The translations under genes and the position numbers were made by a program. From positions 3,683,501 to 3,747,500 of the forward strand of contig NZ_AKVN02000001.1 in NCBI RefSeq assembly GCF_000271485.2: a stretch of DNA of 64,000 bases, given 5' to 3'. This DNA comes from Pelosinus fermentans DSM 17108 (GTDB lineage: Bacteria; Bacillota; Negativicutes; DSM-13327). Of the stretch, positions 1 through 64,000 are shown piece after piece (position 1 is the first letter of the stretch; every line of letters begins with the position of its first letter). Below the pieces are notes generated by a model. It did not search any database, had not been told where the DNA came from, and was given only the letters and a program-made list of their open reading frames with translations.

Positions 1-779
1 GTGCTGGAGTTAGCTAGATTGAATCCCATCAGCATACTGGCATACATCATATAAGTACGTGCAGTACTATTTTGACCATCTGTTAAGGCCTGAGGCAAAT
101 ATTGTCCTACCAATTGTATCGCTTGTAGCGAATTGCTGCCAACCAAAGGACTTAGCCCACTTTTTGATATATAGGTCTCTACCCCATGAGCAAATACATC
201 AAAACCTGTCTCTACTGTAGTTTCAGGTGATAATGACATTGTCAATTGTGGGTCAACGATAGCAATGGCAGGAAAGAAGCCTTTATGACGGAAGCTAGTC
301 TTCGTACCAGTGCTCTCGTCGGTTAAAATAGCCGCCCAATTGGTTTCAGATCCTGTACCTGCCGTAGTCGGAATCGCTACAAGAGGAATGTCAACATGAG
401 TAATCGGTAACTGGCCTAATAAATAAGGCTCCACTTTTTCTCCTGTGGATAAACCAAGAAGAATACCTTTCCCAGCATCAATGGCGCTGCCGCCGCCCAG
501 GGCTACTACAACCTCAGGCTGCCAGCCGGCAAATTTTTCAACACAAGCATTGACTTCGCTAGCCAGAGGGTTGGCACTAATTCCTTCATATACCATAGAT
601 TCAATGCCCAAAGCAGCAAGACCATCTACTAGCCTCTTGGTGAAACCATATTTATTCATCGCATACTTCCCTGTAACAATCAGAACCTTTTTGCCAAGGG
701 TTTTAATATAATCGGGAGCTTTTTCAAACTCACCACAGCCAAAGAATATTTTAGTTGGCATATAATAAGTAAAATGCAC
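1..779 (-). CDS. Iron-containing alcohol dehydrogenase (3' end outside window)
   Basis: NAD(P)-dependent group III (Fe-type) alcohol dehydrogenase, cytoplasmic. The reverse-strand reading is open to the window edge (259 codons). It has the family's opening (PTKIFFGCGEFEKAP), the nucleotide-binding GGGSAIDAGKG stretch and the downstream IPTTAGTGSE motif. Start is GTG at 779, with AGGAG about 9 nt upstream; a nearby ATG is in another frame. The metal-binding histidines lie in the missing part, so substrate (butanol, 1,3-propanediol, lactaldehyde type) cannot be assigned. A palindrome sits 40 bp upstream. Confidence 0.9.
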   Translation of the reverse strand, partial: MHFTYYMPTKIFFGCGEFEKAPDYIKTLGKKVLIVTGKYAMNKYGFTKRLVDGLAALGIESMVYEGISANPLASEVNACVEKFAGWQPEVVVALGGGSAIDAGKGILLGLSTGEKVEPYLLGQLPITHVDIPLVAIPTTAGTGSETNWAAILTDESTGTKTSFRHKGFFPAIAIVDPQLTMSLSPETTVETGFDVFAHGVETYISKSGLSPLVGSNSLQAIQLVGQYLPQALTDGQNSTARTYMMYASMLMGFNLANSS

Positions 780-816
780 AGCATTCAACTCCTATTTATT
801 TATTAACTCATTCATT

Positions 817-840
817 ACTATACTAAAAATATCGTATAGT
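817..840. promoter_or_regulatory. Inverted repeat upstream of the alcohol dehydrogenase
   Basis: ACTATAC-N10-GTATAGT, perfect 7-bp arms, about 40 bp upstream of the GTG start. A TATAGT in the left arm could be the -10 box on the minus strand, so a bound regulator would block transcription. Operator function is inference. Confidence 0.4.
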
Positions 841-896
841 GAAAAGCAAAAGTTTCAATTGCATATAAGAAAAAGGCTGACTCGTCCTTAAAACGA

Positions 897-1003
897 ATCG
901 AACCACAAAGACGCAAAGGACACAAAGGGTTTATTTATAACTTATATTTTGTGCTCTCCTTTGTGTGCCGCTAGCGGCGGCATTGTGCCTTTGTGGTTCA
1001 TTA
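897..1003. repeat. Dispersed GAACCACAAAGACGC-type inverted repeat
   Basis: Two arms, one beginning GAACCACAAAGACGCAAAGG and its inverse ending CCTTTGTGGTTC, around an AT-rich centre. The right arm contains an extra GC palindrome (GCCGCTAGCGGC). Related copies lie at 3269, 9593 and 56281. The hairpin sits between convergent or unrelated genes and may also act as a terminator. Confidence 0.75.
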
Positions 1004-1062
1004 TTTTTTACAAAAAACTCTGGTAGAATAGCATACACTATTTTACCAGAGTTTTAGGTGTA

Positions 1063-1530
1063 TTATATATTGGCAAGCAGCTGCTGCAACACTTTGTATT
1101 TGGCACCATTATAGATTTGATCGAAATCTACAATATACCACTCACCATTTATTTTTTCCAGGCCCACTGGCTTAACACTCATTTTGACAGTGTTTTGCTC
1201 CTGAATTGTTACAACAACAGCTGCGTAATTACTTTCCTGTGCAACTTGCTTAATGGATACAATATTTGTATTCTTAATTTCTTGAATTCCGGATTGTCCC
1301 TTCATAAACTTTAACACGGTTTTAGGATCATTCTTAGAAGCATTTGATACATATAAACCAGCTTCTGACATACGGTTATTCTTAGCTGCGTCAAAAAAAG
1401 TGGTTACCGTTTCTGTCGTACTCAATCCAGCTACCCGTTTAACTCCTGATGAACCGCCACAACCTGCCACTAGTATCACAAGGATTAACATACTAACAGT
1501 CAATAGTACTCTTACATTTTTCTTAAGCAT
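1063..1530 (-). CDS. Small lipoprotein, DUF4878/NTF2-like
   Basis: 155-aa protein with a lipoprotein signal: a short basic N-terminus, a hydrophobic run and a lipobox ending LVAGC at about residue 24. It is therefore expected to be lipid-anchored on the outer face of a membrane. The body (TTETVTTFFDAAKNNRMSEA, then mostly beta prediction with NGEWYIVDF near the C-terminus) resembles DUF4878/NTF2-like small lipoproteins. Start is supported by GAAGGAG 8 nt upstream of ATG. Function unknown; it stands alone. Confidence 0.75.
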   Translation of the reverse strand: MLKKNVRVLLTVSMLILVILVAGCGGSSGVKRVAGLSTTETVTTFFDAAKNNRMSEAGLYVSNASKNDPKTVLKFMKGQSGIQEIKNTNIVSIKQVAQESNYAAVVVTIQEQNTVKMSVKPVGLEKINGEWYIVDFDQIYNGAKYKVLQQLLANI

Positions 1531-1708
1531 TCCTTATTCTCCTTCTGCATAAACTAACATAAACTAGTTATGTATACTTGCATCTTATCATAAAAATAGA
1601 TTTTCGTCAGCCATATTACAGCTTCCTTTTTATGGTTTTTTCAAAATGCTATGAAAATCATCTACTGGCAAGAACAAGGATATCTGTGAAAAGTACCAGA
1701 CTTTGGGC

Positions 1709-2044
1709 TTATCTGTACCTATGCTCCCTGATGTTACGCAATTCTCTTTCATGACGTTGATTTTCATGTTTCTGCCGTTCACGCCATTGCTTTCTCGTCT
1801 CATGGGGTCGACGCTTCATTTCTCGTTCGTGCCGTTCATTCTCAAGACGTTCTTGCCTCTGTCTTTCTCTGTCCCAGCGTTCACGATCATGTCTATCACG
1901 CCCTTGATCATGCCTGTCATATCCTAGTTGCATAGGAGTAGGATTATTTTGTAATGGCGAAGCTTCTATTATCGATGCACCAAAACCAACTTGCATGATA
2001 CCAACCATAGAGTATATGGCTATTTTTTTTACAATTCCTTTCAT
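1709..2044 (-). CDS. Secreted Arg/His/Glu-rich small protein (paralogue of the next gene)
   Basis: 111 aa. A hydrophobic signal-like N-terminus (about residues 1-29, ending in GASIIEASP) is followed by an extremely charged body dominated by R, H, E, D and Q with HDR, RERQ and HERE patterns, predicted helical. Start ATG has CGAGGAGGAG 6 nt upstream. The N-terminal 30 residues closely match the upstream gene at 2070-2381, so the two form a tandem duplicated pair, 25 bp apart and probably co-transcribed. I recognise no family. The histidines could bind metal and the charge could bind polyanions; both are guesses. Confidence 0.7.
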   Translation of the reverse strand: MKGIVKKIAIYSMVGIMQVGFGASIIEASPLQNNPTPMQLGYDRHDQGRDRHDRERWDRERQRQERLENERHEREMKRRPHETRKQWRERQKHENQRHERELRNIREHRYR

Positions 2045-2069
2045 GAACTCTCCTCCTCGTATGTATCTC

Positions 2070-2381
2070 TTAATTATTTGTTAGGATATAAAGCAATGCA
2101 ATTCCTCCGAGTGTCCTCATGACTTCTTCATGATGATCTTTTTCCCTTTCCTGGCGTTCCTTCCATTGCCACTCTTCTTCATGATCACGCCGTTCCATTT
2201 CTCTTTCATGGCGCTTTCTTTCTTCCTCTATTTTACGATCCCGCTGATCTCGGTCATTCCAATGCTGCTTATGGCTTCGCTGCTCATGTTTAGGTGATGC
2301 TTCAATTACTGACGCCCCTATACCAAGTTGCATAATCCCGATTAGTGAGTAAATGATTCCTTTTTTAACAAAGCTTTTCAT
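2070..2381 (-). CDS. Secreted charged small protein, first of a paralogous pair
   Basis: 103 aa, sharing the N-terminal pattern MK-x2-VKK-x2-IYS-x2-GIMQ-x-G-x-GAS-x-IEASP with its downstream neighbour. After the cleavable-looking signal comes a body rich in E, R, H, K and W (RDHEEEWQWKERQE), then a short hydrophobic C-terminus (GGIALLYILTN) that the paralogue lacks and that might be a membrane or aggregation segment. AAGGAGG precedes the ATG. A perfect palindrome and a TATAAT lie just upstream. Function unknown. Confidence 0.7.
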   Translation of the reverse strand: MKSFVKKGIIYSLIGIMQLGIGASVIEASPKHEQRSHKQHWNDRDQRDRKIEEERKRHEREMERRDHEEEWQWKERQEREKDHHEEVMRTLGGIALLYILTNN

Positions 2382-2409
2382 GAAAACCCCTCCTTAATTT
2401 GATAATCTT

Positions 2410-2457
2410 ATTATAATTTGGAAATGTGACAAAATTATGACTGGTTAGTCATAATTT
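2410..2457 (-). promoter_or_regulatory. Candidate promoter with overlapping palindrome
   Basis: On the minus strand TATAAT (2410-2415) lies about 30 bp from the ATG at 2381. Where its -35 should be there is a perfect palindrome with 11-bp arms (AAATTATGACT-ggtt-AGTCATAATTT, 2432-2457). The arrangement suggests a repressor or activator site for the charged-protein pair. Inference from sequence only. Confidence 0.4.
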
Positions 2458-2610
2458 ACATTTTATTTTTTTGCAACAGTATGGATCATAACTTTTTTTC
2501 TATTTTGCCTTATTACTGATATTCTCCATTGCTTTCAATCTGACACCTCCTATGTGTAGTTAGCATATAATGTAATAATCAACAACATGATCATAATGGG
2601 AGGAATCGTC

Positions 2611-2715
2611 ATGGGCTTTGGATTCAATGGAAATAATAATGGCTGGGGCGGCAGCTGGTTTATCATCATCATCATCATCCTTTTGTTATTTTGGTGCTCA
2701 TTTGATAATTGGTAA
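2611..2715 (+). CDS. 34-residue hydrophobic small protein, YjcZ/sporulation-like
   Basis: Reads MGFGFNGNNNGWGGSWF, then six consecutive isoleucines, LLLFWCSFDNW and stop. This is one membrane segment behind a Gly/Asn-rich head, the shape of YjcZ-type sporulation micro-proteins of Firmicutes. GGGAGG lies 9 nt before ATG and a hairpin terminator follows at 2753. Good ribosome binding site, in-frame stop and terminator support a real gene; the family link is by shape, so function is inferred. Confidence 0.65.
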   Translation: MGFGFNGNNNGWGGSWFIIIIIILLLFWCSFDNW

Positions 2716-2752
2716 TCCTTATTAAATCAATTCCCGAATTACGTCTCTTGCA

Positions 2753-2784
2753 GCCACGTTTCACCAAGACGTGGTTTATTTTTC
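2753..2784 (+). terminator. Terminator of the 34-aa gene
   Basis: Hairpin CCACGT/ACGTGG followed by TTTATTTTT on the plus strand. Confidence 0.6.
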
Positions 2785-2787
2785 GCA

Positions 2788-2818
2788 TAAAAAAAGCACC
2801 CTAAGGATGCTTTTTTTA
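2788..2818. terminator. Bidirectional terminator
   Basis: AAAAAAAGCA/TGCTTTTTTT stem around CTAA. It serves the minus-strand gene at 2831-3142 and can also stop plus-strand readthrough. Confidence 0.65.
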
Positions 2819-2830
2819 TTATAGAATCAT

Positions 2831-3142
2831 TTAGCTGAGTCTAATTTGCATTTCAGAATAATCGTCAAATTGATCGACAAGACCCTCAAGGGCTTTTTCA
2901 ACATTTGCAAGATTTATGGTTGACGGGTTCTTTGGATTTCCCAGATGAATATCGAATCCAAATACCTGCTTATTATCAGCATGATAGACTTTATTATTAT
3001 TGATATTAATATTAGATATTACTTTATTTTGAAACAATCTGTGAGCTATTTCTTTAAATAATTCCATATTGGTATTATCAGGATCTTTCGTGACAAGTTC
3101 AATCGTGAATATTTTGTATGTTTCATCACATGCAGTACACAT
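2831..3142 (-). CDS. Hypothetical protein, 103 aa
   Basis: No family recognised. The N-terminus MCTACDETYKIF contains a CxxC pair and the rest is a mixed alpha/beta sequence without signal or membrane segment, ending SEMQIRLS. A terminator lies directly downstream. The start codon is followed by normal coding composition, but upstream a repeat (3269-3308) begins within 130 bp. It may be a small cytoplasmic metal- or redox-related protein; this is a guess from the CxxC. Confidence 0.55.
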   Translation of the reverse strand: MCTACDETYKIFTIELVTKDPDNTNMELFKEIAHRLFQNKVISNININNNKVYHADNKQVFGFDIHLGNPKNPSTINLANVEKALEGLVDQFDDYSEMQIRLS

Positions 3143-3268
3143 TTATTAACACATCCTTACATTCTTTCTTGTATACTTCGCTAAAATAATACATGAATCC
3201 TTTAAGATTTCCTATCCATTTCAACAATATGAAAAATGCTGTTGGGTTTTTAAAAAATAAAACCTTTT

Positions 3269-3308
3269 GAACCGCGAAGACGCGAAGAATATGAAGAGCA
3301 CGAGGGCC
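3269..3308. repeat. Single arm of the GAACCGCGAAGACGC repeat
   Basis: One degenerate arm beginning GAACCGCGAAGACGCGAAGA. Same family as the inverted repeats at 897 and 9593, but without a facing partner. Confidence 0.6.
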
Positions 3309-3409
3309 AATATATCCGTCATCTAAATAAATCACTCTTATGTCTCAGGAATCATATTATGTATAAGATACATTTCCATGCTACTCATGTAAGGCAGGAG
3401 GCGATACTT

Positions 3410-3754
3410 ATGGATTATCGGGATTGGAAAGACCCTGAAATTGAGGATTGGGAAGAAGACCCTGAATCTCGGGCAAAAACGTATCATTCAACTATTGGAG
3501 CTGGGTTTGGCATAGGCTGCAATCCTCGTCATACTTGTTCTCCCAGACTTTGCTGGCCTGGACAAAGCTGCTGGCCACGGCAAGGCTGTTGGCCAGGACA
3601 AGGCTGCTGGCCACGGCAAGGCTGCTGGCCACGACAAGGCTGCTGGCCACGACAAGGCTGCTGGCCACGGGAAAGCTGCTGGCCACGAGAAAGCTGCTGG
3701 CCGCGAGAAGACTGCTGGCCACGACAAGGCTGCTGGCCACGAGAAGGCTGTTAG
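3410..3754 (+). CDS. Cys-Trp-Pro hexapeptide repeat protein
   Basis: 114 aa. After an acidic head (MDYRDWKDPEIEDWEEDPE) and a short linker, residues 48-114 are eleven tandem copies of C-W-P-(R/G)-(Q/E)-(G/S/D) closed by a final Cys. Start is ATG 3410 with GGAGG 8 nt upstream, preferred over an in-frame ATG 51 nt earlier that lacks a ribosome site. There is no signal peptide. A strong terminator follows at once. Regular cysteines suggest disulfide cross-linking, as in spore coat or crust proteins, or metal binding; neither is shown. Confidence 0.75.
   Translation: MDYRDWKDPEIEDWEEDPESRAKTYHSTIGAGFGIGCNPRHTCSPRLCWPGQSCWPRQGCWPGQGCWPRQGCWPRQGCWPRQGCWPRESCWPRESCWPREDCWPRQGCWPREGC
3551..3751 (+). 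repeat. 18-bp coding tandem repeat, 11 units
   Basis: Unit TGCTGGCCACGACAAGGC with point variants. The period is kept exactly in frame, so each unit adds one hexapeptide; copy number is likely to vary between strains. Confidence 0.9.
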
Positions 3755-3777
3755 CAGCATTAATGATGACACACTAA

Positions 3778-3825
3778 CAAGAGCTAGGAAATTCGTAACC
3801 TTACGAACTCCTGGCTCTTGTTTTG
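3778..3825 (+). terminator. Strong terminator of the repeat protein
   Basis: Long imperfect stem starting CAAGAGC and closing GCTCTTG, followed by TTTTGT. Confidence 0.85.
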
Positions 3826-3893
3826 TCATGATCAAACTTTATAATACTAGCTTAGCTGAACCCGTGTCCTTATGTTTTGCCACTGTCAGTATG

Positions 3894-5738
3894 CTATACC
3901 AATTGCACTTTGTATTCTCTCAGCCAAGTGTCCACTTGAATCAGATAAGCAAATAACTGAACGTTGGTCATAAGCTGCCCAAACCAAGGTATATTTGATA
4001 TTTCCGCATTAGGCTGAGCCATTGCACGAACTTTATCCACATCCACAATCCTTCGCAATGGCGAAGAAGTATCATCTAAAATCTGTAGGACCCATTGGCG
4101 TACAGCATTCAAATAAGAAGGATTATGTGTTTTTGGATAAGGGCTCTTGCGTCTCCATAAAACATCTTCAGGTAAAATACCTACCAGTGCCTGCCTTAAA
4201 AGACCTTTTTCTCTGTCATGGAAATTTTTCATATGCCATGGAACGTTCCATACATATTCAACGAGTCTGTGATCGCAATATGGAACCCGGACTTCCAAGC
4301 CGGAGGCCATGCTCATACGATCTTTACGGTCAAGTAATGTAGGCATCCAACGTGTTAGACTTAGGTAAAATATTTCTCGCATACGCGCATCTTTTGCATC
4401 CTCACCAGGCAATCGGGGCACTTCAGCTAATGCTTCATGATAGCGTTCCTGTAAATAATCATGAGCCCTTGTTACTGATTGCATTTCAGGAGACAGCCAC
4501 TGCATACGCACATCTAAATTAGGCGACCATGGAAAGCAGGAGGCATTAATCATATCTTCCCGATAAAACCAAGGATAGCCACCAAATACTTCATCGGCAC
4601 ATTCGCCAGATAAGGCAACCGTAGCACCTTTTTTTATTTCACGGCAAAATAGATATAAAGAGGTATCTACATCAGCCATACCCGGTAAATCCCTTGAAAT
4701 CGTAGCCTGGAGCAGACTCCCTGCTAATTCAGGCGTATCCAGTATAATATTATGATGACGAGTATCAAAGAATTCGGAAACACGCTGTACCCAAGGAGCA
4801 TCCGCATTAGGCTGGAAACTGTTTGCTTTAAAATATTGCGCATTATCAAGATAGTCGACAGAATAGGTATGAATATCCCCTAGTCCTTTCTGGCGATATG
4901 TATTGCATGCCAGCGCTGTTAATGCACTAGAATCAAGTCCGCCTGACAGTAAGGTACAAACGGGAACATCAGCAACTAATTGACGTTTTACAATATCCTG
5001 CATCAACTCTCGTACGGTGCCGGCAGTGGTATCAAAATCATCTGGATGAGGCATACTTTCCAACGCCCAGTATTGACAAAGATACATGCCCTTTTCGCTA
5101 TACAGCATACTGTGTCCGGGTCGCAGTTCTGCTATATTACGAAATACACCATGCCCTGGTGTTCGGGCAGGTCCGATAATAAGTACTTCTGCCAAGCCTT
5201 CGCTATCGATTTCAGGTTTAACCTCTGGATGGGCCAACAATGCCTTTAGTTCTGAACCAAAAATAAATTTACTGCCTTGTCTCGTATAAAATAAAGGTTT
5301 GACACCGATACGGTCGCGAGCAAGAAATAAAGTCTGCTCCGCTTCATCCCAGATACCAAAAGCAAAAATACCGTTAAATTTTTCTACACAAGAAGGACCC
5401 CATTCTATATATGCCGTCAACAAGACTTCCGTATCACAATTGGTACGAAAGATATATCCTAGAGATTCTAAAGCTTGCCTTAATTCAGGCGTATTATACA
5501 ATTCTCCATTATACGTTATTGCATAGCGTCGCTGCCCTCTATCTCGAATCATGGGCTGTGCTCCATTTTCTGGATCGACTACACTAAGACGCCGATGCCC
5601 AAATGCTGCATGTTTTGTTAAATACATACCTGATGCATCAGGTCCACGAGCTGCCAGCGTTTCCATCATGTTGGCCATAATATGACCCTCATTTTCAAGG
5701 TTTCTTTCCCAATCTATCCATCCTACAATTCCACACAT
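3894..5738 (-). CDS. asnB: Asparagine synthase (glutamine-hydrolysing)
   Basis: 614 aa, full family length. It makes asparagine from aspartate, glutamine and ATP in the cytoplasm. N-terminal class II glutaminase: catalytic Cys2 (MCGIVGW), RGPDASG near 31, and the glutamine-binding pattern around YNGELYN at 76-82. C-terminal synthetase: ATP-pyrophosphatase loop SGGLDS at 265-270 and a GECADEVFGGYPW motif. Start is fixed by the need for Cys2, with GGAG upstream of ATG. Single-gene unit, divergent from the cupin gene. It could instead amidate another substrate, as some AsnB paralogues do. Confidence 0.93.
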   Translation of the reverse strand: MCGIVGWIDWERNLENEGHIMANMMETLAARGPDASGMYLTKHAAFGHRRLSVVDPENGAQPMIRDRGQRRYAITYNGELYNTPELRQALESLGYIFRTNCDTEVLLTAYIEWGPSCVEKFNGIFAFGIWDEAEQTLFLARDRIGVKPLFYTRQGSKFIFGSELKALLAHPEVKPEIDSEGLAEVLIIGPARTPGHGVFRNIAELRPGHSMLYSEKGMYLCQYWALESMPHPDDFDTTAGTVRELMQDIVKRQLVADVPVCTLLSGGLDSSALTALACNTYRQKGLGDIHTYSVDYLDNAQYFKANSFQPNADAPWVQRVSEFFDTRHHNIILDTPELAGSLLQATISRDLPGMADVDTSLYLFCREIKKGATVALSGECADEVFGGYPWFYREDMINASCFPWSPNLDVRMQWLSPEMQSVTRAHDYLQERYHEALAEVPRLPGEDAKDARMREIFYLSLTRWMPTLLDRKDRMSMASGLEVRVPYCDHRLVEYVWNVPWHMKNFHDREKGLLRQALVGILPEDVLWRRKSPYPKTHNPSYLNAVRQWVLQILDDTSSPLRRIVDVDKVRAMAQPNAEISNIPWFGQLMTNVQLFAYLIQVDTWLREYKVQLV

Positions 5739-5841
5739 ACGTTATCCATCTCCTTTGAGAAAATAAAGCACCTTCGCTATATGTCGACCACAAGATAATA
5801 TATGAATTAAAATAGAAATATGACACGGAAAAAATAATAAT

Positions 5842-5857
5842 TGTGATAGTTATCACA
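5842..5857. promoter_or_regulatory. CRP/FNR-type palindrome upstream of the cupin gene
   Basis: TGTGATAGTTATCACA, matching TGTGA-N6-TCACA with extended 7-bp symmetrical arms. It lies 67 bp upstream of the cupin ATG and about 105 bp from the divergent asnB start. Binding protein unknown. Confidence 0.6.
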
Positions 5858-5923
5858 GAAATAGGATAAATTAACCTGTAGACTTAAGCTAAGAATAATA
5901 AATGAAGTGGAGGATTACACATC

Positions 5924-6262
5924 ATGGAAAAGAAATACATCAAAAATATCGAATTCAGCAAGGCATTAGAAATGGTAAATCTAGTAGAATATCAAGATGG
6001 CCGCGTCGTCAGCCTTACCTTGGTACAAAATGATACGCTAACCTTGACATTGTTTGCCTTTGCCAAAGGCGAGGCGGTGAGCACTCATTCTGCACCTGGA
6101 GATGCTATGGTATACATTTTGGATGGCGAAGCCTCCATTACCGTTGGAGAAAACAAGTTCATTGCGACTAAAGGTCAAACTCTGGTCATGCCTTCTAATA
6201 TTCCCCATGGTTTAGACGCTACAGAGAATTTTAAAATGATGCTTATTTTAGTAAAAGGGTAA
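5924..6262 (+). CDS. Small cupin-domain protein
   Basis: 112 aa forming a single conserved-barrel cupin: ALFAFAKGEAVSTHSAPGDAMVYILDGEA fits motif 1 (G-x5-HxH-x3,4-E-x6-G with substitutions) and MPSNIPHGLDA fits motif 2. Only part of the usual His/Glu metal set is present, so the bound metal or ligand is uncertain. GTGGAGG precedes ATG. A CRP/FNR-like palindrome sits upstream, suggesting regulation by redox state, nitric oxide or carbon. Specific function not identifiable. Confidence 0.85.
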   Translation: MEKKYIKNIEFSKALEMVNLVEYQDGRVVSLTLVQNDTLTLTLFAFAKGEAVSTHSAPGDAMVYILDGEASITVGENKFIATKGQTLVMPSNIPHGLDATENFKMMLILVKG

Positions 6263-6288
6263 ATAACTACTTCTTTGTATTCTATTTT

Positions 6289-6347
6289 CATTGCGAACAT
6301 AGTGAAGCAATCTCCGGGCAAGCAGGGGATTGCTTCGCTAGCGCGCA
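6289..6347. repeat. Dispersed repeat of the GCGAA...GAAGCAATC type
   Basis: Inverted repeat GAAGCAATC (6304-6312)/GATTGCTTC (6328-6336) flanked by CATTGCGAA and GCTAGCGCGC. It matches a widespread intergenic repeat style. It lies just inside an open extension upstream of the membrane protein, one reason to reject that longer start. Confidence 0.6.
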
Positions 6348-6475
6348 TTTTTTCTCTGTGCTCTCGGTGTTTAACGTTCTACTTGCATTTCTTCTTTTTA
6401 TTGCCTTTTTATCATCAATTGATTACACTTGTTATATTAGAGGTCATACCTTCAGTTTTTTATAAGGAGATTCTT

Positions 6476-7171
6476 ATGTTGCCTGATCCTATTATTATTA
6501 AAAGCCGTCTTGAAGAATTGGATTTTGCTCGCGGTTTGGCAATACTACTAATGATACTCTTTCATCTTATCGTAGATCTAAAGGATTTGTATGATTATAA
6601 TCTAGATTATCTGGGAGGATTTTGGTACTGGGAAGGAAAACTATCGGCTATCGTATTTATCTTCCTTTGCGGTTTGAGCAGTACCCTCAGCCGTAACAGT
6701 GTGCGTCATGGCATCCACATTTTTATCTGGGCGATCCTACTAACGTCTATTACCTATTTTTACAATCCGGATTTTTATATTCGCTTTGGTATCTTGCATT
6801 TTCTTGGGATCAGTTTACTCTCGTCGCCTCTTATCGCTTCTTTGAAAATTAGATGGTTATTACTGTTAACGATTGTTTCATTTATTATGGGTCTGGTTGT
6901 TACGGCAAGCTTCACAGCATCTCCATACCTTTTCCCTTTGGGTTTGCAGACTCGTACTTTTACATCGTTGGATTATTATCCTCTATTTCCTTGGTATGGA
7001 ATTTTTGTCATTGGAATTTTAATCGGCAAGTTATTTTATAAATCCAGACAGTCCTATGTTTCTATACCTCTTCCCAAAGTAATTACTTGGCTGGGACGAC
7101 ATTCTTTAGCTGTCTATTTGATCCATCAGCCAATACTATTGGCGATTTTATACCTACTACATAAAAAGTAA
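6476..7171 (+). CDS. Multi-pass membrane protein, DUF1624 / heparan-alpha-glucosaminide N-acetyltransferase-like
   Basis: 231 aa with about six or seven hydrophobic segments. RLEELDFARGLAILLMILFH at the start is the hallmark of the DUF1624/acyltransferase-3-related family, and a closing SLAVYLIHQP is typical. Start ATG 6476 has AAGGAG 6 nt upstream; an upstream open extension of 67 codons has no ribosome site and runs through a dispersed repeat. Probably an inner-membrane acyl transferase or transporter of unknown substrate. It ends in a shared terminator. Confidence 0.8.
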   Translation: MLPDPIIIKSRLEELDFARGLAILLMILFHLIVDLKDLYDYNLDYLGGFWYWEGKLSAIVFIFLCGLSSTLSRNSVRHGIHIFIWAILLTSITYFYNPDFYIRFGILHFLGISLLSSPLIASLKIRWLLLLTIVSFIMGLVVTASFTASPYLFPLGLQTRTFTSLDYYPLFPWYGIFVIGILIGKLFYKSRQSYVSIPLPKVITWLGRHSLAVYLIHQPILLAILYLLHKK

Positions 7172-7216
7172 GAGATGAAGATTTGCTTATCACGCAACTC
7201 TTCATCTCTCTTTTTA
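7171..7216. terminator. Bidirectional terminator between convergent genes
   Basis: Perfect 11-bp stem (7171-7181 with 7199-7209, AGAGATGAAGA/TCTTCATCTCT) followed by CTTTTTATTT on the plus strand. It overlaps the stop of the plus-strand gene and abuts the znuA stop. Confidence 0.85.
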
Positions 7217-8182
7217 TTTAAGTGCTTTTTGTAAGTTTACTAAATTCTCACCCATGATGGTCAAATAGTTTTTGCCATCTTTCATTTCTTGCTCTGTTAG
7301 GCTTTCAATCGGATTCAAGACGAGTAATTCCGCCCCTGTTTCCTTTGCAAGAGTCTGCGCTAATTTAGGGCTCGTTACGGTTTCAAAGAATATATATTTC
7401 ACTTTATGTTCACGACAAAACTCAGTGATCTTTGCCATTCGATCTGGTGTAGGTTCTGCATCAGGAGAAAGCCCCATAATACCTAACTGTTCAAATCCAT
7501 AGCGATTTGCCAGATAACCAAAAGCTCTATGGCTCGTAACAATTTCTTTACGGGTAATTCCAGCTAAAGCCTTTTTATATTGCTCATCAAGTTCAGCTAA
7601 CTTTTTATTGTATGTTTCTGCATTTTGTTTGTAATAGTCAGCATTTTTTTCATCAACTGTTACCAGTGCTTGCTCGATGGTTTTAATCTCTTGCTGAGCT
7701 GCTATTGGATCCAACCATGCATGAGGATCAAATTTATGTTCATCATGGGAATCACCATGCTCATGACCGTGTTCTTCCTCTTCCTCCTCTTCTGCATGTT
7801 TTGCTTCCAGCTTCTTAACATCTTTACTTACTTCTACAGGAAGAGCATCACTTAATACATCTTTATGTAGCAATTTTTCAACTGGCTCAAAATCGGCTCC
7901 ATGATAAGCGAAAATTTTCGCACTCTTAATTTGAATGATGTCTTTCGCTGTTGGTTCCCAGTCATGTGGTTCTGCCCCTGGAGGTATCAGCATAACCACA
8001 TCCACCTTATCTCCGCCTACCTGTTTTACAAATTCATACACAGGATACATAGTAGTAACCACTTTTATTTTCTTAACTTCTGGCTCTGCTGGCTTTGCAG
8101 CATTACTACCACATCCCACTACTAAAAGTAAAACCAAAAGGCACATGATAACATTTACAAACCTTCTCCAATTCTTTATCAT
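7214..8182 (-). CDS. znuA: Zinc/manganese-type ABC transporter substrate-binding lipoprotein (orphan)
   Basis: 322 aa, cluster A-I metal-binding protein. Lipobox VVGC places the lipidated Cys at residue 24. Metal-site histidines are visible at 73 (PPGAEPHDWEP) and 154 (FDPHAWLDP), with a third in TSHRAFGYL. An acidic/histidine loop at 128-150 (seven consecutive Glu, then HGHEHGDSHDEH) is typical of zinc-binding ZnuA. No permease or ATPase gene adjoins it, so it must work with a znuBC elsewhere. GGGGAG precedes ATG. Zinc is favoured over manganese because of the His-rich loop. Confidence 0.88.
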   Translation of the reverse strand: MIKNWRRFVNVIMCLLVLLLVVGCGSNAAKPAEPEVKKIKVVTTMYPVYEFVKQVGGDKVDVVMLIPPGAEPHDWEPTAKDIIQIKSAKIFAYHGADFEPVEKLLHKDVLSDALPVEVSKDVKKLEAKHAEEEEEEEHGHEHGDSHDEHKFDPHAWLDPIAAQQEIKTIEQALVTVDEKNADYYKQNAETYNKKLAELDEQYKKALAGITRKEIVTSHRAFGYLANRYGFEQLGIMGLSPDAEPTPDRMAKITEFCREHKVKYIFFETVTSPKLAQTLAKETGAELLVLNPIESLTEQEMKDGKNYLTIMGENLVNLQKALK

Positions 8183-8405
8183 CTACGACTCCCCTTAATA
8201 ATAATATTCTTATCTAATAAATAGTACCATATAATAACATCCTTGTCTATCTTTGTTAATCATTATTTCTTTTCTTATGCTTCATAAAAAGCATAATCTA
8301 TTTTTCATCTTTTATTTTACGCTTTACAAGTATATAATAATAGATATTTAACATTATATCTTTTCATTACAGATACTTGTATCCTACGAATAGGAGGATT
8401 TTATT

Positions 8406-9593
8406 TTGCAAATTATTAAAGGTCTTATTGAAAAACATTATGATTCTATCGTTTCCTTACGGCGTCATTTTCACACATATCCTGAACTCAGTGCCCAGGA
8501 ATATAATACACAACAAAGGATTCTGGAGGAATTATCAGCCTTAGGACTTGCGCCGCACAAAATCGCAGGAACAGGAGTTATTGCCAAGCTGCAAGGAGCT
8601 CTTCCTGGCAAGACCATTGCAATCCGGGCTGATATTGATGCACTAGAGCTGCAGGATGAGTGCGGCAAACCCTACCAATCGCAAACCCCAGGAGTATGTC
8701 ATGCTTGCGGTCACGATGGTCATACGGCCATGCTGATTGGAGCAGCCAAGACATTAGTAGAATTAAAGGATCGTTTAGCTGGCACAATCATTTTCTTATT
8801 TCAGCCTAGTGAAGAATGTTTTCCCGGGGGCGCAGCTCCCATGGTGGAAGAAGGCGCTCTTGCAGATGTTGATGCTATTATTGGAACTCATCTTTGGCAA
8901 AGTCTTTCTTCCGGAACCAGCGGCATTAGCTATAACCGCATGATGGCTTCTCCCGATTCCTTTACCATTACGATAAAAGGCAGAGGCGGCCATGGATCGA
9001 TGCCCCATCAAACGGTAGATGCTCTCTTAGTCGGCGCGCAAGTCGTAACGGCATTACATACCATTATAAGCCGCAATATTGACCCCTTGGAGCAAGCAGT
9101 CTTATCCATCGGTTCCTTCAAGTCAGGCGATACCTTTAACATCATTCCTGATACAGCTACTCTGATTGGTACCGTACGTTCCTTTACTATGGAAATCAAG
9201 AAAATCGTTTTTGACCGTATGGAGCAAATTGTCAGCGGTATCTGCCTAGCCGCAGGTGCTACCTTCCAGATTGAGAAAAACCTTGGCTTTCCCCCTGTCA
9301 TCAATAATCCCCAAATTGCAGAAGTATTTGCAAATGCCAGCGTCGAGACCCTTGGCGCAGAAAATACCTTAACTATCGATCCTGTAATGGGCGGTGAAGA
9401 TTTCTCCGTTTATCTGGAGAAGGTCCCTGGGGCCTTTATCTTTATTGGTACAGGTAATAAAGATAAAGGTATTATCTATCCGCAGCATCATCCTAAATTT
9501 GACATCGATGAGAAAGCATTGGCTTACGGAACAGAGATAATGGTACGTACTGCCATGAAACTTTCTTCCTCCAATGAAAATTTAAAAAGATAA
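8406..9593 (+). CDS. M20 family amidohydrolase (N-acyl-amino-acid / hippurate hydrolase type)
   Basis: 395 aa metal-dependent peptidase-family enzyme that removes acyl groups from amino acids in the cytoplasm. Visible motifs: LRRHFHTYPELS, the metal-binding VCHACGHDGHTAM near 98-110, the PSEE motif, GRGGHGSMPH in the dimerisation domain, and GGEDFS near the C-terminus. The start is the unusual TTG at 8406, with a perfect AGGAGG 8 nt upstream. Single gene, followed by a repeat hairpin. Exact substrate unknown. Confidence 0.9.
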   Translation: MQIIKGLIEKHYDSIVSLRRHFHTYPELSAQEYNTQQRILEELSALGLAPHKIAGTGVIAKLQGALPGKTIAIRADIDALELQDECGKPYQSQTPGVCHACGHDGHTAMLIGAAKTLVELKDRLAGTIIFLFQPSEECFPGGAAPMVEEGALADVDAIIGTHLWQSLSSGTSGISYNRMMASPDSFTITIKGRGGHGSMPHQTVDALLVGAQVVTALHTIISRNIDPLEQAVLSIGSFKSGDTFNIIPDTATLIGTVRSFTMEIKKIVFDRMEQIVSGICLAAGATFQIEKNLGFPPVINNPQIAEVFANASVETLGAENTLTIDPVMGGEDFSVYLEKVPGAFIFIGTGNKDKGIIYPQHHPKFDIDEKALAYGTEIMVRTAMKLSSSNENLKR

Positions 9594-9677
9594 AAAATGA
9601 ACCGCAGAGGCGCAGAGAACCCAGAGAGAGTATATCAATACTTTTTCTCTGTGTTCTCTGCGCCTCTGCGGTTTTAA
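9593..9677. repeat. Perfect-armed GAACCGCAGAGGCGC inverted repeat, also a likely terminator
   Basis: Arms GAACCGCAGAGGCGCAGAGA and its inverse TCTCTGCGCCTCTGCGGTTT face each other around an AT-rich centre, between convergent genes. This is the best-preserved copy in the window. The right side ends in TTTT and could terminate both neighbours. Confidence 0.8.
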
Positions 9678-9716
9678 AGAGGTCGCCCTACTATTATATT
9701 CACGCAGAAAAGAAAA

Positions 9717-10457
9717 CTACTCCCGTACTTTTTCCATCAGCCATACGCCGATTCCACAAAAGGCAGTAATGTATGCTGCCATAATGAACAGGGAGAAAAC
9801 AGGAGTTTCTCCGCCTGAGACAATCGCCCGTAAGGCATGACTGGCATGGGTCAGCGGCAGAAATTCAATCAGCCAGCGTAACACTGTCGGCAGATGGTCC
9901 GGAATAAAAAACGTAGCGCATAAGAAAGACATCGGCAATAATACATAGGTATTAAAATTAGCCATATCTTCATGAGTATCCATCACCATTGCAGCCACGA
10001 GTCCCATAGATGCAAAGACCAGACAGTTTAACACTAATGCGACTGCAAACCAAATAGTAATCAGCGCGTGCGCCCCAAAGGCAAATGCTAACAGGATAAT
10101 AATTAAAGATGATAATAAGCCGCGTAACGCACCTGACGCGACTTTTCCAATCACAAAAGATACAGAAGATATAGGAGCTATTAGATATTCTTCCAATGTT
10201 TTATGATATACCCTACTCATATTGAGAGGACTCCCCACTGAATTAAAACTGATATTCATCGAATTCAAGGCAATAATGCCAGGTACAATAAAATCTAAAT
10301 AACTGCCTTGATTGACCTGAATGCTCCGTCCTAATCCCCAGCCAAAAGCCACCAGATATAATATAGGTGAGACCATTCGAGACAAAATAAAGCGGCCAAT
10401 GCGTCTTTTTAGCACTAGCCAATCTCGCCAAAAGACTGTCCAAATATCATATAACAT
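9717..10457 (-). CDS. ABC-2 type exporter permease
   Basis: 246 aa with about six membrane segments. The pattern LILYLVAFGWGLG... and VSPILYLVAFG belongs to the ABC-2 (NodJ/DrrB-like) permease family, which forms an inner-membrane exporter with the ATPase encoded just upstream. Its ATG overlaps the ATPase stop by one base, so the two are translationally coupled. It is the last gene of the cbiL-cbiK(P) riboswitch operon; the repeat hairpin at 9593 lies downstream. Substrate unknown; the context hints at a metal or tetrapyrrole intermediate. Confidence 0.88.
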   Translation of the reverse strand: MLYDIWTVFWRDWLVLKRRIGRFILSRMVSPILYLVAFGWGLGRSIQVNQGSYLDFIVPGIIALNSMNISFNSVGSPLNMSRVYHKTLEEYLIAPISSVSFVIGKVASGALRGLLSSLIIILLAFAFGAHALITIWFAVALVLNCLVFASMGLVAAMVMDTHEDMANFNTYVLLPMSFLCATFFIPDHLPTVLRWLIEFLPLTHASHALRAIVSGGETPVFSLFIMAAYITAFCGIGVWLMEKVRE

Positions 10458-11296
10458 TATCCTGCCACCTTCCGCCCAGTCAATTCTACAAATGCATCTT
10501 CTAAGTTGGTCTGACGCAGGGTAGTTGTTGTTACTAATGTAGCAGCAAAGGCGGAAGCCTCATTGCGATCAGCGAAGAATTTTGTTTTTGTGCCCTCTTC
10601 ATCTGTCCAGTCCACTGCATAGGAACCAAGTCGCTGACACAAGGCTATCGGAGTATCCATGGCAATTAATTTTCCCTTCTCCATAATCGCAACCCGCTGG
10701 CATAAATTTTCAGCCTCTTCAATATAATGAGTGGTCAGCAATACAGTAAGTCCCTCATTCTTCAAGTGGCGTATCAGATCCCAAAGACGGCGGCGTACTT
10801 GCGGATCAAGCCCTACTGTGGGTTCGTCTAAGAAAAGTACTTTGGGCTGATGCAATAACGCTCTGGCAATCATTAAGCGCCGCTTCATGCCGCCAGAAAA
10901 TTTCTGCACCATCTCATGAGCTCGATCTTCCAGCTCTACAAATTTTAATAATTCTTCAATCCGTTGGTTACGTACCTGAGGCACCATATGGTGAAGTCTT
11001 CCATGAAGCTCAAGATTTTCCCAGGGTGTTAAATCACTGTCTAAATTAAAATGCTGAGGGACTACCCCAATGACAGATTTAATGTGCTGCTCCTGATAAG
11101 AAGCCTCACAGCCATCAATAACAATCTTGCCTGCTGTCGGCCGTGTCAGCATGGTTAGTACACGAATGGTAGTTGTTTTCCCTGCACCATTTGGTCCTAA
11201 TAAGCCAAATATCTCCCCTTTGGCAATTGTTAAAGATAGATTATCTACAGCGGTGCGTTCACCAAACTTCTTACTAAAATTCTCAATGTGAATCAT
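10457..11296 (-). CDS. ABC exporter ATP-binding protein (DrrA/NodI-like)
   Basis: 279 aa. Walker A GPNGAGKTT near 35-43, signature FSGGMKRRL, Walker B VLFLDEPTVGLDP. It ends in a typical DrrA-type C-terminal region (LRQTNLEDAFVELTGR). It drives the ABC-2 permease downstream. Only a few bases separate it from the FecE-like ATPase stop, so it is part of the same transcript. Confidence 0.9.
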   Translation of the reverse strand: MIHIENFSKKFGERTAVDNLSLTIAKGEIFGLLGPNGAGKTTTIRVLTMLTRPTAGKIVIDGCEASYQEQHIKSVIGVVPQHFNLDSDLTPWENLELHGRLHHMVPQVRNQRIEELLKFVELEDRAHEMVQKFSGGMKRRLMIARALLHQPKVLFLDEPTVGLDPQVRRRLWDLIRHLKNEGLTVLLTTHYIEEAENLCQRVAIMEKGKLIAMDTPIALCQRLGSYAVDWTDEEGTKTKFFADRNEASAFAATLVTTTTLRQTNLEDAFVELTGRKVAG

Positions 11297-11299
11297 GTA

Positions 11300-12103
11300 C
11301 TATCCCCTACTTCTCCTATTTATCGATGTCAGCCCCCGGATCATTACCATTGGTTTTCCGGATGAATCAAAGGATATTTCGCTTTCAACCTTAAATACTT
11401 CTCGCAGAGTATGCTCTGTAATGACATCGGCGGGTTTACCCGCTGTAAAAATTTGTCCCTGCTGCAAAACGGCAACATAATCTGAATATCTGGCTGCATG
11501 GTTGATATCATGCAGCACCATCACAACAGTAAGTTTATGCTCATGATTAAAAGCAGCTAGCAATTCCATGATTTCTAGCTGATGGCAAATATCAAGATAC
11601 GTAGTAGGTTCATCCAATAATAGGATTTCCGGCTTTTGTGCTAAAGCCATGGCGATCCATACCCGCTGACGCTCACCGCCAGAAAGAGTACTTACCACTC
11701 GATCAGCCATTTGTGTAAGGCCTGTCTGCAGCAAAGCCCAGCTAACACAAGCCTCATCTTGCTCTGACTTTCCTCTCCACCAGCTTTGATGGGGAAATCG
11801 CCCAAATTCAACTAAATCTCTTACTGTTAAATCACTGGGAGCCTGAGGGGATTGAGGCAAAACAGCCATTTGCTGCGCGAGCCTTTTTCCGCTAAGCTGA
11901 GCTAAATTCTGACCGTCTAAATAAACAATTCCTTTATTAGGTTTTATATTTCGTGATAAGACATTCAATAAGGTACTTTTACCTGATCCATTAGGGCCTA
12001 AAATCGAAATAATTTTTCCTTCTTCAATTGCCAGAGAAAGATCTTTCAAGACCATTTTATCATCAAAACTAACAGCTAATGCTTCTGCTTTCATAATGGA
12101 CAT
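11300..12103 (-). CDS. FecE/BtuD-type ABC ATPase for iron-complex or corrinoid import
   Basis: 267 aa cytoplasmic ATPase: Walker A GPNGSGKST near 34-42, signature LSGGERQRV, Walker B LLLDEPTTYLDI (the TYLD variant is typical of the FecE/FhuC/BtuD class). It pairs with the FecCD permease at 12103, the genes overlapping by one base. Riboswitch control and adjacent cobalt-chelation genes favour a corrinoid or cobalt-chelate substrate over a siderophore, but the ATPase itself cannot tell. Confidence 0.9.
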   Translation of the reverse strand: MSIMKAEALAVSFDDKMVLKDLSLAIEEGKIISILGPNGSGKSTLLNVLSRNIKPNKGIVYLDGQNLAQLSGKRLAQQMAVLPQSPQAPSDLTVRDLVEFGRFPHQSWWRGKSEQDEACVSWALLQTGLTQMADRVVSTLSGGERQRVWIAMALAQKPEILLLDEPTTYLDICHQLEIMELLAAFNHEHKLTVVMVLHDINHAARYSDYVAVLQQGQIFTAGKPADVITEHTLREVFKVESEISFDSSGKPMVMIRGLTSINRRSRG

Positions 12104-13125
12104 TATGCATCCCTCCTTAGCAGGTAGAGAAAGAATGGCGCACCGACAAAGGCCATAATAATCCCTACGGGAATTTCAATTGGAGCAAATGCCACTCTAG
12201 CCAAGGTATCGCTTAGCGTAACAACCGCGACTCCCAATAAGGCCGAGGCTGGAAGAAGATAGCGATAATCCGAACCAACCAACAAGCGGGCTGCATGGGG
12301 TACAATCAATCCTACAAAGCCCAATAGACCAACAACACTGACAGCACTTGCCGCCATTAATGCTGCCACTGCAGTCAGTGCAATACGGGATACTTCCACA
12401 TTGAGACCTAACCCTCGGGCAATTTCATCTCCAAGATTTAGAATATTAAGCCGCCTGGCACCCAATATAGCTAAGATTCCACCAATCATCGTATAGGGCA
12501 AAATAATATCAAGATGAGGCCAGCTGCGAGCTGATAATCCCCCCACCATCCACATCAATGCTCCATGAACCCGATCACTGTAAAATACTAATAATGCAGA
12601 AATAGCTGAATTCAAAAAGGCCGATACAGCTACCCCTGCTAAAATAATACGTACTGGCCGAATGCCGCCTTTCCAAGCCAATATATAAATAAAAATAGCC
12701 GCTAGCATAGCGCCAAAAAAGGCAAAGGGAGTCACTAAATATTCTTTATGAGGGAACAGCACCATAATGCTTACGCCAGCTAAACCAGCTCCTGATGATA
12801 CCCCAATAATGTGAGGGTCAGCCAGGGGATTTTTCATAACGCCTTGCAAGATCGCTCCAGCTAAAGACAAATTAACACCTACCAATGCGCCTACTAAGGT
12901 TCTTGGTAATCGGATGTTCCAAATCACTTGTCGATTTGCTCCTGGATTATCAGAAAAAATAGCTGTTATAATTTCATTCAGGCTAATGGACAGTGCTCCT
13001 ACACTCAAACTGAGGGCAATCCCTCCCAGAGCAAGAAATAGGAAGATAGCCAAAATAAATACTCTCCATTCACTCCGATCACGTGTACCTTTATATGAGA
13101 AAATCTTCTTATTTAACATTTCCAT
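12103..13125 (-). CDS. FecCD/BtuC-type ABC permease
   Basis: 340 aa inner-membrane permease with about ten membrane helices. The family motifs WNIRLPRTLVGALVGVNLSLAG and GLLGFVGLIVPHAARLLVG are both present. It overlaps the substrate-binding protein gene by 17 bp and the ATPase by 1 bp, so all three are one importer. Corrinoid or iron-complex uptake across the inner membrane. Confidence 0.92.
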   Translation of the reverse strand: MEMLNKKIFSYKGTRDRSEWRVFILAIFLFLALGGIALSLSVGALSISLNEIITAIFSDNPGANRQVIWNIRLPRTLVGALVGVNLSLAGAILQGVMKNPLADPHIIGVSSGAGLAGVSIMVLFPHKEYLVTPFAFFGAMLAAIFIYILAWKGGIRPVRIILAGVAVSAFLNSAISALLVFYSDRVHGALMWMVGGLSARSWPHLDIILPYTMIGGILAILGARRLNILNLGDEIARGLGLNVEVSRIALTAVAALMAASAVSVVGLLGFVGLIVPHAARLLVGSDYRYLLPASALLGVAVVTLSDTLARVAFAPIEIPVGIIMAFVGAPFFLYLLRRDA

Positions 13126-14077
13126 AAACCTCAGGATACATTACTTTTGCCATATATGCTACTGATTCATGAAAACGAATACCAGGATTGAGTTGGAATA
13201 ATTCTGCAGGCAGAAAAAATACTTGTCCTGTTTTTACTGCACGTAAACCACCCCAAGCCGGATTACTTTCAAGATCAGCTTTCATTCTTTTTTCAATTTC
13301 AGCCATATTTCCCATGGTAACAACCAAAATAGCATCTGCGTCCCCTTCTACTAGTTTTTCTAAACTATAAGGAGTGGTTTCACTATCACCAGCGATTGGC
13401 GTACTACCTGCCGCAATGTTTTTGAGTTTCAAAATGGCAGCCACATTTCCTGCAATGCTATGCTCAAGTTCTACAGTAACATTTTTGGCGGTGGCATGCA
13501 ATATAATCACTTTTTTACTTTGGTTTGGCAACTTAGCTGTTACCTCATTGATACTGGCTTGCATAGCAGCAAGCAGTTTTTCGGCCTGCTCCTCTGTGCC
13601 TGCAATTTCTCCAAATAACTTAACTTTCGCTAAAATATCATCATAGGTTTTCATTTTCAATATCATCACAGGGATCTTACTGCTTTCAAATGTTGGAATT
13701 AATTTATCATGAATTCCCTGAAAGCCAATTATTAAGTCTGGCTGAAGAGTTAATACTTGCTCAACATTTACATTATAAATAAAACCTACTTCTGGAATCT
13801 CCTGCTGAGCGGGAAAGGTCTGCGGTGTTTTAGAGCTCGGTCTTCCAGCTGCTTTGCCGCCAACCCCATATAATACATCTAAAAAAGAGGTGGATAACAC
13901 AACAATGCGTTGTGGTTTCTGTCTCAATACTACATTGCGCCCTGCATCATCCGTCATTTGCAGATAATGATCTGGAGATTTTGTTGTTGATTTTTCTTGG
14001 GTTGAAGAAGCACATCCTGCCACGATTATACTCATTATACTTAGCATGCAGACTAAATATGTCAATTTCCCTTTCAC
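13109..14077 (-). CDS. Periplasmic-binding lipoprotein of a FecB/BtuF-type importer
   Basis: About 322 aa, cluster A-II binding protein. A lipobox SIIVAGC follows a short hydrophobic signal. The fold is marked by DDAGRNVVLRQKPQRIVVLS and QPDLIIGFQGIHD. Start chosen at GTG 14077, which has GGAGA 6-7 nt upstream; the longer ATG start seven codons earlier would use that ribosome site as coding sequence. It supplies substrate to the FecCD/FecE pair downstream. Ligand inferred as a corrinoid or metal complex from the operon. Confidence 0.88.
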   Translation of the reverse strand: MKGKLTYLVCMLSIMSIIVAGCASSTQEKSTTKSPDHYLQMTDDAGRNVVLRQKPQRIVVLSTSFLDVLYGVGGKAAGRPSSKTPQTFPAQQEIPEVGFIYNVNVEQVLTLQPDLIIGFQGIHDKLIPTFESSKIPVMILKMKTYDDILAKVKLFGEIAGTEEQAEKLLAAMQASINEVTAKLPNQSKKVIILHATAKNVTVELEHSIAGNVAAILKLKNIAAGSTPIAGDSETTPYSLEKLVEGDADAILVVTMGNMAEIEKRMKADLESNPAWGGLRAVKTGQVFFLPAELFQLNPGIRFHESVAYMAKVMYPEVYGNVK

Positions 14078-14115
14078 GACTCGCTCTCCTTCCATACATA
14101 TAACAAATAGGAAAG

Positions 14116-14136
14116 GCCGGATATACTTGATCCGGC
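14116..14136 (-). other. Intercistronic hairpin
   Basis: Perfect GCCGGAT/ATCCGGC stem in the 86-bp gap between cbiK(P) and the binding-protein gene. The following bases (CTTTCCTATTTG on the minus strand) are only moderately T-rich. It may be a partial terminator or an mRNA-stabilising hairpin setting the ratio of chelatase to transporter. Confidence 0.45.
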
Positions 14137-14163
14137 ATCCCCTCTTAAATACGGTCTTAACTA

Positions 14164-15087
14164 TTATTTTAAACCATTAATGGCATCACGTACATGCTGT
14201 ACATAAATATCTTGGATTCCAGTATTTTCACCTAAACCATGAACATAGGTTTCCACTTGATATCCATCTGCAAGGAACGTATTTTTCCAAGAATCATCTT
14301 CATCCCCAGCCATATCGTTATTGGCATGATCACCAGCAACTAACATGAGTGGCATCAAGGTAATTTTTTTAATGTTTCTTTCTTTTAGTAATTTTTCAAC
14401 ATCTTGAAGATTAGGATGATCCGTCTCTTCTACTACGCCGATAATCACATGTAAACCAGCTGCATCAAATTGATCTTGTAAGGCTTGGTAAGCTGGGTTA
14501 TGCTGATGTGGTGAACCATGTCCCATAAATACCACAGTTTTACCTTGCAATTGCAATGCAGGAAGTTGTTTTTTAAGAGCATTTACAGCAATGGCGAAAT
14601 CATTGGGTTTTCCATTTTCACCATGAAAGAATAACACCGGACGACCTATAGAAATTGTATCAAAAGCCCCATTGAACTTTTCAACAGTAGCTACAACTTT
14701 TTTATCATACTCTTCACCTGGTGTCAGATGAGTTGTTTGTATAATAACTTCTTTATAGCCATCTTTTTTTAATTGGTTTAATACGGTTTCCAAATCATTC
14801 ACATGAATGTTGCTATTTTCCGCCAAACGTTTCATAACAATTTTGGAAGTAAAAGCTCTATATACATCATATTCAGGAAAAGCTTGAGCAATACGTTTTT
14901 CTACACTCTCAATATTTAATTGACGAGCTTCTGCAAAAGTAGTACCGAAGCTTACCACCACGATGGCTTTTTGACTTTTGGGTGCCTCTTGGGCACCTGC
15001 ATTTGATAAGCCAAATACACTAGCGCCCAATAATAAGGAAACACTTAATGCAAAACTCATAGCTATTTTATATAAATTCATTTTCAT
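14164..15087 (-). CDS. cbiK: Exported sirohydrochlorin cobaltochelatase (CbiK-P type)
   Basis: 307 aa. A signal peptide (residues 1-31, ending SNAGA-QEA, a signal peptidase I site) precedes a complete CbiK domain: KAIVVVSFGTTFAEARQLNI, then the metal-site region FMGHGSPHQHN and GDHANNDMAGDE with the conserved histidines. CbiK inserts cobalt into sirohydrochlorin in anaerobic cobalamin synthesis, and exported versions are known from Desulfovibrio. It follows cbiL in a riboswitch-controlled operon with ABC importer genes. A periplasmic location implies either heme/metal handling or chelation outside the cytoplasm. A cytoplasmic paralogue lies at 31314. Confidence 0.9.
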   Translation of the reverse strand: MKMNLYKIAMSFALSVSLLLGASVFGLSNAGAQEAPKSQKAIVVVSFGTTFAEARQLNIESVEKRIAQAFPEYDVYRAFTSKIVMKRLAENSNIHVNDLETVLNQLKKDGYKEVIIQTTHLTPGEEYDKKVVATVEKFNGAFDTISIGRPVLFFHGENGKPNDFAIAVNALKKQLPALQLQGKTVVFMGHGSPHQHNPAYQALQDQFDAAGLHVIIGVVEETDHPNLQDVEKLLKERNIKKITLMPLMLVAGDHANNDMAGDEDDSWKNTFLADGYQVETYVHGLGENTGIQDIYVQHVRDAINGLK

Positions 15088-15151
15088 CTGTACAACTCCT
15101 CACTCAGTTTTCTATGTGCATTCCTAAGTCTTTGGGAGAAAAGTATTACAC

Positions 15152-15859
15152 TTAACCAAGTTTACGTTTCTTAGCCAAAATGGTAGATAAATAGTTAACA
15201 CTCTTAGCGTCAACTTCCTCTAAATTATAGCTAATTTGTTCATCAGGCAAACCACAGCGACTAATCATAACAGCATTTTCACCAAAACCATGCTGTTTTA
15301 ATTTCGCTACAACTTGTCCAAAATTTTTGTAAACCTTCATTAATACAACATTATCTACGACTCCCAATATAGCATCTAACTCTTCTTCTGACATCGTAGC
15401 AGGAATAATGCTAAGTATATCATTTCCCTCTGCCAGCGGCTGACCTAATTGACTGCCAATCGCACAAAAAGCCGGAACGCCAGGTATGGTTTCAATAGCA
15501 TAGCCAGAGTCCTTTAACAAACGATATACATACATATAAGTGCTATAAAACATAGGATCACCTAATGTTAAAAACACAACCTTTTTCCCAGCCTGCAATT
15601 CTGCCAGAATACTATTTTTATTGTTTTCCCATGCATTGGCTAGCGTAGCAGCATCATTTACCATCGGGAAAACCAACCTCAATATCTCAACATCTGCTTT
15701 CAAATAAGGATGCGCAATCGATAGTGCTGTACTACCTTCTTTTTTTTCTGTTTTAGGAGCAATTACCACATCCGCGTTTCTTATCACCTCCACTGCTTTT
15801 AATGTGAGCAGCTCTGGATCTCCCGGCCCTACACCAACACCGTAAAAAATTCCTGCCAT
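15152..15859 (-). CDS. cbiL: Precorrin-2 / cobalt-factor-2 C20-methyltransferase
   Basis: 235 aa SAM-dependent methyltransferase that adds the C20 methyl in anaerobic cobalamin synthesis. Motifs: GVGVGPGDPELLTLKAVEVI at the N-terminus, LTLGDPMFYSTYMY in the middle, and the late VVLMKVYKNF. Start ATG 15859 has AGGAGG 6 nt upstream; a longer in-frame extension reaches into the riboswitch leader and is rejected. First gene of the operon, directly behind the cobalamin riboswitch at 16168. The rest of the cbi pathway is not in this window. Confidence 0.93.
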   Translation of the reverse strand: MAGIFYGVGVGPGDPELLTLKAVEVIRNADVVIAPKTEKKEGSTALSIAHPYLKADVEILRLVFPMVNDAATLANAWENNKNSILAELQAGKKVVFLTLGDPMFYSTYMYVYRLLKDSGYAIETIPGVPAFCAIGSQLGQPLAEGNDILSIIPATMSEEELDAILGVVDNVVLMKVYKNFGQVVAKLKQHGFGENAVMISRCGLPDEQISYNLEEVDAKSVNYLSTILAKKRKLG

Positions 15860-16052
15860 AATGGCCTCCTTAACTATAAATTGTGGTACAACATATACAA
15901 GTACATATAACGATAACTGAGTAAAACGAGAATTTGCACTCTTAATTTTACCATTATCCAATAATCTTGACCAGCACTGGTGAAAAATTAGAAAATTGGC
16001 ATGAAAGGCCAATTCAACTACAATCCTACTGGATAATCATCGTTACTAGCGC

Positions 16053-16087
16053 AAAAAATCTTCCGTCACACAAAACGGAAGATTTCA
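16053..16087 (-). terminator. Riboswitch A terminator
   Basis: AAATCTTCCGT/ACGGAAGATTT perfect stem followed by TTTTTTGC on the minus strand, between the aptamer and cbiL. It is the expected expression platform for transcriptional shut-off by adenosylcobalamin. Confidence 0.88.
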
Positions 16088-16167
16088 ATAAATACAATTA
16101 TAGTAGCCTGCCATCATATAAACACATCACTATCATGTGTAATATACCACAGTATAACTGTACGAAT

Positions 16168-16372
16168 CTCCTCCCCATCTCTCGCAGGTTTTAACGGTGA
16201 TTGCTGTATAGGCAGTTCTCCTGACTTTGAATCATTGCTTCCCCAAGCCTTCCCAAGTTTCATCTCAGTGACATAATTATGGGGTTACTCCTCATTACAG
16301 TGGCGGGACCGCGCCGGAATTTAACCGGACTTCCCTATTAAGCCCAAAAGGGCACCTATACCATCCATATTA
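16168..16372 (-). ncRNA. Cobalamin (AdoCbl) riboswitch A, upstream of cbiL
   Basis: Minus-strand leader with the B12 box (AGTCAGGAGAACTGCCTAT), the core GGTCCCGCCACTGTAA and the 5' part GGTGCCC-loop-GGGC with TAATAGGGAAGTCCGGT. Fourth domain and 3' conserved tail (ACCTGCGAGAGATGGGGAGG) match the other copies in this window. A promoter lies upstream and a terminator downstream. It should reduce expression of cbiL and the following six genes when cobalamin is plentiful. Confidence 0.95.
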
Positions 16373-16395
16373 AATTTTGCTGTCCACTCTTAATT

Positions 16396-16424
16396 AGAGT
16401 ATAATAAATACTTTTCCTTGTCAA
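16396..16424 (-). promoter_or_regulatory. Promoter of riboswitch A operon
   Basis: Minus strand TTGACA (16419-16424), 17-bp spacer, TACTCT (16396-16401). The same TTGACA-N17-TAnnnT layout recurs upstream of five other riboswitches here. Confidence 0.75.
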
Positions 16425-16491
16425 GGACATACTGGGTAATCTTCTATGCCCTTCGTTTTATTTTAGCCCTCTATATGATATCAATACCAAT

Positions 16492-17259
16492 TTAACACGC
16501 AGTTAAACCGCCATCCACCGTCCACACTGCGCCGTTAACGAAGGATGCATGATCCGATGCCAGAAAGCAGATTACATGAGCTACCTCATGAACTTTGGCA
16601 ATTCGCCCTATTGGATACATCGATGCCATGTCCCGTAAATATTCCTCCGGATTGTCTGCCTCTGCTAACTGCTGTGTAAGCATAGGCGTATCCACATCAC
16701 CAGGGCATATGCAGTTAGCACGAACACCATAGTGAATACTTTCTAAAGACAATGCCTTTGTAAAAGTCGTTACCGCTCCCTTTGAGGCGCAATAGGCAGT
16801 ACATAAACAATTACCATTAATCCCTGCATCAGAGGACACGTTAATAATAGCTCCACCACCCCTCTGCCGCAAATAAGGCAAAGCAGATTTACAAATAAAA
16901 TAGGTACCTTTTATATTGATATTCATGATGTGATCAAACTCATCTTCCGTAACTTCACCAATGATTTTTTCCATGTATATACCAGCAGCATTGATAACAA
17001 TATCCAGACCGCCGAACTGGGCTGCAGTTTTTTCTACTACTTCCTGGCATTGATTCACAGAACTGACATCCCCTTGTATAAAACATACATGATCAGCATA
17101 GGATGCTAATTCAAGTAAGGCCATTTGCCCCTTTTCCTTTTGACGTCCAATTAAGGCCGTCTTAGCCCCTTGGGCCAGCAACTGGCGAGCAGCCTCCAAA
17201 CCAATACCAGAAGTACCGCCAGTAATCATCGCTACTTTTCCCGCAAATTGGTAATTCAT
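16492..17259 (-). CDS. SDR-family oxidoreductase
   Basis: 255 aa classical short-chain dehydrogenase: Rossmann motif TGGTSGIG near 14-21, NAAG (NAAGIY) motif, catalytic Ser in INVSSDAG, and YCASK (Tyr/Lys) near 155-160. The C-terminus HASFVNGAVWTVDGG is typical of 3-oxoacyl-ACP reductase-like SDRs. It lies 99 bp downstream of tonB with no clear terminator between, so it may be the last gene of the long riboswitch B operon, or an independent unit. Substrate not identifiable. Confidence 0.9.
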   Translation of the reverse strand: MNYQFAGKVAMITGGTSGIGLEAARQLLAQGAKTALIGRQKEKGQMALLELASYADHVCFIQGDVSSVNQCQEVVEKTAAQFGGLDIVINAAGIYMEKIIGEVTEDEFDHIMNINIKGTYFICKSALPYLRQRGGGAIINVSSDAGINGNCLCTAYCASKGAVTTFTKALSLESIHYGVRANCICPGDVDTPMLTQQLAEADNPEEYLRDMASMYPIGRIAKVHEVAHVICFLASDHASFVNGAVWTVDGGLTAC

Positions 17260-17358
17260 GATTCAACTCCTACTACATTATCCTAAACTAGCTTCTTACT
17301 TATAATACTATATCACAAATCGAATGATTGAGTACCCCGCTTTTCTACTGATTTCTAC

Positions 17359-18093
17359 CTACTTAAAACGAAAAGTGACTGGCATGTTTGTATAGCACAT
17401 AATACTGGCGCCGCTCTCTGGGTCCTTAGCTGGTACAAATCTCCATTTTCGAACTGCTGCTACCACTGCAGCATCTAATATATCATGTCCTGATGTCGCA
17501 CTAATGGTTACATCGCCAGGTAATCCATTCACCAAAATTTGAATTTTTACCACTACGGTACCCGTCAAACCAGCTGTCCTCGCTCCTTCAGGATAATCAG
17601 GATCTACCTTAGATAATATCTGCGGCCGAACAATCTTACCTTTTCGTCCGCCATTTCCCCCACTGTTAGAGCCAGTATTAGTGCCACTGCTGCCGCTCCC
17701 ATTATTCCCAACTGCGTCATTGCCAGAAGAAAGATTTCCAGTCGACTCATTACTACTTGCAGACTGGGATGAAGCTACTGCTTCAACTGCTTCCATCGCC
17801 AGCTCATTGGCCACAGCCACTACCTGAGGGGTAACAGGTGAAACAGCTGTCTTCTCCCGGACTTGCATCGTCTGGACAGGAGCAGCACTAGATGCACTCT
17901 GTGAATTTGGCAATGGTTCATCTAATCCTGAATCCTCTATAGACGCATCGGTAAGTAATTCTAATTCAATGTAAGGTTCTGCTTCTATGGATGTAACAGC
18001 CTTACCAGCCAGCCAACCGATAACACCCAAAAATAATATATGAAAAATTATAGAAATGCCAATGGCCTTACGCCAACGTGGTCGGTATGTCAT
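17359..18093 (-). CDS. tonB: TonB-like energy transducer
   Basis: 244 aa. One N-terminal membrane anchor (GISIIFHILFLGVIGWLAG), a long low-complexity periplasmic spacer rich in Ser, Gly, Asn and Ala rather than the usual Pro/Lys, and a C-terminal TonB domain (VDPDYPEGARTAGLTGTVVV...VRKWRFVPA). It couples ExbB/ExbD proton-driven motion to the outer-membrane receptor encoded upstream in the same operon. Only 5 bp separate it from exbD. Confidence 0.92.
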   Translation of the reverse strand: MTYRPRWRKAIGISIIFHILFLGVIGWLAGKAVTSIEAEPYIELELLTDASIEDSGLDEPLPNSQSASSAAPVQTMQVREKTAVSPVTPQVVAVANELAMEAVEAVASSQSASSNESTGNLSSGNDAVGNNGSGSSGTNTGSNSGGNGGRKGKIVRPQILSKVDPDYPEGARTAGLTGTVVVKIQILVNGLPGDVTISATSGHDILDAAVVAAVRKWRFVPAKDPESGASIMCYTNMPVTFRFK

Positions 18094-18098
18094 GCGCT

Positions 18099-18509
18099 CT
18101 ATCTTCCTTTCCGGTCGGTAGCCACAGCCACCCTATGTGCCCCTGACATTTTGAGTTCATCCAATACTGCCACTACCTGACCATACTCTGCTTGTTTATC
18201 TGCCCGTACAACAAATATATTTTCTGAGTGTTTTGCCAGCTCGATACTAATTCGTTTTTCCAACAGGTAAAAAGGAATTTCCTCTTGATCAAACATGATA
18301 TTACCATTTTGTAAAATCGTAATATTAATATTCTGGGACAGTTCCTTCTGTACTGCTGCGGCTTGCGGCAAATTGATAGGAATAGTATGCTGCTCTACCA
18401 TATATAAGGTACTCATCATAAAAAATATTAATAAAAAAAAGATAATATCAATCATGGGAATAATCATTAATTCTGGCTGCTTCTCAATGCGCAAGCTACG
18501 CAATTTCAT
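18099..18509 (-). CDS. exbD: ExbD/TolR biopolymer transport protein
   Basis: 136 aa. A single membrane helix (MIPMIDIIFFLLIFFMMSTL) carries the conserved proton-pathway Asp in the MIDIIFF motif, followed by a small periplasmic domain. It partners ExbB (genes overlap by 14 bp) and TonB. In this operon it powers the corrinoid/tetrapyrrole receptor. Confidence 0.93.
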   Translation of the reverse strand: MKLRSLRIEKQPELMIIPMIDIIFFLLIFFMMSTLYMVEQHTIPINLPQAAAVQKELSQNINITILQNGNIMFDQEEIPFYLLEKRISIELAKHSENIFVVRADKQAEYGQVVAVLDELKMSGAHRVAVATDRKGR

Positions 18510-19143
18510 GATTTTCCCTCCGAGTTTTTTTATTGCCCGTCAGTCGAGTTATGATGAGAGTATAGACTTGTTCCATATCCGTAACCAATTGATCTAATCG
18601 ATGAGTAAAATAGGTGTGGACAACCAACGCCATAATCGCTACCATTAAACCAGTAGCGGTTGCCACTAAGGCTTCGCCAATTCCGCCAGTGATAGCCATA
18701 GGCTGACCATTTTTCACATTGAAAACGCTAAAGGAATTAATCATACCGATTACGGTTCCTAATAATCCTAACAAAGGGGATAAGGTAACAATGGAACTTA
18801 GATAATTCAAGTATTCTCTTAATCTGGCTGCTAATAAAGCGGCTGCTCCTTCCATAATTACTTCTAAGTTACTCTCCTTTTGGTAAGCCTCTAACCCTTC
18901 TGCTGCTAAACGCCCGATTACCGCTGGCGTATGTTCACATAATTGCTGCGCCTCAGCAATTTTCTTTCTTTCTAATAAAGGCTGCAGCTTATTAATAAAC
19001 AGCTGGGCATCTGTAGACATCTGCCGGAAATAAATAAACCGCTCCACTGCAATTGCCACAACAGCCAAAGAACACCCTGCAATCACATACATGACCGGGC
19101 CGCCCTGATGGAATAAATTAATGCATTGTGATAAAAATTCCAT
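18496..19143 (-). CDS. exbB: ExbB/TolQ proton channel
   Basis: 215 aa with three membrane segments: residues about 15-35 (GGPVMYVIAGCSLAVVAIAV), then LSPLLGLLGTVIGMINSF and the third around GIGEALVATATGLMVAIMAL, which is the canonical MotA/TolQ/ExbB signature. First of the exbB-exbD-tonB set, starting 19 bp after the chelatase subunit gene. Confidence 0.93.
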   Translation of the reverse strand: MEFLSQCINLFHQGGPVMYVIAGCSLAVVAIAVERFIYFRQMSTDAQLFINKLQPLLERKKIAEAQQLCEHTPAVIGRLAAEGLEAYQKESNLEVIMEGAAALLAARLREYLNYLSSIVTLSPLLGLLGTVIGMINSFSVFNVKNGQPMAITGGIGEALVATATGLMVAIMALVVHTYFTHRLDQLVTDMEQVYTLIITRLTGNKKTRRENHEIA

Positions 19144-19161
19144 TCTTTATCAATCCTTTCT

Positions 19162-21042
19162 TCATTTCATACCATTTACAATGTGAATAATATTTTCAGC
19201 TGACAAGTCATCCAGCTTGTAATACGAACCACCTAATGCATGAGCAATAGTAAAAGCAATCCCCAGCTTAATAAAATCTTGTTCAGTGTCAATCACTAAA
19301 CTGTTGACTCCGGTCTCACCAATTAGGCGAGCTGCCTGCAAAGCCTCACTGACAGCATCTTGTCCTGCTCTTCCCCCGGCATTGGCGCGGCCATCTGTCA
19401 CTAGTACCATGACAGGCTCTATACCCTTTTCTAGTCGGCACATGGTGCTAAGCATCCCAAGAGCTGTATACAATCCTTCTGCCAAAGGCGTTTTGCCCCC
19501 TGTAGGCAAATGCTGCAAAGACTTTTCTGCCAACTCTACACTGCGGGTAACAGGCAAAAGAATTTCAGCGGTCTGCCTGCGAAAAGCAATCATACCGACT
19601 TTGTCTCGTTTCTGATACGCATCTTGGAGCATGGATAAGATAGCTCCCTTAACCGCTTTCATGCGTTGTCTGGCTCCCATAGAACCACTGGCATCCACTA
19701 CAAATAAGAAAGTACTGCCAATTCGCTTCTCACGTACCTTTTGCCGCAAATCTCCCCGGCAAATATTGATACAACACATACTTTTAGCTCGCGTCAACTG
19801 ATAGGGTGCAGCCGCACGCAAGGTAGCATCAAATGCAAGATCTGTTACTGGTTTGGTGGGTATACAAGAGCGCACATACCGCCCCTGCCTCGTATTGGTC
19901 TTAGCCAAAGTACGTTTGCCGCTGCTCTGCCTCACTTGGCGTTTCTGTAAATCCAGCGCCATATTCCCTATGGGCAGCAGATCAGCCATGGTTGTATCTT
20001 CCTGCCTTTTCCCCTTCTCCAGTTCCCCTTCACTCTTCACTTCTGGCGCTTCATCCCTATCCTGGGATGGTTCGTTAGCATTAGACTGCTCTTCATCAGG
20101 CAACTGGGATTGCTCTTTATTGAAGGAATCCTGCGCTGGCTGATCATGCTGTTGCTTTTTTTGAGAATGCTGTTCTCTTGACTCTTCAGGCGGCTGGCGC
20201 ATGCGATGAGGCAGCACAAAGGCTGCAGCTTCTTGCATATCCATGGGCAAGAGATCATGACGTCCCGCTAGTGAAGCAATGGCTTTTGCTGTTTCCAGCA
20301 AGAAAATTTCTGCCCGATGACCGGCACAATTTCCTTGGGAAGAAATCTGTGCTGCTAATTGCATCATCGCATCTGAGATCAGTATCTGCTTTACTTTCTT
20401 GCGGGCTGCTGCGATCTGTTGACAGATATCTTCTCCCGCTCTTTTATATTTCTGATAAAAAGCTATGGGATTCTGTTCGTAAGCTAAAATACGTCGTAAT
20501 ATCTCGACGCGGTCTTTTATATTTTTTTCACCTGCTACGGTTACATATAAGCCAAAACGATCTAAGAACTGGGGCGGCAAATCGCCCTCTTCCGGATTCA
20601 TCGTACCTATCATGGTAAACTGCGCTTCATATGAATTGGAAACTCCCTCTCGCTCTACTACATGAATACCAGAAACCGCAACATCCAAAATAGCATTACT
20701 TAGCTCTCGCTGGAGCAAGTTTACTTCGTCAATATATAATATGTGATTATGAGCCTTCGCTAAAATTCCGTGAGAAAACTGTCTCTTGCCGGTAATGATA
20801 GCCTGCTCCATATCCATACTGCCAAAGACCATATCTTCCGTAGCATTTAACGGCAGTTCGATCAACTTCCTATTAGGAATGACCTGGGAAAGTCCTCGTA
20901 CTAAAGTGGATTTAGCAGAACCTTTTTCTCCGGCAATCAAAACACCACCCACCTTAGGGTTGACCACAGCAATCAATAGTGCCTTTTTAATTTGATCTTG
21001 TCCCACCACAGCAGCAAAGGGAAATACTGTTTTAGCTGTCAC
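19162..21042 (-). CDS. Chelatase AAA+/VWA subunit (ChlD/BchD-like)
   Basis: 626 aa. An N-terminal AAA+ domain has Walker A GEKGSAKST (38-46) and Walker B-like ILYIDEVNLL. A Glu/Gln/Pro-rich acidic linker spans roughly 285-360. A C-terminal von Willebrand A domain has MIDAS residues DASGS at 450-454. This is the build of magnesium-chelatase D subunits and of the ATP-dependent cobaltochelatase partner. GTG start with GGAGG 8 nt upstream. It works with the ChlI-like protein encoded next to it, but no large catalytic subunit (ChlH/CobN) is in this window. Metal inferred as cobalt from riboswitch control. Confidence 0.9.
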   Translation of the reverse strand: MTAKTVFPFAAVVGQDQIKKALLIAVVNPKVGGVLIAGEKGSAKSTLVRGLSQVIPNRKLIELPLNATEDMVFGSMDMEQAIITGKRQFSHGILAKAHNHILYIDEVNLLQRELSNAILDVAVSGIHVVEREGVSNSYEAQFTMIGTMNPEEGDLPPQFLDRFGLYVTVAGEKNIKDRVEILRRILAYEQNPIAFYQKYKRAGEDICQQIAAARKKVKQILISDAMMQLAAQISSQGNCAGHRAEIFLLETAKAIASLAGRHDLLPMDMQEAAAFVLPHRMRQPPEESREQHSQKKQQHDQPAQDSFNKEQSQLPDEEQSNANEPSQDRDEAPEVKSEGELEKGKRQEDTTMADLLPIGNMALDLQKRQVRQSSGKRTLAKTNTRQGRYVRSCIPTKPVTDLAFDATLRAAAPYQLTRAKSMCCINICRGDLRQKVREKRIGSTFLFVVDASGSMGARQRMKAVKGAILSMLQDAYQKRDKVGMIAFRRQTAEILLPVTRSVELAEKSLQHLPTGGKTPLAEGLYTALGMLSTMCRLEKGIEPVMVLVTDGRANAGGRAGQDAVSEALQAARLIGETGVNSLVIDTEQDFIKLGIAFTIAHALGGSYYKLDDLSAENIIHIVNGMK

Positions 21043-21063
21043 TCGTTATACCTCCTGCACTGC

Positions 21064-22092
21064 TTATTGATCACCAAATAATGCCTCTACTTTTTTCCAA
21101 TCTAATATTCCCTCTTCAAAAGGACGGCGTCTCATACGATGAGGCAGCGCGAACCGAGCTGCTTCTTGAATATCACTAGAAGTAACCGTAATACGTCCAG
21201 CAAAGGCGGCTAGGGTTAAGGCCGTTTTAATTACAGCTATGTCGGCACGATGACCATCCACCTCTAAGGCAATTGCGATTTTTGCTACCAATGTAAGCAA
21301 TTCATCTTCAATCGATACAGTCGGAAATAGCTGACGTGCCTGAATGATTTGCTGGGCTAACGTTTCCTGTTCTTCCTGATACAGCTGCAGGAATTTGTCC
21401 GGATTTGCTTCATAGGCCAAACGGCGTTTAATTACTTCTACCCTCTTATCTGGATCATGTTCACCAGACACGATCACGGATAATCCAAAACGATCTAATA
21501 ATTGAGGCCTGATATCTCCTTCTTCCGGATTCATCGTTCCCACCAAAACAAATCTGGCAGGATGAACGTAGGAAACGCCTTCCCGCTCTACCCGATTCAC
21601 TCCCATAGCAGCTGCATCCAACAGCACATCTACTACATGATCGTCCAGTAGATTGATTTCATCTACATATAAAATATTGCGGTTTGCCTGAGCTAAAATG
21701 CCAGGCTCAAACTTCTTTTCGCCATGTTTAATTGCATATTCAATATCTAATGTCCCTACTACTCGATCTTCTGTAGCACTCACAGGCAATTCCACAACTC
21801 GCATTTTAGCAGCCTGCACCACTAACTGCTTATGAGATGCAAGGCTCTCCTGGCAAATTCCACATAATTGATTATTATCTTGAGGATCACAATGAAATTT
21901 ACAATCTTTCACTGTTTCCATCGCTGGCAGTAAATCGGCTAATGCTCTTACAGCCGTTGACTTTGCCGTACCTTTCTCCCCTTTGATTAGTACCCCACCC
22001 AAAGATGGATTAATCACATTTAAAATCAATGCCAACTTCATATCCTCTTGTCCCACAATAGCGGTAAAGGGATAAATAGCAGAATGTCTCAA
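21064..22092 (-). CDS. Chelatase AAA+ subunit (ChlI/BchI-like)
   Basis: About 342 aa. [19 protein letters not shown] opens the family; Walker A is GEKGTAKST; four cysteines in CKFHCDP...CGICQ match the usual ChlI insertion; [16 protein letters not shown] is Walker B. Start chosen at TTG 22092 with GAGGAAG close upstream; an ATG 30 bases earlier has no ribosome site and adds only basic residues. It forms the ATPase ring with the ChlD-like protein. Most similar in layout to B12-linked chelatase modules. Confidence 0.9.
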
Positions 22093-22164
22093 TTTTCTTC
22101 CTCTCTTTCTACAGCGAATCATGTCATCTATGAACTGCTGGCAACTGTATTTTCCCGCTAATTT

Positions 22165-23406
22165 TCAATTTTTCTCCAGTGATGTAATAAACTGTGGAAA
22201 TGTCATCACCGTAACTTGGGGCATTTCTACTAATTTTGCATATAATTCAATGGCTTGCCCCTCAAGGAAATCCCGTTTTTCAATTGGTGTATCCTCAATC
22301 ACAATTAATTTTTTAGCCATAAAAGCAGCTTGTAAATTATCAATATTTTGTTCCCCATAGGTTAAATCTGACAATACCACCCAATCCGCCGCACTGATTT
22401 TTTTGCGATTTTCTTGTGCTGACAGTTCATCAATGCTTGAAAAAGGCTGCCCCAGCAGGCAAGGCAGATGAAAGGCTTCTGCTGCATTAGCATCCGCATC
22501 ACCTGGCTGTATTACACCAAGGGTCAGACGATAGCCCCTTTCATAAAGCAAACGAATAATTTTTTCCCCTGATCCCCCACCGCAAATAATATGAACATTC
22601 GTATCTTTATTGGGATTATAATCAGCAGCAGCATAGGTGTGGATATCTAAATTACCAGTTATTTTATTCATAAATACAGCAGCATGCAAACCATAAGCAG
22701 CTTGTAAATTTTCTTTGGTAATCACCTTCTCTGGAGGGCCGTCCGCAATCATTGTGTTCTCTGCCAATAGCAGCAGCCGGGAGCAGAATTTAGCTGCTAA
22801 TTTTAAATCATGCGCTACTATCAATACCGTTTTCCCTTGCTTTGAGATCAATTGACAATAACGAAATATTTCTTCCTGGTAGACCAAATCCAGACTAGCC
22901 GTTGGCTCATCTAAAAAAATAAGCGGCGTTTCTTGTGCCAGAACTTTGGCCAATAAAACACGCTGTTTCTCACCGCCTGACATCAAATGGACCGGTTTAT
23001 CCGCTAATGCTTCTACTCCTGTAAACTCCATATATCGATGGGCTATTGCTTTATCCTCAGCCTGCTCATGCTGCCACCATTTTAGATATGGATAACGCCC
23101 AGTTAAAACCACTTCTAAGGCCGTAAAACCAAAACCTACATTTACTTCCTGCTGCATATAGGCAACATGACGAGCCAGTTCCTTATCAGACAAGGTTGTA
23201 ATGGGGCGGCCTGCTAACTGTACCTCACCTGCAGCTAAAGGCACAAAACCACGCAGAGCAAGGAGCAAGGTACTTTTGCCTGCTCCATTGGGACCAATAA
23301 TCCCCACAAATTCTCCAGCACTTATACTGCAGGTAATATTCTCCAAAATTGTCTTTCCACCAAGCACAATACTAGTATTACGGGCGGTTATGATTTCCTG
23401 TGTCAT
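22165..23406 (-). CDS. BtuD/FecE-type ABC ATPase with an extra C-terminal domain
   Basis: 413 aa against about 255-270 for ordinary FecE proteins. Residues 1-250 are a standard ATPase: Walker A GPNGAGKST (38-46), signature MSGGEKQRV, Walker B IFLDEPTASLDL. Residues from about 265 add a separate alpha/beta domain starting NVHIICGGGSGEKIIRLLYE, then RLTLGVIQPGDADANAAEA and VVLSDLTYGEQNIDN. Similar long BtuD-like proteins are known in some archaea and bacteria. The glycine-rich start looks like a nucleotide or corrinoid-nucleotide site (inference). It overlaps the permease gene by 4 bp. Confidence 0.88.
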   Translation of the reverse strand: MTQEIITARNTSIVLGGKTILENITCSISAGEFVGIIGPNGAGKSTLLLALRGFVPLAAGEVQLAGRPITTLSDKELARHVAYMQQEVNVGFGFTALEVVLTGRYPYLKWWQHEQAEDKAIAHRYMEFTGVEALADKPVHLMSGGEKQRVLLAKVLAQETPLIFLDEPTASLDLVYQEEIFRYCQLISKQGKTVLIVAHDLKLAAKFCSRLLLLAENTMIADGPPEKVITKENLQAAYGLHAAVFMNKITGNLDIHTYAAADYNPNKDTNVHIICGGGSGEKIIRLLYERGYRLTLGVIQPGDADANAAEAFHLPCLLGQPFSSIDELSAQENRKKISAADWVVLSDLTYGEQNIDNLQAAFMAKKLIVIEDTPIEKRDFLEGQAIELYAKLVEMPQVTVMTFPQFITSLEKN

Positions 23407-24473
23407 GAGATTCCTCCAGACTGCTGGGTTTTACGCAGCAGATATAAGAAGTAAGGGGCTCCCAGCAACGCTGTCATAATACCTACACGAATTTCATTAG
23501 GAGGAAAAATCATTCGTCCTAAGGTATCACAGAACACTAAGAACAAAGCACCTGCTAAAGCACTGCTTGGCAGCAGCCAGCGATGCTCCGGTCCCACTAT
23601 AATTCGCATAATATGAGGTACAATTAAACCGACAAAGCCAATGGTACCGCTCACACATACGGCCATCGCCGTCGTAGCAGCAGCCACAAATAATAAAAGC
23701 AGGCGTAATGCAACTACAGGCACTCCTACGGATCGAGCTTCTTGCTCGCCTAGTACAAGAACATTCAAATGCCGTGCCAGCAAGCATAAAACAATCAGGC
23801 CGATAAGAATTGGACCGACTGCCAGATAAACATGTTCCCAGCGTCGATAGTCCAAGCCCCCTACCACCCAAAACAAATATTCTCGTACCCGATATTCATT
23901 CATTAAAGTCAAAATTCCGGATGTTAAAGCCCCCATTAACATACTGACGGCTACTCCTGACAACAATAAGGTCATCACAGGAATTTTTCCCCGTGACATG
24001 GATAAAAAAACCGTTGCGCTCACTGCTGCAAGGGCTCCCACTAACGCAAACATCGGCATAATAAATATACTAAAAGACGTAAGACCAAGAGCAATGGCTG
24101 AAACAGCTCCAAAAGATGCTCCACTGGAAACACCAATAATTCCCGGATCAGCCAGAGGGTTACCAAATACCCCCTGCATAACAGCTCCCGATACACCTAA
24201 TGCGGCTCCCACTAACACCCCTACGAGTACCCGGGGCAAACGGATATTCCACACGACAGCCTGAAATTCAGCATTAACCGAGGGGAAATATCCGCTAATC
24301 ACGGGTACATGCTGTCCAATAATTGCTAGTGTATCTTCCCATGGCACCGTTATGGTCCCCCAAGATATAGAAAACACGATCATACCAAGTAATACGATAC
24401 TAAGTACCACCATAATCTTCCATGCCTTTTTAGCCCGATTCCCTTGTGTCTTCTTTAGTATTGTTTCTCTCAT
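23403..24473 (-). CDS. FecCD/BtuC-type permease
   Basis: 356 aa inner-membrane permease with about ten helices. Motifs VWNIRLPRVLVGVLVGAALG and GTIGFVGLIVPHIMR. It is coupled by 4-bp overlaps to both the binding protein and the ATPase. It completes the inner-membrane step of an import route whose outer-membrane receptor lies three genes upstream. Confidence 0.93.
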   Translation of the reverse strand: MRETILKKTQGNRAKKAWKIMVVLSIVLLGMIVFSISWGTITVPWEDTLAIIGQHVPVISGYFPSVNAEFQAVVWNIRLPRVLVGVLVGAALGVSGAVMQGVFGNPLADPGIIGVSSGASFGAVSAIALGLTSFSIFIMPMFALVGALAAVSATVFLSMSRGKIPVMTLLLSGVAVSMLMGALTSGILTLMNEYRVREYLFWVVGGLDYRRWEHVYLAVGPILIGLIVLCLLARHLNVLVLGEQEARSVGVPVVALRLLLLFVAAATTAMAVCVSGTIGFVGLIVPHIMRIIVGPEHRWLLPSSALAGALFLVFCDTLGRMIFPPNEIRVGIMTALLGAPYFLYLLRKTQQSGGIS

Positions 24474-25420
24474 GGGTTATATTGAGGATAAGCTGCCTTA
24501 GCAACGTCCACTACTCCTTGTACAATATATTGTGATGAAGAGCTTAAATGACGATCGGGAACCATAAATAGCTGCTCTTCTTTGATTGCTCTCAGACTTT
24601 GAAATGCGGGATCATCTCGTACCCCCGCTTTAAAGTCCTCTACGTTGGTTTTACCATTATAATTCCAAGTTGGCATAATAAAAACATCGGGATTGGCAGC
24701 TATAATTTGTTCTTTAGACATCATTTCATTCTTACCAACGCCTACTTTACTTGCCCCATTCACGACACCTGCATATCGGCAGATATCATCAAATAAGCTG
24801 CCTTGTCCTCCGATTCCTCCCATTAAGGAGAAAAGGACTACCGTTTTCCGCTCCTCAGAACTGACTTTCTCCAATGATTTTTGGATCGTTCCTAATTGAT
24901 TCTCCATTTGGGTTACCATTTGCTGTCCCATCTCTTCTTCTCCAACAACATGGGCAATTTCTCCAATCACATGTTTTACGTCCTCAATTGTGCTCGGTGT
25001 TCTATATACATAGACAGGAACTCCTGCGTCACGAATGGTTTGAATCAATTCTATAGGCTGCCAGTCAGCAATAAATAATACGTCTGGCTGTAATGCGATA
25101 ATGGTCTCCGGATTGGCCTTCACCTTTTTTGATACCAATTTAGCCTGTTCACTTACATTGGATATTTCCGGGTCATCTGCCAAATAGGTTAAAGCTAAAA
25201 TGCGCTCCAAAGGAACCAAGTCCACCAGTATCTCATCTGTCCCCAAAGACAAGGACACAATTCGGCTGGGTTTATGAGGAAGTTTTATTACATGACCTTG
25301 AAAATCCTGTACTTCATAGCCTCCTGTTTTAGGTGCATCCTGCTGTTGGTTAGAACTGCAGCCAACAACTAGCAGAAGGCAGCAACTTAAGAGTAAAGCA
25401 ATAAACGATAATTTTTTCAT
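24470..25420 (-). CDS. BtuF/FecB-type substrate-binding lipoprotein
   Basis: 316 aa. Lipobox LLVVGC near residue 21; YEVQDFQGHVIKLPHKPSRI and ALQPDVLFIADWQPIE are the usual two-lobe binding-protein features. Cluster A-II proteins bind iron-siderophores, heme or cobalamin; the operon points to a corrinoid or related tetrapyrrole. It begins 3 bp after the TIM-barrel gene. Confidence 0.9.
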   Translation of the reverse strand: MKKLSFIALLLSCCLLLVVGCSSNQQQDAPKTGGYEVQDFQGHVIKLPHKPSRIVSLSLGTDEILVDLVPLERILALTYLADDPEISNVSEQAKLVSKKVKANPETIIALQPDVLFIADWQPIELIQTIRDAGVPVYVYRTPSTIEDVKHVIGEIAHVVGEEEMGQQMVTQMENQLGTIQKSLEKVSSEERKTVVLFSLMGGIGGQGSLFDDICRYAGVVNGASKVGVGKNEMMSKEQIIAANPDVFIMPTWNYNGKTNVEDFKAGVRDDPAFQSLRAIKEEQLFMVPDRHLSSSSQYIVQGVVDVAKAAYPQYNP

Positions 25421-25423
25421 CCA

Positions 25424-26389
25424 TTAACGCTCCTTATATTGCAAGGCCTGCTGCTGAATCCTGATTTTTTCAGACCAATCATTGATCGATGTATACATAA
25501 ACTCATGTACTACGTATGTAGGTTGCACACTATTTATAATCTTCTTCACGCAGGGAGAACTAAAGGGTAAATGCTCGTCGATGCGCAGCACATGACTCAT
25601 GGCAGCTGCCAAAATATCCTCTTGGGGCATAGCTGTGCCTCTACTCTGTTTGATATAATTCCCAGACAAGGAATGATGCAAATGCACACCATGAATATAA
25701 TGTTTATATTCTTCAAGGTTATCAACTATTTTCAGTACATAATCTACACCATCATCCTGATCCTTTAGTTCTGGATTCGTATTCATCAAATGACCGATAT
25801 CCAGCATAATCCCTGCCTTGGGATGTTTTACACTATCAAGTAACAACGCTGTAAGTTCTTTATCCTTCAAAGTTAACCCTGGCCACCACAAATTTTCAAA
25901 TAATAATTCCATATCCCCTGGTATGCTCTGGGCCAGCTCATTAATCACCTCAATCGTAGCTTCAATGATTTGTCGGTCAGAGAAGCTAAACTGCCAATGA
26001 AACAACTCTGGAATTCGTGTCTGGCTGACATGAAAGACGACATACTTGGCACCTGCCATTTTAGCAATACGAAGATTCTCACGATAGACATTTAGCCAGC
26101 CTTCACGGGTCAAAGCACCGTAACAAGCTTCAATTTGTGCATCACTGCCAAATTGTCTAAGCAGTTCCTCCCTGTCTCCTCGCCAGAAATCCAGCCAGTT
26201 CGGCCAAAAACGCAGATGCACCCCCTGTATCCACTGCTTCTTATGGACACGTGGATTCCAAGAATCACAAAACATCATTTCTAAACCATCTAAATGATGA
26301 TGATTCAAAAAAGCTTCTAAGCATACAGGGTTATTATGAATGAGTTCCAGATCAGATGCATAATTGGATAAATTCACAAGTTGTAACAT
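25424..26389 (-). CDS. Xylose-isomerase-like TIM-barrel protein
   Basis: 321 aa cytoplasmic protein of the sugar-phosphate isomerase/epimerase (AP endonuclease 2) superfamily. Visible features: HLDGLEMMF, KYVVFHVSQ, MELLFENLWW (metal-ligand Glu), AGIMLDIGHL (Asp/His) and IHGVHLHHS (His). So a divalent-metal site is probably intact. It sits between the TonB receptor and the binding protein in a riboswitch-controlled operon. Its substrate is unknown; a role on the lower-ligand sugar of a corrinoid is one conceivable idea, not supported by motif. Confidence 0.8.
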   Translation of the reverse strand: MLQLVNLSNYASDLELIHNNPVCLEAFLNHHHLDGLEMMFCDSWNPRVHKKQWIQGVHLRFWPNWLDFWRGDREELLRQFGSDAQIEACYGALTREGWLNVYRENLRIAKMAGAKYVVFHVSQTRIPELFHWQFSFSDRQIIEATIEVINELAQSIPGDMELLFENLWWPGLTLKDKELTALLLDSVKHPKAGIMLDIGHLMNTNPELKDQDDGVDYVLKIVDNLEEYKHYIHGVHLHHSLSGNYIKQSRGTAMPQEDILAAAMSHVLRIDEHLPFSSPCVKKIINSVQPTYVVHEFMYTSINDWSEKIRIQQQALQYKER

Positions 26390-26531
26390 AGTATAAGTCC
26401 TTTACTAAAAGTATAATCATTTTACGAAGGAATTGCTTCTCTTTACTCCCTAACTACAATATAACTATTTTATGTGTAAATGTTTAAAGAGATTATACAC
26501 TTTTTACACCTTTGCCCCTTGCCCCAAACTG

Positions 26532-28454
26532 CTAAAATATCGTTTTTAAACCAATCATATAATTTCGTCCGCCACAAGGCTTACCAGCAGCTGTATCATA
26601 GTACTTATCAAGTATATTATTTACCGTTAAAAAAGCAGTATTACTCTTATCTAATTTATAATTAAGATTTGCATCCCATAGCCAATAGCTTTTTTCAATA
26701 AATTCACTATTGGTTCGTCCCATAACAGCCGTGCCCCTTATATCGGCATTTATTTTCTTAGAGCTATAAGACATACCAATGTTCCATGTTTCATCTGCTA
26801 TATTTTTATCTCTTACAAAATCACTATCATATTGGGTTTTGTTCCTAACATGTAAATAATTATAACCAATAGAGGTTTTTATTTTAGAGGTAAGTTGCTT
26901 AGTTAACTGTAGTTCAAAGCCATCAGCCTTCTGCTTATCAACATTAGAAGGCGTCCAATACTCTATTGCAGGATTTGTACTAACGTTTTTCCAGGCAATT
27001 GCATCATTTAGCCTACGAGTAAAAGCTGAAAAATTTCCTTCTAGTGTATTATCAAACTTGTGATTCACACCAATCTCAGCACTCCATCCAGTTTCCGGTT
27101 TTAAAGCAGGATTCCCATCATAATGGGTCTCTGGTGATCCTGGATAGTAAGAGTCTGCAGGATCAACTGATGACGGCCAGTATAAATCATCAAAGCGTGG
27201 TGTTTGAAAGACCTTGCCCCATGATGCATAATAAGTAGTACGATCACTTTGTTTATAATTTGCTCCTAACTGTGGCGTTGTTTTATTTCCGTATGTATCG
27301 CTATTATCATAACGAAGTCCTGGAAGAATACTAAATTTATTTGTTATATTCCATCGATCCTGTAAATAAATCGCTTTTACGGTACTATCTTTACTCTTAT
27401 AATCACTACTTTCAATCTCATCTTTTCGCCAGTCAATTCCTGCTGTCAACATATTTTGCTCATCAATCTTAGAGTTCAATTGATAATTAAATCCCTTGGT
27501 TCTGACATCATGGTCATATCTCTCCCAAGTATTATCCCCTAATCCAACACGATGGTTGGCATTTTGATAAAATTTAATTTGATAATCAGTTTTAGTAGAA
27601 AGATTTTCTGTATAAGTGAAATCCCAATTGTGCTGGTTCGTATTTTCATATTTATTCTTTACTTTAGCTTCATTTTGATGATCAAAATTTTCATAAGTAA
27701 AACTTAGATTACCATTATTGATCTTCTGATCCAACCGCAGCGTATAAGCTTCTTGGTCACTACCTGTGTACCTATATAATTTATTATTTCCATCTGAATA
27801 ATCACCCATTTGTCTTTTATCTGCAGTAAAAAACCAACTTAAATTACCTTCTTTGCCCTCATTAATTAATGTATAATTATCACCATTCCAATTCCCGCCT
27901 GCTATTTTTACCGTTGTTTGGTTCTTCTCTCCTTTTTTAGTAATAATATTGATTACACCACCAACAGCATCGGCACCATATAAGGCTGATCGGCCGCTTT
28001 TTACTATTTCAATACGTTCAATATTTTCGATGCCGATTAAACCTGTTAAATTAGAAGTAGCCATACCAAATCCGCCTATACCATTCGGTAGGTTCATACG
28101 TCTACCATCAATCATAACAACCACTTGTTCACTTCCATTAATAAACGCGGCACTAATACTCCCAGGAGTACCGTTAGATCCTATCTGTACTCCCGGGATA
28201 TGCTGTAGAACTTCTCCTACATTATGATAATTCCCTTTTTCAATCTGCCCTTTTGTGATTACCGTTACATTAGCTGCGACTTCAGATAGTTTTGTAGGTA
28301 CCCGATTAGCTGTTACCACCAGTTGATCAAAGGAATAACTTTCTGTTTCTTCACTCTCAGTCGCATACGCTCCTGATACTGGCAGCGAGATAAAACCACT
28401 TACTATACAGGCATATATCATAGCCTTTTTTTTAATTCCTATGTGTTTATCCAC
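26532..28454 (-). CDS. btuB: TonB-dependent outer-membrane receptor (BtuB-like)
   Basis: 640 aa. Signal peptide about 1-31; TonB box in FDQLVVTAN at 42-50; plug domain with LQHIPGVQI and RIEIVKSGRSALYGADAVGGVINIITKK; then a beta-barrel of alternating residues closing with the aromatic C-terminus YMIGLKTIF, as needed for outer-membrane assembly. BtuB-sized. This gene shows directly that the organism has an outer membrane. Cargo inferred as corrinoid or metal tetrapyrrole from riboswitch B and partner genes. Confidence 0.92.
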   Translation of the reverse strand: MDKHIGIKKKAMIYACIVSGFISLPVSGAYATESEETESYSFDQLVVTANRVPTKLSEVAANVTVITKGQIEKGNYHNVGEVLQHIPGVQIGSNGTPGSISAAFINGSEQVVVMIDGRRMNLPNGIGGFGMATSNLTGLIGIENIERIEIVKSGRSALYGADAVGGVINIITKKGEKNQTTVKIAGGNWNGDNYTLINEGKEGNLSWFFTADKRQMGDYSDGNNKLYRYTGSDQEAYTLRLDQKINNGNLSFTYENFDHQNEAKVKNKYENTNQHNWDFTYTENLSTKTDYQIKFYQNANHRVGLGDNTWERYDHDVRTKGFNYQLNSKIDEQNMLTAGIDWRKDEIESSDYKSKDSTVKAIYLQDRWNITNKFSILPGLRYDNSDTYGNKTTPQLGANYKQSDRTTYYASWGKVFQTPRFDDLYWPSSVDPADSYYPGSPETHYDGNPALKPETGWSAEIGVNHKFDNTLEGNFSAFTRRLNDAIAWKNVSTNPAIEYWTPSNVDKQKADGFELQLTKQLTSKIKTSIGYNYLHVRNKTQYDSDFVRDKNIADETWNIGMSYSSKKINADIRGTAVMGRTNSEFIEKSYWLWDANLNYKLDKSNTAFLTVNNILDKYYDTAAGKPCGGRNYMIGLKTIF

Positions 28455-28485
28455 TACTTTCCTCCTACTTATTTTTGTTCTGTCG

Positions 28486-29808
28486 TTACGTTGCCACTAC
28501 TTTTTTACATATTTCTATCTTTTTCTGTCCTTGTATATACTGGTTCCATAAGCTCGCAACCATATGACTGGTTCCTTGCAACCCCATAAATGGCCGATTT
28601 TTAAGGATCATTTCGTCGTATACAGGTGAAGAGATATGCTGATATGCCACATCTTTCACTGCTTTTTGATGCAGAATCGCTTTTTCTCTACTGCTTGCCA
28701 TCAGCAATCCGCCTCGTAAGCCGGCCAAGTGTTGTTCTATTTTCTGCTGATCCTTATATGCATCCAACACAATACCAATATATTCAGGATAACTCTGCTT
28801 AAAGGGAACGCCATTTTGCAATACGGTTATGATTTTCTTTGCATTCATCCACTCCCCTCGTACTGCCTGAGATATAGAAAAGGCTACGGAGGCAGGGGCA
28901 GCAATGAAAATGCTGTCGAACCAGATATTCCCCCAAATCTCTTGCTGCTCTTTATTCATAATGTCATGTTTTTGTTCTAGACCATTCGCTTCTTGTTGAA
29001 GAGCTTTTAGTCCAGTACTTTCCCCCGACAGATAATAATCAATCGCTTTTAGCCAGCTCAAGGAACCTTGTATGCCATAAGGGGGCAATAAGGAGACATA
29101 GGGCATATCATACTGCTCTTCCAGCAGCTCTGCCAGCTCACGTCCTAGTTCATCATGAACTACAATATTCAGCTGCGCCTGAGTCATATTGGTAATTTCC
29201 TGCATCGTACTTCCTGCCCCCGGGCAAGCAATTACCTCATAACCAGCTAAGGTCAGCATACGCCGCAGCTCCTGCAGGTCATGGGCTGCATTATAATAAC
29301 CAACACTGCATCCTAAAAGATTAACCGTCCTCGGCTTTATAGCAGTACGCAACTGCAGGGGCACCTCACGAAAATAGGCTTTGGCAGCTGCCTGATATCC
29401 GGCCCAAAATCCCTCTTCCAAATCATGACGATCCAGGCAAATCACAGGACAATTCAGATCTGCCTGCTTGGCAATCTGCAAAAGATTCTCATTCCGAGTA
29501 CTGTCAGTACAGCTGTTCGCCAGCAGCACTACAGATGGCTGAGCCGTCTGTTTTATTGATTGTAAAATATGCAGCAAATACTGCTCTGTACCAGAAAATA
29601 TAGCATCTTTATTCCTTTGGGAACAAAAGAAGCGCATTCTTGCTGTTGGACATTGTTTTTCGATATACTCATGAGCTGAAAAATAACACCACAAGGAACT
29701 GTTAAGCACCATTACAGCATCTGGAATACCTGCAAAAAAGGTTGATGCACCTGTCAATCCACAACTATTGCCCTCTTTGCACATATAGGTTGAAAGACTC
29801 GTAACCAT
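28486..29808 (-). CDS. Nitrogenase component-1-like protein (NifD/BchB superfamily)
   Basis: 440 aa. Three cysteines are spaced like the cluster ligands of the superfamily: Cys16 (NSCGLTGASTFFAGI), Cys41 (NSSLWC) and Cys100 (LLANSCTDS). DAIFSGTEQYLLHIL matches the position of the 'VFGG..KL' motif. There is no homocitrate-type cofactor signature I can see. Start ATG 29808 with GGGAGG 8 nt upstream; the open reading continues 12 codons further upstream into the riboswitch terminator region. First gene after riboswitch B, 31 bp before the receptor gene. No NifH-like reductase gene is nearby, so electron donor and reaction are unknown; tetrapyrrole-ring reduction or metal handling is inferred. 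Confidence 0.82.
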   Translation of the reverse strand: MVTSLSTYMCKEGNSCGLTGASTFFAGIPDAVMVLNSSLWCYFSAHEYIEKQCPTARMRFFCSQRNKDAIFSGTEQYLLHILQSIKQTAQPSVVLLANSCTDSTRNENLLQIAKQADLNCPVICLDRHDLEEGFWAGYQAAAKAYFREVPLQLRTAIKPRTVNLLGCSVGYYNAAHDLQELRRMLTLAGYEVIACPGAGSTMQEITNMTQAQLNIVVHDELGRELAELLEEQYDMPYVSLLPPYGIQGSLSWLKAIDYYLSGESTGLKALQQEANGLEQKHDIMNKEQQEIWGNIWFDSIFIAAPASVAFSISQAVRGEWMNAKKIITVLQNGVPFKQSYPEYIGIVLDAYKDQQKIEQHLAGLRGGLLMASSREKAILHQKAVKDVAYQHISSPVYDEMILKNRPFMGLQGTSHMVASLWNQYIQGQKKIEICKKVVAT

Positions 29809-29851
29809 ACACAGTACCTCCCTTTTTTTGCAGTTCTCCAACAATACCCAT

Positions 29852-29888
29852 AAAAAAATCTCTTAACCCAAAAAGGCCAAGAGATTTT
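29852..29888 (-). terminator. Riboswitch B terminator
   Basis: AAATCTCTT/AAGAGATTT stem followed by TTTTTTT on the minus strand, between aptamer B and the nitrogenase-like gene. Confidence 0.88.
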
Positions 29889-29969
29889 ACAATAGCATAA
29901 AGCAAATAGTAATCCCGACGTATATATACGTCGGGGAAAAATAAGCACAATAAAAAAACTATCGTACAA

Positions 29970-30177
29970 ATCCCCTCCCCATCTCTCGCAGGTTCTAACG
30001 GTGATTGCTATATAGGCAGTTCTCCTGACTTAGAATCATTGCTTCCCCATACCTTCCCAAGACCGTTGTCTCAGTGGCATAATCATGGGTTCACTCCTCA
30101 TTACAGTGGCGGGACCGTGCCGGAATGAAACCGGACTTCCCTATTAAGCCCCAAAGGGCACCTATACCATCCATATG
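29970..30177 (-). ncRNA. Cobalamin riboswitch B, upstream of the nitrogenase-like/TonB operon
   Basis: B12 box AGTCAGGAGAACTGCCTAT, core GGTCCCGCCACTGTAATGAG and 5' element TAATAGGGAAGTCCGGT, all on the minus strand; 3' tail ACCTGCGAGAGATGGGGAGG. It controls the long operon reaching at least to tonB (17.4 kb). Confidence 0.95.
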
Positions 30178-30200
30178 AATTTTTATACGTTATAAGATTC

Positions 30201-30229
30201 ACTTTATAATATCTTTAAAGAATTGTCAA
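30201..30229 (-). promoter_or_regulatory. Promoter of riboswitch B operon
   Basis: TTGACA (30224-30229), 17-bp spacer, TAAAGT (30201-30206) on the minus strand. The surrounding 45 bp are nearly identical to the promoter of riboswitch F at 55.55 kb. Confidence 0.75.
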
Positions 30230-30253
30230 GCAATTCACTGGTAACAAATTCTT

Positions 30254-30787
30254 TTAAAATTCTATCCCTTTTTGAGCCTTTATGCCCTTTTTATAAGGAT
30301 GTTTAATCTCTTTCATTTCTGTTACTAAATCCGCTTTATCAATAATCTCAGGGCGGACATCCCGCCCTGTCAGCACAAGATGCAAAGCAGAGGGCTTGTC
30401 CTCCAATAATTTTAATACTGCTTCTAGAGATATAACGTCAAACTTAATCGCATAGTTAATTTCATCTAAAATAATCATATCCCACTGGTTTGATACAATT
30501 TCTTTTCGAGCCATCGCCAAAGCTTCTTCAGCTGCATGACGATGATCAGCCATAGCATCTTCATTCGCATTGCGAACAAAACCTTCCCCCATCTGACGCA
30601 TTACAAAATTAGGTCCCAAAGCCTCTGCCGTTTTTAATTCCCCATACTTCCAGCTGCCTTTAATAAACTGTATGATCAGCACTTTGAACCCCTGTCCCCA
30701 AGCCCTTAGTCCAAGACCTAAAGCTGCTGTTGTTTTCCCTTTGCCATTTCCTGTATTAACAAGAATTAAGCCATGTCTGTTTTCCAT
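30254..30787 (-). CDS. cobO: Corrinoid adenosyltransferase (cob(I)yrinic acid a,c-diamide type)
   Basis: 177 aa CobO/BtuR-family enzyme. It transfers the adenosyl group of ATP to cob(I)alamin-type corrinoids, producing the coenzyme form that the riboswitches and the mutase use. P-loop GNGKGKTTAALG (13-24), DMIILDEINYAIKF Walker B-like, and LVLTGRDVRPEIIDKADLVTEM at the C-terminus. GGGGGGATT precedes the ATG. It lies upstream of riboswitch B, not under it. Its own promoter is not obvious. Confidence 0.93.
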   Translation of the reverse strand: MENRHGLILVNTGNGKGKTTAALGLGLRAWGQGFKVLIIQFIKGSWKYGELKTAEALGPNFVMRQMGEGFVRNANEDAMADHRHAAEEALAMARKEIVSNQWDMIILDEINYAIKFDVISLEAVLKLLEDKPSALHLVLTGRDVRPEIIDKADLVTEMKEIKHPYKKGIKAQKGIEF

Positions 30788-30888
30788 ATAAATCCCCCCT
30801 CTTTTCTTACTATATCATGTTATTAGCAGTCAATATATACCTTTTTCACTTCAACTGTCGTGAGTTCCGATTAATGCGTTTGTTATTC

Positions 30889-31107
30889 TTATTTCCATAA
30901 TGTTAAGTAATAATTTTTGCCACGCACTAAAGCATCCTTCCAGGTCTGGTTGAGTGCAATAAAAACGATTCCCCGCACTTGGACATGCTCTTTCTCTAAA
31001 TCAACGGCTAAAGTGTCAATCCCCACATGTGACTTTACTCTTCCTCCCCAATAAAACGCAAAGGGAGGAAGCAGGTACCTGCTGAATTGTGCGCCACAGC
31101 ATTCCAC
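30889..31107 (-). pseudogene. Possible degraded heavy-metal-associated domain gene
   Basis: A 72-codon open stretch contains VKSHVGIDTLAVDLEKEHVQ, which resembles the second half of HMA/CopZ domains, and VECCGA upstream where a metal CxxC would be. The intervening part (SRYLLPPFAFYWGG) does not fit, and an alternative frame holds a better-placed ribosome site and ATG, so frameshifts are suspected. It sits between cobO and cbiK, where a metal chaperone would make sense. Weak call; could be fortuitous. Confidence 0.25.
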
Positions 31108-31246
31108 ACGCCAGACATACTGCAGCTGTAGCTTCTTTTCATTGTAATGACATTCTTTTTACTGATTGCCATAAGTAAACACCAACTCCTCTAAATCACC
31201 TGCACATCCTTTCTTTATTCTTATCAAATACAGATAAAATTTATAG

Positions 31247-31281
31247 AATAGCTAGATATTTACAAGAAACATCTAGCTATT
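31247..31281 (-). terminator. Terminator downstream of the cytoplasmic cbiK
   Basis: AATAGCTAGAT/ATCTAGCTATT 11-bp perfect stem, followed on the minus strand by CTATAAATTTT. It ends the riboswitch C unit. Confidence 0.6.
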
Positions 31282-31313
31282 ACTGTTATTTATCTATGCA
31301 ATTATCTTATTTA

Positions 31314-32153
31314 TTAATGCTTGCACATACCATGTCCGGCTTTTTGACTCATAGCGTCCTTAAGATGCTGCACATACAGATCTTGAATCTTCGTATTTTC
31401 TCCTAAGCCATGGAGATAGACATCCACTGTGAAACCTGCCTTTACTAGCTGAGATTTCGCAGAATCTTCCTCATCGCCAGCCATGTCATTATTGACATGA
31501 TCACCGGCAACCAGCATAAATGGCATCAATGTTACTTTCTTGATATTCCGTTTTTTTAACTTTGCAATCACACTTTCCAGCGGAGGGAACCCTTCTACGG
31601 TATATACAAATACATGATTCAGCCCGGCTTCTTCCATCTTCATTTGTAATGCAGCATAAGCTGTATTAGCAGGATGTACGCCTCCATGTCCCATAAACAC
31701 AATGGCTTCTTGACTTTCCACATTAGGCAATTGTGCCGTCAAAGCCTCAATTGCTTCAACATAATCATCTGGTCTGTCTTCCTGTCCGGTATAATACAGC
31801 AAAGGACGGCCGATTACAAGCTTGTCAAATGCTTTTTGGTGCCCATGAATGTACTGTATGACGATTTTTTTGATCTTGTCGAATTCTTCGCCGCCAACCA
31901 CATGTAAGGGCTGAACATATACTTCTTTGTATCCTTCATCCTCCAGCCTTTGGATTGCTTCTGTTTCTGTATCAATGTGAATACCGTCTCTGGCTGCTAA
32001 CCTTTTGATAACGATTCGGGATGTAAAGGCTCTGCGTACTTCATATTCGGGAAAATTCGCTTTGATCTTATTCTCCACGCTTTCAATATTGAGTCGTAAC
32101 CCTTCCTGATAGGTTGTACCAAAACTCACAACTACAATAGCCTTTTTCATCAT
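31314..32153 (-). CDS. cbiK: Cytoplasmic sirohydrochlorin cobaltochelatase
   Basis: 279 aa CbiK without signal peptide: starts MMKKAIVVVSFGTTYQEGLR. Conserved histidines in FMGHGGVHPANTA and GDHVNNDMAGDEEDS. Strongly similar to the exported paralogue at 14164 from its VVVSFGTT onwards, so the pair arose by duplication. It inserts Co2+ into sirohydrochlorin early in anaerobic B12 synthesis. AAGGAG lies 6 nt before ATG. Single gene behind riboswitch C, ending in MCKH, which may add metal-binding residues. Confidence 0.93.
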   Translation of the reverse strand: MMKKAIVVVSFGTTYQEGLRLNIESVENKIKANFPEYEVRRAFTSRIVIKRLAARDGIHIDTETEAIQRLEDEGYKEVYVQPLHVVGGEEFDKIKKIVIQYIHGHQKAFDKLVIGRPLLYYTGQEDRPDDYVEAIEALTAQLPNVESQEAIVFMGHGGVHPANTAYAALQMKMEEAGLNHVFVYTVEGFPPLESVIAKLKKRNIKKVTLMPFMLVAGDHVNNDMAGDEEDSAKSQLVKAGFTVDVYLHGLGENTKIQDLYVQHLKDAMSQKAGHGMCKH

Positions 32154-32195
32154 TAGCCACTCCTTATTTCTTCTTCTCTGCTAGTGAATACATAT

Positions 32196-32230
32196 AAAAA
32201 ATCTCCTAACCAATTGGTTAAGAGATTGAA
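32196..32230 (-). terminator. Riboswitch C terminator
   Basis: AATCTCTTAACC/GGTTAGGAGATT stem followed by TTTTTATATG on the minus strand, ahead of cbiK. Confidence 0.85.
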
Positions 32231-32311
32231 GCTTATCATTAAGTAATCTGACTCATTCTATAAAAATTCCAGCCTATGTGCCAGAAAAAATACAACTAAC
32301 ATCTGTACTTA

Positions 32312-32516
32312 ATCCCCTCCCCATCACTCGCAGGTCAATTGGTGATTGTTATATAGGCAGTTCTCCTGACTTAGAATCATCGCTTCCTCAAACCTTCCCA
32401 AGATTTTATCTCAGTGGTAAAACTAGGGGAAGCTCCTCATTACAGTGGCGGGACCGCGTCGGCATGTAACCGAACTTCCCTATTAAGCCCTAACGGGCAC
32501 CTATACCATCCATATG
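32312..32516 (-). ncRNA. Cobalamin riboswitch C, upstream of cytoplasmic cbiK
   Basis: B12 box AGTCAGGAGAACTGCCTAT, core GGTCCCGCCACTGTAATGAG and 5' domain TAATAGGGAAGTTCGGT on the minus strand. Confidence 0.95.
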
Positions 32517-32524
32517 TACTTTTT

Positions 32525-32560
32525 ATCATACCGCTTGTATCGTATAACAAGCGGTATGAT
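32525..32560. promoter_or_regulatory. Perfect 14-bp inverted repeat centred on the -10 box of promoter C
   Basis: Arms 32525-32538 (ATCATACCGCTTGT) and 32547-32560 (ACAAGCGGTATGAT) with an 8-base loop that contains the -10 TACGAT. The right arm fills the -35/-10 spacer and the left arm covers the expected start of transcription. No T-run follows on either strand, so it is a poor terminator; an operator is more likely (inference). Confidence 0.55.
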
Positions 32561-32567
32561 TTGTCAA
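32539..32567 (-). promoter_or_regulatory. Promoter of riboswitch C unit
   Basis: TTGACA (32562-32567), 17-bp spacer, TACGAT (32539-32544), minus strand; 14 bp downstream of the preceding gene's stop. Confidence 0.75.
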
Positions 32568-32580
32568 TGCAAGAGATTCA

Positions 32581-33561
32581 TTACTGAAATAGCTGTGGAT
32601 AAAAAGCTTTGGCTAACCATTGAACCGTTTTACCGCTTCTAATTCCTCCATTCATATCATTGAAAGAAAAAATAACAAATCGTCGCTTCTTGATTGCTTC
32701 TACCTCCGATAATGCCGGATTCTTTACAAGCATTTGTATTGTCTCTTGGGCTGATGATGCAGCATGTTCATTAATCACAATCACCTCTGGATTGCGTCTT
32801 ATGATCTCCTGCCAGTCTGTTTTTCCCCAGCTTTTTTCTAAATTTCCAAAAACATTATCACCGCCCGCCAAACGTATTAAATCACTTTCCAGCGATCTTC
32901 CTGCAATTAAAACTTGATTCCCTGCCGCTGCATCAATTACCATAAATTTGACCCGTTTATCGATAATATCAGTTTTTTCTTTAACTAGCTGAATCTCATT
33001 TTTTATATTTTTAATGAGATCCTGTGCTTTTGCTTCAACATGAAAAATTTTTCCGATATTGTTAATATCATTATACACTTCCTGAACCGTTGCATGCTCC
33101 TTAAGTCCCCCTTGGGTGATATAGGACTTAATATTTTGCTTTTCCAGAACATCCACAGTACCAATCCACTTATCCTCAAAGGCATCATTATAGCCATAAA
33201 TAAAATCCGGTTTTACTGCTAATAAGGTATCCTTTGAAGGATACCTATCCGATAGGACTTGAATTTTGTTATATTGTTCCTTGTATTCAGCCTGAATTTC
33301 ACCGTCCATATGGGCTGCTCCTACTATTTTGTCCGAAAGACCCAGAGCCAGCATAATCTCAGTGGCATGCTGGTTCAAAGTAACTACTCGCTGAGGAACA
33401 GTTACAAATTCAATCACACGTTTATGATTGTTTATCATAACCCTCCCTTGTTGTTCTTTAGAACCATCATTCGTAACTTGTTTATTTATGCAGCCGATTA
33501 ATAAAAATGATACCAGCACTAGCATCGCCAAAAACAGATACTGTTTTTTTGTTATACTCAT
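32581..33561 (-). CDS. BtuF/FecB-type binding lipoprotein (orphan)
   Basis: 326 aa. Lipobox FLLIGC around residue 24-25. KRVIEFVTVPQRVVTLNQHATEIMLALG and AVKPDFIYGYNDAFED mark a cluster A-II binding protein for an iron complex or corrinoid. Of two adjacent ATGs, the second (33561) has AGGAGG at the better distance of 5 nt. No permease or ATPase is adjacent, so it presumably delivers to one of the two BtuCD-like importers in this region. It lies downstream of the tandem riboswitches D/E, but a small gene and a modest terminator intervene. Confidence 0.88.
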   Translation of the reverse strand: MSITKKQYLFLAMLVLVSFLLIGCINKQVTNDGSKEQQGRVMINNHKRVIEFVTVPQRVVTLNQHATEIMLALGLSDKIVGAAHMDGEIQAEYKEQYNKIQVLSDRYPSKDTLLAVKPDFIYGYNDAFEDKWIGTVDVLEKQNIKSYITQGGLKEHATVQEVYNDINNIGKIFHVEAKAQDLIKNIKNEIQLVKEKTDIIDKRVKFMVIDAAAGNQVLIAGRSLESDLIRLAGGDNVFGNLEKSWGKTDWQEIIRRNPEVIVINEHAASSAQETIQMLVKNPALSEVEAIKKRRFVIFSFNDMNGGIRSGKTVQWLAKAFYPQLFQ

Positions 33562-33639
33562 CATTTCCTCCTAAAACAAATTTAATTTGGTATTCATAAC
33601 TCCACTTTTAAATATAAAGGCTTACTGTCCTTAAATGAA

Positions 33640-33668
33640 AATCCTCCAGCAACAAGAGCCGGAGGATT
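33640..33668 (-). terminator. Terminator after the 53-aa reading frame
   Basis: AATCCTCC/GGAGGATT stem with a 13-base loop, followed by TTCATTT on the minus strand. Moderate strength; readthrough to the binding-protein gene is plausible. Confidence 0.6.
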
Positions 33669-33721
33669 CACCAAACATTTCCTCACAATCTTTAGCCCAG
33701 GCTAGTACTATATGCTTACTT

Positions 33722-33883
33722 TTAAGACAAAACAGCCATGTCCCAGAACCATTGTGTCTTTGTAATATCCTTCGTTCGTATTTCCTTTTTAGTCTTTTGA
33801 TTGTCTTGTTTAATTGCAAAACCTTTCTTATATTGCTGCTGTATCCCCATAAGTTCTCTTGCCATTTCACTTGTTAATTCCAT
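33722..33883 (-). CDS. 53-residue protein of unknown function under tandem riboswitch control
   Basis: Reads MELTSEMARELMGIQQQYKK, then a Lys/Arg/Thr-rich middle and KTQWFWDMAVLS at the end. GGAGG sits exactly 8 nt upstream of ATG, better than any other start in this leader. It is soluble, basic and likely helical, with no signal. It is the first reading frame after riboswitches E and D, and a terminator follows. It could be a real small protein or a leader peptide influencing the binding-protein gene. A longer overlapping frame in the same stretch has no ribosome site. Confidence 0.45.
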   Translation of the reverse strand: MELTSEMARELMGIQQQYKKGFAIKQDNQKTKKEIRTKDITKTQWFWDMAVLS

Positions 33884-33928
33884 TTTATATACCTCCAAAG
33901 GATTTATGATTTTTTCATTTTTTCAATG

Positions 33929-33992
33929 TAAAAATGGATCTCTCTTATAATCATCTTTAGCCATAAAGAGATGATTATAAGAGAAATCCATT
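33929..33992 (-). terminator. Riboswitch D terminator
   Basis: Long stem reading ATGGATTTCTCTTATAATCA on the minus strand against TGATTATAAGAGAGATCCAT, then TTTTTAC. It is the longest expression-platform hairpin among the seven. Confidence 0.88.
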
Positions 33993-34053
33993 ATGCTTAA
34001 CTATTTTAAGTAAAAGACAACCCAAAATAGCCTATAAAGTAGACGCCTCAAAT

Positions 34054-34256
34054 AATCCCCTTCCTATTTCCTCGTAGGTCAAACGGTGATTGTCAAATAG
34101 GCAGTTCTCCTGGCTCTGGATCATCGCGCACTCAAACCTTCCCAGGAAATTCATCCCAGTGGCATATCTTGAGGTTGCTCACCAATACAGTGGCGGGACC
34201 GCGCCGGCTTTTAACCGGACTTCCCTATTAAGCCCTTGCGGGCACCTATCTCTTTC
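34054..34256 (-). ncRNA. Cobalamin riboswitch D (second of a tandem pair)
   Basis: B12 box AGCCAGGAGAACTGCCTAT, core GGTCCCGCCACTGTATTGG and 5' domain TAATAGGGAAGTCCGGT. It lies about 250 bp downstream of riboswitch E on the same strand, with its own terminator but no TTGACA-N17-TAnnnT promoter in the gap. Flanking bases just 3' of the aptamer also resemble those of E, consistent with tandem duplication. Confidence 0.93.
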
Positions 34257-34373
34257 TATTCTTTTTTTAGTAGAAACCACTGGAGTAAAATTTAATTTGA
34301 CTCTAAAAGAAGCAAATCCCTATATTACACCACCTTTTAAGAATCGTAATTTCTTCAGTTCGACTTTTGACAA

Positions 34374-34447
34374 AATAAAAAATAGATTTCTCAACTAGTC
34401 AAACCTAACTCTTCCCTGGAAGAATTGACTATTTGAGAAACCTATTT
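34374..34447 (-). terminator. Riboswitch E terminator
   Basis: Imperfect stem beginning AATAGGTTTCTCAAATAGTC on the minus strand, closing GACTAGTTGAGAAATCTATT and followed by TTTTATTTTG. It lies between the two tandem aptamers. Confidence 0.85.
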
Positions 34448-34507
34448 TTTTCACTGGTTTCAGTTGAATGACAACCTGAAACGAACCTATCAAATAGATG
34501 CCTCGAA

Positions 34508-34710
34508 TAATCTCCTCCCTGTTTCCTCGCAGGTCAAACGGCGATTGTCAAATAGGCAGTTCTCCTGGCTCTGGATCATCGCTCCTTCAAACCTTCCCAG
34601 GATTTCCATCCCAGTGGCATAAACTTGAAGTCACTCACCAATACAGTGGCGGGACCGCGCCGGCATTCAACCGAACTTCCCTATTAAGCCCTTGCGGGCA
34701 CCTATCTCTT
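34508..34710 (-). ncRNA. Cobalamin riboswitch E (first of a tandem pair)
   Basis: B12 box AGCCAGGAGAACTGCCTAT, core GGTCCCGCCACTGTATTGG and 5' domain TAATAGGGAAGTTCGGT, minus strand. More similar to D than to any other copy. Confidence 0.94.
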
Positions 34711-34745
34711 CTTATTAGATTGTACCTTTTGTAACTTACCTGTTT

Positions 34746-34774
34746 AAAATACCATACTCAAGTCCTACTGTCAA
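34746..34774 (-). promoter_or_regulatory. Promoter serving the tandem riboswitches
   Basis: TTGACA (34769-34774), 17-bp spacer, TATTTT (34746-34751) on the minus strand. It is the only promoter of this type upstream of D and E. Confidence 0.75.
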
Positions 34775-34880
34775 CTTATAATGAAAGAACGCCTCATCAT
34801 ATTCTACTAACTGCCTTCATATATTTATCATGTCTATATATAATAAACTACGATGGAATTATCTGGCAAGGAGGACAATC

Positions 34881-36614
34881 GTGCAACAAGGAAAACCCAG
34901 TCTGCATACTACTTCCTGGCAGTTAATCACCTCTTATTGGTTTTCAAGAAAAGCGCTGCTGGCCTGGGGATTGCTCCTTATAACTATAACACTAAACATA
35001 GGTATTGTTCTGATTAATTTATATTTAAATCACTGGCAGGGAAACTTCTATCATCAACTCCAGTATTACAATTATGCCGGTTTTATTAGTGCTTTACTTG
35101 ATTTTAGCCTTATAGGCAGTGTTTATATTATTATTTCCGGGTTTCAGGTTTTTTTTCAGATGATGCTGCAAATGCACTGGCGGCAATGGATGACTCATCA
35201 TTATCTGCAGCGCTGGCTTCATGACAAAACTTATTATTATATGAATCATTTACTCCATAATGCAGATAATCCTGATCAGCGTATTAGTGAAGATGTTCAT
35301 TTACTTGCCACTAACACACTCAGCCTTTTTTTAGGATTATTAAAACAAATTGCTACCCTCATTACCTTCATTACCGTTCTGTGGCAGTTATCGGGAAATC
35401 TTAGCCTTACCGTTAACCAAACTCCCATAACCATCTATGGCTATCTAGTCTGGGCGGCATTAGGATATTCCATCATAGGCACCTGCCTGATCACCCGGAT
35501 AGGCCGCCCCTTGGTAAGGCTAAATGTCTTGCAACAGGGCTATGAAGCTGATTTTCGCTACGCTCTTGTCCGTTTCCGGGAAAATGACGAAAGTATCGCA
35601 TTATATAATGGAGAAACAGCCGAAAAAAATAAATTCATGCGTATTTTTCACAATATTTATGCCAACTATGGAAAAATTACAATCACCAGTAAAAATATAA
35701 CTTGGCTTACTGTAATTTATTCTCAAGTATCCATTATTTTTGCTTTTCTCATGGCCTCCCCCCGTTATTTCAACAATGAAATACAACTGGGTCAACTCTT
35801 TGAAATATCAGGAGCCTATTGGTATGTCCACTCAGCTCTTTCTTACATCATTGATAGTTTTAGCAAAATTGCGGAATGGCAATCCATCCTGATTCGCCTT
35901 ACGCAATTTACTCAAAATATGCGCAAAGCCCAACTATTACTAAAAGCAACACAAGATCTTACGATACATCCTCCTGTAAACGATTCCTTTATCGCAAAAG
36001 ACCTTTCTATACAATGTCCCCGCAAAGAGTTCTTATTAAAAAACTTGTCTCTGCGGGTAACTGCCAAAGATAATATCCTCATTACAGGTCCATCTGGCTG
36101 TGGAAAAAGCACGCTGCTAAAGACCTTAACCGGTATTTGGCCTTTCTCCCAAGGAACGCTTGCACATCCACCTAAGGAAAAATTAATTCTAGTGCCGCAG
36201 AAATCTTATATTCCCATCCACACATTGTACAATGTACTCCTCTATCCTAACCTTCACACCCCCATCACCAGACTCGCTATGCAGGAAACGTTAAAACTGT
36301 GCCAGCTATCCTTCCTAACAGAACAATTAGATCAAGAAAATAATTGGGGGGAAATTTTATCCTTAGGTGAACAACAAAAATTAGCAATTGCCAGGGCCAT
36401 ACTGCATCAGCCGGACTGGCTGCTGCTTGACGAAGCAACATCTTCCCTTGATACAGAAACGGAGCTATATATGTATGCTCTCTTAAAAAGAATGCTGCCT
36501 AAAACCGTACTTATCAGTGTCGGACATCAAGACGCTTTAAAGAAATTTCATACATTAAAACTGGAACTAGACGGACTGGGAAGCTGGCAATTATCAAAGC
36601 TGCCAGCAACATGA
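34881..36614 (+). CDS. SbmA/BacA-type ABC transporter with fused ATPase (YddA/Rv1819c-like)
   Basis: 577 aa half-transporter. A six-helix membrane domain of the SbmA/BacA family occupies roughly residues 1-330 (LNHWQGNFYHQLQYYNYAGF is diagnostic). An ATPase follows with Walker A GPSGCGKST starting near residue 403, signature LSLGEQQKL (an LSGGQ variant) and Walker B WLLLDEATSSLD. It dimerises in the inner membrane. Rv1819c of this group imports cobalamin and ABCD4 handles it in humans, which fits the neighbouring riboswitches. Start GTG 34881 with AAGGAGG 6 nt upstream, preferred to an in-frame ATG 51 nt earlier without a ribosome site. Confidence 0.85.
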   Translation: MQQGKPSLHTTSWQLITSYWFSRKALLAWGLLLITITLNIGIVLINLYLNHWQGNFYHQLQYYNYAGFISALLDFSLIGSVYIIISGFQVFFQMMLQMHWRQWMTHHYLQRWLHDKTYYYMNHLLHNADNPDQRISEDVHLLATNTLSLFLGLLKQIATLITFITVLWQLSGNLSLTVNQTPITIYGYLVWAALGYSIIGTCLITRIGRPLVRLNVLQQGYEADFRYALVRFRENDESIALYNGETAEKNKFMRIFHNIYANYGKITITSKNITWLTVIYSQVSIIFAFLMASPRYFNNEIQLGQLFEISGAYWYVHSALSYIIDSFSKIAEWQSILIRLTQFTQNMRKAQLLLKATQDLTIHPPVNDSFIAKDLSIQCPRKEFLLKNLSLRVTAKDNILITGPSGCGKSTLLKTLTGIWPFSQGTLAHPPKEKLILVPQKSYIPIHTLYNVLLYPNLHTPITRLAMQETLKLCQLSFLTEQLDQENNWGEILSLGEQQKLAIARAILHQPDWLLLDEATSSLDTETELYMYALLKRMLPKTVLISVGHQDALKKFHTLKLELDGLGSWQLSKLPAT

Positions 36615-36615
36615 T
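36495..36615 (+). repeat. Left direct repeat: 3' end of the BacA-like gene
   Basis: 121 bp covering the last codons and stop of the BacA-like gene. It recurs at 48537-48657 in the same orientation with about ten differences, all transitions by my count. Intact coding copy. Confidence 0.85.
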
Positions 36616-36654
36616 TATCTTGTATTTTCTCTTTCTTGATAATTTTATTCATTA
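36614..36654 (+). repeat. 41-bp fragment of the sugar-binding-protein gene
   Basis: Matches 41626-41666 (inside the sugar-binding protein gene, same orientation) with two mismatches by eye. It begins exactly at the stop codon of the BacA-like gene, marking a recombination junction. Confidence 0.8.
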
Positions 36655-36661
36655 CAGCAGG

Positions 36662-36698
36662 AATAAAAAATAAGACCAGCTAACCAAATTAGCTGGTC
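36662..36698 (-). terminator. Terminator of the phosphotriesterase-family gene
   Basis: GACCAGCTA/TAGCTGGTC perfect stem, followed on the minus strand by TTATTTTTTATT. Confidence 0.8.
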
Positions 36699-36720
36699 CT
36701 AGCTTTTATAAGTTATACCC

Positions 36721-37827
36721 TTAAAAGGCTAAAATACGAGCCGGATTTTCTATCATTATCTTTTTGATATCATTGTCAGACACACCGCATTTTTTCAATG
36801 ATGGTACAACAAAATCTGCGAGACGCGTATAACCTTCACCCCCACCCCGACGTGTAGCCAGTTTAGTAAATACATCATTCCCGATAACGATTTGTCCTGC
36901 ATAGCCCTCTCGGATCAACGACACTAACCCCGATAAAATATACCAGTCAGGATAATGAGCAATCCCCAAAGGCTCATCATCGGCCTCAAAACCAAAAGGA
37001 GTGAAAGAAAGTATAAAGCCCATATCAAGCAACTCTCTGTGCAGGCTGATATCAAAAGGTACATGCCCAGGATTATTCACAAGTTGTTCAATAGAAAGAA
37101 CGCCCATCAGCAGCTGGACATGACACAAGATTGTCCTTTCAGGAATACACCCACCTCGAGATAGGGGCTGCAGTACATTCTGCCTCACCTCGTCCTTTGT
37201 GAGATCAGGTCCTAGGTGAACCTGCAGCGACAAGCCTGTTTCGCCGGAGACGAAGGCTGCCGCGCGCAAATAGTCTTCTAATTGTTTAGTGTACACCTCA
37301 TAAGCCGCCTTGATATGGCCGGGAAAAATACCAGTTTTGCCAACGCCTTGATCAATTTCGCGGCGCAAGAATGAGCAAAACTGTTTAAATGACATATCAC
37401 GGTAATAAGCTGGCCATGTGTATTCTGCATATAAACCTGTAGAAGCCACAATATGAACACCTGTACGTTCGGCTATCTGCCGAATGGCAAGAAGGTCATT
37501 GGGCGAACTGCGAATGCCAGGTGCGCTAACTTCAACAATTGAATTACCACCACGATCTTTAAATTCGCCTACTTCGGCAGTCATCATCTGTTTGTCATCT
37601 AACCTCATATTGTCCAAAGATAAAACTATGTTATGACGCAGGGCTGAACGATTCTCCAGCACTAGCTTATCTTCCAGCTTCAGGTTGCGATGACTCGGGA
37701 TAAAGCAGGATTTGCGAATTCGGCTGCGAAACATGGAGCAGTCCGAAAGGACATGTTCATGCATAGAGGTGAAACCAAGCTGTTCTGGTGCGATCGGACC
37801 GCAAACCGTCATAATCTTTTGCGACAT
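36721..37827 (-). CDS. php: Phosphotriesterase-family metal hydrolase
   Basis: 368 aa amidohydrolase-superfamily TIM barrel. Metal-binding HxH at 23-25 (TSMHEHVLSD), GHIKAAYE with the candidate carbamylated Lys, later ILCHVQ and VIGNDVFTK. Many members of this group are lactonases, not phosphotriesterases. Single gene divergent from the aminotransferase; AGGA precedes the ATG. Native substrate unknown. It is first inside the repeat-bounded block. Confidence 0.85.
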   Translation of the reverse strand: MSQKIMTVCGPIAPEQLGFTSMHEHVLSDCSMFRSRIRKSCFIPSHRNLKLEDKLVLENRSALRHNIVLSLDNMRLDDKQMMTAEVGEFKDRGGNSIVEVSAPGIRSSPNDLLAIRQIAERTGVHIVASTGLYAEYTWPAYYRDMSFKQFCSFLRREIDQGVGKTGIFPGHIKAAYEVYTKQLEDYLRAAAFVSGETGLSLQVHLGPDLTKDEVRQNVLQPLSRGGCIPERTILCHVQLLMGVLSIEQLVNNPGHVPFDISLHRELLDMGFILSFTPFGFEADDEPLGIAHYPDWYILSGLVSLIREGYAGQIVIGNDVFTKLATRRGGGEGYTRLADFVVPSLKKCGVSDNDIKKIMIENPARILAF

Positions 37828-38213
37828 ACTATCATCCTTTCCTTTGCATTAGCGTGTCTTCAAGAACGCTTGATAGAGTCGCGCCGAGAATTAAAAATTA
37901 TTTTAACTGAAATGTTGTATGTTCTGGCAGACACGACTATCCGTAATATCATATGCCCATGCAAATGCCAGAGGAACATTTTTTTACGATAATCCCTTGA
38001 TCCTGATACTGACTTATATTCCACTGTTGCTTTTTCTCTTGATTTCTTGCCACAACTTTCACCTTTTAATCTATTTTTATCACCTCTTATTTCCTGAAAC
38101 AACATCCCTGTCCCCTTGTTTTTTTTACTTAAAAGGATTTTAAGCAATGCATCCAGAAAGAATAAAAGAACCACCCTAAAATATTCTATTTACAACATTC
38201 AGGAGGAATTAAC
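37828..38213. other. Divergent intergenic region with a GTCCC-type repeat remnant
   Basis: Holds the upstream regions of php and the aminotransferase. At 38103-38126 CCCTGTCCCCTTGTTTTTTT matches a motif seen again near 39490 (inverse) and 41396. Overlapping short reading frames lack ribosome sites. I see no convincing promoter or RNA gene. Confidence 0.5.
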
Positions 38214-39404
38214 ATGATTTCACAAAATATTTACAATAAGATTAATAAATCTTCGTGGATACGTGCTATGTTTGAGGAAGGAGCAAAACTTCGAAAAATT
38301 CATGGTGCAGAAAATGTATACGATTTTAGTTTGGGTAATCCTGACTATGAACCACCAGTAGAAGTAAAAAATGCCATTAAGAAATATACATCAGACGACA
38401 GTGCTGGTCTTCATCGTTATATGAGCAACGCTGGACACCCAGAAGTCCGGGAGAAAATCGCAAAAAAAACTTCTGAGGAAAGCGGATTGCCTGTAACACA
38501 AAATCATATCATCATGACCTGTGGAGCTGCTGGTGGACTGAATGTTGTCTTAAAAAGCATCTTAAATCCCGAAGATGAAGTAATCGTTTTTTCTCCGTAT
38601 TTTGTTGAATATCTATTTTATATTGAAAACTGTAATGGGAAACCTGTAGTTGTCCCGGCAGATACCAAGACCTTTGAACCTTCTCTAGATCTTCTCGCCA
38701 GAAGTATCACATCTAAATGTAAAGCAATCATCATCAATTCACCCAATAATCCGACAGGCGTAGTATACAGCGAAGAAACATTAAAAAAGATTGCTGCTCT
38801 ATTAGTAACTAAAGAAACAGAGTTCAACTCCAAAATACTTGTAATATCTGATGAACCTTACAGCAAAATAGTCTATGATCAAGTGGAAGTACCCAGCATT
38901 CTGAAGATATTCAAGCATTCTGCCATTGTAAACTCCTACAGTAAATCTTTAGCCATCCCAGGCGAACGCGTTGGCTATATTGCAGTAAATCCAAGTATTG
39001 CTGATGTGGATTTATTAATCAACGGCATGATTTTTTGCAATCGAACACTAGGTTTCGTAAATGCCCCATCCCTTTTCCAAAAAGTAATCGCCGATTCGTT
39101 AGACACGGTTGTAAATACTGATGAATATAAAAGAAGACGTGATTTCTTATACAATAATCTGATTGAGTTAGGATATTCCTGCGTAAAACCCCAGGGAGCA
39201 TTTTATCTTTTTCCTCAATCCCTTATTCCCGACGACATCGAATTTGCAAAACGCGCACTGAAATACAATCTCCTCATTGTACCTGGCAGCGGATTTGGTT
39301 GCCCTGGATACTTTAGATTGGCTTATTGCGTTGATTTCAATAGTATTAAGAATTCTATTCCTGCTTTTAAAGCACTGGCAGAAGAATTTAAAGGGCAAAA
39401 ATAA
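38214..39404 (+). CDS. PLP-dependent class I/II aminotransferase
   Basis: 396 aa, cytoplasmic. FSLGNPDYEPP at the N-terminus, INSPNNPTGVVYSEE for substrate/PLP contacts, SDEPYSKIVYD, and the Schiff-base lysine in NSYSKSLAIPGERVGYIAV. Typical of aspartate/aromatic aminotransferase family members. AGGAGG lies 7 nt before ATG. Monocistronic with a strong terminator. Substrate cannot be set from sequence. Confidence 0.92.
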   Translation: MISQNIYNKINKSSWIRAMFEEGAKLRKIHGAENVYDFSLGNPDYEPPVEVKNAIKKYTSDDSAGLHRYMSNAGHPEVREKIAKKTSEESGLPVTQNHIIMTCGAAGGLNVVLKSILNPEDEVIVFSPYFVEYLFYIENCNGKPVVVPADTKTFEPSLDLLARSITSKCKAIIINSPNNPTGVVYSEETLKKIAALLVTKETEFNSKILVISDEPYSKIVYDQVEVPSILKIFKHSAIVNSYSKSLAIPGERVGYIAVNPSIADVDLLINGMIFCNRTLGFVNAPSLFQKVIADSLDTVVNTDEYKRRRDFLYNNLIELGYSCVKPQGAFYLFPQSLIPDDIEFAKRALKYNLLIVPGSGFGCPGYFRLAYCVDFNSIKNSIPAFKALAEEFKGQK

Positions 39405-39420
39405 CGATACCAAAAAGAGA

Positions 39421-39477
39421 CAGTCATTTCATGATGATACCGATAAATCGGCAAGCATCATGAAATGACTGTTTTTT
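39421..39477 (+). terminator. Aminotransferase terminator
   Basis: 16-bp perfect stem CAGTCATTTCATGATG/CATCATGAAATGACTG followed by TTTTTTG. Confidence 0.9.
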
Positions 39478-39587
39478 GATCCTTAAAACAAAAGGACAGG
39501 GATCTGTTATTGAATCAACTGCGCCGCTGATTCTTCTTTACACACATTTTCCGCTCCTTCCAACCAAGGATATTGCTCTAACTAAAC

Positions 39588-40973
39588 TTATACATCCCCT
39601 TGTCCCAATGGATCATAGGTTCTGAAATCATATGGATACCCTTCATACAAATCCACATGTTTTAATTGGCGTTTATCTTTATTAAGGATTTCCAGATAAT
39701 TTATCTGTTTTGTTGTCGGCGTAAATGTAGGTGTGATGGTGACCTCTTTTTCAATACCATCTTTGTTACGTAAAGTAAACACAACTGGATTTCCAGCATA
39801 CTCTGTTTCCATCAAGGTTTGATAAAAATACATCGCATCAGTTGCTTTCCCATTTATTGCAACAAGCTGATCGCCTGCAGATATATCACGCAATTCTTTA
39901 AAATCATCCCCATCAACAGATGTAATAAAGTAAGGAGCTGTACTCCAATTATCCCGTCTTTCTTGCTCCGTTGAATTTTTTTTAGGAATCATATCCCATT
40001 TTAATCCGTAAGAATACATTCCATATAAATCGGTATATATATTTCTTAAATAATACGCCCACATATTTAGTTCATATTGACCCTGACTATGTAATTTATC
40101 CGAAGGTTTCATCAATTCATAATTTATAGAACTGAGTCTTGTGAAACTTACACCAGTAAACTTATCCGTTACTTTACTATAATGGTATATCTTTTTAAAC
40201 AAATTCAAACTTACACGCGTACCATCTTTTTCTTCTTTTAATTCAGACCATATATACGGAAACATATAGGTCTCATAGATATAATCTGTATCTTCAAACG
40301 ATCCCGTTGTCCAATCATTTGAAAACTTTGCTTGATAATAATCGCTATTGTTGAATTTTCCTAAAGGGTAATAATTTGCTTGATAAATTAAAGCTGGTGC
40401 AATATCTGCCGGCTTTTTATTCGGTATAAAAATTCTAAATTCTGTCGCCTTATCGATACTTTTTACATATGCCTTGGCATCATCTATTGTATGTACAGAA
40501 GCAATAAATTTTAATGACTGTAATGCAGTACGCTTAATATCTTTGTTATCGCTTTTTCCATTGCTCAAATGCATACGAACAGATATAGTTTGCACCTTTT
40601 GCAACTGTTCTTCCAATTCGTTTGACACCTTGTACCATTTTTGCTGCAACTTCGGAGGTAATGGATCTTTTCTCGCATCCTCCATGATTGATAATGGATA
40701 ACTGATTCCATCCAAAATTAAATCTACATTCATATTTTCACTATTTGCTCGGCTGGTAGCTATGCGCAGAGCACTATATTGCTCCCCATCTGCTTTAAAA
40801 ATCCGATTGAATTCAACTGCAGGATCTTCGCTAACTTTCCCCGCATAAAGAATAACAGTCCCATCATTTTGCACATACTCAAAGACCTCAGGTAAATATT
40901 CCTTGGCAAACCCAATTTGTAAAATTGAGCATAAAGTTAAACATAAGACCAAACGCACACATTTTTTTAGCAT
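39588..40973 (-). CDS. Exported protein with a PDZ-like region, function unknown
   Basis: 461 aa with a cleavable signal peptide (MLKKCVRLVLCLTLCSILQIGFAKEY). The mature part carries no clear enzyme motif until ISAGDQLVAINGKATDAMYF and GNPVVFTLRNKDGIEKEVTI at about 370-430, which read like a PDZ peptide-binding module. The upstream half is beta-rich. Probably periplasmic or surface-associated. It stands alone with its own upstream region. No family named. Confidence 0.65.
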   Translation of the reverse strand: MLKKCVRLVLCLTLCSILQIGFAKEYLPEVFEYVQNDGTVILYAGKVSEDPAVEFNRIFKADGEQYSALRIATSRANSENMNVDLILDGISYPLSIMEDARKDPLPPKLQQKWYKVSNELEEQLQKVQTISVRMHLSNGKSDNKDIKRTALQSLKFIASVHTIDDAKAYVKSIDKATEFRIFIPNKKPADIAPALIYQANYYPLGKFNNSDYYQAKFSNDWTTGSFEDTDYIYETYMFPYIWSELKEEKDGTRVSLNLFKKIYHYSKVTDKFTGVSFTRLSSINYELMKPSDKLHSQGQYELNMWAYYLRNIYTDLYGMYSYGLKWDMIPKKNSTEQERRDNWSTAPYFITSVDGDDFKELRDISAGDQLVAINGKATDAMYFYQTLMETEYAGNPVVFTLRNKDGIEKEVTITPTFTPTTKQINYLEILNKDKRQLKHVDLYEGYPYDFRTYDPLGQGDV

Positions 40974-41060
40974 AACACACCCCTTTCCATATTTTATTAT
41001 ATTTCTCTATAAAAAATAAAAAACCTACCCTATAAATACATTTTTTGCTAAGTTTTGATG

Positions 41061-41099
41061 AAAAAGGCATAACTAGCAGATACACAATATTAGTTATGC
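41061..41099 (-). terminator. Hairpin terminator in the intergenic region
   Basis: GCATAACTA/TAGTTATGC stem followed by CCTTTTTC on the minus strand. Possibly a second stop for readthrough of the sugar operon. Confidence 0.5.
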
Positions 41100-41330
41100 T
41101 TCTTCTAGCATATCGAAGATCGAGTAGCCAAACATACCCACATACAATATAGCTAGCAATTTTCTTTATAAGATTGTAAATATCCTATAAACCTTTCTCG
41201 AACTTCATCATCCTCAAATATGACTGTTTATTGATCTCTTATAATAATGTGATAGATACCACTTTCGCTCCTTTGAAGCGCTTTTATGGACATTTTTACC
41301 ACTTCATTGACATTCTATCACTTTTTTAAA

Positions 41331-41415
41331 ACTCACAGGAACCGTCCCCTTGAGTTTGTTTTTCAGTTTGAATTGCTTTCTCCACTGCATTGTTCTCCCT
41401 GTCCCCTTGTTTTCA
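41331..41415. repeat. GTCCC-type intergenic repeat remnants
   Basis: GGAACCGTCCCCTTGAGTTT followed 40 bp later by CCCTGTCCCCTTGTTTTC. Such phrases are scattered REP-like motifs in clostridial and Negativicutes genomes. No transposase is nearby. Confidence 0.5.
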
Positions 41416-41423
41416 CCAGCAAC

Positions 41424-41464
41424 ACGAGAAAGAGGATACACACCGATTAAGGTAGTATCCTCTT
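41424..41464 (-). terminator. Terminator of the sugar ABC operon
   Basis: AAGAGGATAC/GTATCCTCTT stem, 70 bp beyond the binding-protein stop; TTCTC follows on the minus strand. Confidence 0.65.
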
Positions 41465-41534
41465 TTATCGATTTCATCACAATCTATCTATAATCACCAA
41501 AGATTTGCCCTTATAAACCACACCTTTACCCTAA

Positions 41535-42563
41535 CTACTTGGTTTCACTCGTAAATTGTTTTTGTTTATCTTTGCCATACTCCACGATTTGATTGGCTTC
41601 TACCCACTTAACCGCCACTGGATAGTTATCTTGTATTTTCTCTTTCTTGATAATTTTGTCCATTACGTCAATAATGGTTTTACCGATGGCGTAGGAATCT
41701 TGGTCTACTATACCTGTAATTAATCCTTCTTTAATTCCATTTTCCCAAGTAGGGGTATAATCAAAGCCAAAGTGATATATTTTCCCAGCCTTGCCTTGTG
41801 ATTTAATAGCTTCCATAACCCCGGTATCAGGCCCCTCGGAACCTAGAGAAAATACTGCAATTAAATCTGGATTAGAGGTTATCTGCCCTTCTAACTGTCT
41901 TTTAGATTCAGAAGCTTGATCATTATCCTGGATGGGTTCTAACCAGGAAAAACTTTGCGCATCCGCCCCCATTACACTCTCAAACCCTTTTCTTATTCCG
42001 TCTTGCCGATATGTCATAGTTGTTTGCGTAAGATTTACTGCTGCCAAAGCAATCTTACCCTTTTTAATTCCTTTTCCTTTTAAATATTCTGCAGCTTTTT
42101 TCCCCAACTCTTCACCAGCCAACTTGTTATCGGTTCCCACATAAGCCGCTCGGTTGTCCTTTGTTTTGACATCTGCATCAAAAGTAACGATGGATACTCC
42201 TGCATCCCTTGCTTCTTTCACCTTCCGATCAAACATATCCGGGTCCATGGGCGCAATCGCAATTCCTACAGCGTTACTCGTTATAGCTTCCTGGAGAAAT
42301 CCAATATGTTTTTCATTTTTTTGTGATTCACTAGGAGGTGAAGTCTTAAATACCAAATGATAGCCAAGTTCCTTAGCCCGCTCTTCAGCCGCTTTTTTCA
42401 TCGGTGACCAGTATGCTCCTGTATCTACAATCGGGATGAAGTATAACGTCTTTTTATCTGAGCCGGACACATTACTAGTAGCTTTAGAATCGGAGCCCGA
42501 GCAGCCGGTCAATACTCCCATCATGATTCCAATGAGCAGTAATGCCAGTATCTTCTTTTTCAT
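41535..42563 (-). CDS. Sugar ABC transporter substrate-binding lipoprotein (RbsB-type)
   Basis: 342 aa. Lipobox GVLTGC near residue 21, then a type I periplasmic-binding fold: TLYFIPIVDTGAYWSPMKKA, IAIAPMDPDMFDRKV, GVSIVTFDADV. It binds a sugar released by the family-3 glycosidase (inference). Last gene of the glycosidase-ATPase-permease-binding-protein set; 122 bp separate it from the permease. Part of its 3' coding sequence is duplicated at 36614-36654. Confidence 0.9.
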   Translation of the reverse strand: MKKKILALLLIGIMMGVLTGCSGSDSKATSNVSGSDKKTLYFIPIVDTGAYWSPMKKAAEERAKELGYHLVFKTSPPSESQKNEKHIGFLQEAITSNAVGIAIAPMDPDMFDRKVKEARDAGVSIVTFDADVKTKDNRAAYVGTDNKLAGEELGKKAAEYLKGKGIKKGKIALAAVNLTQTTMTYRQDGIRKGFESVMGADAQSFSWLEPIQDNDQASESKRQLEGQITSNPDLIAVFSLGSEGPDTGVMEAIKSQGKAGKIYHFGFDYTPTWENGIKEGLITGIVDQDSYAIGKTIIDVMDKIIKKEKIQDNYPVAVKWVEANQIVEYGKDKQKQFTSETK

Positions 42564-42685
42564 TTACATCTCCCCCAACATATTACTTATTGATACTCCT
42601 GCCGCTAGCAGCTATCATGCTGCTTTAAAAGGATCTGCCAAATTACACCTCCTAATAATGTTTGATTGTGTTTTATGTATTACCT

Positions 42686-43666
42686 TTATCTATTGCGGCG
42701 ATAGTAATCTACAACTACGGCAATAACGATAATACCACCCGTAACAGCCTGTTGTATAAAAGAATTTAAACCCAAAATAGCCAGTCCATTACGAAATATT
42801 TCTAAAGTAAAAATACCAACAACTGCTCCGGGGATATTCCCGACACCACCACTGAAAGCTGCACCTCCAATGATTGCAGCAGCCATAGCAAATAAGCCGA
42901 CGCCAGCGGCTTCGCTTGGCGCTCCGACATTTAGATTGGACATTAAAAGTACACCCGCCAGTGCCGCTAAAGCTCCTTCCAGCATATATACTTTTACGAT
43001 GTGTTTTTGAATATTAATTCCTGATAATCTGGCAGCTTCCTGATTAGAACCTACCGCATAACAATAGCGGCCAAAACGAGTATGGTTCATCACATAGGTC
43101 AAAGCGATTACCACTGCTGCAAAAACAAGGGTATTTGTGAAAATAAAATTTACACCCACTTTCGTATTGGATAACAAATAAAACCAATCGGGAACACCTT
43201 TCACATAGATACCATTGGTTATAAACAGAATAATACCCCGAATCATATAGTCAGTACCTAACGTCAAGATAAAGGAATCTAACTTAAATCTTACAATAAA
43301 GAAACCATTGACAAATCCCCAAAACATTCCTATCACAATTGCTGCTAAAATGACCACAGGAGGTGAAAAACCTTTTACAGCCAGAAAAACAGCAGCTGTT
43401 CCTGCAAAAGCTGCGATACTTCCTGCTGACAGATCGACTCTTCCGGTTATTAACAACATTGTTATCCCAACAGTAGCGATTCCAACCGTTGGAACTTGCC
43501 GAAAGAAATTGCCAATATTGGCCTGGCTTAGGAACAACGGACTAATCAATGAAAAAGCAATTATTAACACAACCAAGACGATATACACGGAATACTTCAG
43601 AAATAAATCCTTACTATCTATTTTCCTAAATATAGATGAACCGTCATTAAGCTTTGGGTTCAACAT
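42686..43666 (-). CDS. Sugar ABC transporter permease (RbsC-type)
   Basis: 326 aa inner-membrane permease with about eight to ten helices. ITGRVDLSAGSIAAFAGTAA and AAIIGGAAFSGGVGNIPGAVVG are RbsC/AraH family landmarks. Overlaps the ATPase gene by 20 bp. Confidence 0.92.
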   Translation of the reverse strand: MLNPKLNDGSSIFRKIDSKDLFLKYSVYIVLVVLIIAFSLISPLFLSQANIGNFFRQVPTVGIATVGITMLLITGRVDLSAGSIAAFAGTAAVFLAVKGFSPPVVILAAIVIGMFWGFVNGFFIVRFKLDSFILTLGTDYMIRGIILFITNGIYVKGVPDWFYLLSNTKVGVNFIFTNTLVFAAVVIALTYVMNHTRFGRYCYAVGSNQEAARLSGINIQKHIVKVYMLEGALAALAGVLLMSNLNVGAPSEAAGVGLFAMAAAIIGGAAFSGGVGNIPGAVVGIFTLEIFRNGLAILGLNSFIQQAVTGGIIVIAVVVDYYRRNR

Positions 43667-45152
43667 GATGCCCCCCTACGGTAGCAAACGCCATAATCTT
43701 CCCTTGCGTTGCATCCTGTTTCAATATTTCTCCCGTTAATTTTCCCTCACACATGACATAAATTCGGTCTGCCATGCCCAAAAGTTCGGGAAGTTCAGAA
43801 GATATCATAATTACAGTCTTGTTTTCTTTCACTAATTGATTCATAATTTGATATATTTCAGCCTTAGCCCCCACATCAATTCCTTTCGTGGGCTCATCGA
43901 AAATAAATACTTCTGAGGCAGTATTCAGCCATTTTGCCAAAACGACCTTTTGCTGATTTCCGCCTGATAAATTACCGACCGCAGTATCTACGGATGCCGT
44001 TTTAATTCGCAGACTTACTCTGAATTTTTCAGCAATTGCCTTAAGCTTGCTATGCTTTAAAATAGCATCTTGCATATTGGGCATATTGATGTTTTCCGCT
44101 ACCGACATAATCAATGATAATCCTTGGCCTTTTCTATCTTCGGTAAGCAAACAAATCCCTTGATTTATCGCATCTTTAGGCGTATTTATCGTGACTTTTT
44201 GTCCCCTGACTTTAATAGTTCCTTGGGATATGGGATCTGCGCCAAACAGCATTCTTACGATTTCCGTTCTGCCTGATCCTACCAGACCTGCAAAGCCAAC
44301 AATTTCACCTCTCTTAGCATAAAACGAGACACTTTTGACCCTGCCTGCATAGTCCGATAATTCCTGTATTTCCAAGATAATTTCCCCGATATGACCATAT
44401 TCTTTAGGAAATAACTCTGTAATATCTCGACCAACCATCATCGTAATTAAGGCATTCTGGGACACACTTTTCACATCAACCGTCCCTATATACTGACCAT
44501 CCCGCAATACGGTGGCATGGTCACAGATCTCGAAGACTTCTTTTAATCGATGTGATATATAGATGATGGCGACCCCATCTTGTTTCAATGTAGTAATGAT
44601 GTTAAACAATGCGGCTACATCATCATTACCTAATGAAGTCGTTGGTTCATCAAATATAACGATTTTTGCATCCAAGCTAATCGCTCTACCAATCTCTAAC
44701 AGCTGTTTTTGCGCTGTAGGGAGCGTTCCTACTATATCAGTAGGCTTTACTTTAGAACCAAGTTTTTTTAGAATGGCTTGCGTATTCCTATACAATTCCT
44801 GATAATCAATAATTCCTAACAGTTTATTTTTATAGGGCATTCTTCCCATGAAAATGTTTTCCGCCACATTTAAGGCTTCTGCAAGATTCAGTTCTTGATG
44901 AACAAAACCGACTCCCAATGCTTGTGCTCTTTCTGGTGTCATAAGGGTACAATCAACATCATTAATGAATATCTCCCCTTTATCCTGAGGATAAATTCCG
45001 CCTAGAATCTTCATAAGTGTTGACTTTCCTGCACCATTTTCACCTAAGAGTCCATGTACCTCTCCCGCGTTAACTTCAAGATTTACACCCCTTAGAGCAT
45101 ATACACCCGGAAAACGTTTTTCAATTCCTGCCATTCTCAGTCTCTTTTGCAT
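43647..45152 (-). CDS. Sugar ABC transporter ATPase (RbsA-type, two domains)
   Basis: 501 aa with tandem ABC modules. The first has Walker A GENGAGKST and IVIFDEPTTSLG; the second has the degenerate P-loop GLVGSGRTE and the signature LSGGNQQKV with FDEPTKGIDVGAK. This is the layout of ribose/galactose importers. Start ATG 45152 with AAGGGGG upstream. Confidence 0.93.
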   Translation of the reverse strand: MQKRLRMAGIEKRFPGVYALRGVNLEVNAGEVHGLLGENGAGKSTLMKILGGIYPQDKGEIFINDVDCTLMTPERAQALGVGFVHQELNLAEALNVAENIFMGRMPYKNKLLGIIDYQELYRNTQAILKKLGSKVKPTDIVGTLPTAQKQLLEIGRAISLDAKIVIFDEPTTSLGNDDVAALFNIITTLKQDGVAIIYISHRLKEVFEICDHATVLRDGQYIGTVDVKSVSQNALITMMVGRDITELFPKEYGHIGEIILEIQELSDYAGRVKSVSFYAKRGEIVGFAGLVGSGRTEIVRMLFGADPISQGTIKVRGQKVTINTPKDAINQGICLLTEDRKGQGLSLIMSVAENINMPNMQDAILKHSKLKAIAEKFRVSLRIKTASVDTAVGNLSGGNQQKVVLAKWLNTASEVFIFDEPTKGIDVGAKAEIYQIMNQLVKENKTVIMISSELPELLGMADRIYVMCEGKLTGEILKQDATQGKIMAFATVGGHHVEPKA

Positions 45153-45191
45153 CAAACGTTATCCCCCTTATATCCTCAATAGCAAAACCTA

Positions 45192-47366
45192 TTAATACTC
45201 TAATTCTATAGCTTCTCCGACAACTTCTAATAGGATTTTTTCCATCACCTTGCCAGTCAGCAGCTGAAGACTCCTGGCATCTGGCTGACAGCCGCCTACA
45301 TATATTTCAAATATACCAGGCTCCAATATGCAATTACCTTTTTCATTAATCAGTGCTAATTGTCTTGAAGTTAAGGTAAAGGATATTTCTTGTTCAGCGC
45401 CAGGCAGCAAATGGATTTTTTGTATGCCTTGTAATGCCCAAATAGGAACTTCTACACTCGCTTTCACATCTTTTATATACAACTGTACTGTTTCATCAGA
45501 TGCAAAATTCCCAGTATTCTTAACCAATATAGAGCATTGAACGTTTTCCCCAGCACAAATTTTTGTACGATTCAGCTGCAGCTGCCGATATGCAAAAGTA
45601 GTATAACCAAGTCCGTAGCCAAAAGGATATAAGGCTTCCTTTGTCATGTATCTGTAAGTTCGATTTTTCATGGAGTAATCTGTAAACTCAGGAAGTTCTT
45701 CTGTGGTACGATAAAAGGTAATTGGCAGTTTACCTACAGGACTATATTCACCAAAAATCGCCGAAGCCAACGCTTTTCCCCCTTCTGCTCCTGGATACCA
45801 AGCCTGGATAATTGCAGGCACCTTCTCAGCAGCCCAGGTAACAGCCAAAGCACTTCCAGCAAGAAGCACCAAAATGATCGGTTTCCCTGTTTTATAAATC
45901 ACTTCCAACAGTTCTTGCTGCAATCCAGGCAAATTTAGCCCCAATTTGTCCCCACTGGCATATTCGTTGGAAACATCGCCTTCTTCCCCTTCAATACTCG
46001 CATCCAGTCCCATGCACATGACGACAAGATCCGCTCGCTCTGCAGTAGAAACAGCTTCAGCAAATCGATCCCGCTCTTCTCCCAAGTTCTCTGCCTTATC
46101 TCTATACAAATGGCAGCCTTGGGCGTAAGAAACCATCGTATCTTTTCCTACTGCTTCACGAATTCCTTCCAATACGGTAATATAATTCGAAGCTGTACCG
46201 AAATAATTACCAGTAAGCGCCTCTCTGCTATTAGCGTTAGGTCCAATAACCGCAATGGATGATATTGTATTGCGGTCTAAGGGCAGTAAATGGTTTTCAT
46301 TTTTTAATAGTACTAAGGTTTTTTTTGATACTTCTAAGGCAAACTCTCGATGCTCTTGACAATCATTTTGGTGAAAGCCAATATTGGTATATGGAACATT
46401 CTCAGCAGCATCAAACAAGCCTAGCTTCATTCTGGTAAGCATCAATCTTGTTACTGCCGTGTTTATGGCTTCCTCGGTAACTAACCCCTCCTGATATGCA
46501 ATCAATAAATTAAGATACATATTGCCACAGTTTAAATCACAGCCGTTATTTAAAGCCAGTGCTACTGACTCCGGAGCGCTGCTGGTTACTCTATGGTTTT
46601 CATGAAAATCTTTTATCGCCCAACAGTCAGAAACCACATGTCCAGTAAAGCCCCATTCTTGTCTTAATGTTTCTTTTAAAAGTATGTTACTGCCACAGCA
46701 AGGTTCACCATTCACCCTGTTATATGCCCCCATTACCGCTTCCACATTTGCTTCTTTCACACATTCTTTAAAAGCAGGCAGATATGTTTCTCGCAAATCT
46801 TTCGGTGAAACCACAGCATCAAAACGATGCCGCTCGCTTTCCGGGCCACTATGGACGGCAAAATGTTTCGCACAGGCGGCCGCCCTTAAATATTTTTTAT
46901 CCTGACCTTGTAGTCCTTTTATAAAGGACACGCCTAATCGTCCTGTCAAATAGGGATCTTCCCCAAAAGTCTCCTGCCCGCGTCCCCATCGGGGATCTCG
47001 AAAAATATTGACATTCGGAGACCAAAATGTTAACCCCTTGTATATACCATGATCTCCTTTTCTCTGAAATTCGTGAAATTTAGCTCTGGCTTCAATTGAT
47101 ATTATTTCGGCCACATCATAAATCAGCTTCTCATCAAAAGTAGCTGCCAACCCTATTGCTTGTGGAAATACGGTAGCAACACCTGCTCGCGCAACACCAT
47201 GCAGTGCTTCACTCCACCAATTGTAAGCAGGAATGCCTAACCTAGAAATAGCTGGTGAACTGTATACCATTTGGGTTACTTTTTCTTCTATTGTCATCCT
47301 TGAAACTAAATCTTTTGCACGTTGTTCAAAACTCAATGTCTCATCTTGATAATCAAATATTTCCAT
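45192..47366 (-). CDS. Glycoside hydrolase family 3 (beta-glucosidase/xylosidase type)
   Basis: 724 aa. N-terminal GH3 barrel with the nucleophile Asp in GHVVSDCWAI, the KHFAVHSGPE segment, a GH3 C domain, and a fibronectin-III-like C-terminal domain (ENVQCSILVKNTGNFASDET). No signal peptide, so it acts in the cytoplasm on imported oligosaccharides or glycosides. Start ATG 47366 has GGGGG 8 nt upstream; eight extra codons upstream lack a spaced ribosome site. First gene of the sugar operon. Confidence 0.92.
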   Translation of the reverse strand: MEIFDYQDETLSFEQRAKDLVSRMTIEEKVTQMVYSSPAISRLGIPAYNWWSEALHGVARAGVATVFPQAIGLAATFDEKLIYDVAEIISIEARAKFHEFQRKGDHGIYKGLTFWSPNVNIFRDPRWGRGQETFGEDPYLTGRLGVSFIKGLQGQDKKYLRAAACAKHFAVHSGPESERHRFDAVVSPKDLRETYLPAFKECVKEANVEAVMGAYNRVNGEPCCGSNILLKETLRQEWGFTGHVVSDCWAIKDFHENHRVTSSAPESVALALNNGCDLNCGNMYLNLLIAYQEGLVTEEAINTAVTRLMLTRMKLGLFDAAENVPYTNIGFHQNDCQEHREFALEVSKKTLVLLKNENHLLPLDRNTISSIAVIGPNANSREALTGNYFGTASNYITVLEGIREAVGKDTMVSYAQGCHLYRDKAENLGEERDRFAEAVSTAERADLVVMCMGLDASIEGEEGDVSNEYASGDKLGLNLPGLQQELLEVIYKTGKPIILVLLAGSALAVTWAAEKVPAIIQAWYPGAEGGKALASAIFGEYSPVGKLPITFYRTTEELPEFTDYSMKNRTYRYMTKEALYPFGYGLGYTTFAYRQLQLNRTKICAGENVQCSILVKNTGNFASDETVQLYIKDVKASVEVPIWALQGIQKIHLLPGAEQEISFTLTSRQLALINEKGNCILEPGIFEIYVGGCQPDARSLQLLTGKVMEKILLEVVGEAIELEY

Positions 47367-47674
47367 TCTCTCATCCCCCTTGTAAGCCATTCCTTAAACC
47401 ATTGCGATTTGCTTCATATTCATCAAAAAATATACGATCTCTGTTCTAAATAATGCAACACTAACAGAAACTTTTAGTTTATAATCTATAGTATAATACT
47501 TTTAATTTTTTAAATATTCTCATTTTTTGCTGCAATATCATCACTTCTTGCTTGATGTTATTTACATAGGATACCATTACATCTTCTAATGAAATTAAGC
47601 TATATTTTTGATAATCCATTTTTACTCTTATAATTCATCTTGGATAAAATTAATTATAAGTTAGGAGTGCATTT
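47367..47674. other. Divergent control region between GH3 operon and AraC gene
   Basis: AT-rich, with several TATAAT-like stretches but no pair of boxes I can defend. It is presumably where the AraC-type regulator acts on the sugar operon. Confidence 0.4.
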
Positions 47675-48532
47675 ATGATCATAGAAGGCTTACAAGAAAA
47701 AGATATATATACCGAAACCTATCCCTTTCGTATTGAATTAAATACGTTTGATAACTTTGATTGGCCTTTGCATTGGCATCATGCTGCTGAATTGGTATAC
47801 CCAGTCGAAAACGATTATGTGGCTACGGTAAATGGTCAAGAATATACAATGTGTGAAAAAGATATTCTATTTATTGCTGGTGGGGATATTCATAGTTTTC
47901 ATACCCGTAATAACAAAGGAAATCGTTTTTTTATTCAATTTGAAATCTCCACACTGGATGTGTTTGGCCAATCACATCAGCTTACTCCTTTCTTATCTAT
48001 GACAAAATTCATCTCTGCCAAAGAAGACCCCTTATTGCACACCGAATTAGAAAAAAACATTATTGCCCTGATTAATGAATACCAGCATCGAGCATTGGGA
48101 TATACCTTATATCTAAATGCCCGAATATTTGACATTCTGGTGTTATTATCCCGCAGTGTTTGTAACAATATCAATGCTGAAATATCAAGCAGCAGCAATA
48201 AAAAATTTCATATTTTAGAGAAATTAAATTTAGCATTTCAATATATTGAAGAACAATATCAAAATGACATCTCCCTTAAAGATGTTTCTTCTGCCGCAGG
48301 CTTTAGCGAATACCATTTTTCAAGAATTTTTAAGGAAATGACCGGTAATCATTTTTTGAGCTATTTAAATGAACGCCGTATAAAAAAAGCAATTAGATTA
48401 TTAATTGCTCATAACATGTCCATTACCGAAATTGCCCTTTCCTCTGGCTTTAACAGCATTGCTACCTTTAACAGAACTTTTAAGAAACTAAAAGGCTGTA
48501 CACCCGTAGAGTACAAAAAAATGCAGTTTTAG
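47675..48532 (+). CDS. AraC-family transcriptional regulator
   Basis: 285 aa. An N-terminal cupin-like sensor (HWHHAAELVYPVENDYVATVNGQ...FIAGGDIHSF) and a C-terminal pair of helix-turn-helix motifs (ISLKDVSSAAGFSEYHFSRI and SITEIALSSGFNSIATFNRT). GGAG before the ATG. Divergent from the GH3 operon, so probably its sugar-responsive activator. Immediately followed by the degenerate right direct repeat. Confidence 0.92.
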   Translation: MIIEGLQEKDIYTETYPFRIELNTFDNFDWPLHWHHAAELVYPVENDYVATVNGQEYTMCEKDILFIAGGDIHSFHTRNNKGNRFFIQFEISTLDVFGQSHQLTPFLSMTKFISAKEDPLLHTELEKNIIALINEYQHRALGYTLYLNARIFDILVLLSRSVCNNINAEISSSSNKKFHILEKLNLAFQYIEEQYQNDISLKDVSSAAGFSEYHFSRIFKEMTGNHFLSYLNERRIKKAIRLLIAHNMSITEIALSSGFNSIATFNRTFKKLKGCTPVEYKKMQF

Positions 48533-48536
48533 AACT

Positions 48537-48657
48537 CTGCCTAAAACCGTGCTCATCAGTGTCAGACATTAAGATGCTTTAAAGAAATTTCATACATTAA
48601 AACTGGAACTAGACAGACTGGGAAGCTGGCAATTATCAAAATTGTCAGCAACGTGAT
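48537..48657 (+). pseudogene. Right direct repeat: dead copy of the BacA-like gene's 3' end
   Basis: 121 bp matching 36495-36615. In frame it still reads LPKTVLISV, but a CAA-to-TAA change (within CATTAAGAT) kills it. It marks the right boundary of the 12-kb block. Confidence 0.85.
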
Positions 48658-48760
48658 AGCAATACTCCTCCTATGGTAATTACCTATTTTTACCTGAATA
48701 ATGTAGTATTTTTTGCTCAATACTACACATGTATTATATCTATAGAAGGGGGTGTTATCT

Positions 48761-48946
48761 TTGGCCCAATTAAATCAAATGGAACTACAGCATTTACGTC
48801 ACATGATTGGTGGTCATGAAACTGTAGCCAACAAACTTGAAGCGTATGGTCAGCAGTGCAATGATGCACAACTAAAGCAAATGTTTATTCAAGATGCATC
48901 GGCTGCTAGAAGCTCCAAACAGAAACTCATATCATTTTTACAATAG
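48761..48946 (+). CDS. Spore-coat-like small protein
   Basis: 61 aa, helical: MAQLNQMELQHLRHMIGGHE, later QMFIQDASAARSSKQKLISFLQ. It resembles the short coat/CotF-related proteins common in spore-forming Firmicutes. Likely start TTG 48761, with AGAAGGGGGTG 6 nt upstream; the slightly longer GTG start would lie inside that ribosome site. Paired with the next gene, 12 bp away. Confidence 0.72.
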   Translation: MAQLNQMELQHLRHMIGGHETVANKLEAYGQQCNDAQLKQMFIQDASAARSSKQKLISFLQ

Positions 48947-48958
48947 GAGGAAGTTAAT

Positions 48959-49213
48959 ATGAATGATAAAGATATGTTAAATGATTATCTATCAATGATA
49001 AAAGGCAGTTTAGCTACATACGCCAATGTAATCGCTGAAACAAATGACTCTCAATTACGCTCAACCTTTCAGCAAATGAGAAATCAGGATGAGCAGAGGC
49101 AATATCAAATTGCGCAAACAGCTATGCAAAAAGGATATTACAAGCCAGCTGCCCCTGCTCAGCAAAACGAAATACAGCAAGTAAAAACCGATTTGACTAA
49201 TCCAACAATGTAA
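48959..49213 (+). CDS. CotF-like spore coat protein
   Basis: 84 aa. MNDKDMLNDYLSMIKGSLAT followed by ETNDSQLRSTFQQMRNQDEQ is the pattern of the CotF/ferritin-like coat family. AGGAGG lies 8 nt before the ATG. Forms a two-gene unit with the preceding coat-like gene, ending in a strong terminator. It supports a spore-forming host. Confidence 0.8.
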   Translation: MNDKDMLNDYLSMIKGSLATYANVIAETNDSQLRSTFQQMRNQDEQRQYQIAQTAMQKGYYKPAAPAQQNEIQQVKTDLTNPTM

Positions 49214-49226
49214 GGAAAATAAATCA

Positions 49227-49276
49227 CAAAAGTAAAATCCCATGACTTTTTACCTAGTCATGGGACTTTACTTTTG
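49227..49276. terminator. Bidirectional terminator
   Basis: Stem AGTAAAATCCCATGACT (49231-49247) with AGTCATGGGACTTTACT (49256-49272), one mismatch, flanked by A- and T-runs. It ends both the coat genes and, from the other side, the mutase operon. Confidence 0.88.
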
Positions 49277-49288
49277 CTTTAAAAAGAC

Positions 49289-50431
49289 TCAATGTCCTTC
49301 AAAGATCTCGATTAAGCTTTTCACTGCCATGGTGGCGGAAATGCGCCCTTCTATCACATCTTGTTCGATTATCGGCTTTTTCTGAATTACTTCGGGATGA
49401 TTCATAAATAAGGTTTGTAAATATTCTTGCACCATTGATTGTACCCAGCTTAACATTTGCGTCCGACGTCGTCTTTCAAAGATTCCAGATGCTGCAGTTA
49501 CTTCTTGGAACTTTTCAATCATCCGCCAAACATCTTCCACTCCCTCACCAGTATACGCGGAACAAGTATGCCCTTTGGTAACCCATCCCTCTGTAGCGGG
49601 ACGCAAAAAATGCAAGATGCGGTCATAGTCTACTTTCGCCATCAAAGCCTTTTGCTTGTTATCACCATCTGCCTTATTGATTACAATGGCATCCGCTAAT
49701 TCAATGACTCCTTTTTTCATACCTTGCAGTTCATCTCCTGCTCCAGTGATCATCAGCAAGAGGAAAAAATCAACCATAGAGCGAACTGTTACTTCGCTTT
49801 GCCCTACACCGACGGTTTCAATTAACAGTACATCATAGCCGCCAGCTTCGCATAGCAGAATCGTTTCCCGGCTTTTACGAGTTACCCCTCCCAATGTTCC
49901 GCTGGAAGGAGAAGGTCTGATAAAAGCTCTCGGGTCACGAGAGAGCTGCTCCATGCGAGTCTTATCTCCTAAAATACTGCCCTTCGTTACCGTACTGCTA
50001 GGATCAACTGCCAGCACTGCTACTTTATGCCCTTTATTACACAATTGGCACCCCAGAGCCTCAATAAAAGTACTTTTCCCGGCTCCCGGGACACCAGTAA
50101 TTCCTACGCGGACGGATTTACCTGTATGAGGCAGCAATTGTTTTAATATTTCCTGGGTCAGCTCCATGTGAGCTGGCAAATTACTTTCAATGAGTGTGAT
50201 CGCTCTGGACAGCATAACCCGATTGCCACTCAATACACCTTGAACATATTCATCTACGGAAGGCTGGCGACGAACGGCTCGGGGCTGAAAAGACATATCT
50301 GTTTTTTCCTGGTTCTGCATACCATCATGCCGACTCTGAATTCCGCCCATAACTTCTGTAGTAAACGCCTCTCCTGCATTGGCTGGAATCCATTCCGGCT
50401 TCCACCGATCCTTCTTCTCTTCATGGTTCAT
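49289..50431 (-). CDS. meaB: MeaB-type GTPase, methylmalonyl-CoA mutase chaperone
   Basis: 380 aa, longer than usual (about 310-330) because of an N-terminal extension of some 55 polar residues. P-loop GVPGAGKST near 110-118, VAVLAVDPSSTVTKGSILGDKTRM, and NKADGD for guanine recognition. It gates loading of intact adenosylcobalamin and protects the mutase. It starts 1 bp after the mutB stop, so translation is coupled. Confidence 0.93.
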   Translation of the reverse strand: MNHEEKKDRWKPEWIPANAGEAFTTEVMGGIQSRHDGMQNQEKTDMSFQPRAVRRQPSVDEYVQGVLSGNRVMLSRAITLIESNLPAHMELTQEILKQLLPHTGKSVRVGITGVPGAGKSTFIEALGCQLCNKGHKVAVLAVDPSSTVTKGSILGDKTRMEQLSRDPRAFIRPSPSSGTLGGVTRKSRETILLCEAGGYDVLLIETVGVGQSEVTVRSMVDFFLLLMITGAGDELQGMKKGVIELADAIVINKADGDNKQKALMAKVDYDRILHFLRPATEGWVTKGHTCSAYTGEGVEDVWRMIEKFQEVTAASGIFERRRRTQMLSWVQSMVQEYLQTLFMNHPEVIQKKPIIEQDVIEGRISATMAVKSLIEIFEGH

Positions 50432-50432
50432 A

Positions 50433-52619
50433 TCATTTCACTTCCTGTGAATAACGTCCTAACTCTTTTAATATTTTCTCTGCTGCTACCGGAATAATGG
50501 TTCCAGGCCCAAAAATGGCTGCGGCTCCATTTTCTCGCAAGAACTCATAATCTTGGGCCGGAATAACCCCACCGATGACAACCATAATATCCTCTCGTCC
50601 AAGCTTCTTAAGTTCTTCAATTAGCTGTGGCAGCAGCGTTTTATGTCCAGCTGCCAATGAACTCATACCTACTACGTGAACATCATTATCAACCGCTTGC
50701 TGTGCGGTTTCTTCTGCGGTTTGGAACAAAGGTCCGATATCTACGTCAAATCCCATATCGGCAAAGGCGGTTGATATTACTTTTGCTCCTCGATCATGAC
50801 CATCCTGCCCCATTTTGGCAATCATAATTCTTGGGCGGCGGCCTTCTGTTTTTTCAAACTCATCAGCCATGGCCCTTACTTTATTGATCGTTTCTTCTTC
50901 GGCAAACTCACTGCTATACACCCCGGAAATCGAACGGATAATCGCCTTATGCCGTCCGGCGACGTGCTCAATGGCATCGGAAATTTCACCTAAACTCGCT
51001 CTGGCTCTTGTTGCTTCAATGGCCAGTGCCAATACATTTCCTTCTCCAGTTTCCATGGATTTTGTAATGGCCTCCAAGGAACGTCTAACCCTATCATTAT
51101 CCCGGTTGCTGCGCAGTTTTTCCAACCGCTGAATTTGAGACAGACGAACGGCAGTATTATCTACGGACAAAATATCAAGAGGATCTTCTTTTTCCAGCCG
51201 GTACCGATTGACTCCTACAATCGTTTCCCTGCCTGAGTCAATATGTGCCTGGCGTCTTGCTGCTGCTTCCTCAATTCTCATTTTAGGAAGTCCTGTGTCA
51301 ATCGCCTTGGACATGCCTCCTAATCGTTCTACTTCCTGAATATGACTCCATGCTCTTTTAACCAACTCATTTGTCAAGGCTTCTACATAATAAGAGCCGC
51401 CCCATGGATCGAGAACTTTACAAACCATGGTCTCATCTTGAATATAAAGCTGCGTATTACGAGCGATTCGGGCAGAGAAGTCTGTAGGCAAAGCAATGGC
51501 CTCATCCAGTGCATTAGTATGCAATGATTGTGTATGACCAAGGGCAGCTCCCATAGCTTCCATGCAAGTGCGTCCTACATTGTTAAAAGGATCTTGCTCA
51601 GTCAGGCTCCAGCCTGAAGTTTGGGAGTGAGTTCTAAGGGCCATGGATTTTGGGTTTTTAGGATTAAATTGTTTAATAATCTTAGCCCATAGCAAACGTC
51701 CTGCCCGCATTTTGGCTACTTCCATAAAATAATTCTTACCAATCGCCCAGAAAAAGGATAGCCGCGGAGCAAAGGCATCCACATCCATGCCTGCCTTAAT
51801 TCCTGTTTTAATATACTCCAAACCATCGGCCAAGGTATAACCAAGTTCAATATCCGCAGTAGCTCCTGCTTCTTGCATATGGTAACCGGAAATACTAATA
51901 CTATTAAACTTCGGCATAAATTGTGAGGTATAAGAGAATATATCTGCAATGATGCGCATGGATGGCTCAGGTGGGTAGATATAGGTATTACGCACCATAA
52001 ATTCTTTCAAGATATCATTCTGAATGGTACCTGTTAGTAACTCCTGTTTTACCCCCTGCTCTTCTGCTGCCACAATATAGAAAGCCAATATGGGCAGCAC
52101 AGCACCATTCATTGTCATAGATACTGACATCTTATCCAAAGGGATACCTGAGAATAAAATTTCCATATCCAAGATGGAATCAACAGCAACACCAGCTTTT
52201 CCTACATCCCCCACAACACGGGGATGATCAGAATCATAACCTCTATGGGTCGCCAAATCAAAAGCAATGGACAGACCTTTTTGCCCGGCAGCCAAGTTCC
52301 GCCGATAAAAGGCATTACTTTCCTCAGCAGTGGAAAACCCTGCATATTGACGCACTGTCCATGGCCTCAGCACATACATATTAGCATAAGGTCCCCGCAA
52401 GAAAGGCGCGATTCCAGCTACATAAGGCAAATGATCAATTCCCTCAAGATCAGCTTTGGTATATAAAGGTTTCAGATTGATTTGTTCCATCGTCTTAAAT
52501 TCCAGTTCATCGAGCAACTTACCACTATTACGTTCCACTTCTTTCTGCCAGGCAGATACATCGGAAGATTCAAAGTCTTTTCGGCAAGAGATTTTAGTAA
52601 AATCCGGTTTTATTAACAT
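50433..52619 (-). CDS. mutB: Methylmalonyl-CoA mutase large subunit
   Basis: 728 aa. It interconverts methylmalonyl-CoA and succinyl-CoA using adenosylcobalamin. TIM barrel with the CoA-binding [12 protein letters not shown]-terminal cobalamin-binding domain with D606-x-H608-x-x-G611 ([12 protein letters not shown]), the His that replaces the lower ligand. Its ATG overlaps the mutA stop by one base (TAATG). In propionate-forming or propionate-oxidising metabolism it works with an epimerase and a carboxylase not seen here. Confidence 0.95.
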
Positions 52620-54796
52620 TACACAATACCTCTATCTTTCTGAAGTTTGGCAAGCATTTTATAACAATTAGCTCTAACATGGATAAAATCGTCGACCCCA
52701 GCTTCTTTGTACACCAGCTGCAAATCGTCCGGCGGTAAACCTGCTAAAAATAAGGTAATATTAGGATTGCCTTCCTTAATCAGTTTAGCCAAAGGTGATA
52801 CTAATTCCGGATAGGTGGCATCTGTTGAGCAAATAACAGCAATTGTTGCCCCTGATTCCAAAGCAGCCTTAGCCGCTTCTTCTACCGTAGCAAAACCATT
52901 GTTTTTCAGCATGGTAAAAGCGCCTACCTCTAAAAATCCGCTGACAAAATCGGCTCGTGCCTTATGCTGAGGAATTTCTCCCATATTAACAAGGAATACC
53001 TCTACATTCTTGCCTGTTCTTTCAATATAGGATTCAGTACGCTGACGTAGCTGCCTATATTGTTCGTCAGCTGAATGAATATTCAAGGGGTTAAATGATG
53101 TTACATTCTGATTTTTACGAATCACATGTGTAATATCCCCCAATGTAGCTCCGCTAAGAACAGCAGTAATAGCTGCCTCTAAAAGAGATTTTTCTGCAGT
53201 CCCCTTCAAAGATGACTGCTCCACTTCTTCTAATCTGCTTTTACATTCTACATCGTCAATATCCAGGCGATAGTCATTAATTTGGTTCTTACGCTGCTCT
53301 TTGAAGATACGAGCATCAAAGACAGGAACTTCTAATGGTTTTTCCAGCAGATTGGGATACATATTGGTACCTAAAATGACATCTTTACGCTTGGCCAGAC
53401 CATCTGCCTTACTTTTTGCTGTAATTCCTACCTGTTCTTGAGGCAAGTTTTGTTGCAAGGCTTCCACAATACCTCCGGCCGCTTCTACCTCTTGAAACAA
53501 ACTCCAAGTCTTTTCGGCTACCTCACTGGTTAATTTTTCGATATACCAAGATCCGCCTGCCGGATCAACTGGCTGCGTCAAATTACATTCCTGCTGCAGC
53601 ATGATTTGTGTATTGCGGGCAATGCGATGAGAAAAATCATCCGCTGGCCGCACGGCTTCATCAAAATAACCTACATGCAAACTATCTACACCGCCTACAA
53701 TAGCAGAAAAGGCTTCTGTGGTTGTCCTAAGCATATTTACATAAGGATCATAGACACTTTTTGTAAAAGCAGAAGTTCGTGCATGAATGTACATCTTTTG
53801 CGCTTCTTGGGTTCCGCCGAAGGCCTCTACAATCTGCGCCCACAACATACGCCCAGCTCTGAGTTTAGCAATTTCCATAAAGAAATTAGTACCTACCGAG
53901 AAGGAAAAAACGATCTGTTTAGCAGCGACATCGATAGCGGCGCCCCGCTGCTGCATCTTCTGCAAATATTCCACACCAGTGGCTAATACAAAAGCTAATT
54001 CCTGTACTGCATTTGCACCACTATTATGATAAGGATGCCCCTGTACCAGTATCGTTCTTAATTGTTTTGTATTATCGTGAGCCCAATTAGCCGTTGCTGC
54101 CATTTCATCATAGTAGGTATCTAAAGAATATGCTAATTCACCTACTGTAGCCAAATATCCAATTGGATCTACACCAATGCAGCCTTTTAACTGATGATAA
54201 TCGCTGCCGTTGGCTTTCATTAAAGCTGCAAATAAACTGAGCAGCTGCATACCAGAAGTACCCGCAAAAATCAATAAAGGAGTTTTTTCTAAATCAAAAC
54301 TATGAAAGGTCTGCTGCACATCATCTAAGGTTGACAAAGATATGCCTTTGCCTAGATAAGCATCATCGGCTTTGTCACCATCTATGCCATTCAAGGTCGC
54401 TTTATCGGCAACTACATGGATGGTCGTTCCACCTTTATTTAACTCATTCTGCAGAACTTCATGCATTTTCACAGCAAAAGGTTCGGCGCACTCTTGACTG
54501 ATCTCCCATGGTTTGTCTAAGTATCCCATAGCATTGGACCCTCGTACAAAAGGAAAGCTGCCAGGCAAGGATTCACAATGAGTTAATCCTTCCAAATCTT
54601 CTATCCGATACATTGGCTGCAAATTAATACCTTCATAGGTTTTGGTGATTAGCTTTTTCTCCCAATTCGCTCCTTTTAGTGCTTTTTCTGACTCAGCCCG
54701 CCATTCTTCATAGGTGGGATAGGGAAACTCAGCAAAGAACCGTGCTGGCGGCTCTTCATGACCTGTTTCTTTATTCTCTACATTCTGATTTGACAT
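52619..54796 (-). CDS. mutA: Methylmalonyl-CoA mutase small subunit
   Basis: About 725 aa. Same architecture as mutB, but the C-terminal domain ([20 protein letters not shown]) lacks the DxHxxG cobalamin motif, as expected of the non-catalytic subunit. Start uncertain: ATG 54796 has GGTGA close upstream and is preferred; ATG 54811 and longer starts overlapping the small upstream gene are possible. Heterodimer with MutB in the cytoplasm. Confidence 0.92.
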
Positions 54797-54848
54797 ACTT
54801 TCACCATCCATTTCATTGTCATTCTCTAGCTTTTCATTCAATGGTCCA

Positions 54849-55127
54849 TTAAGGCTGACTGATAATTTGTACTCGATCCACACCAAAGCTGGAACGAATC
54901 AGCGGCACGAACCGGCTCTCGATTATAGATCGATACATTTCCTTCTTCGTAATAAGCAGTAACATGCCATTGCCTTTCCTTATACGAATCAAGGAATTAA
55001 TATATTTTTCAAATTCTGCAGGCAGCATCTGTTCTTTTAATACATGCAATCCTGCCAATAGCTCCGGAGATTCTTGTTCCATTCGTTCTACCAAAGGCGT
55101 AAATGGTTCCCATTTCAGCATATCCAC
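54849..55127 (-). CDS. Small protein resembling the DnaA N-terminal domain, first gene of mutase operon
   Basis: 92 aa. WEPFTPLVERM, then MLPAEFEKYINSLIRIRKGN, then LLITKKEMYRSIIESRFVPL and FGVDRVQIIS follow the order (helix, helix, beta, helix, beta) of the DnaA N-terminal domain. There is no AAA+ or DNA-binding part, so it would be a protein-protein module only. GTG start with AGAGG 6 nt upstream. It lies between riboswitch F and mutA. Family link made from pattern by eye. Confidence 0.55.
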   Translation of the reverse strand: MDMLKWEPFTPLVERMEQESPELLAGLHVLKEQMLPAEFEKYINSLIRIRKGNGMLLLITKKEMYRSIIESRFVPLIRSSFGVDRVQIISQP

Positions 55128-55207
55128 TGATGACCTCTACTTTCTTTTCCAGATTTTACAGCTAAAATCTCACTGATAGCAATGTATTTTATCACCCCTT
55201 TTCGAAA

Positions 55208-55236
55208 TAAAAAAACTCCCAGCATAGGCCGAGAGC
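55208..55236 (-). terminator. Riboswitch F terminator
   Basis: CTCTCGGC/GCTGGGAG stem (with G-T pairs) followed by TTTTTTTATT on the minus strand. Sequence closely resembles the riboswitch G terminator at 62152. Confidence 0.85.
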
Positions 55237-55269
55237 TTAAACGCAAGTATAGAAATAGTATTAATAAAG

Positions 55270-55293
55270 CCTGGCTATCATAAAACAGCCAGG
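55270..55293 (-). terminator. Second hairpin in riboswitch F leader
   Basis: CCTGGCT/AGCCAGG stem followed by CTTTATTAAT on the minus strand, between aptamer F and the main terminator. May be an extra terminator or the alternative structure. Confidence 0.5.
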
Positions 55294-55319
55294 ACGAAAA
55301 AAACGCGAATCTTGCGCGT

Positions 55320-55527
55320 AAATCCCCTCCCCATCTCTCGCAGGTCAATCGGTGATTGCTATATAGGCAGTTCTCCTGACTTTGAATCATTGCTTACCCA
55401 TACCTTCCCAGAATATTACTCCAGTGGCATAAAAATGGGTTTGCTCCTCATTACAGTGGCGGGACCGCGCCGGAATTGAACCGGACTTCCCTATTAAGCC
55501 CCAAAGGGCACCTATACCATCCATATG
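55320..55527 (-). ncRNA. Cobalamin riboswitch F, upstream of the methylmalonyl-CoA mutase operon
   Basis: B12 box AGTCAGGAGAACTGCCTAT, core GGTCCCGCCACTGTAATGAG and 5' domain TAATAGGGAAGTCCGGT on the minus strand. The only gene unit downstream is the DnaA-N-like/mutA/mutB/meaB operon, starting about 195 bp from the aptamer. Confidence 0.95.
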
Positions 55528-55552
55528 AAATTTTTGATACGTTATAATATTC

Positions 55553-55581
55553 ACTTTATAATATCTTTAATAAATTGTCAA
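55553..55581 (-). promoter_or_regulatory. Promoter of riboswitch F
   Basis: TTGACA (55576-55581), 17-bp spacer, TAAAGT (55553-55558), minus strand. Nearly the same 45 bp as promoter B. Confidence 0.75.
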
Positions 55582-55624
55582 GTTTTATGTGCTATGATCG
55601 GATTGCATACGAGTCTTAAATCTG

Positions 55625-55885
55625 TTAAATAAAAAAATGGATGGAACCAGCTATGAGCGAAGATGTTCCAATCCCCATCGCCAAAAACACAGCTATGTAA
55701 ATTGCGATAATAGCATTTGTGATGCCAACGGCCGACACTTCGTGCAAACCAATTTTAGATACAAAAAGAGTGTCAACAAACCCTACGATCGTAATTAAAA
55801 AGTTCTCAATTACAGTCGGTACCGCAAGTGTTAATACAACTTTTACTTTTTTCTTTATATTTGGATTCAGAACATTATTAAGCAT
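55625..55885 (-). pseudogene. Truncated MATE-family efflux protein
   Basis: 86 codons only: MLNNVLNPNIKKKVKVVLTL, then VGFVDTLFVSKIGLHEVSAVGITNAI and a second helix ending GIGTSSLIAGS. These are the first two membrane segments of a MATE/NorM transporter, normally about 450 aa. The reading ends after FFI, and promoter F starts 45 bp on. GGAG precedes ATG 55885. Loss of the rest coincides with the riboswitch F leader. Confidence 0.8.
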
Positions 55886-55936
55886 ATTTAGACTCCTGCA
55901 TGAGACGAATAGTAGAAAAGTCACATTATATTGGGC

Positions 55937-56125
55937 TTAATCCTGCCTGCTATTAAAGAAAGAATTGATTTTCTTTAATAGCTTAAGAACTGGATTGATT
56001 AGAAACGGTATAAAGGCCAACGCAATCGGAACATAGTTTGCTAAAGTTCTAACCAAGGTGCCAGAATGGGCATATGCGATTGCCGGTATAACAAGCATTA
56101 CTATCATCAGTCGAATTACTCTCAT
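55937..56125 (-). CDS. Small membrane protein, 62 aa
   Basis: MRVIRLMIVMLVIPAIAYAH is a signal or first membrane segment; a second hydrophobic stretch (YVPIALAFIPFLINPVLKLL) follows, and the tail is basic. AGGAGG lies 7 nt before ATG, which strongly supports translation. It precedes the MATE remnant by 51 bp. Function unknown. Confidence 0.65.
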   Translation of the reverse strand: MRVIRLMIVMLVIPAIAYAHSGTLVRTLANYVPIALAFIPFLINPVLKLLKKINSFFNSRQD

Positions 56126-56280
56126 CTTTCTACCTCCTTCTAGCTATGAAAATCAATATGAAAACTGCCTAATGTACCTTTTCTCAAAGCATATCTTTCA
56201 ATAAAATAGTTAATTTTGGTAGGATCTCTTTTATTTATCTTATCCCCCCAGGGGGATATTGCAAGATTTTTATTTTTTTG

Positions 56281-56327
56281 TGCACTCCTTTGTGTGCCGC
56301 GACAGCGGCATTGTGCCTTTGTGGTTC
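56281..56327. repeat. Single right arm of the CCTTTGTGGTTC repeat
   Basis: CTCCTTTGTGTGCCGC, a short GC palindrome, then CATTGTGCCTTTGTGGTTC. Almost the same as the right arm at 950-1001, without a left arm. Confidence 0.7.
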
Positions 56328-56374
56328 ATAATTTCTTATATTTTTCATTTACTAAAACTTATAAATTCTAGCGC

Positions 56375-56432
56375 ATAAACGTTAAAAAGGTCTGCAAAAC
56401 TTCTCGTTTGTGCAGACCTTTTTAACGTTTAT
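56375..56432. terminator. Terminator with a 22-bp perfect stem
   Basis: Arms 56375-56396 and 56411-56432 pair without mismatch (outer part ATAAACGTTAAAAAGG). It lies 7 bp past the acetyltransferase stop and ends the Dpp/Nik-type operon. Confidence 0.9.
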
Positions 56433-56439
56433 ACACTAT

Positions 56440-56958
56440 TTACTTAGATACAACTGATTTTTCCATATGCACAATTTGAGCATCGCCCTCTTCTTCCACT
56501 ACAATGCGAAAACCCTGCTTCTCCCAGAAATGAAATCCGCCTGGCAAGAATCGGTGTGTGTGCAGATATATGATTTCATACTCTTTTTCATAACAAAAGG
56601 CTTCGACTTCTTTTAGCAGTCTCGATCCAATCCCTTGTCTTCTCAGTGTTTTTTCAATATAACAGCGTCCAATTTCCGCAGTAGTCTTTCCGGGATAGCG
56701 TCCTTTCAGAACGGCAATCCGGTCATTATACTCACAAATCGCAATTGTCCCGATAACAGCGCCTTCAAGAGAGAAGGCAGCCCACATTTGATTGCGGTCA
56801 GGCTCAATATATAACTTCGCCAGTCCCCAGACATCATCGGTAATAGCACTTTGTCCAGCCTGGGAAAAGAGGTCCTGCAGCTGTCCTAACAAGAAATTTT
56901 GCACACTGGCAATATCATTATTGTCAATCTTGCGAATCACTATATTTGGGGCGTCCAT
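56440..56958 (-). CDS. GNAT-family N-acetyltransferase
   Basis: 172 aa. Acetyl-CoA-binding motif RRQGIGSRLLKEVEAF (Q/R-x-x-G-x-G/A) near 115-130, and FWEKQGFRIV at the C-terminus. Start ATG 56958 with GGAAGG about 6 nt upstream; a longer in-frame start runs back into the OppF gene. Last gene of the riboswitch G operon; it may modify the imported compound, but target unknown. Confidence 0.88.
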   Translation of the reverse strand: MDAPNIVIRKIDNNDIASVQNFLLGQLQDLFSQAGQSAITDDVWGLAKLYIEPDRNQMWAAFSLEGAVIGTIAICEYNDRIAVLKGRYPGKTTAEIGRCYIEKTLRRQGIGSRLLKEVEAFCYEKEYEIIYLHTHRFLPGGFHFWEKQGFRIVVEEEGDAQIVHMEKSVVSK

Positions 56959-57002
56959 CGTAACCTTCCTTTCATGTCCTGCTAAATGTCGTTTTTCCCT
57001 GA

Positions 57003-57962
57003 TTACAGCTTTAATAAATGGCAGGCGGCACTGTGCCCTGGCCAAAGCTCCTCGAGCACCGGCTTTTCTCTTCCGCATCTTTCTATGCTCTCCGGACACC
57101 TGCTCTGAAACGGGCACCCTGGCGGCAAGTCAAGAGGGCTTGGTATCTCTCCCTCCAGCGACCGGACCACTGTGCCCTCTTTTTTCTTTACAGGAAAAAC
57201 CGCCTGCAGCAACGCCTTCGTATAAGGATGCTTCGCTTCATTCAGTACGTCGCCCGCAAGCACCTCTACGATATTACCGAGATACATTACGGCAATACGA
57301 TGGCTTATCTGAGATACCAATGCCAAATCATGACAGATAAAAATCATGGATAGATTCTTTTCCCGCTGTATTCTGACCAGAAGCTCTATAATCTTTTTCT
57401 GCACCGATACATCCAGTGCACTGGTCGCCTCATCACAAACCAGGATCTCTGGTTCAAGCGCCAGCGCTCGGGCAATCCCGACACGCTGACGCTGCCCACC
57501 ACTCATGTTGCCGGGATAGCGGTCGGCAAACTCTTCCGGCAGTTCAACCATACGCAAAAGTTCTTCAGCCTTTTTTTCCGCCTCACGGTCTTTTATCAGC
57601 TTAAAGTTGCGCAGCGGCTCACAAAGGATATCTTTTATTTTCATCTTTGGATTAAAGGCCTGCGAGGGATCCTGAAACACCATCTGGATATGCCGACGAC
57701 TTTGCCGCATACGCTCTCCCGTAAGCCGGGTCAGATCCTCGCCCCGGTGGCAGATAGCCCCACTTGTCGTTGTATGGAGCTGCATGATCAGTTTTACCAG
57801 CGTGCTTTTACCGCAGCCGCTTTCGCCAACAACGCCGAGGGTTTCTCCCTGATAAAGGGATAGCGAAACATCATCACAGGCTGTCAGTATGCACCCATCA
57901 GCTATTGGAAAACGCTTTATGACATGCTCAATTGTTAAAATCGTCTCCTTGTCAGCTGACAT
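57003..57962 (-). CDS. Dipeptide/nickel-type ABC ATPase (DppF/NikE-like)
   Basis: 319 aa. Walker A GESGCGKST, signature MSGGQRQRV, and the C-terminal oligopeptide-transporter extension (PPGCPFQSRCPESIERCGRE) with clustered cysteines. Start ATG 57962 has GGAGGG 7 nt upstream and overlaps the previous gene by 11 bp. Second ATPase of the transporter. Confidence 0.92.
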   Translation of the reverse strand: MSADKETILTIEHVIKRFPIADGCILTACDDVSLSLYQGETLGVVGESGCGKSTLVKLIMQLHTTTSGAICHRGEDLTRLTGERMRQSRRHIQMVFQDPSQAFNPKMKIKDILCEPLRNFKLIKDREAEKKAEELLRMVELPEEFADRYPGNMSGGQRQRVGIARALALEPEILVCDEATSALDVSVQKKIIELLVRIQREKNLSMIFICHDLALVSQISHRIAVMYLGNIVEVLAGDVLNEAKHPYTKALLQAVFPVKKKEGTVVRSLEGEIPSPLDLPPGCPFQSRCPESIERCGREKPVLEELWPGHSAACHLLKL

Positions 57963-58740
57963 AGCTTTTCCCTCCAACCTGCGGTACCGCATCTAACAGT
58001 TCTTTTGTATAGATCGACTGTGGCCGGGCGATAATCTCATCCGTTCTACCGGATTCTACGATCTCGCCTGCTTGCATAACGATCAGCTTATCCGACATAT
58101 AAGCTGCTACACCGATATTATGCGTAACAATAATGATTGCCGTTTTATCTTGTTGGCAAATCTCCATCATTTCTTTTACTACCTGCGCCTGGGTTGTCAC
58201 ATCCAGAGCCGAGGTCGGCTCATCCGCCAGCAGAAGCCGCGGTTTAAAAACCATCGCCATTGCCACGCCAACACGCTGACGCATACCGCCGCTCAGTTCA
58301 AACGGATAGCTGTTCATAATATTTTCCGTATTAGGCAAGTGCATTTTTCTGAGCATATCTTCTGCTGCCCTGGCTGCTTCCTTTTTTGTCAACGGCGAGT
58401 GTTCACGTATATACTCTATGAATTGGCTGCCGATACGGGCGATAGGGTCCAGTATGCTGCCGCTGTCTTGAAAAACCATAGTTGCCTTTGTTCCACAGAG
58501 GCGACACCACTCAGCAGTGGTATTCTCCAATAGATTTTTTCCTTCAAAGAGAATTTTCCCGCCGCTTACACGCCCCTCATGCGGCAGGCAGCCAAGAATC
58601 GCGCGGATAACCGTTGTTTTGCCACTACCGCTTTCGCCTACAATTGCAAGGACCTCGCCCTCATCAAGCGATACATTAACATTCCGGACAATTTCACGTT
58701 CCCCATAGGATACTGAAAGGTCCGATACTTCTAGCAACAT
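57952..58740 (-). CDS. Dipeptide/nickel-type ABC ATPase (DppD/NikD-like)
   Basis: 262 aa. Walker A GESGSGKTT, signature LSGGMRQRV, Walker B LLLADEPTSALDV. It is shorter than most DppD proteins (about 320) and lacks their Cys-rich C-terminal tail, as in NikD. Works with the DppF-like partner. Confidence 0.92.
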   Translation of the reverse strand: MLLEVSDLSVSYGEREIVRNVNVSLDEGEVLAIVGESGSGKTTVIRAILGCLPHEGRVSGGKILFEGKNLLENTTAEWCRLCGTKATMVFQDSGSILDPIARIGSQFIEYIREHSPLTKKEAARAAEDMLRKMHLPNTENIMNSYPFELSGGMRQRVGVAMAMVFKPRLLLADEPTSALDVTTQAQVVKEMMEICQQDKTAIIIVTHNIGVAAYMSDKLIVMQAGEIVESGRTDEIIARPQSIYTKELLDAVPQVGGKSYVS

Positions 58741-58762
58741 TTCAGTTCTCCTTTATGTGATA

Positions 58763-60334
58763 TTATTTTTTAGCGGGTTTAATCTTATTGGTCAGCCAAT
58801 AATAATCGGACGGATACATCTGGGCACCTTCAATCAAGGTTGAACTAATAATGTTTGTTTCCGGATAGCCCAGAAACAAAGCGGCCCCGTCGTTCATAAT
58901 GATCTGCTGACAATCGATAATTAGCTGGCGGCGCTGTTGACGGTCAAACGTTGTGGAAAGTTCAGCAAACTTCGCATCCAGTGCAGGATTGCTGTAACCG
59001 GAGCCGTTCTGCGGATTATCGCCGTTTGTATTTGTTTTCCAGTACCAATTTAAGAAGATCTCCGGATCGCCGGTATTGGCAGTCGTAATGTTTGAAATTA
59101 AAAGGCCATATTCGCCGTTAATCCCCATTTTATCGATTAAGTTATAGTCCACCGTCTTGATTTTTACATCGAAACCAACCTTCTTCGCATCAGACTGCAC
59201 AGCCTCAGCATAAATGGGCAGTTCAGCGCGGCTGTTGTATACTACAAAATCCACCGTAAGCTTCTTACCATCTTTTTCCAATACACCATCACCGTCAGCA
59301 TCTTTCCAGCCCGCTTCGGCCAACAACTGCTTGGCACGTTCGATATTATAGCTGTTCGGATCCTTGAGCTGATCAAAACCGTAATCCATTGACGGCGGGA
59401 CTGGCGCCTTGCCTTCAATAAAGGTTCCCTTCAGAATAACCTCATTGTACACTTTTCTATCACAGGCACTGATAAATGCCGCACGAACCTTCGGATCGCC
59501 CAAAACGCCTTGTTGATTAATCCGAGCTAATACGGTGCGCAGCGAGGCAATTCTGTCAACATGGAACTTCGCCGCATCATTAAAAAGACCAATGTCACCT
59601 GCTGCAATATTGACCGCCATGTCCACCTCGCCAGACTGCAAAGCCATTGCCCGTGTATTCGGATCATCTATGGATGGAATTTCAACCGTCTCATAAGGCA
59701 CTACGCCGTCCCAGTAATAAGGGTTTTTCACCATAACTGCTTTATCCTTGACAAAAGTCTTGCACATATACGGACCGGTACCAATGGGTCCTTCCTTTGC
59801 AAAATTACGTGCCGGTTCAGCCGATACATCCACAATTAAAAAGAGCGGGTCAGCTAAAAATCCCGGCATATTAGGTTCCGGTTTTTCCGTAAAGATGGTA
59901 AGCGTTTGGCCCTCAGCCTTCATTTCTTTATACTTAAAAAACGTTACTGCCCGTTTATTCTTGGCAAAAGCTCTTTCTAGCGATGCCTTAACAGCAGCCG
60001 CATCCAACGGTTTACCGTTCGAGAATTTCACACCATCCCTAATTTTAAATGTCCAGGTCATGTGGTCGCCACTGATCTGCCAGCTTTCAGCCAGCCACGG
60101 CTGTACATTCATCTTTTCATCAAATTTCGCCAGGCTTTCCCCGATGCCATAGCGCATGACAACCCAGCCAAAATAATTTTCTGTCGGCTCCAGTGAATCG
60201 GCAAAGTTGGTTACACCAATTTTCAGAGTCTTTGTGTCGGCTTCCTTTTTACCGCTGCCGCCGCACCCCGCTATAAAGACCGCCGCCAAACACACTATCA
60301 TAAGTACCCAGGTTAACTTTCCTAATCTTTTCAA
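58763..60334 (-). CDS. Dpp/Nik-type substrate-binding lipoprotein
   Basis: 523 aa, cluster C binding protein. Lipobox FIAGC at about residue 24; TWTFKIRDGVKFSNGKPLDA is the family signature; YNIERAKQLLAEAGWKDADG near 335 is typical. NikA-like proteins bind nickel or cobalt chelates, others bind peptides; riboswitch control favours a cobalt-related ligand (inference). It lies between the permease genes and the ATPase genes. Confidence 0.92.
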   Translation of the reverse strand: MKRLGKLTWVLMIVCLAAVFIAGCGGSGKKEADTKTLKIGVTNFADSLEPTENYFGWVVMRYGIGESLAKFDEKMNVQPWLAESWQISGDHMTWTFKIRDGVKFSNGKPLDAAAVKASLERAFAKNKRAVTFFKYKEMKAEGQTLTIFTEKPEPNMPGFLADPLFLIVDVSAEPARNFAKEGPIGTGPYMCKTFVKDKAVMVKNPYYWDGVVPYETVEIPSIDDPNTRAMALQSGEVDMAVNIAAGDIGLFNDAAKFHVDRIASLRTVLARINQQGVLGDPKVRAAFISACDRKVYNEVILKGTFIEGKAPVPPSMDYGFDQLKDPNSYNIERAKQLLAEAGWKDADGDGVLEKDGKKLTVDFVVYNSRAELPIYAEAVQSDAKKVGFDVKIKTVDYNLIDKMGINGEYGLLISNITTANTGDPEIFLNWYWKTNTNGDNPQNGSGYSNPALDAKFAELSTTFDRQQRRQLIIDCQQIIMNDGAALFLGYPETNIISSTLIEGAQMYPSDYYWLTNKIKPAKK

Positions 60335-60364
60335 GAAATCTCATCCTTTCTCATCTGTATTTAT

Positions 60365-61186
<822 letters not shown>

Positions 61187-62128
61187 TCAGCATCCCCCTT
61201 TCTTCAGCCGCGGGTCAAGATACGTATAGGAAATATCGACCAACAAATTGATCCCCATATACAAAACTGCAATCCAGAGAACAAACCCCTGTACCAAAGG
61301 ATAGTCACGCATCTCAATGGCATGTACTGCCATTTTGCCAAGTCCGGGCCAGGAAAAGACCATCTCAATGACAGCCACGCCGCCCAGAAGCCAGCCAATT
61401 TGCAGGCCTAAAAGCGTAATAAGCGGCAAGCATGCATTTGGCAGCACATGGCGCCAGAGAATTTTGTGCATAGGAAATCCTCGTATCCGTGCTCCGGTGA
61501 TATATTCCTGTCCCAGTTCCTCTAAAACCGCTGTACGCACCTGCCGCGTATATTTAGCTGCCATCGCAATGGCCAGCGTCAACGTGGGAAGAATCATCCT
61601 GTCGAATGATACCTCTCCGCCCGCTATCGGAAACAATCTCAGCTTCAGCCCCAAAACATACAACAAAATGAGTCCTACCCAAAAGCTCGGCATGGATACG
61701 CCCAAAAACGAAGTGCCGCGAATAAGATAATCCAGCGGGCGGTTTCGATATACAGCCGATAGTATCCCGCACGGAACCGAGATCAGAAGCATTGTCACCG
61801 TCGCCGAGGCAGCAAGCACCATAGTTCCCGGCAGGCTTTGCCAGAGTCGGTCAGCTACGGGCATTTTTGCCGAATACGACATGCCCATGTCTCCCTGTAA
61901 GACACCTGCGAGCCAGCGGAAATACTGTACATGAAATGGTTTGTCCAATCCAAGCTGTGCCCGCGTCTCGGCAATTGTATCCTCTGAAACAATTGTGTCA
62001 GCTACCTCCAACAGCATCTCTACCGGATCACCCGGTGACAGATACATCAGAGAAAATGTCAGCAGACTCACACCGAAAAGAGTAATAAGCATCTGCATTA
62101 AACGATGTACGAGTTCTTTTCCCTTCAA
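61187..62128 (-). CDS. Dpp/Nik-type permease (DppB/NikB-like)
   Basis: 313 aa, six membrane helices. LSPGDPVEMLLE near the N-terminus and GFPMHKILWRHVLPNACLPL are family landmarks. First gene after riboswitch G, 24 bp from its terminator. Together with the four following genes it forms a complete ABC importer. Confidence 0.93.
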   Translation of the reverse strand: MKGKELVHRLMQMLITLFGVSLLTFSLMYLSPGDPVEMLLEVADTIVSEDTIAETRAQLGLDKPFHVQYFRWLAGVLQGDMGMSYSAKMPVADRLWQSLPGTMVLAASATVTMLLISVPCGILSAVYRNRPLDYLIRGTSFLGVSMPSFWVGLILLYVLGLKLRLFPIAGGEVSFDRMILPTLTLAIAMAAKYTRQVRTAVLEELGQEYITGARIRGFPMHKILWRHVLPNACLPLITLLGLQIGWLLGGVAVIEMVFSWPGLGKMAVHAIEMRDYPLVQGFVLWIAVLYMGINLLVDISYTYLDPRLKKGGC

Positions 62129-62151
62129 ATCACCCTCTCCTCTCTATAAAA

Positions 62152-62180
62152 TAAAAAAACTCTCGGCATAAACCGAGAGT
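62152..62180 (-). terminator. Riboswitch G terminator
   Basis: ACTCTCGG/CCGAGAGT stem followed by TTTTTTT on the minus strand, just before the DppB-like gene. Confidence 0.88.
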
Positions 62181-62218
62181 AAAACGCAAGCAGAAAACAA
62201 TACGACAATTCGCATAAA

Positions 62219-62421
62219 TCCCATCCCCATCTCTCGCAGGTCATATCGGTGATTTGTTATATAGGCAGTTCTCCTGACTCTGGATCATCACTCCCCCAAA
62301 CCTTCCCAAGATATCATCTCAGTGGCACAACATGGGTTTGCTCCTCATTACAGTGGCGGGACCGTGTCGGCATTGAACCAAACTTCCCTATTAAGCCCCG
62401 AAGGGCACCTATACCAGCAAT
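62219..62421 (-). ncRNA. Cobalamin riboswitch G, upstream of the Dpp/Nik-type transporter
   Basis: B12 box AGTCAGGAGAACTGCCTAT, core GGTCCCGCCACTGTAATGAG and 5' domain TAATAGGGAAGTTTGGT on the minus strand. Controls the five-gene importer plus acetyltransferase. Confidence 0.94.
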
Positions 62422-62450
62422 ATATAATTGTAATAGCCATTCTCATCGAT

Positions 62451-62479
62451 ACTTTACAATAGAATCCGCTCTTTGTCAA
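62451..62479 (-). promoter_or_regulatory. Promoter of riboswitch G
   Basis: TTGACA (62474-62479), 17-bp spacer, TAAAGT (62451-62456) on the minus strand. Confidence 0.75.
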
Positions 62480-62572
62480 CTGTTGGAGTTTTTTGCAATA
62501 AATAGATAAACGGAGGAAATCCCCTTTAAAATCTCATGTTATTAAGCAAGATGTCATTCCATCCGACATGAA

Positions 62573-62833
62573 TTAAATGGCTAATTTCCCTTTTTCATCT
62601 TCAATAATCAATTCTCCGCCATGCTTTAGCATCTTTTCACGCACATATTGAAAAACATGGATACCATCATGATCAAGATGTCCGATATTATTAATATTAA
62701 CCACAATACGCCGATACCCATACTGCAAATGCTTCAGCATATTTTGCTCCAGAAAATTAAGATGCTCTACAAATACATCACCGCTTACATTCATATATAC
62801 TTGTCGGTTATCAGTTGTTACCCATACAGACAT
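62573..62833 (-). CDS. STAS-domain protein (anti-sigma-factor-antagonist-like)
   Basis: 86 aa, about the size of a single STAS domain. VYMNVSGDVFVEHLNFLEQN, then RRIVVNINNIGHLDHDGIHV, where the usual phosphorylatable Ser of the D-S-x-G loop is replaced (DHDG). So it may be a constitutive or non-phosphorylated STAS module. AGGAGG before ATG. Divergent from feoA, with the iron-regulator sites between. Confidence 0.7.
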   Translation of the reverse strand: MSVWVTTDNRQVYMNVSGDVFVEHLNFLEQNMLKHLQYGYRRIVVNINNIGHLDHDGIHVFQYVREKMLKHGGELIIEDEKGKLAI

Positions 62834-62924
62834 CCATCTTCCTCCTTTTAAACCTTAAATAAACAAATTCACTTCATGTTTATATGTTTTATGAGCATAA
62901 CCATCTTATTTTTCTTTTAATTAT

Positions 62925-62939
62925 TGATAATCATTATCA
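62925..62939. promoter_or_regulatory. Fur-type box
   Basis: TGATAATCATTATCA, a perfect 7-1-7 palindrome matching the core Fur consensus. It lies about 90 bp upstream of the STAS start and 190 bp upstream of feoA. Confidence 0.75.
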
Positions 62940-63049
62940 TTTTAACAATAATTAAAACATCTGTCAAATATTTATATTATTAATCAAGTGAATGCAAGTA
63001 ACCAAATCTTTTGCTGTTCATATACTAAATTAGATTCCCTTACTTATAT

Positions 63050-63065
63050 GTTAGCCGCGGCTAAC
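63050..63065. promoter_or_regulatory. DtxR/IdeR-like operator 1
   Basis: GTTAGCCGCGGCTAAC, perfect palindrome of the TTAGnnnnnnCTAA kind bound by iron-dependent DtxR-family regulators. Upstream of feoA. Confidence 0.6.
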
Positions 63066-63084
63066 CATATTTTTTCCTATAAAT

Positions 63085-63100
63085 GTTAGCCATGGCTAAT
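63085..63100. promoter_or_regulatory. DtxR/IdeR-like operator 2
   Basis: GTTAGCCATGGCTAAT, a second near-identical site 35 bp from the first and about 32 bp before the feoA ATG. Confidence 0.6.
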
Positions 63101-63131
63101 ATGAAACCATTTTGCCAAAGGAGGATTTATA

Positions 63132-63377
63132 ATGAATACTGCATTAACAACAATTCCATTATCAACACTGGGCATAGGATCTGTATGCCAGATCGTATCC
63201 CTTAATTTACAAGGCTTACTGCGCCGCCGCATTCTAGACTTAGGTATGGTACCAGGAACGCCTGTCCAATGCATTCGCAAAAGCCCAGCAGGTGACCCTG
63301 TAGCCTATATGGTACGTGATACTCTCATTGCTTTGCGCAGTGAAGACGCCAGTCAAATTCATGTGAATCCGATGTAA
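63132..63377 (+). CDS. feoA: Ferrous iron transport protein A
   Basis: 81 aa SH3-like FeoA: VCQIVSLNLQGLLRRRILDLGMVPGT and VAYMVRDTLIALRSEDASQI. AGGAGG 7 nt before ATG. Cytoplasmic partner of FeoB, encoded next. Likely repressed by iron through the upstream palindromes. Confidence 0.93.
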   Translation: MNTALTTIPLSTLGIGSVCQIVSLNLQGLLRRRILDLGMVPGTPVQCIRKSPAGDPVAYMVRDTLIALRSEDASQIHVNPM

Positions 63378-63421
63378 TCCTGGTTATAACTGTAGCCAAC
63401 AAATTTAGGAGGAGAATGAGA

Positions 63422-64000
63422 ATGAGCAATTCTACGATTGAAGAACATCAGAAATTTCTGAGTGAGCATTTTGGAATTTCAACGACTCCTGGGCAATTTA
63501 CGGTAGCTTTAGCTGGTAATCCTAACGTAGGAAAAAGCACTGTTTTTAATGCGCTAACCGGCTTACATCAGCACACAGGAAATTGGCCTGGAAAAACCGT
63601 TGATAATGCTCAAGGAAGTTTTACGTATCTCGATCGCTCTTTTTTAATGATCGACTTACCTGGCACTTATTCGATCTTAGCCCATACAGTAGAAGAGCAA
63701 GTTGCCAGAGACTTTATTTGTTTTGGCAAACCGGATGCAACACTAGTAGTATTAGATGCTACCTGCCTTGAACGCAATCTTAATTTGGCATTGCAAGTCA
63801 TGGAAATCACACCGAAGATTATTGTTTGCGTCAATCTGATTGATGAAGCAGAAAAGAAAAATATTAAGATCGATATCTCTGCTTTACAAAAAGATTTAGG
63901 TGTACCAGTTGTTGCCACTGCTGCCCGTAATGGAAAAGGTCTCGACACCCTGCGTCAAAAGTTATATGAAATGTCTACAGGGCTTTGCACCCCAGCTCCC
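63422..64000 (+). CDS. feoB: Ferrous iron transporter B (3' end outside window)
   Basis: First 193 codons: the GTPase domain with G1 GNPNVGKST (32-40), G3 DLPGTYS (from 78) and G4 NLID. The membrane channel part is beyond the window. Start ATG 63422 with AGGAGG 9 nt upstream; an ATG two codons earlier is too near the ribosome site. Imports Fe2+ through the inner membrane. Confidence 0.94.
   Translation, partial: MSNSTIEEHQKFLSEHFGISTTPGQFTVALAGNPNVGKSTVFNALTGLHQHTGNWPGKTVDNAQGSFTYLDRSFLMIDLPGTYSILAHTVEEQVARDFICFGKPDATLVVLDATCLERNLNLALQVMEITPKIIVCVNLIDEAEKKNIKIDISALQKDLGVPVVATAARNGKGLDTLRQKLYEMSTGLCTPAP

Follow-up and report, generated by a model that had tools for sequence, protein, structure and literature searches.

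A probable tandem adenosylcobalamin riboswitch with two predicted terminators in series upstream of a btuF-like gene in Pelosinus fermentans

Introduction

The arrangement of two adenosylcobalamin (AdoCbl) riboswitches in one leader is already published as a 'pseudo-cooperative' class (PMC9481103; PMC2258182). AdoCbl tandems whose units have separate expression platforms are placed in this class (PMC9481103), and AdoCbl tandems have been described as independent riboswitches, each with its own platform (PMC2258182). A survey from 2007 found multiple aptamers in <1% of AdoCbl leaders (PMC2258182). The 2022 survey by Sherlock et al. reports 26 AdoCbl doublets and lists no triplets (PMC9481103). 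In the established mechanism of cobalamin riboswitches, the ligand favours a kissing loop between L5 and L13, this loop blocks the antiterminator, and the terminator forms; nearly all of the functional cobalamin riboswitches in one study had predicted intrinsic terminators (PMC9600662).

Here we describe a pair of cobalamin riboswitches, E and D, in the genome of Pelosinus fermentans DSM 17108. Tandem TPP riboswitches follow the same series logic, being two independent transcriptional OFF switches (PMC9481103), but differ from E-D in ligand and aptamer class. The SAM-I/AdoCbl tandem of Bacillus clausii metE likewise has two terminators that act independently in a single leader and together give NOR logic, but senses two different ligands, unlike E-D. 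Single terminator-type cobalamin riboswitches, such as those of B. subtilis btuF and Sporomusa ovata btuB2, resemble E and D in aptamer, L5-L13 interaction and association with B12 transport (PMC9600662); their leaders contain one unit, whereas E-D contains two.

Results

The analyzed window comprises 64,000 nucleotides of contig NZ_AKVN02000001.1 (positions 3,683,501 to 3,747,500). It contains seven of the 16 cobalamin riboswitches of the genome, all on the minus strand, which also carries all features given below by window position unless stated otherwise. Aptamer E (34538-34720; 98.9 bits), which would be transcribed first, and aptamer D (34083-34264; 105.3 bits) are full-length matches to RF00174 (model positions 1-189), both far above the cut-off of 31.5 bits. 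Their membership in this family suggests that E and D bind adenosylcobalamin or a related cobamide. They lie on the same strand at a start-to-start distance of 455-456 nt, bearing out an earlier note made from the sequence, which had proposed two cobalamin riboswitches about 450 bp apart by repeat unit. No gene is evident between them, and both are located upstream of one predicted operon. The interval assigned to the tandem in that note (34054-34774) proved too short, as D's terminator falls outside it; the leader extends from 34774 to about 33884. The possibility that either unit is a decayed remnant was ruled out, as aptamer core, platform and covariation are kept in both.

The expression platforms were analyzed by folding truncated transcripts, by counting standard pairs and by assessing complementarity to L5. 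Each aptamer is followed, in this order, by a G-rich L13 region, the element GATTATTYGAG, a small enclosed hairpin, a long terminator and a T-run. In E, the G-rich L13 region and the antiterminator 5' strand (GGAGGAGATTATTCGAGGCATCTATT) occupy 34492-34517; the intrinsic terminator hairpin (34380-34447) precedes the T-run and supplies, with its 5' arm, the antiterminator's 3' strand. The corresponding features of D are the L13 region with the antiterminator 5' strand at 34037-34062, containing GATTATTTGAGGCGTCTA, and the terminator hairpin at 33933-33992, again followed by a T-run. The predicted hairpins are highly stable (-27.6 kcal/mol, z -5.8 for E; -32 kcal/mol, z -8.2 for D), and no shuffled sequence was equally stable in either case. 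The earlier proposal of a hairpin and T-run behind each aptamer is thus borne out.

When transcripts were folded up to the terminator loop, GATTATTYGAG and its neighbours paired with the 5' arm of the terminator in 12 of 12 units from six Pelosinus genomes, so that the same alternative antiterminator and terminator are predicted separately for every unit; in D of genome G005 the GATTATTYGAG element is diverged. In an alignment of the 12 platforms, standard pairs were found in 90.1% of antiterminator cells, compared to 43-59% in slid controls, and in 95.3% of terminator cells, compared to 44-52%. Cells changed on both sides numbered 14 for the antiterminator and 26 for the terminator, counts that overstate the number of independent events because the 12 platforms are related sequences. 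In every copy, L5 (GGUCCC) and the G-rich L13 segment show complementarity, indicating a possible pairing. In the P. fermentans genome the complementary stretch is longer in D (about 6 bp) than in E (about 4 bp), and E may therefore respond differently.

These features suggest how the leader may operate. Transcription would begin at the single promoter upstream of E, and RNA polymerase would pass two independent cobalamin OFF switches serially, E and then D. Without ligand, GATTATTYGAGGCRTCTA, which makes up the L13 region's 3' part, would form the antiterminator by pairing with the terminator's 5' arm, and transcription would continue. With ligand, the L5-L13 kissing loop would sequester the G-rich part of GATTATTYGAGGCRTCTA, the terminator hairpin would form and transcription would stop. 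Such coupling of ligand to termination through the kissing loop is predicted for both E and D from the established mechanism of these switches (PMC9600662). Both stops would have to be escaped for transcription of a 53-residue open reading frame (ORF) and, by read-through, of a btuF-like uptake gene. The residual transcription of the two terminators would multiply, resulting in much tighter repression, a somewhat lower half-point and no more than modest sharpening. We conclude that E-D is very probably a tandem (pseudo-cooperative) AdoCbl riboswitch with two independent OFF switches in series behind one predicted promoter. The ligand, the termination, the co-transcription and the start site of the E-D leader are predictions from sequence. 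The arrangement put forward in the earlier note, in which a transcript from one main promoter has to pass two ligand-dependent terminators, is well supported by the layout conserved in six species, the antiterminators predicted in all 12 units and the covariation.

The predicted leader promoter (34746-34774; TTGACA-17-TATTTT with an extended -10 TG) has the same hexamers and the same spacing in each of the six Pelosinus genomes. No TTGACA-N17-TAnnnT sequence was found for D, in agreement with the earlier assignment of a promoter to E alone, and the promoter scan rejected a sigma-70 promoter for D equal in strength to that of E. A weak promoter-like site, TTGTCA-19-TACGAT, is present between E and D (34343-34373) and is a possible confounder. 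If it were active, D alone would govern much of the expression and E would just trim it. The site has better-scoring versions in two relatives (TTGTCA-17-TATGAT in G007 and TTGTCA-18-TACGAT in G001), and a conserved Shine-Dalgarno-like sequence, CTTAAAAGGTGGTGTAAT, lies immediately behind it. However, its score in P. fermentans (8.3) is below the 95% point of shuffled intervals (9.3), and the site is not conserved, being lost in G003 and G004, whereas E's promoter is invariant. We therefore consider a second promoter quite unlikely and infer a single promoter for E and D, with one weak internal candidate remaining.

The interval between E's terminator and D also contains, at approximately 34312-34345, a Shine-Dalgarno-like stretch (CTTAAAAGGTGGTGTAATATAGGGATTTGC) that is well conserved in five genomes, with no evident ORF in any of these five. 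In the G003 version, AAAGGAGG...ATG leads into a short open frame.

Each of the two units has the other as its closest paralog in the genome. The aptamers share 89.1% identity, the next best values in the genome being 80.9% and 81.9% and the genome-wide median 72.2%. Similarly, their 110-nt platforms are 74.1% identical, compared to 51-59% with the other copies in the window and a mean of 48% for shuffled sequences. The earlier view that the two units are more alike than either is to other copies thus holds for aptamers and platforms, and its suggestion of a local duplication is supported. Orthologous E copies are 95-97% alike across species and group together, indicating that the duplication is older than these species. 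The difference from E is ~9-13% for most D copies. JBW45 (G003) departs from this pattern: its E and D share 95.6% identity, and its D clusters with the E copies, suggestive of gene conversion; G007 shows a partly conversion-like similarity.

Could the second unit simply be a redundant duplicate, retained by recombination rather than by selection for a regulatory effect? The conversion-like similarity in G003 and partly in G007, the frequency of tandems in Negativicutes and a degenerate middle copy in a triple array of the same genome (see below) are in line with this view. A free copy would be expected to decay, however, as that middle copy appears to have done, whereas aptamer core, antiterminator and terminator are kept in both units in six species, with covarying pairs. 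Retention by recombination alone thus appears rather improbable.

A further alternative, which we regard as unlikely though less so than redundancy, is that E and D are tuned differently in affinity or cobamide selectivity and form a two-range or two-corrinoid NOR gate. The differences between them are concentrated in the P4 region, the P6 accessory region and the strength of L5-L13, and swaps of P2 and P6 accessory elements can change corrinoid selectivity (PMC9600662). The conservation among E orthologs and the distance of most D copies from E also fit this possibility. Against it, the core residues of E and D are identical, and the conversion-like identity in JBW45 argues against strong divergence in that strain.

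The first gene after the switches is the 53-residue ORF (33722-33883; MELTSEMARELMGIQQQ...DITKTQWFWDMAVLS), which has the ribosome binding site GGAGG, is conserved after the tandem in five genomes and is under purifying selection (dN/dS 0.05-0.55). Among 100 sampled genomes of Negativicutes it is limited to Pelosinus, and it pointed to P. fermentans UBA6563, JBW45, P. propionicus DSM 13327 and an uncultured Pelosinus as close relatives. No Pfam or NCBIfam family was found for it, a match to DUF4473 being below its cut-off. The second gene of the predicted operon (32581-33564) encodes a btuF-like substrate-binding protein of the corrinoid/siderophore type (PF01497; weak BtuF match NF002894). 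The stretch from D's terminator to btuF yielded no promoter-like site, making co-transcription likely. Between the ORF and btuF lies a hairpin with a poor T-tail (33639-33669; TTTTCATTT; -20.5 kcal/mol, z -5.8) that is conserved in five genomes and was not called in the terminator scan. It is a candidate partial terminator or processing stem and may partly separate btuF from the leader. Of eight Pelosinus genomes, six carry a btuF ortholog, and all of these six have the E-D tandem. In G005 an unrelated 108-residue ORF takes the place of the 53-residue ORF and the tandem is still present, ruling out the 53-residue ORF as a constant partner. It is therefore btuF that consistently accompanies the tandem.

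A C-terminal tail similar to DITKTQWFWDMAVLS also occurs in a LysR-type regulator and in an adjacent 59-residue ORF (genome C1:364405-364792), both conserved in most Pelosinus genomes; the 53-residue protein and the regulator have DITxxQWFWDxAVLS in common. It is conceivable, but in our judgement a long shot, that E and D sense different cobamides or ranges as a NOR gate and that the 53-residue protein passes the cobalamin status to a transcription factor. If true, the locus would be a two-input cobamide NOR gate, with a small protein specific to the genus and repressed by B12 as its first output.

Two neighbouring genes deserve mention. Divergent from the leader is a gene for an SbmA/BacA-like ABC transporter (34830-36614, plus strand; PF05992, PF06472). 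The SbmA/BacA-like family includes B12 importers, and this protein is a candidate corrinoid importer that has no riboswitch itself. A gene for a nitrogenase component-1-like protein (28486-29844; PF00148; BchB/NifE-like) is located among B12 genes, directly behind the riboswitch at 29998-30180.

Arrays were defined as neighbouring riboswitches at most 700 nt apart from start to start, leaving out one divergent pair in G041. Across 48 Negativicutes genomes we found at least 379 cobalamin riboswitches, with at least 29 doublets and at least three triplets in at least 17 genomes. Arrays make up about 9% of the leaders among the matches listed, and the comparison of ~9% with the <1% of the 2007 survey is a rough one because definitions differ between surveys. 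At least seven of 27 inspected arrays have a possible short ORF between units, which lowers the number of strictly uninterrupted tandems. The arrays precede genes for TonB-dependent receptors, methylmalonyl-CoA mutase, the cobaltochelatase CbiK, a FecCD-type permease, CoA transferases and others.

In the P. fermentans genome, a triple array precedes a TonB-dependent receptor gene (C1:3832696-3833653; L040:4697-5654). Its middle copy is weaker (78.5 bits), with a shortened L5 and without a clear T-run, and a 40-residue ORF lies between copies 2 and 3. Triplets are also present in G001 and G005. At loci L059 and L071, the tandem cobalamin riboswitches are followed by the gene for methylmalonyl-CoA mutase. 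This enzyme depends on B12, and a simple B12 OFF switch ahead of it would be unexpected.

The consequences of a tandem for the dose response were explored with a model of two independent, identical switches with a leak of 2-10% each. In this model the 10-90% range narrowed from 81-fold to 42-49-fold (apparent Hill coefficient 1.13-1.18), the half-point shifted to 0.43-0.47 of the single-switch value, and the ON/OFF ratio was squared, as was the leak. With affinities 10-fold apart and 10% leak, the sharpening was gone and the gain in ON/OFF ratio was kept. The earlier note had expected the tandem to sharpen the response or widen the dynamic range. The model lends little support to the first effect, the gain in Hill coefficient being small, and supports the second in the form of lower leak; 'widen the dynamic range' is therefore the better reading. 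A 'digital' response, the published expectation, plays a minor part under these simple assumptions, and tighter shut-off of the uptake operon would be the best-supported role of the tandem.

Discussion

The E-D arrangement is kept in relatives of P. fermentans, and its main predicted effect is a tighter shut-off of a B12-uptake operon. The mild surprise is the frequency of tandems in Negativicutes, which emerge as a lineage rich in tandem cobalamin riboswitches, triple arrays included. As tandems are common there, their selective reason is open to comparative study. With six orthologous pairs, matched platforms and some cultured strains, E-D provides a natural test bed for the benefit of same-ligand tandems.

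Like the AdoCbl doublets of Sherlock et al. (2022), E-D combines two complete riboswitches of one class, both with a platform of their own, ahead of a single operon. No mention of the Pelosinus arrays was found in the passages of PMC9481103 consulted. Compared to the list given there, P. fermentans and two relatives have triplets, and some of their arrays carry short ORFs between units. E-D also differs from those doublets in having the 53-residue ORF as its first gene, and its platforms, in which a long antiterminator encloses an extra hairpin, are unlike those of single terminator-type cobalamin switches. In conclusion, E-D is a good new, well-conserved example of a known tandem design.
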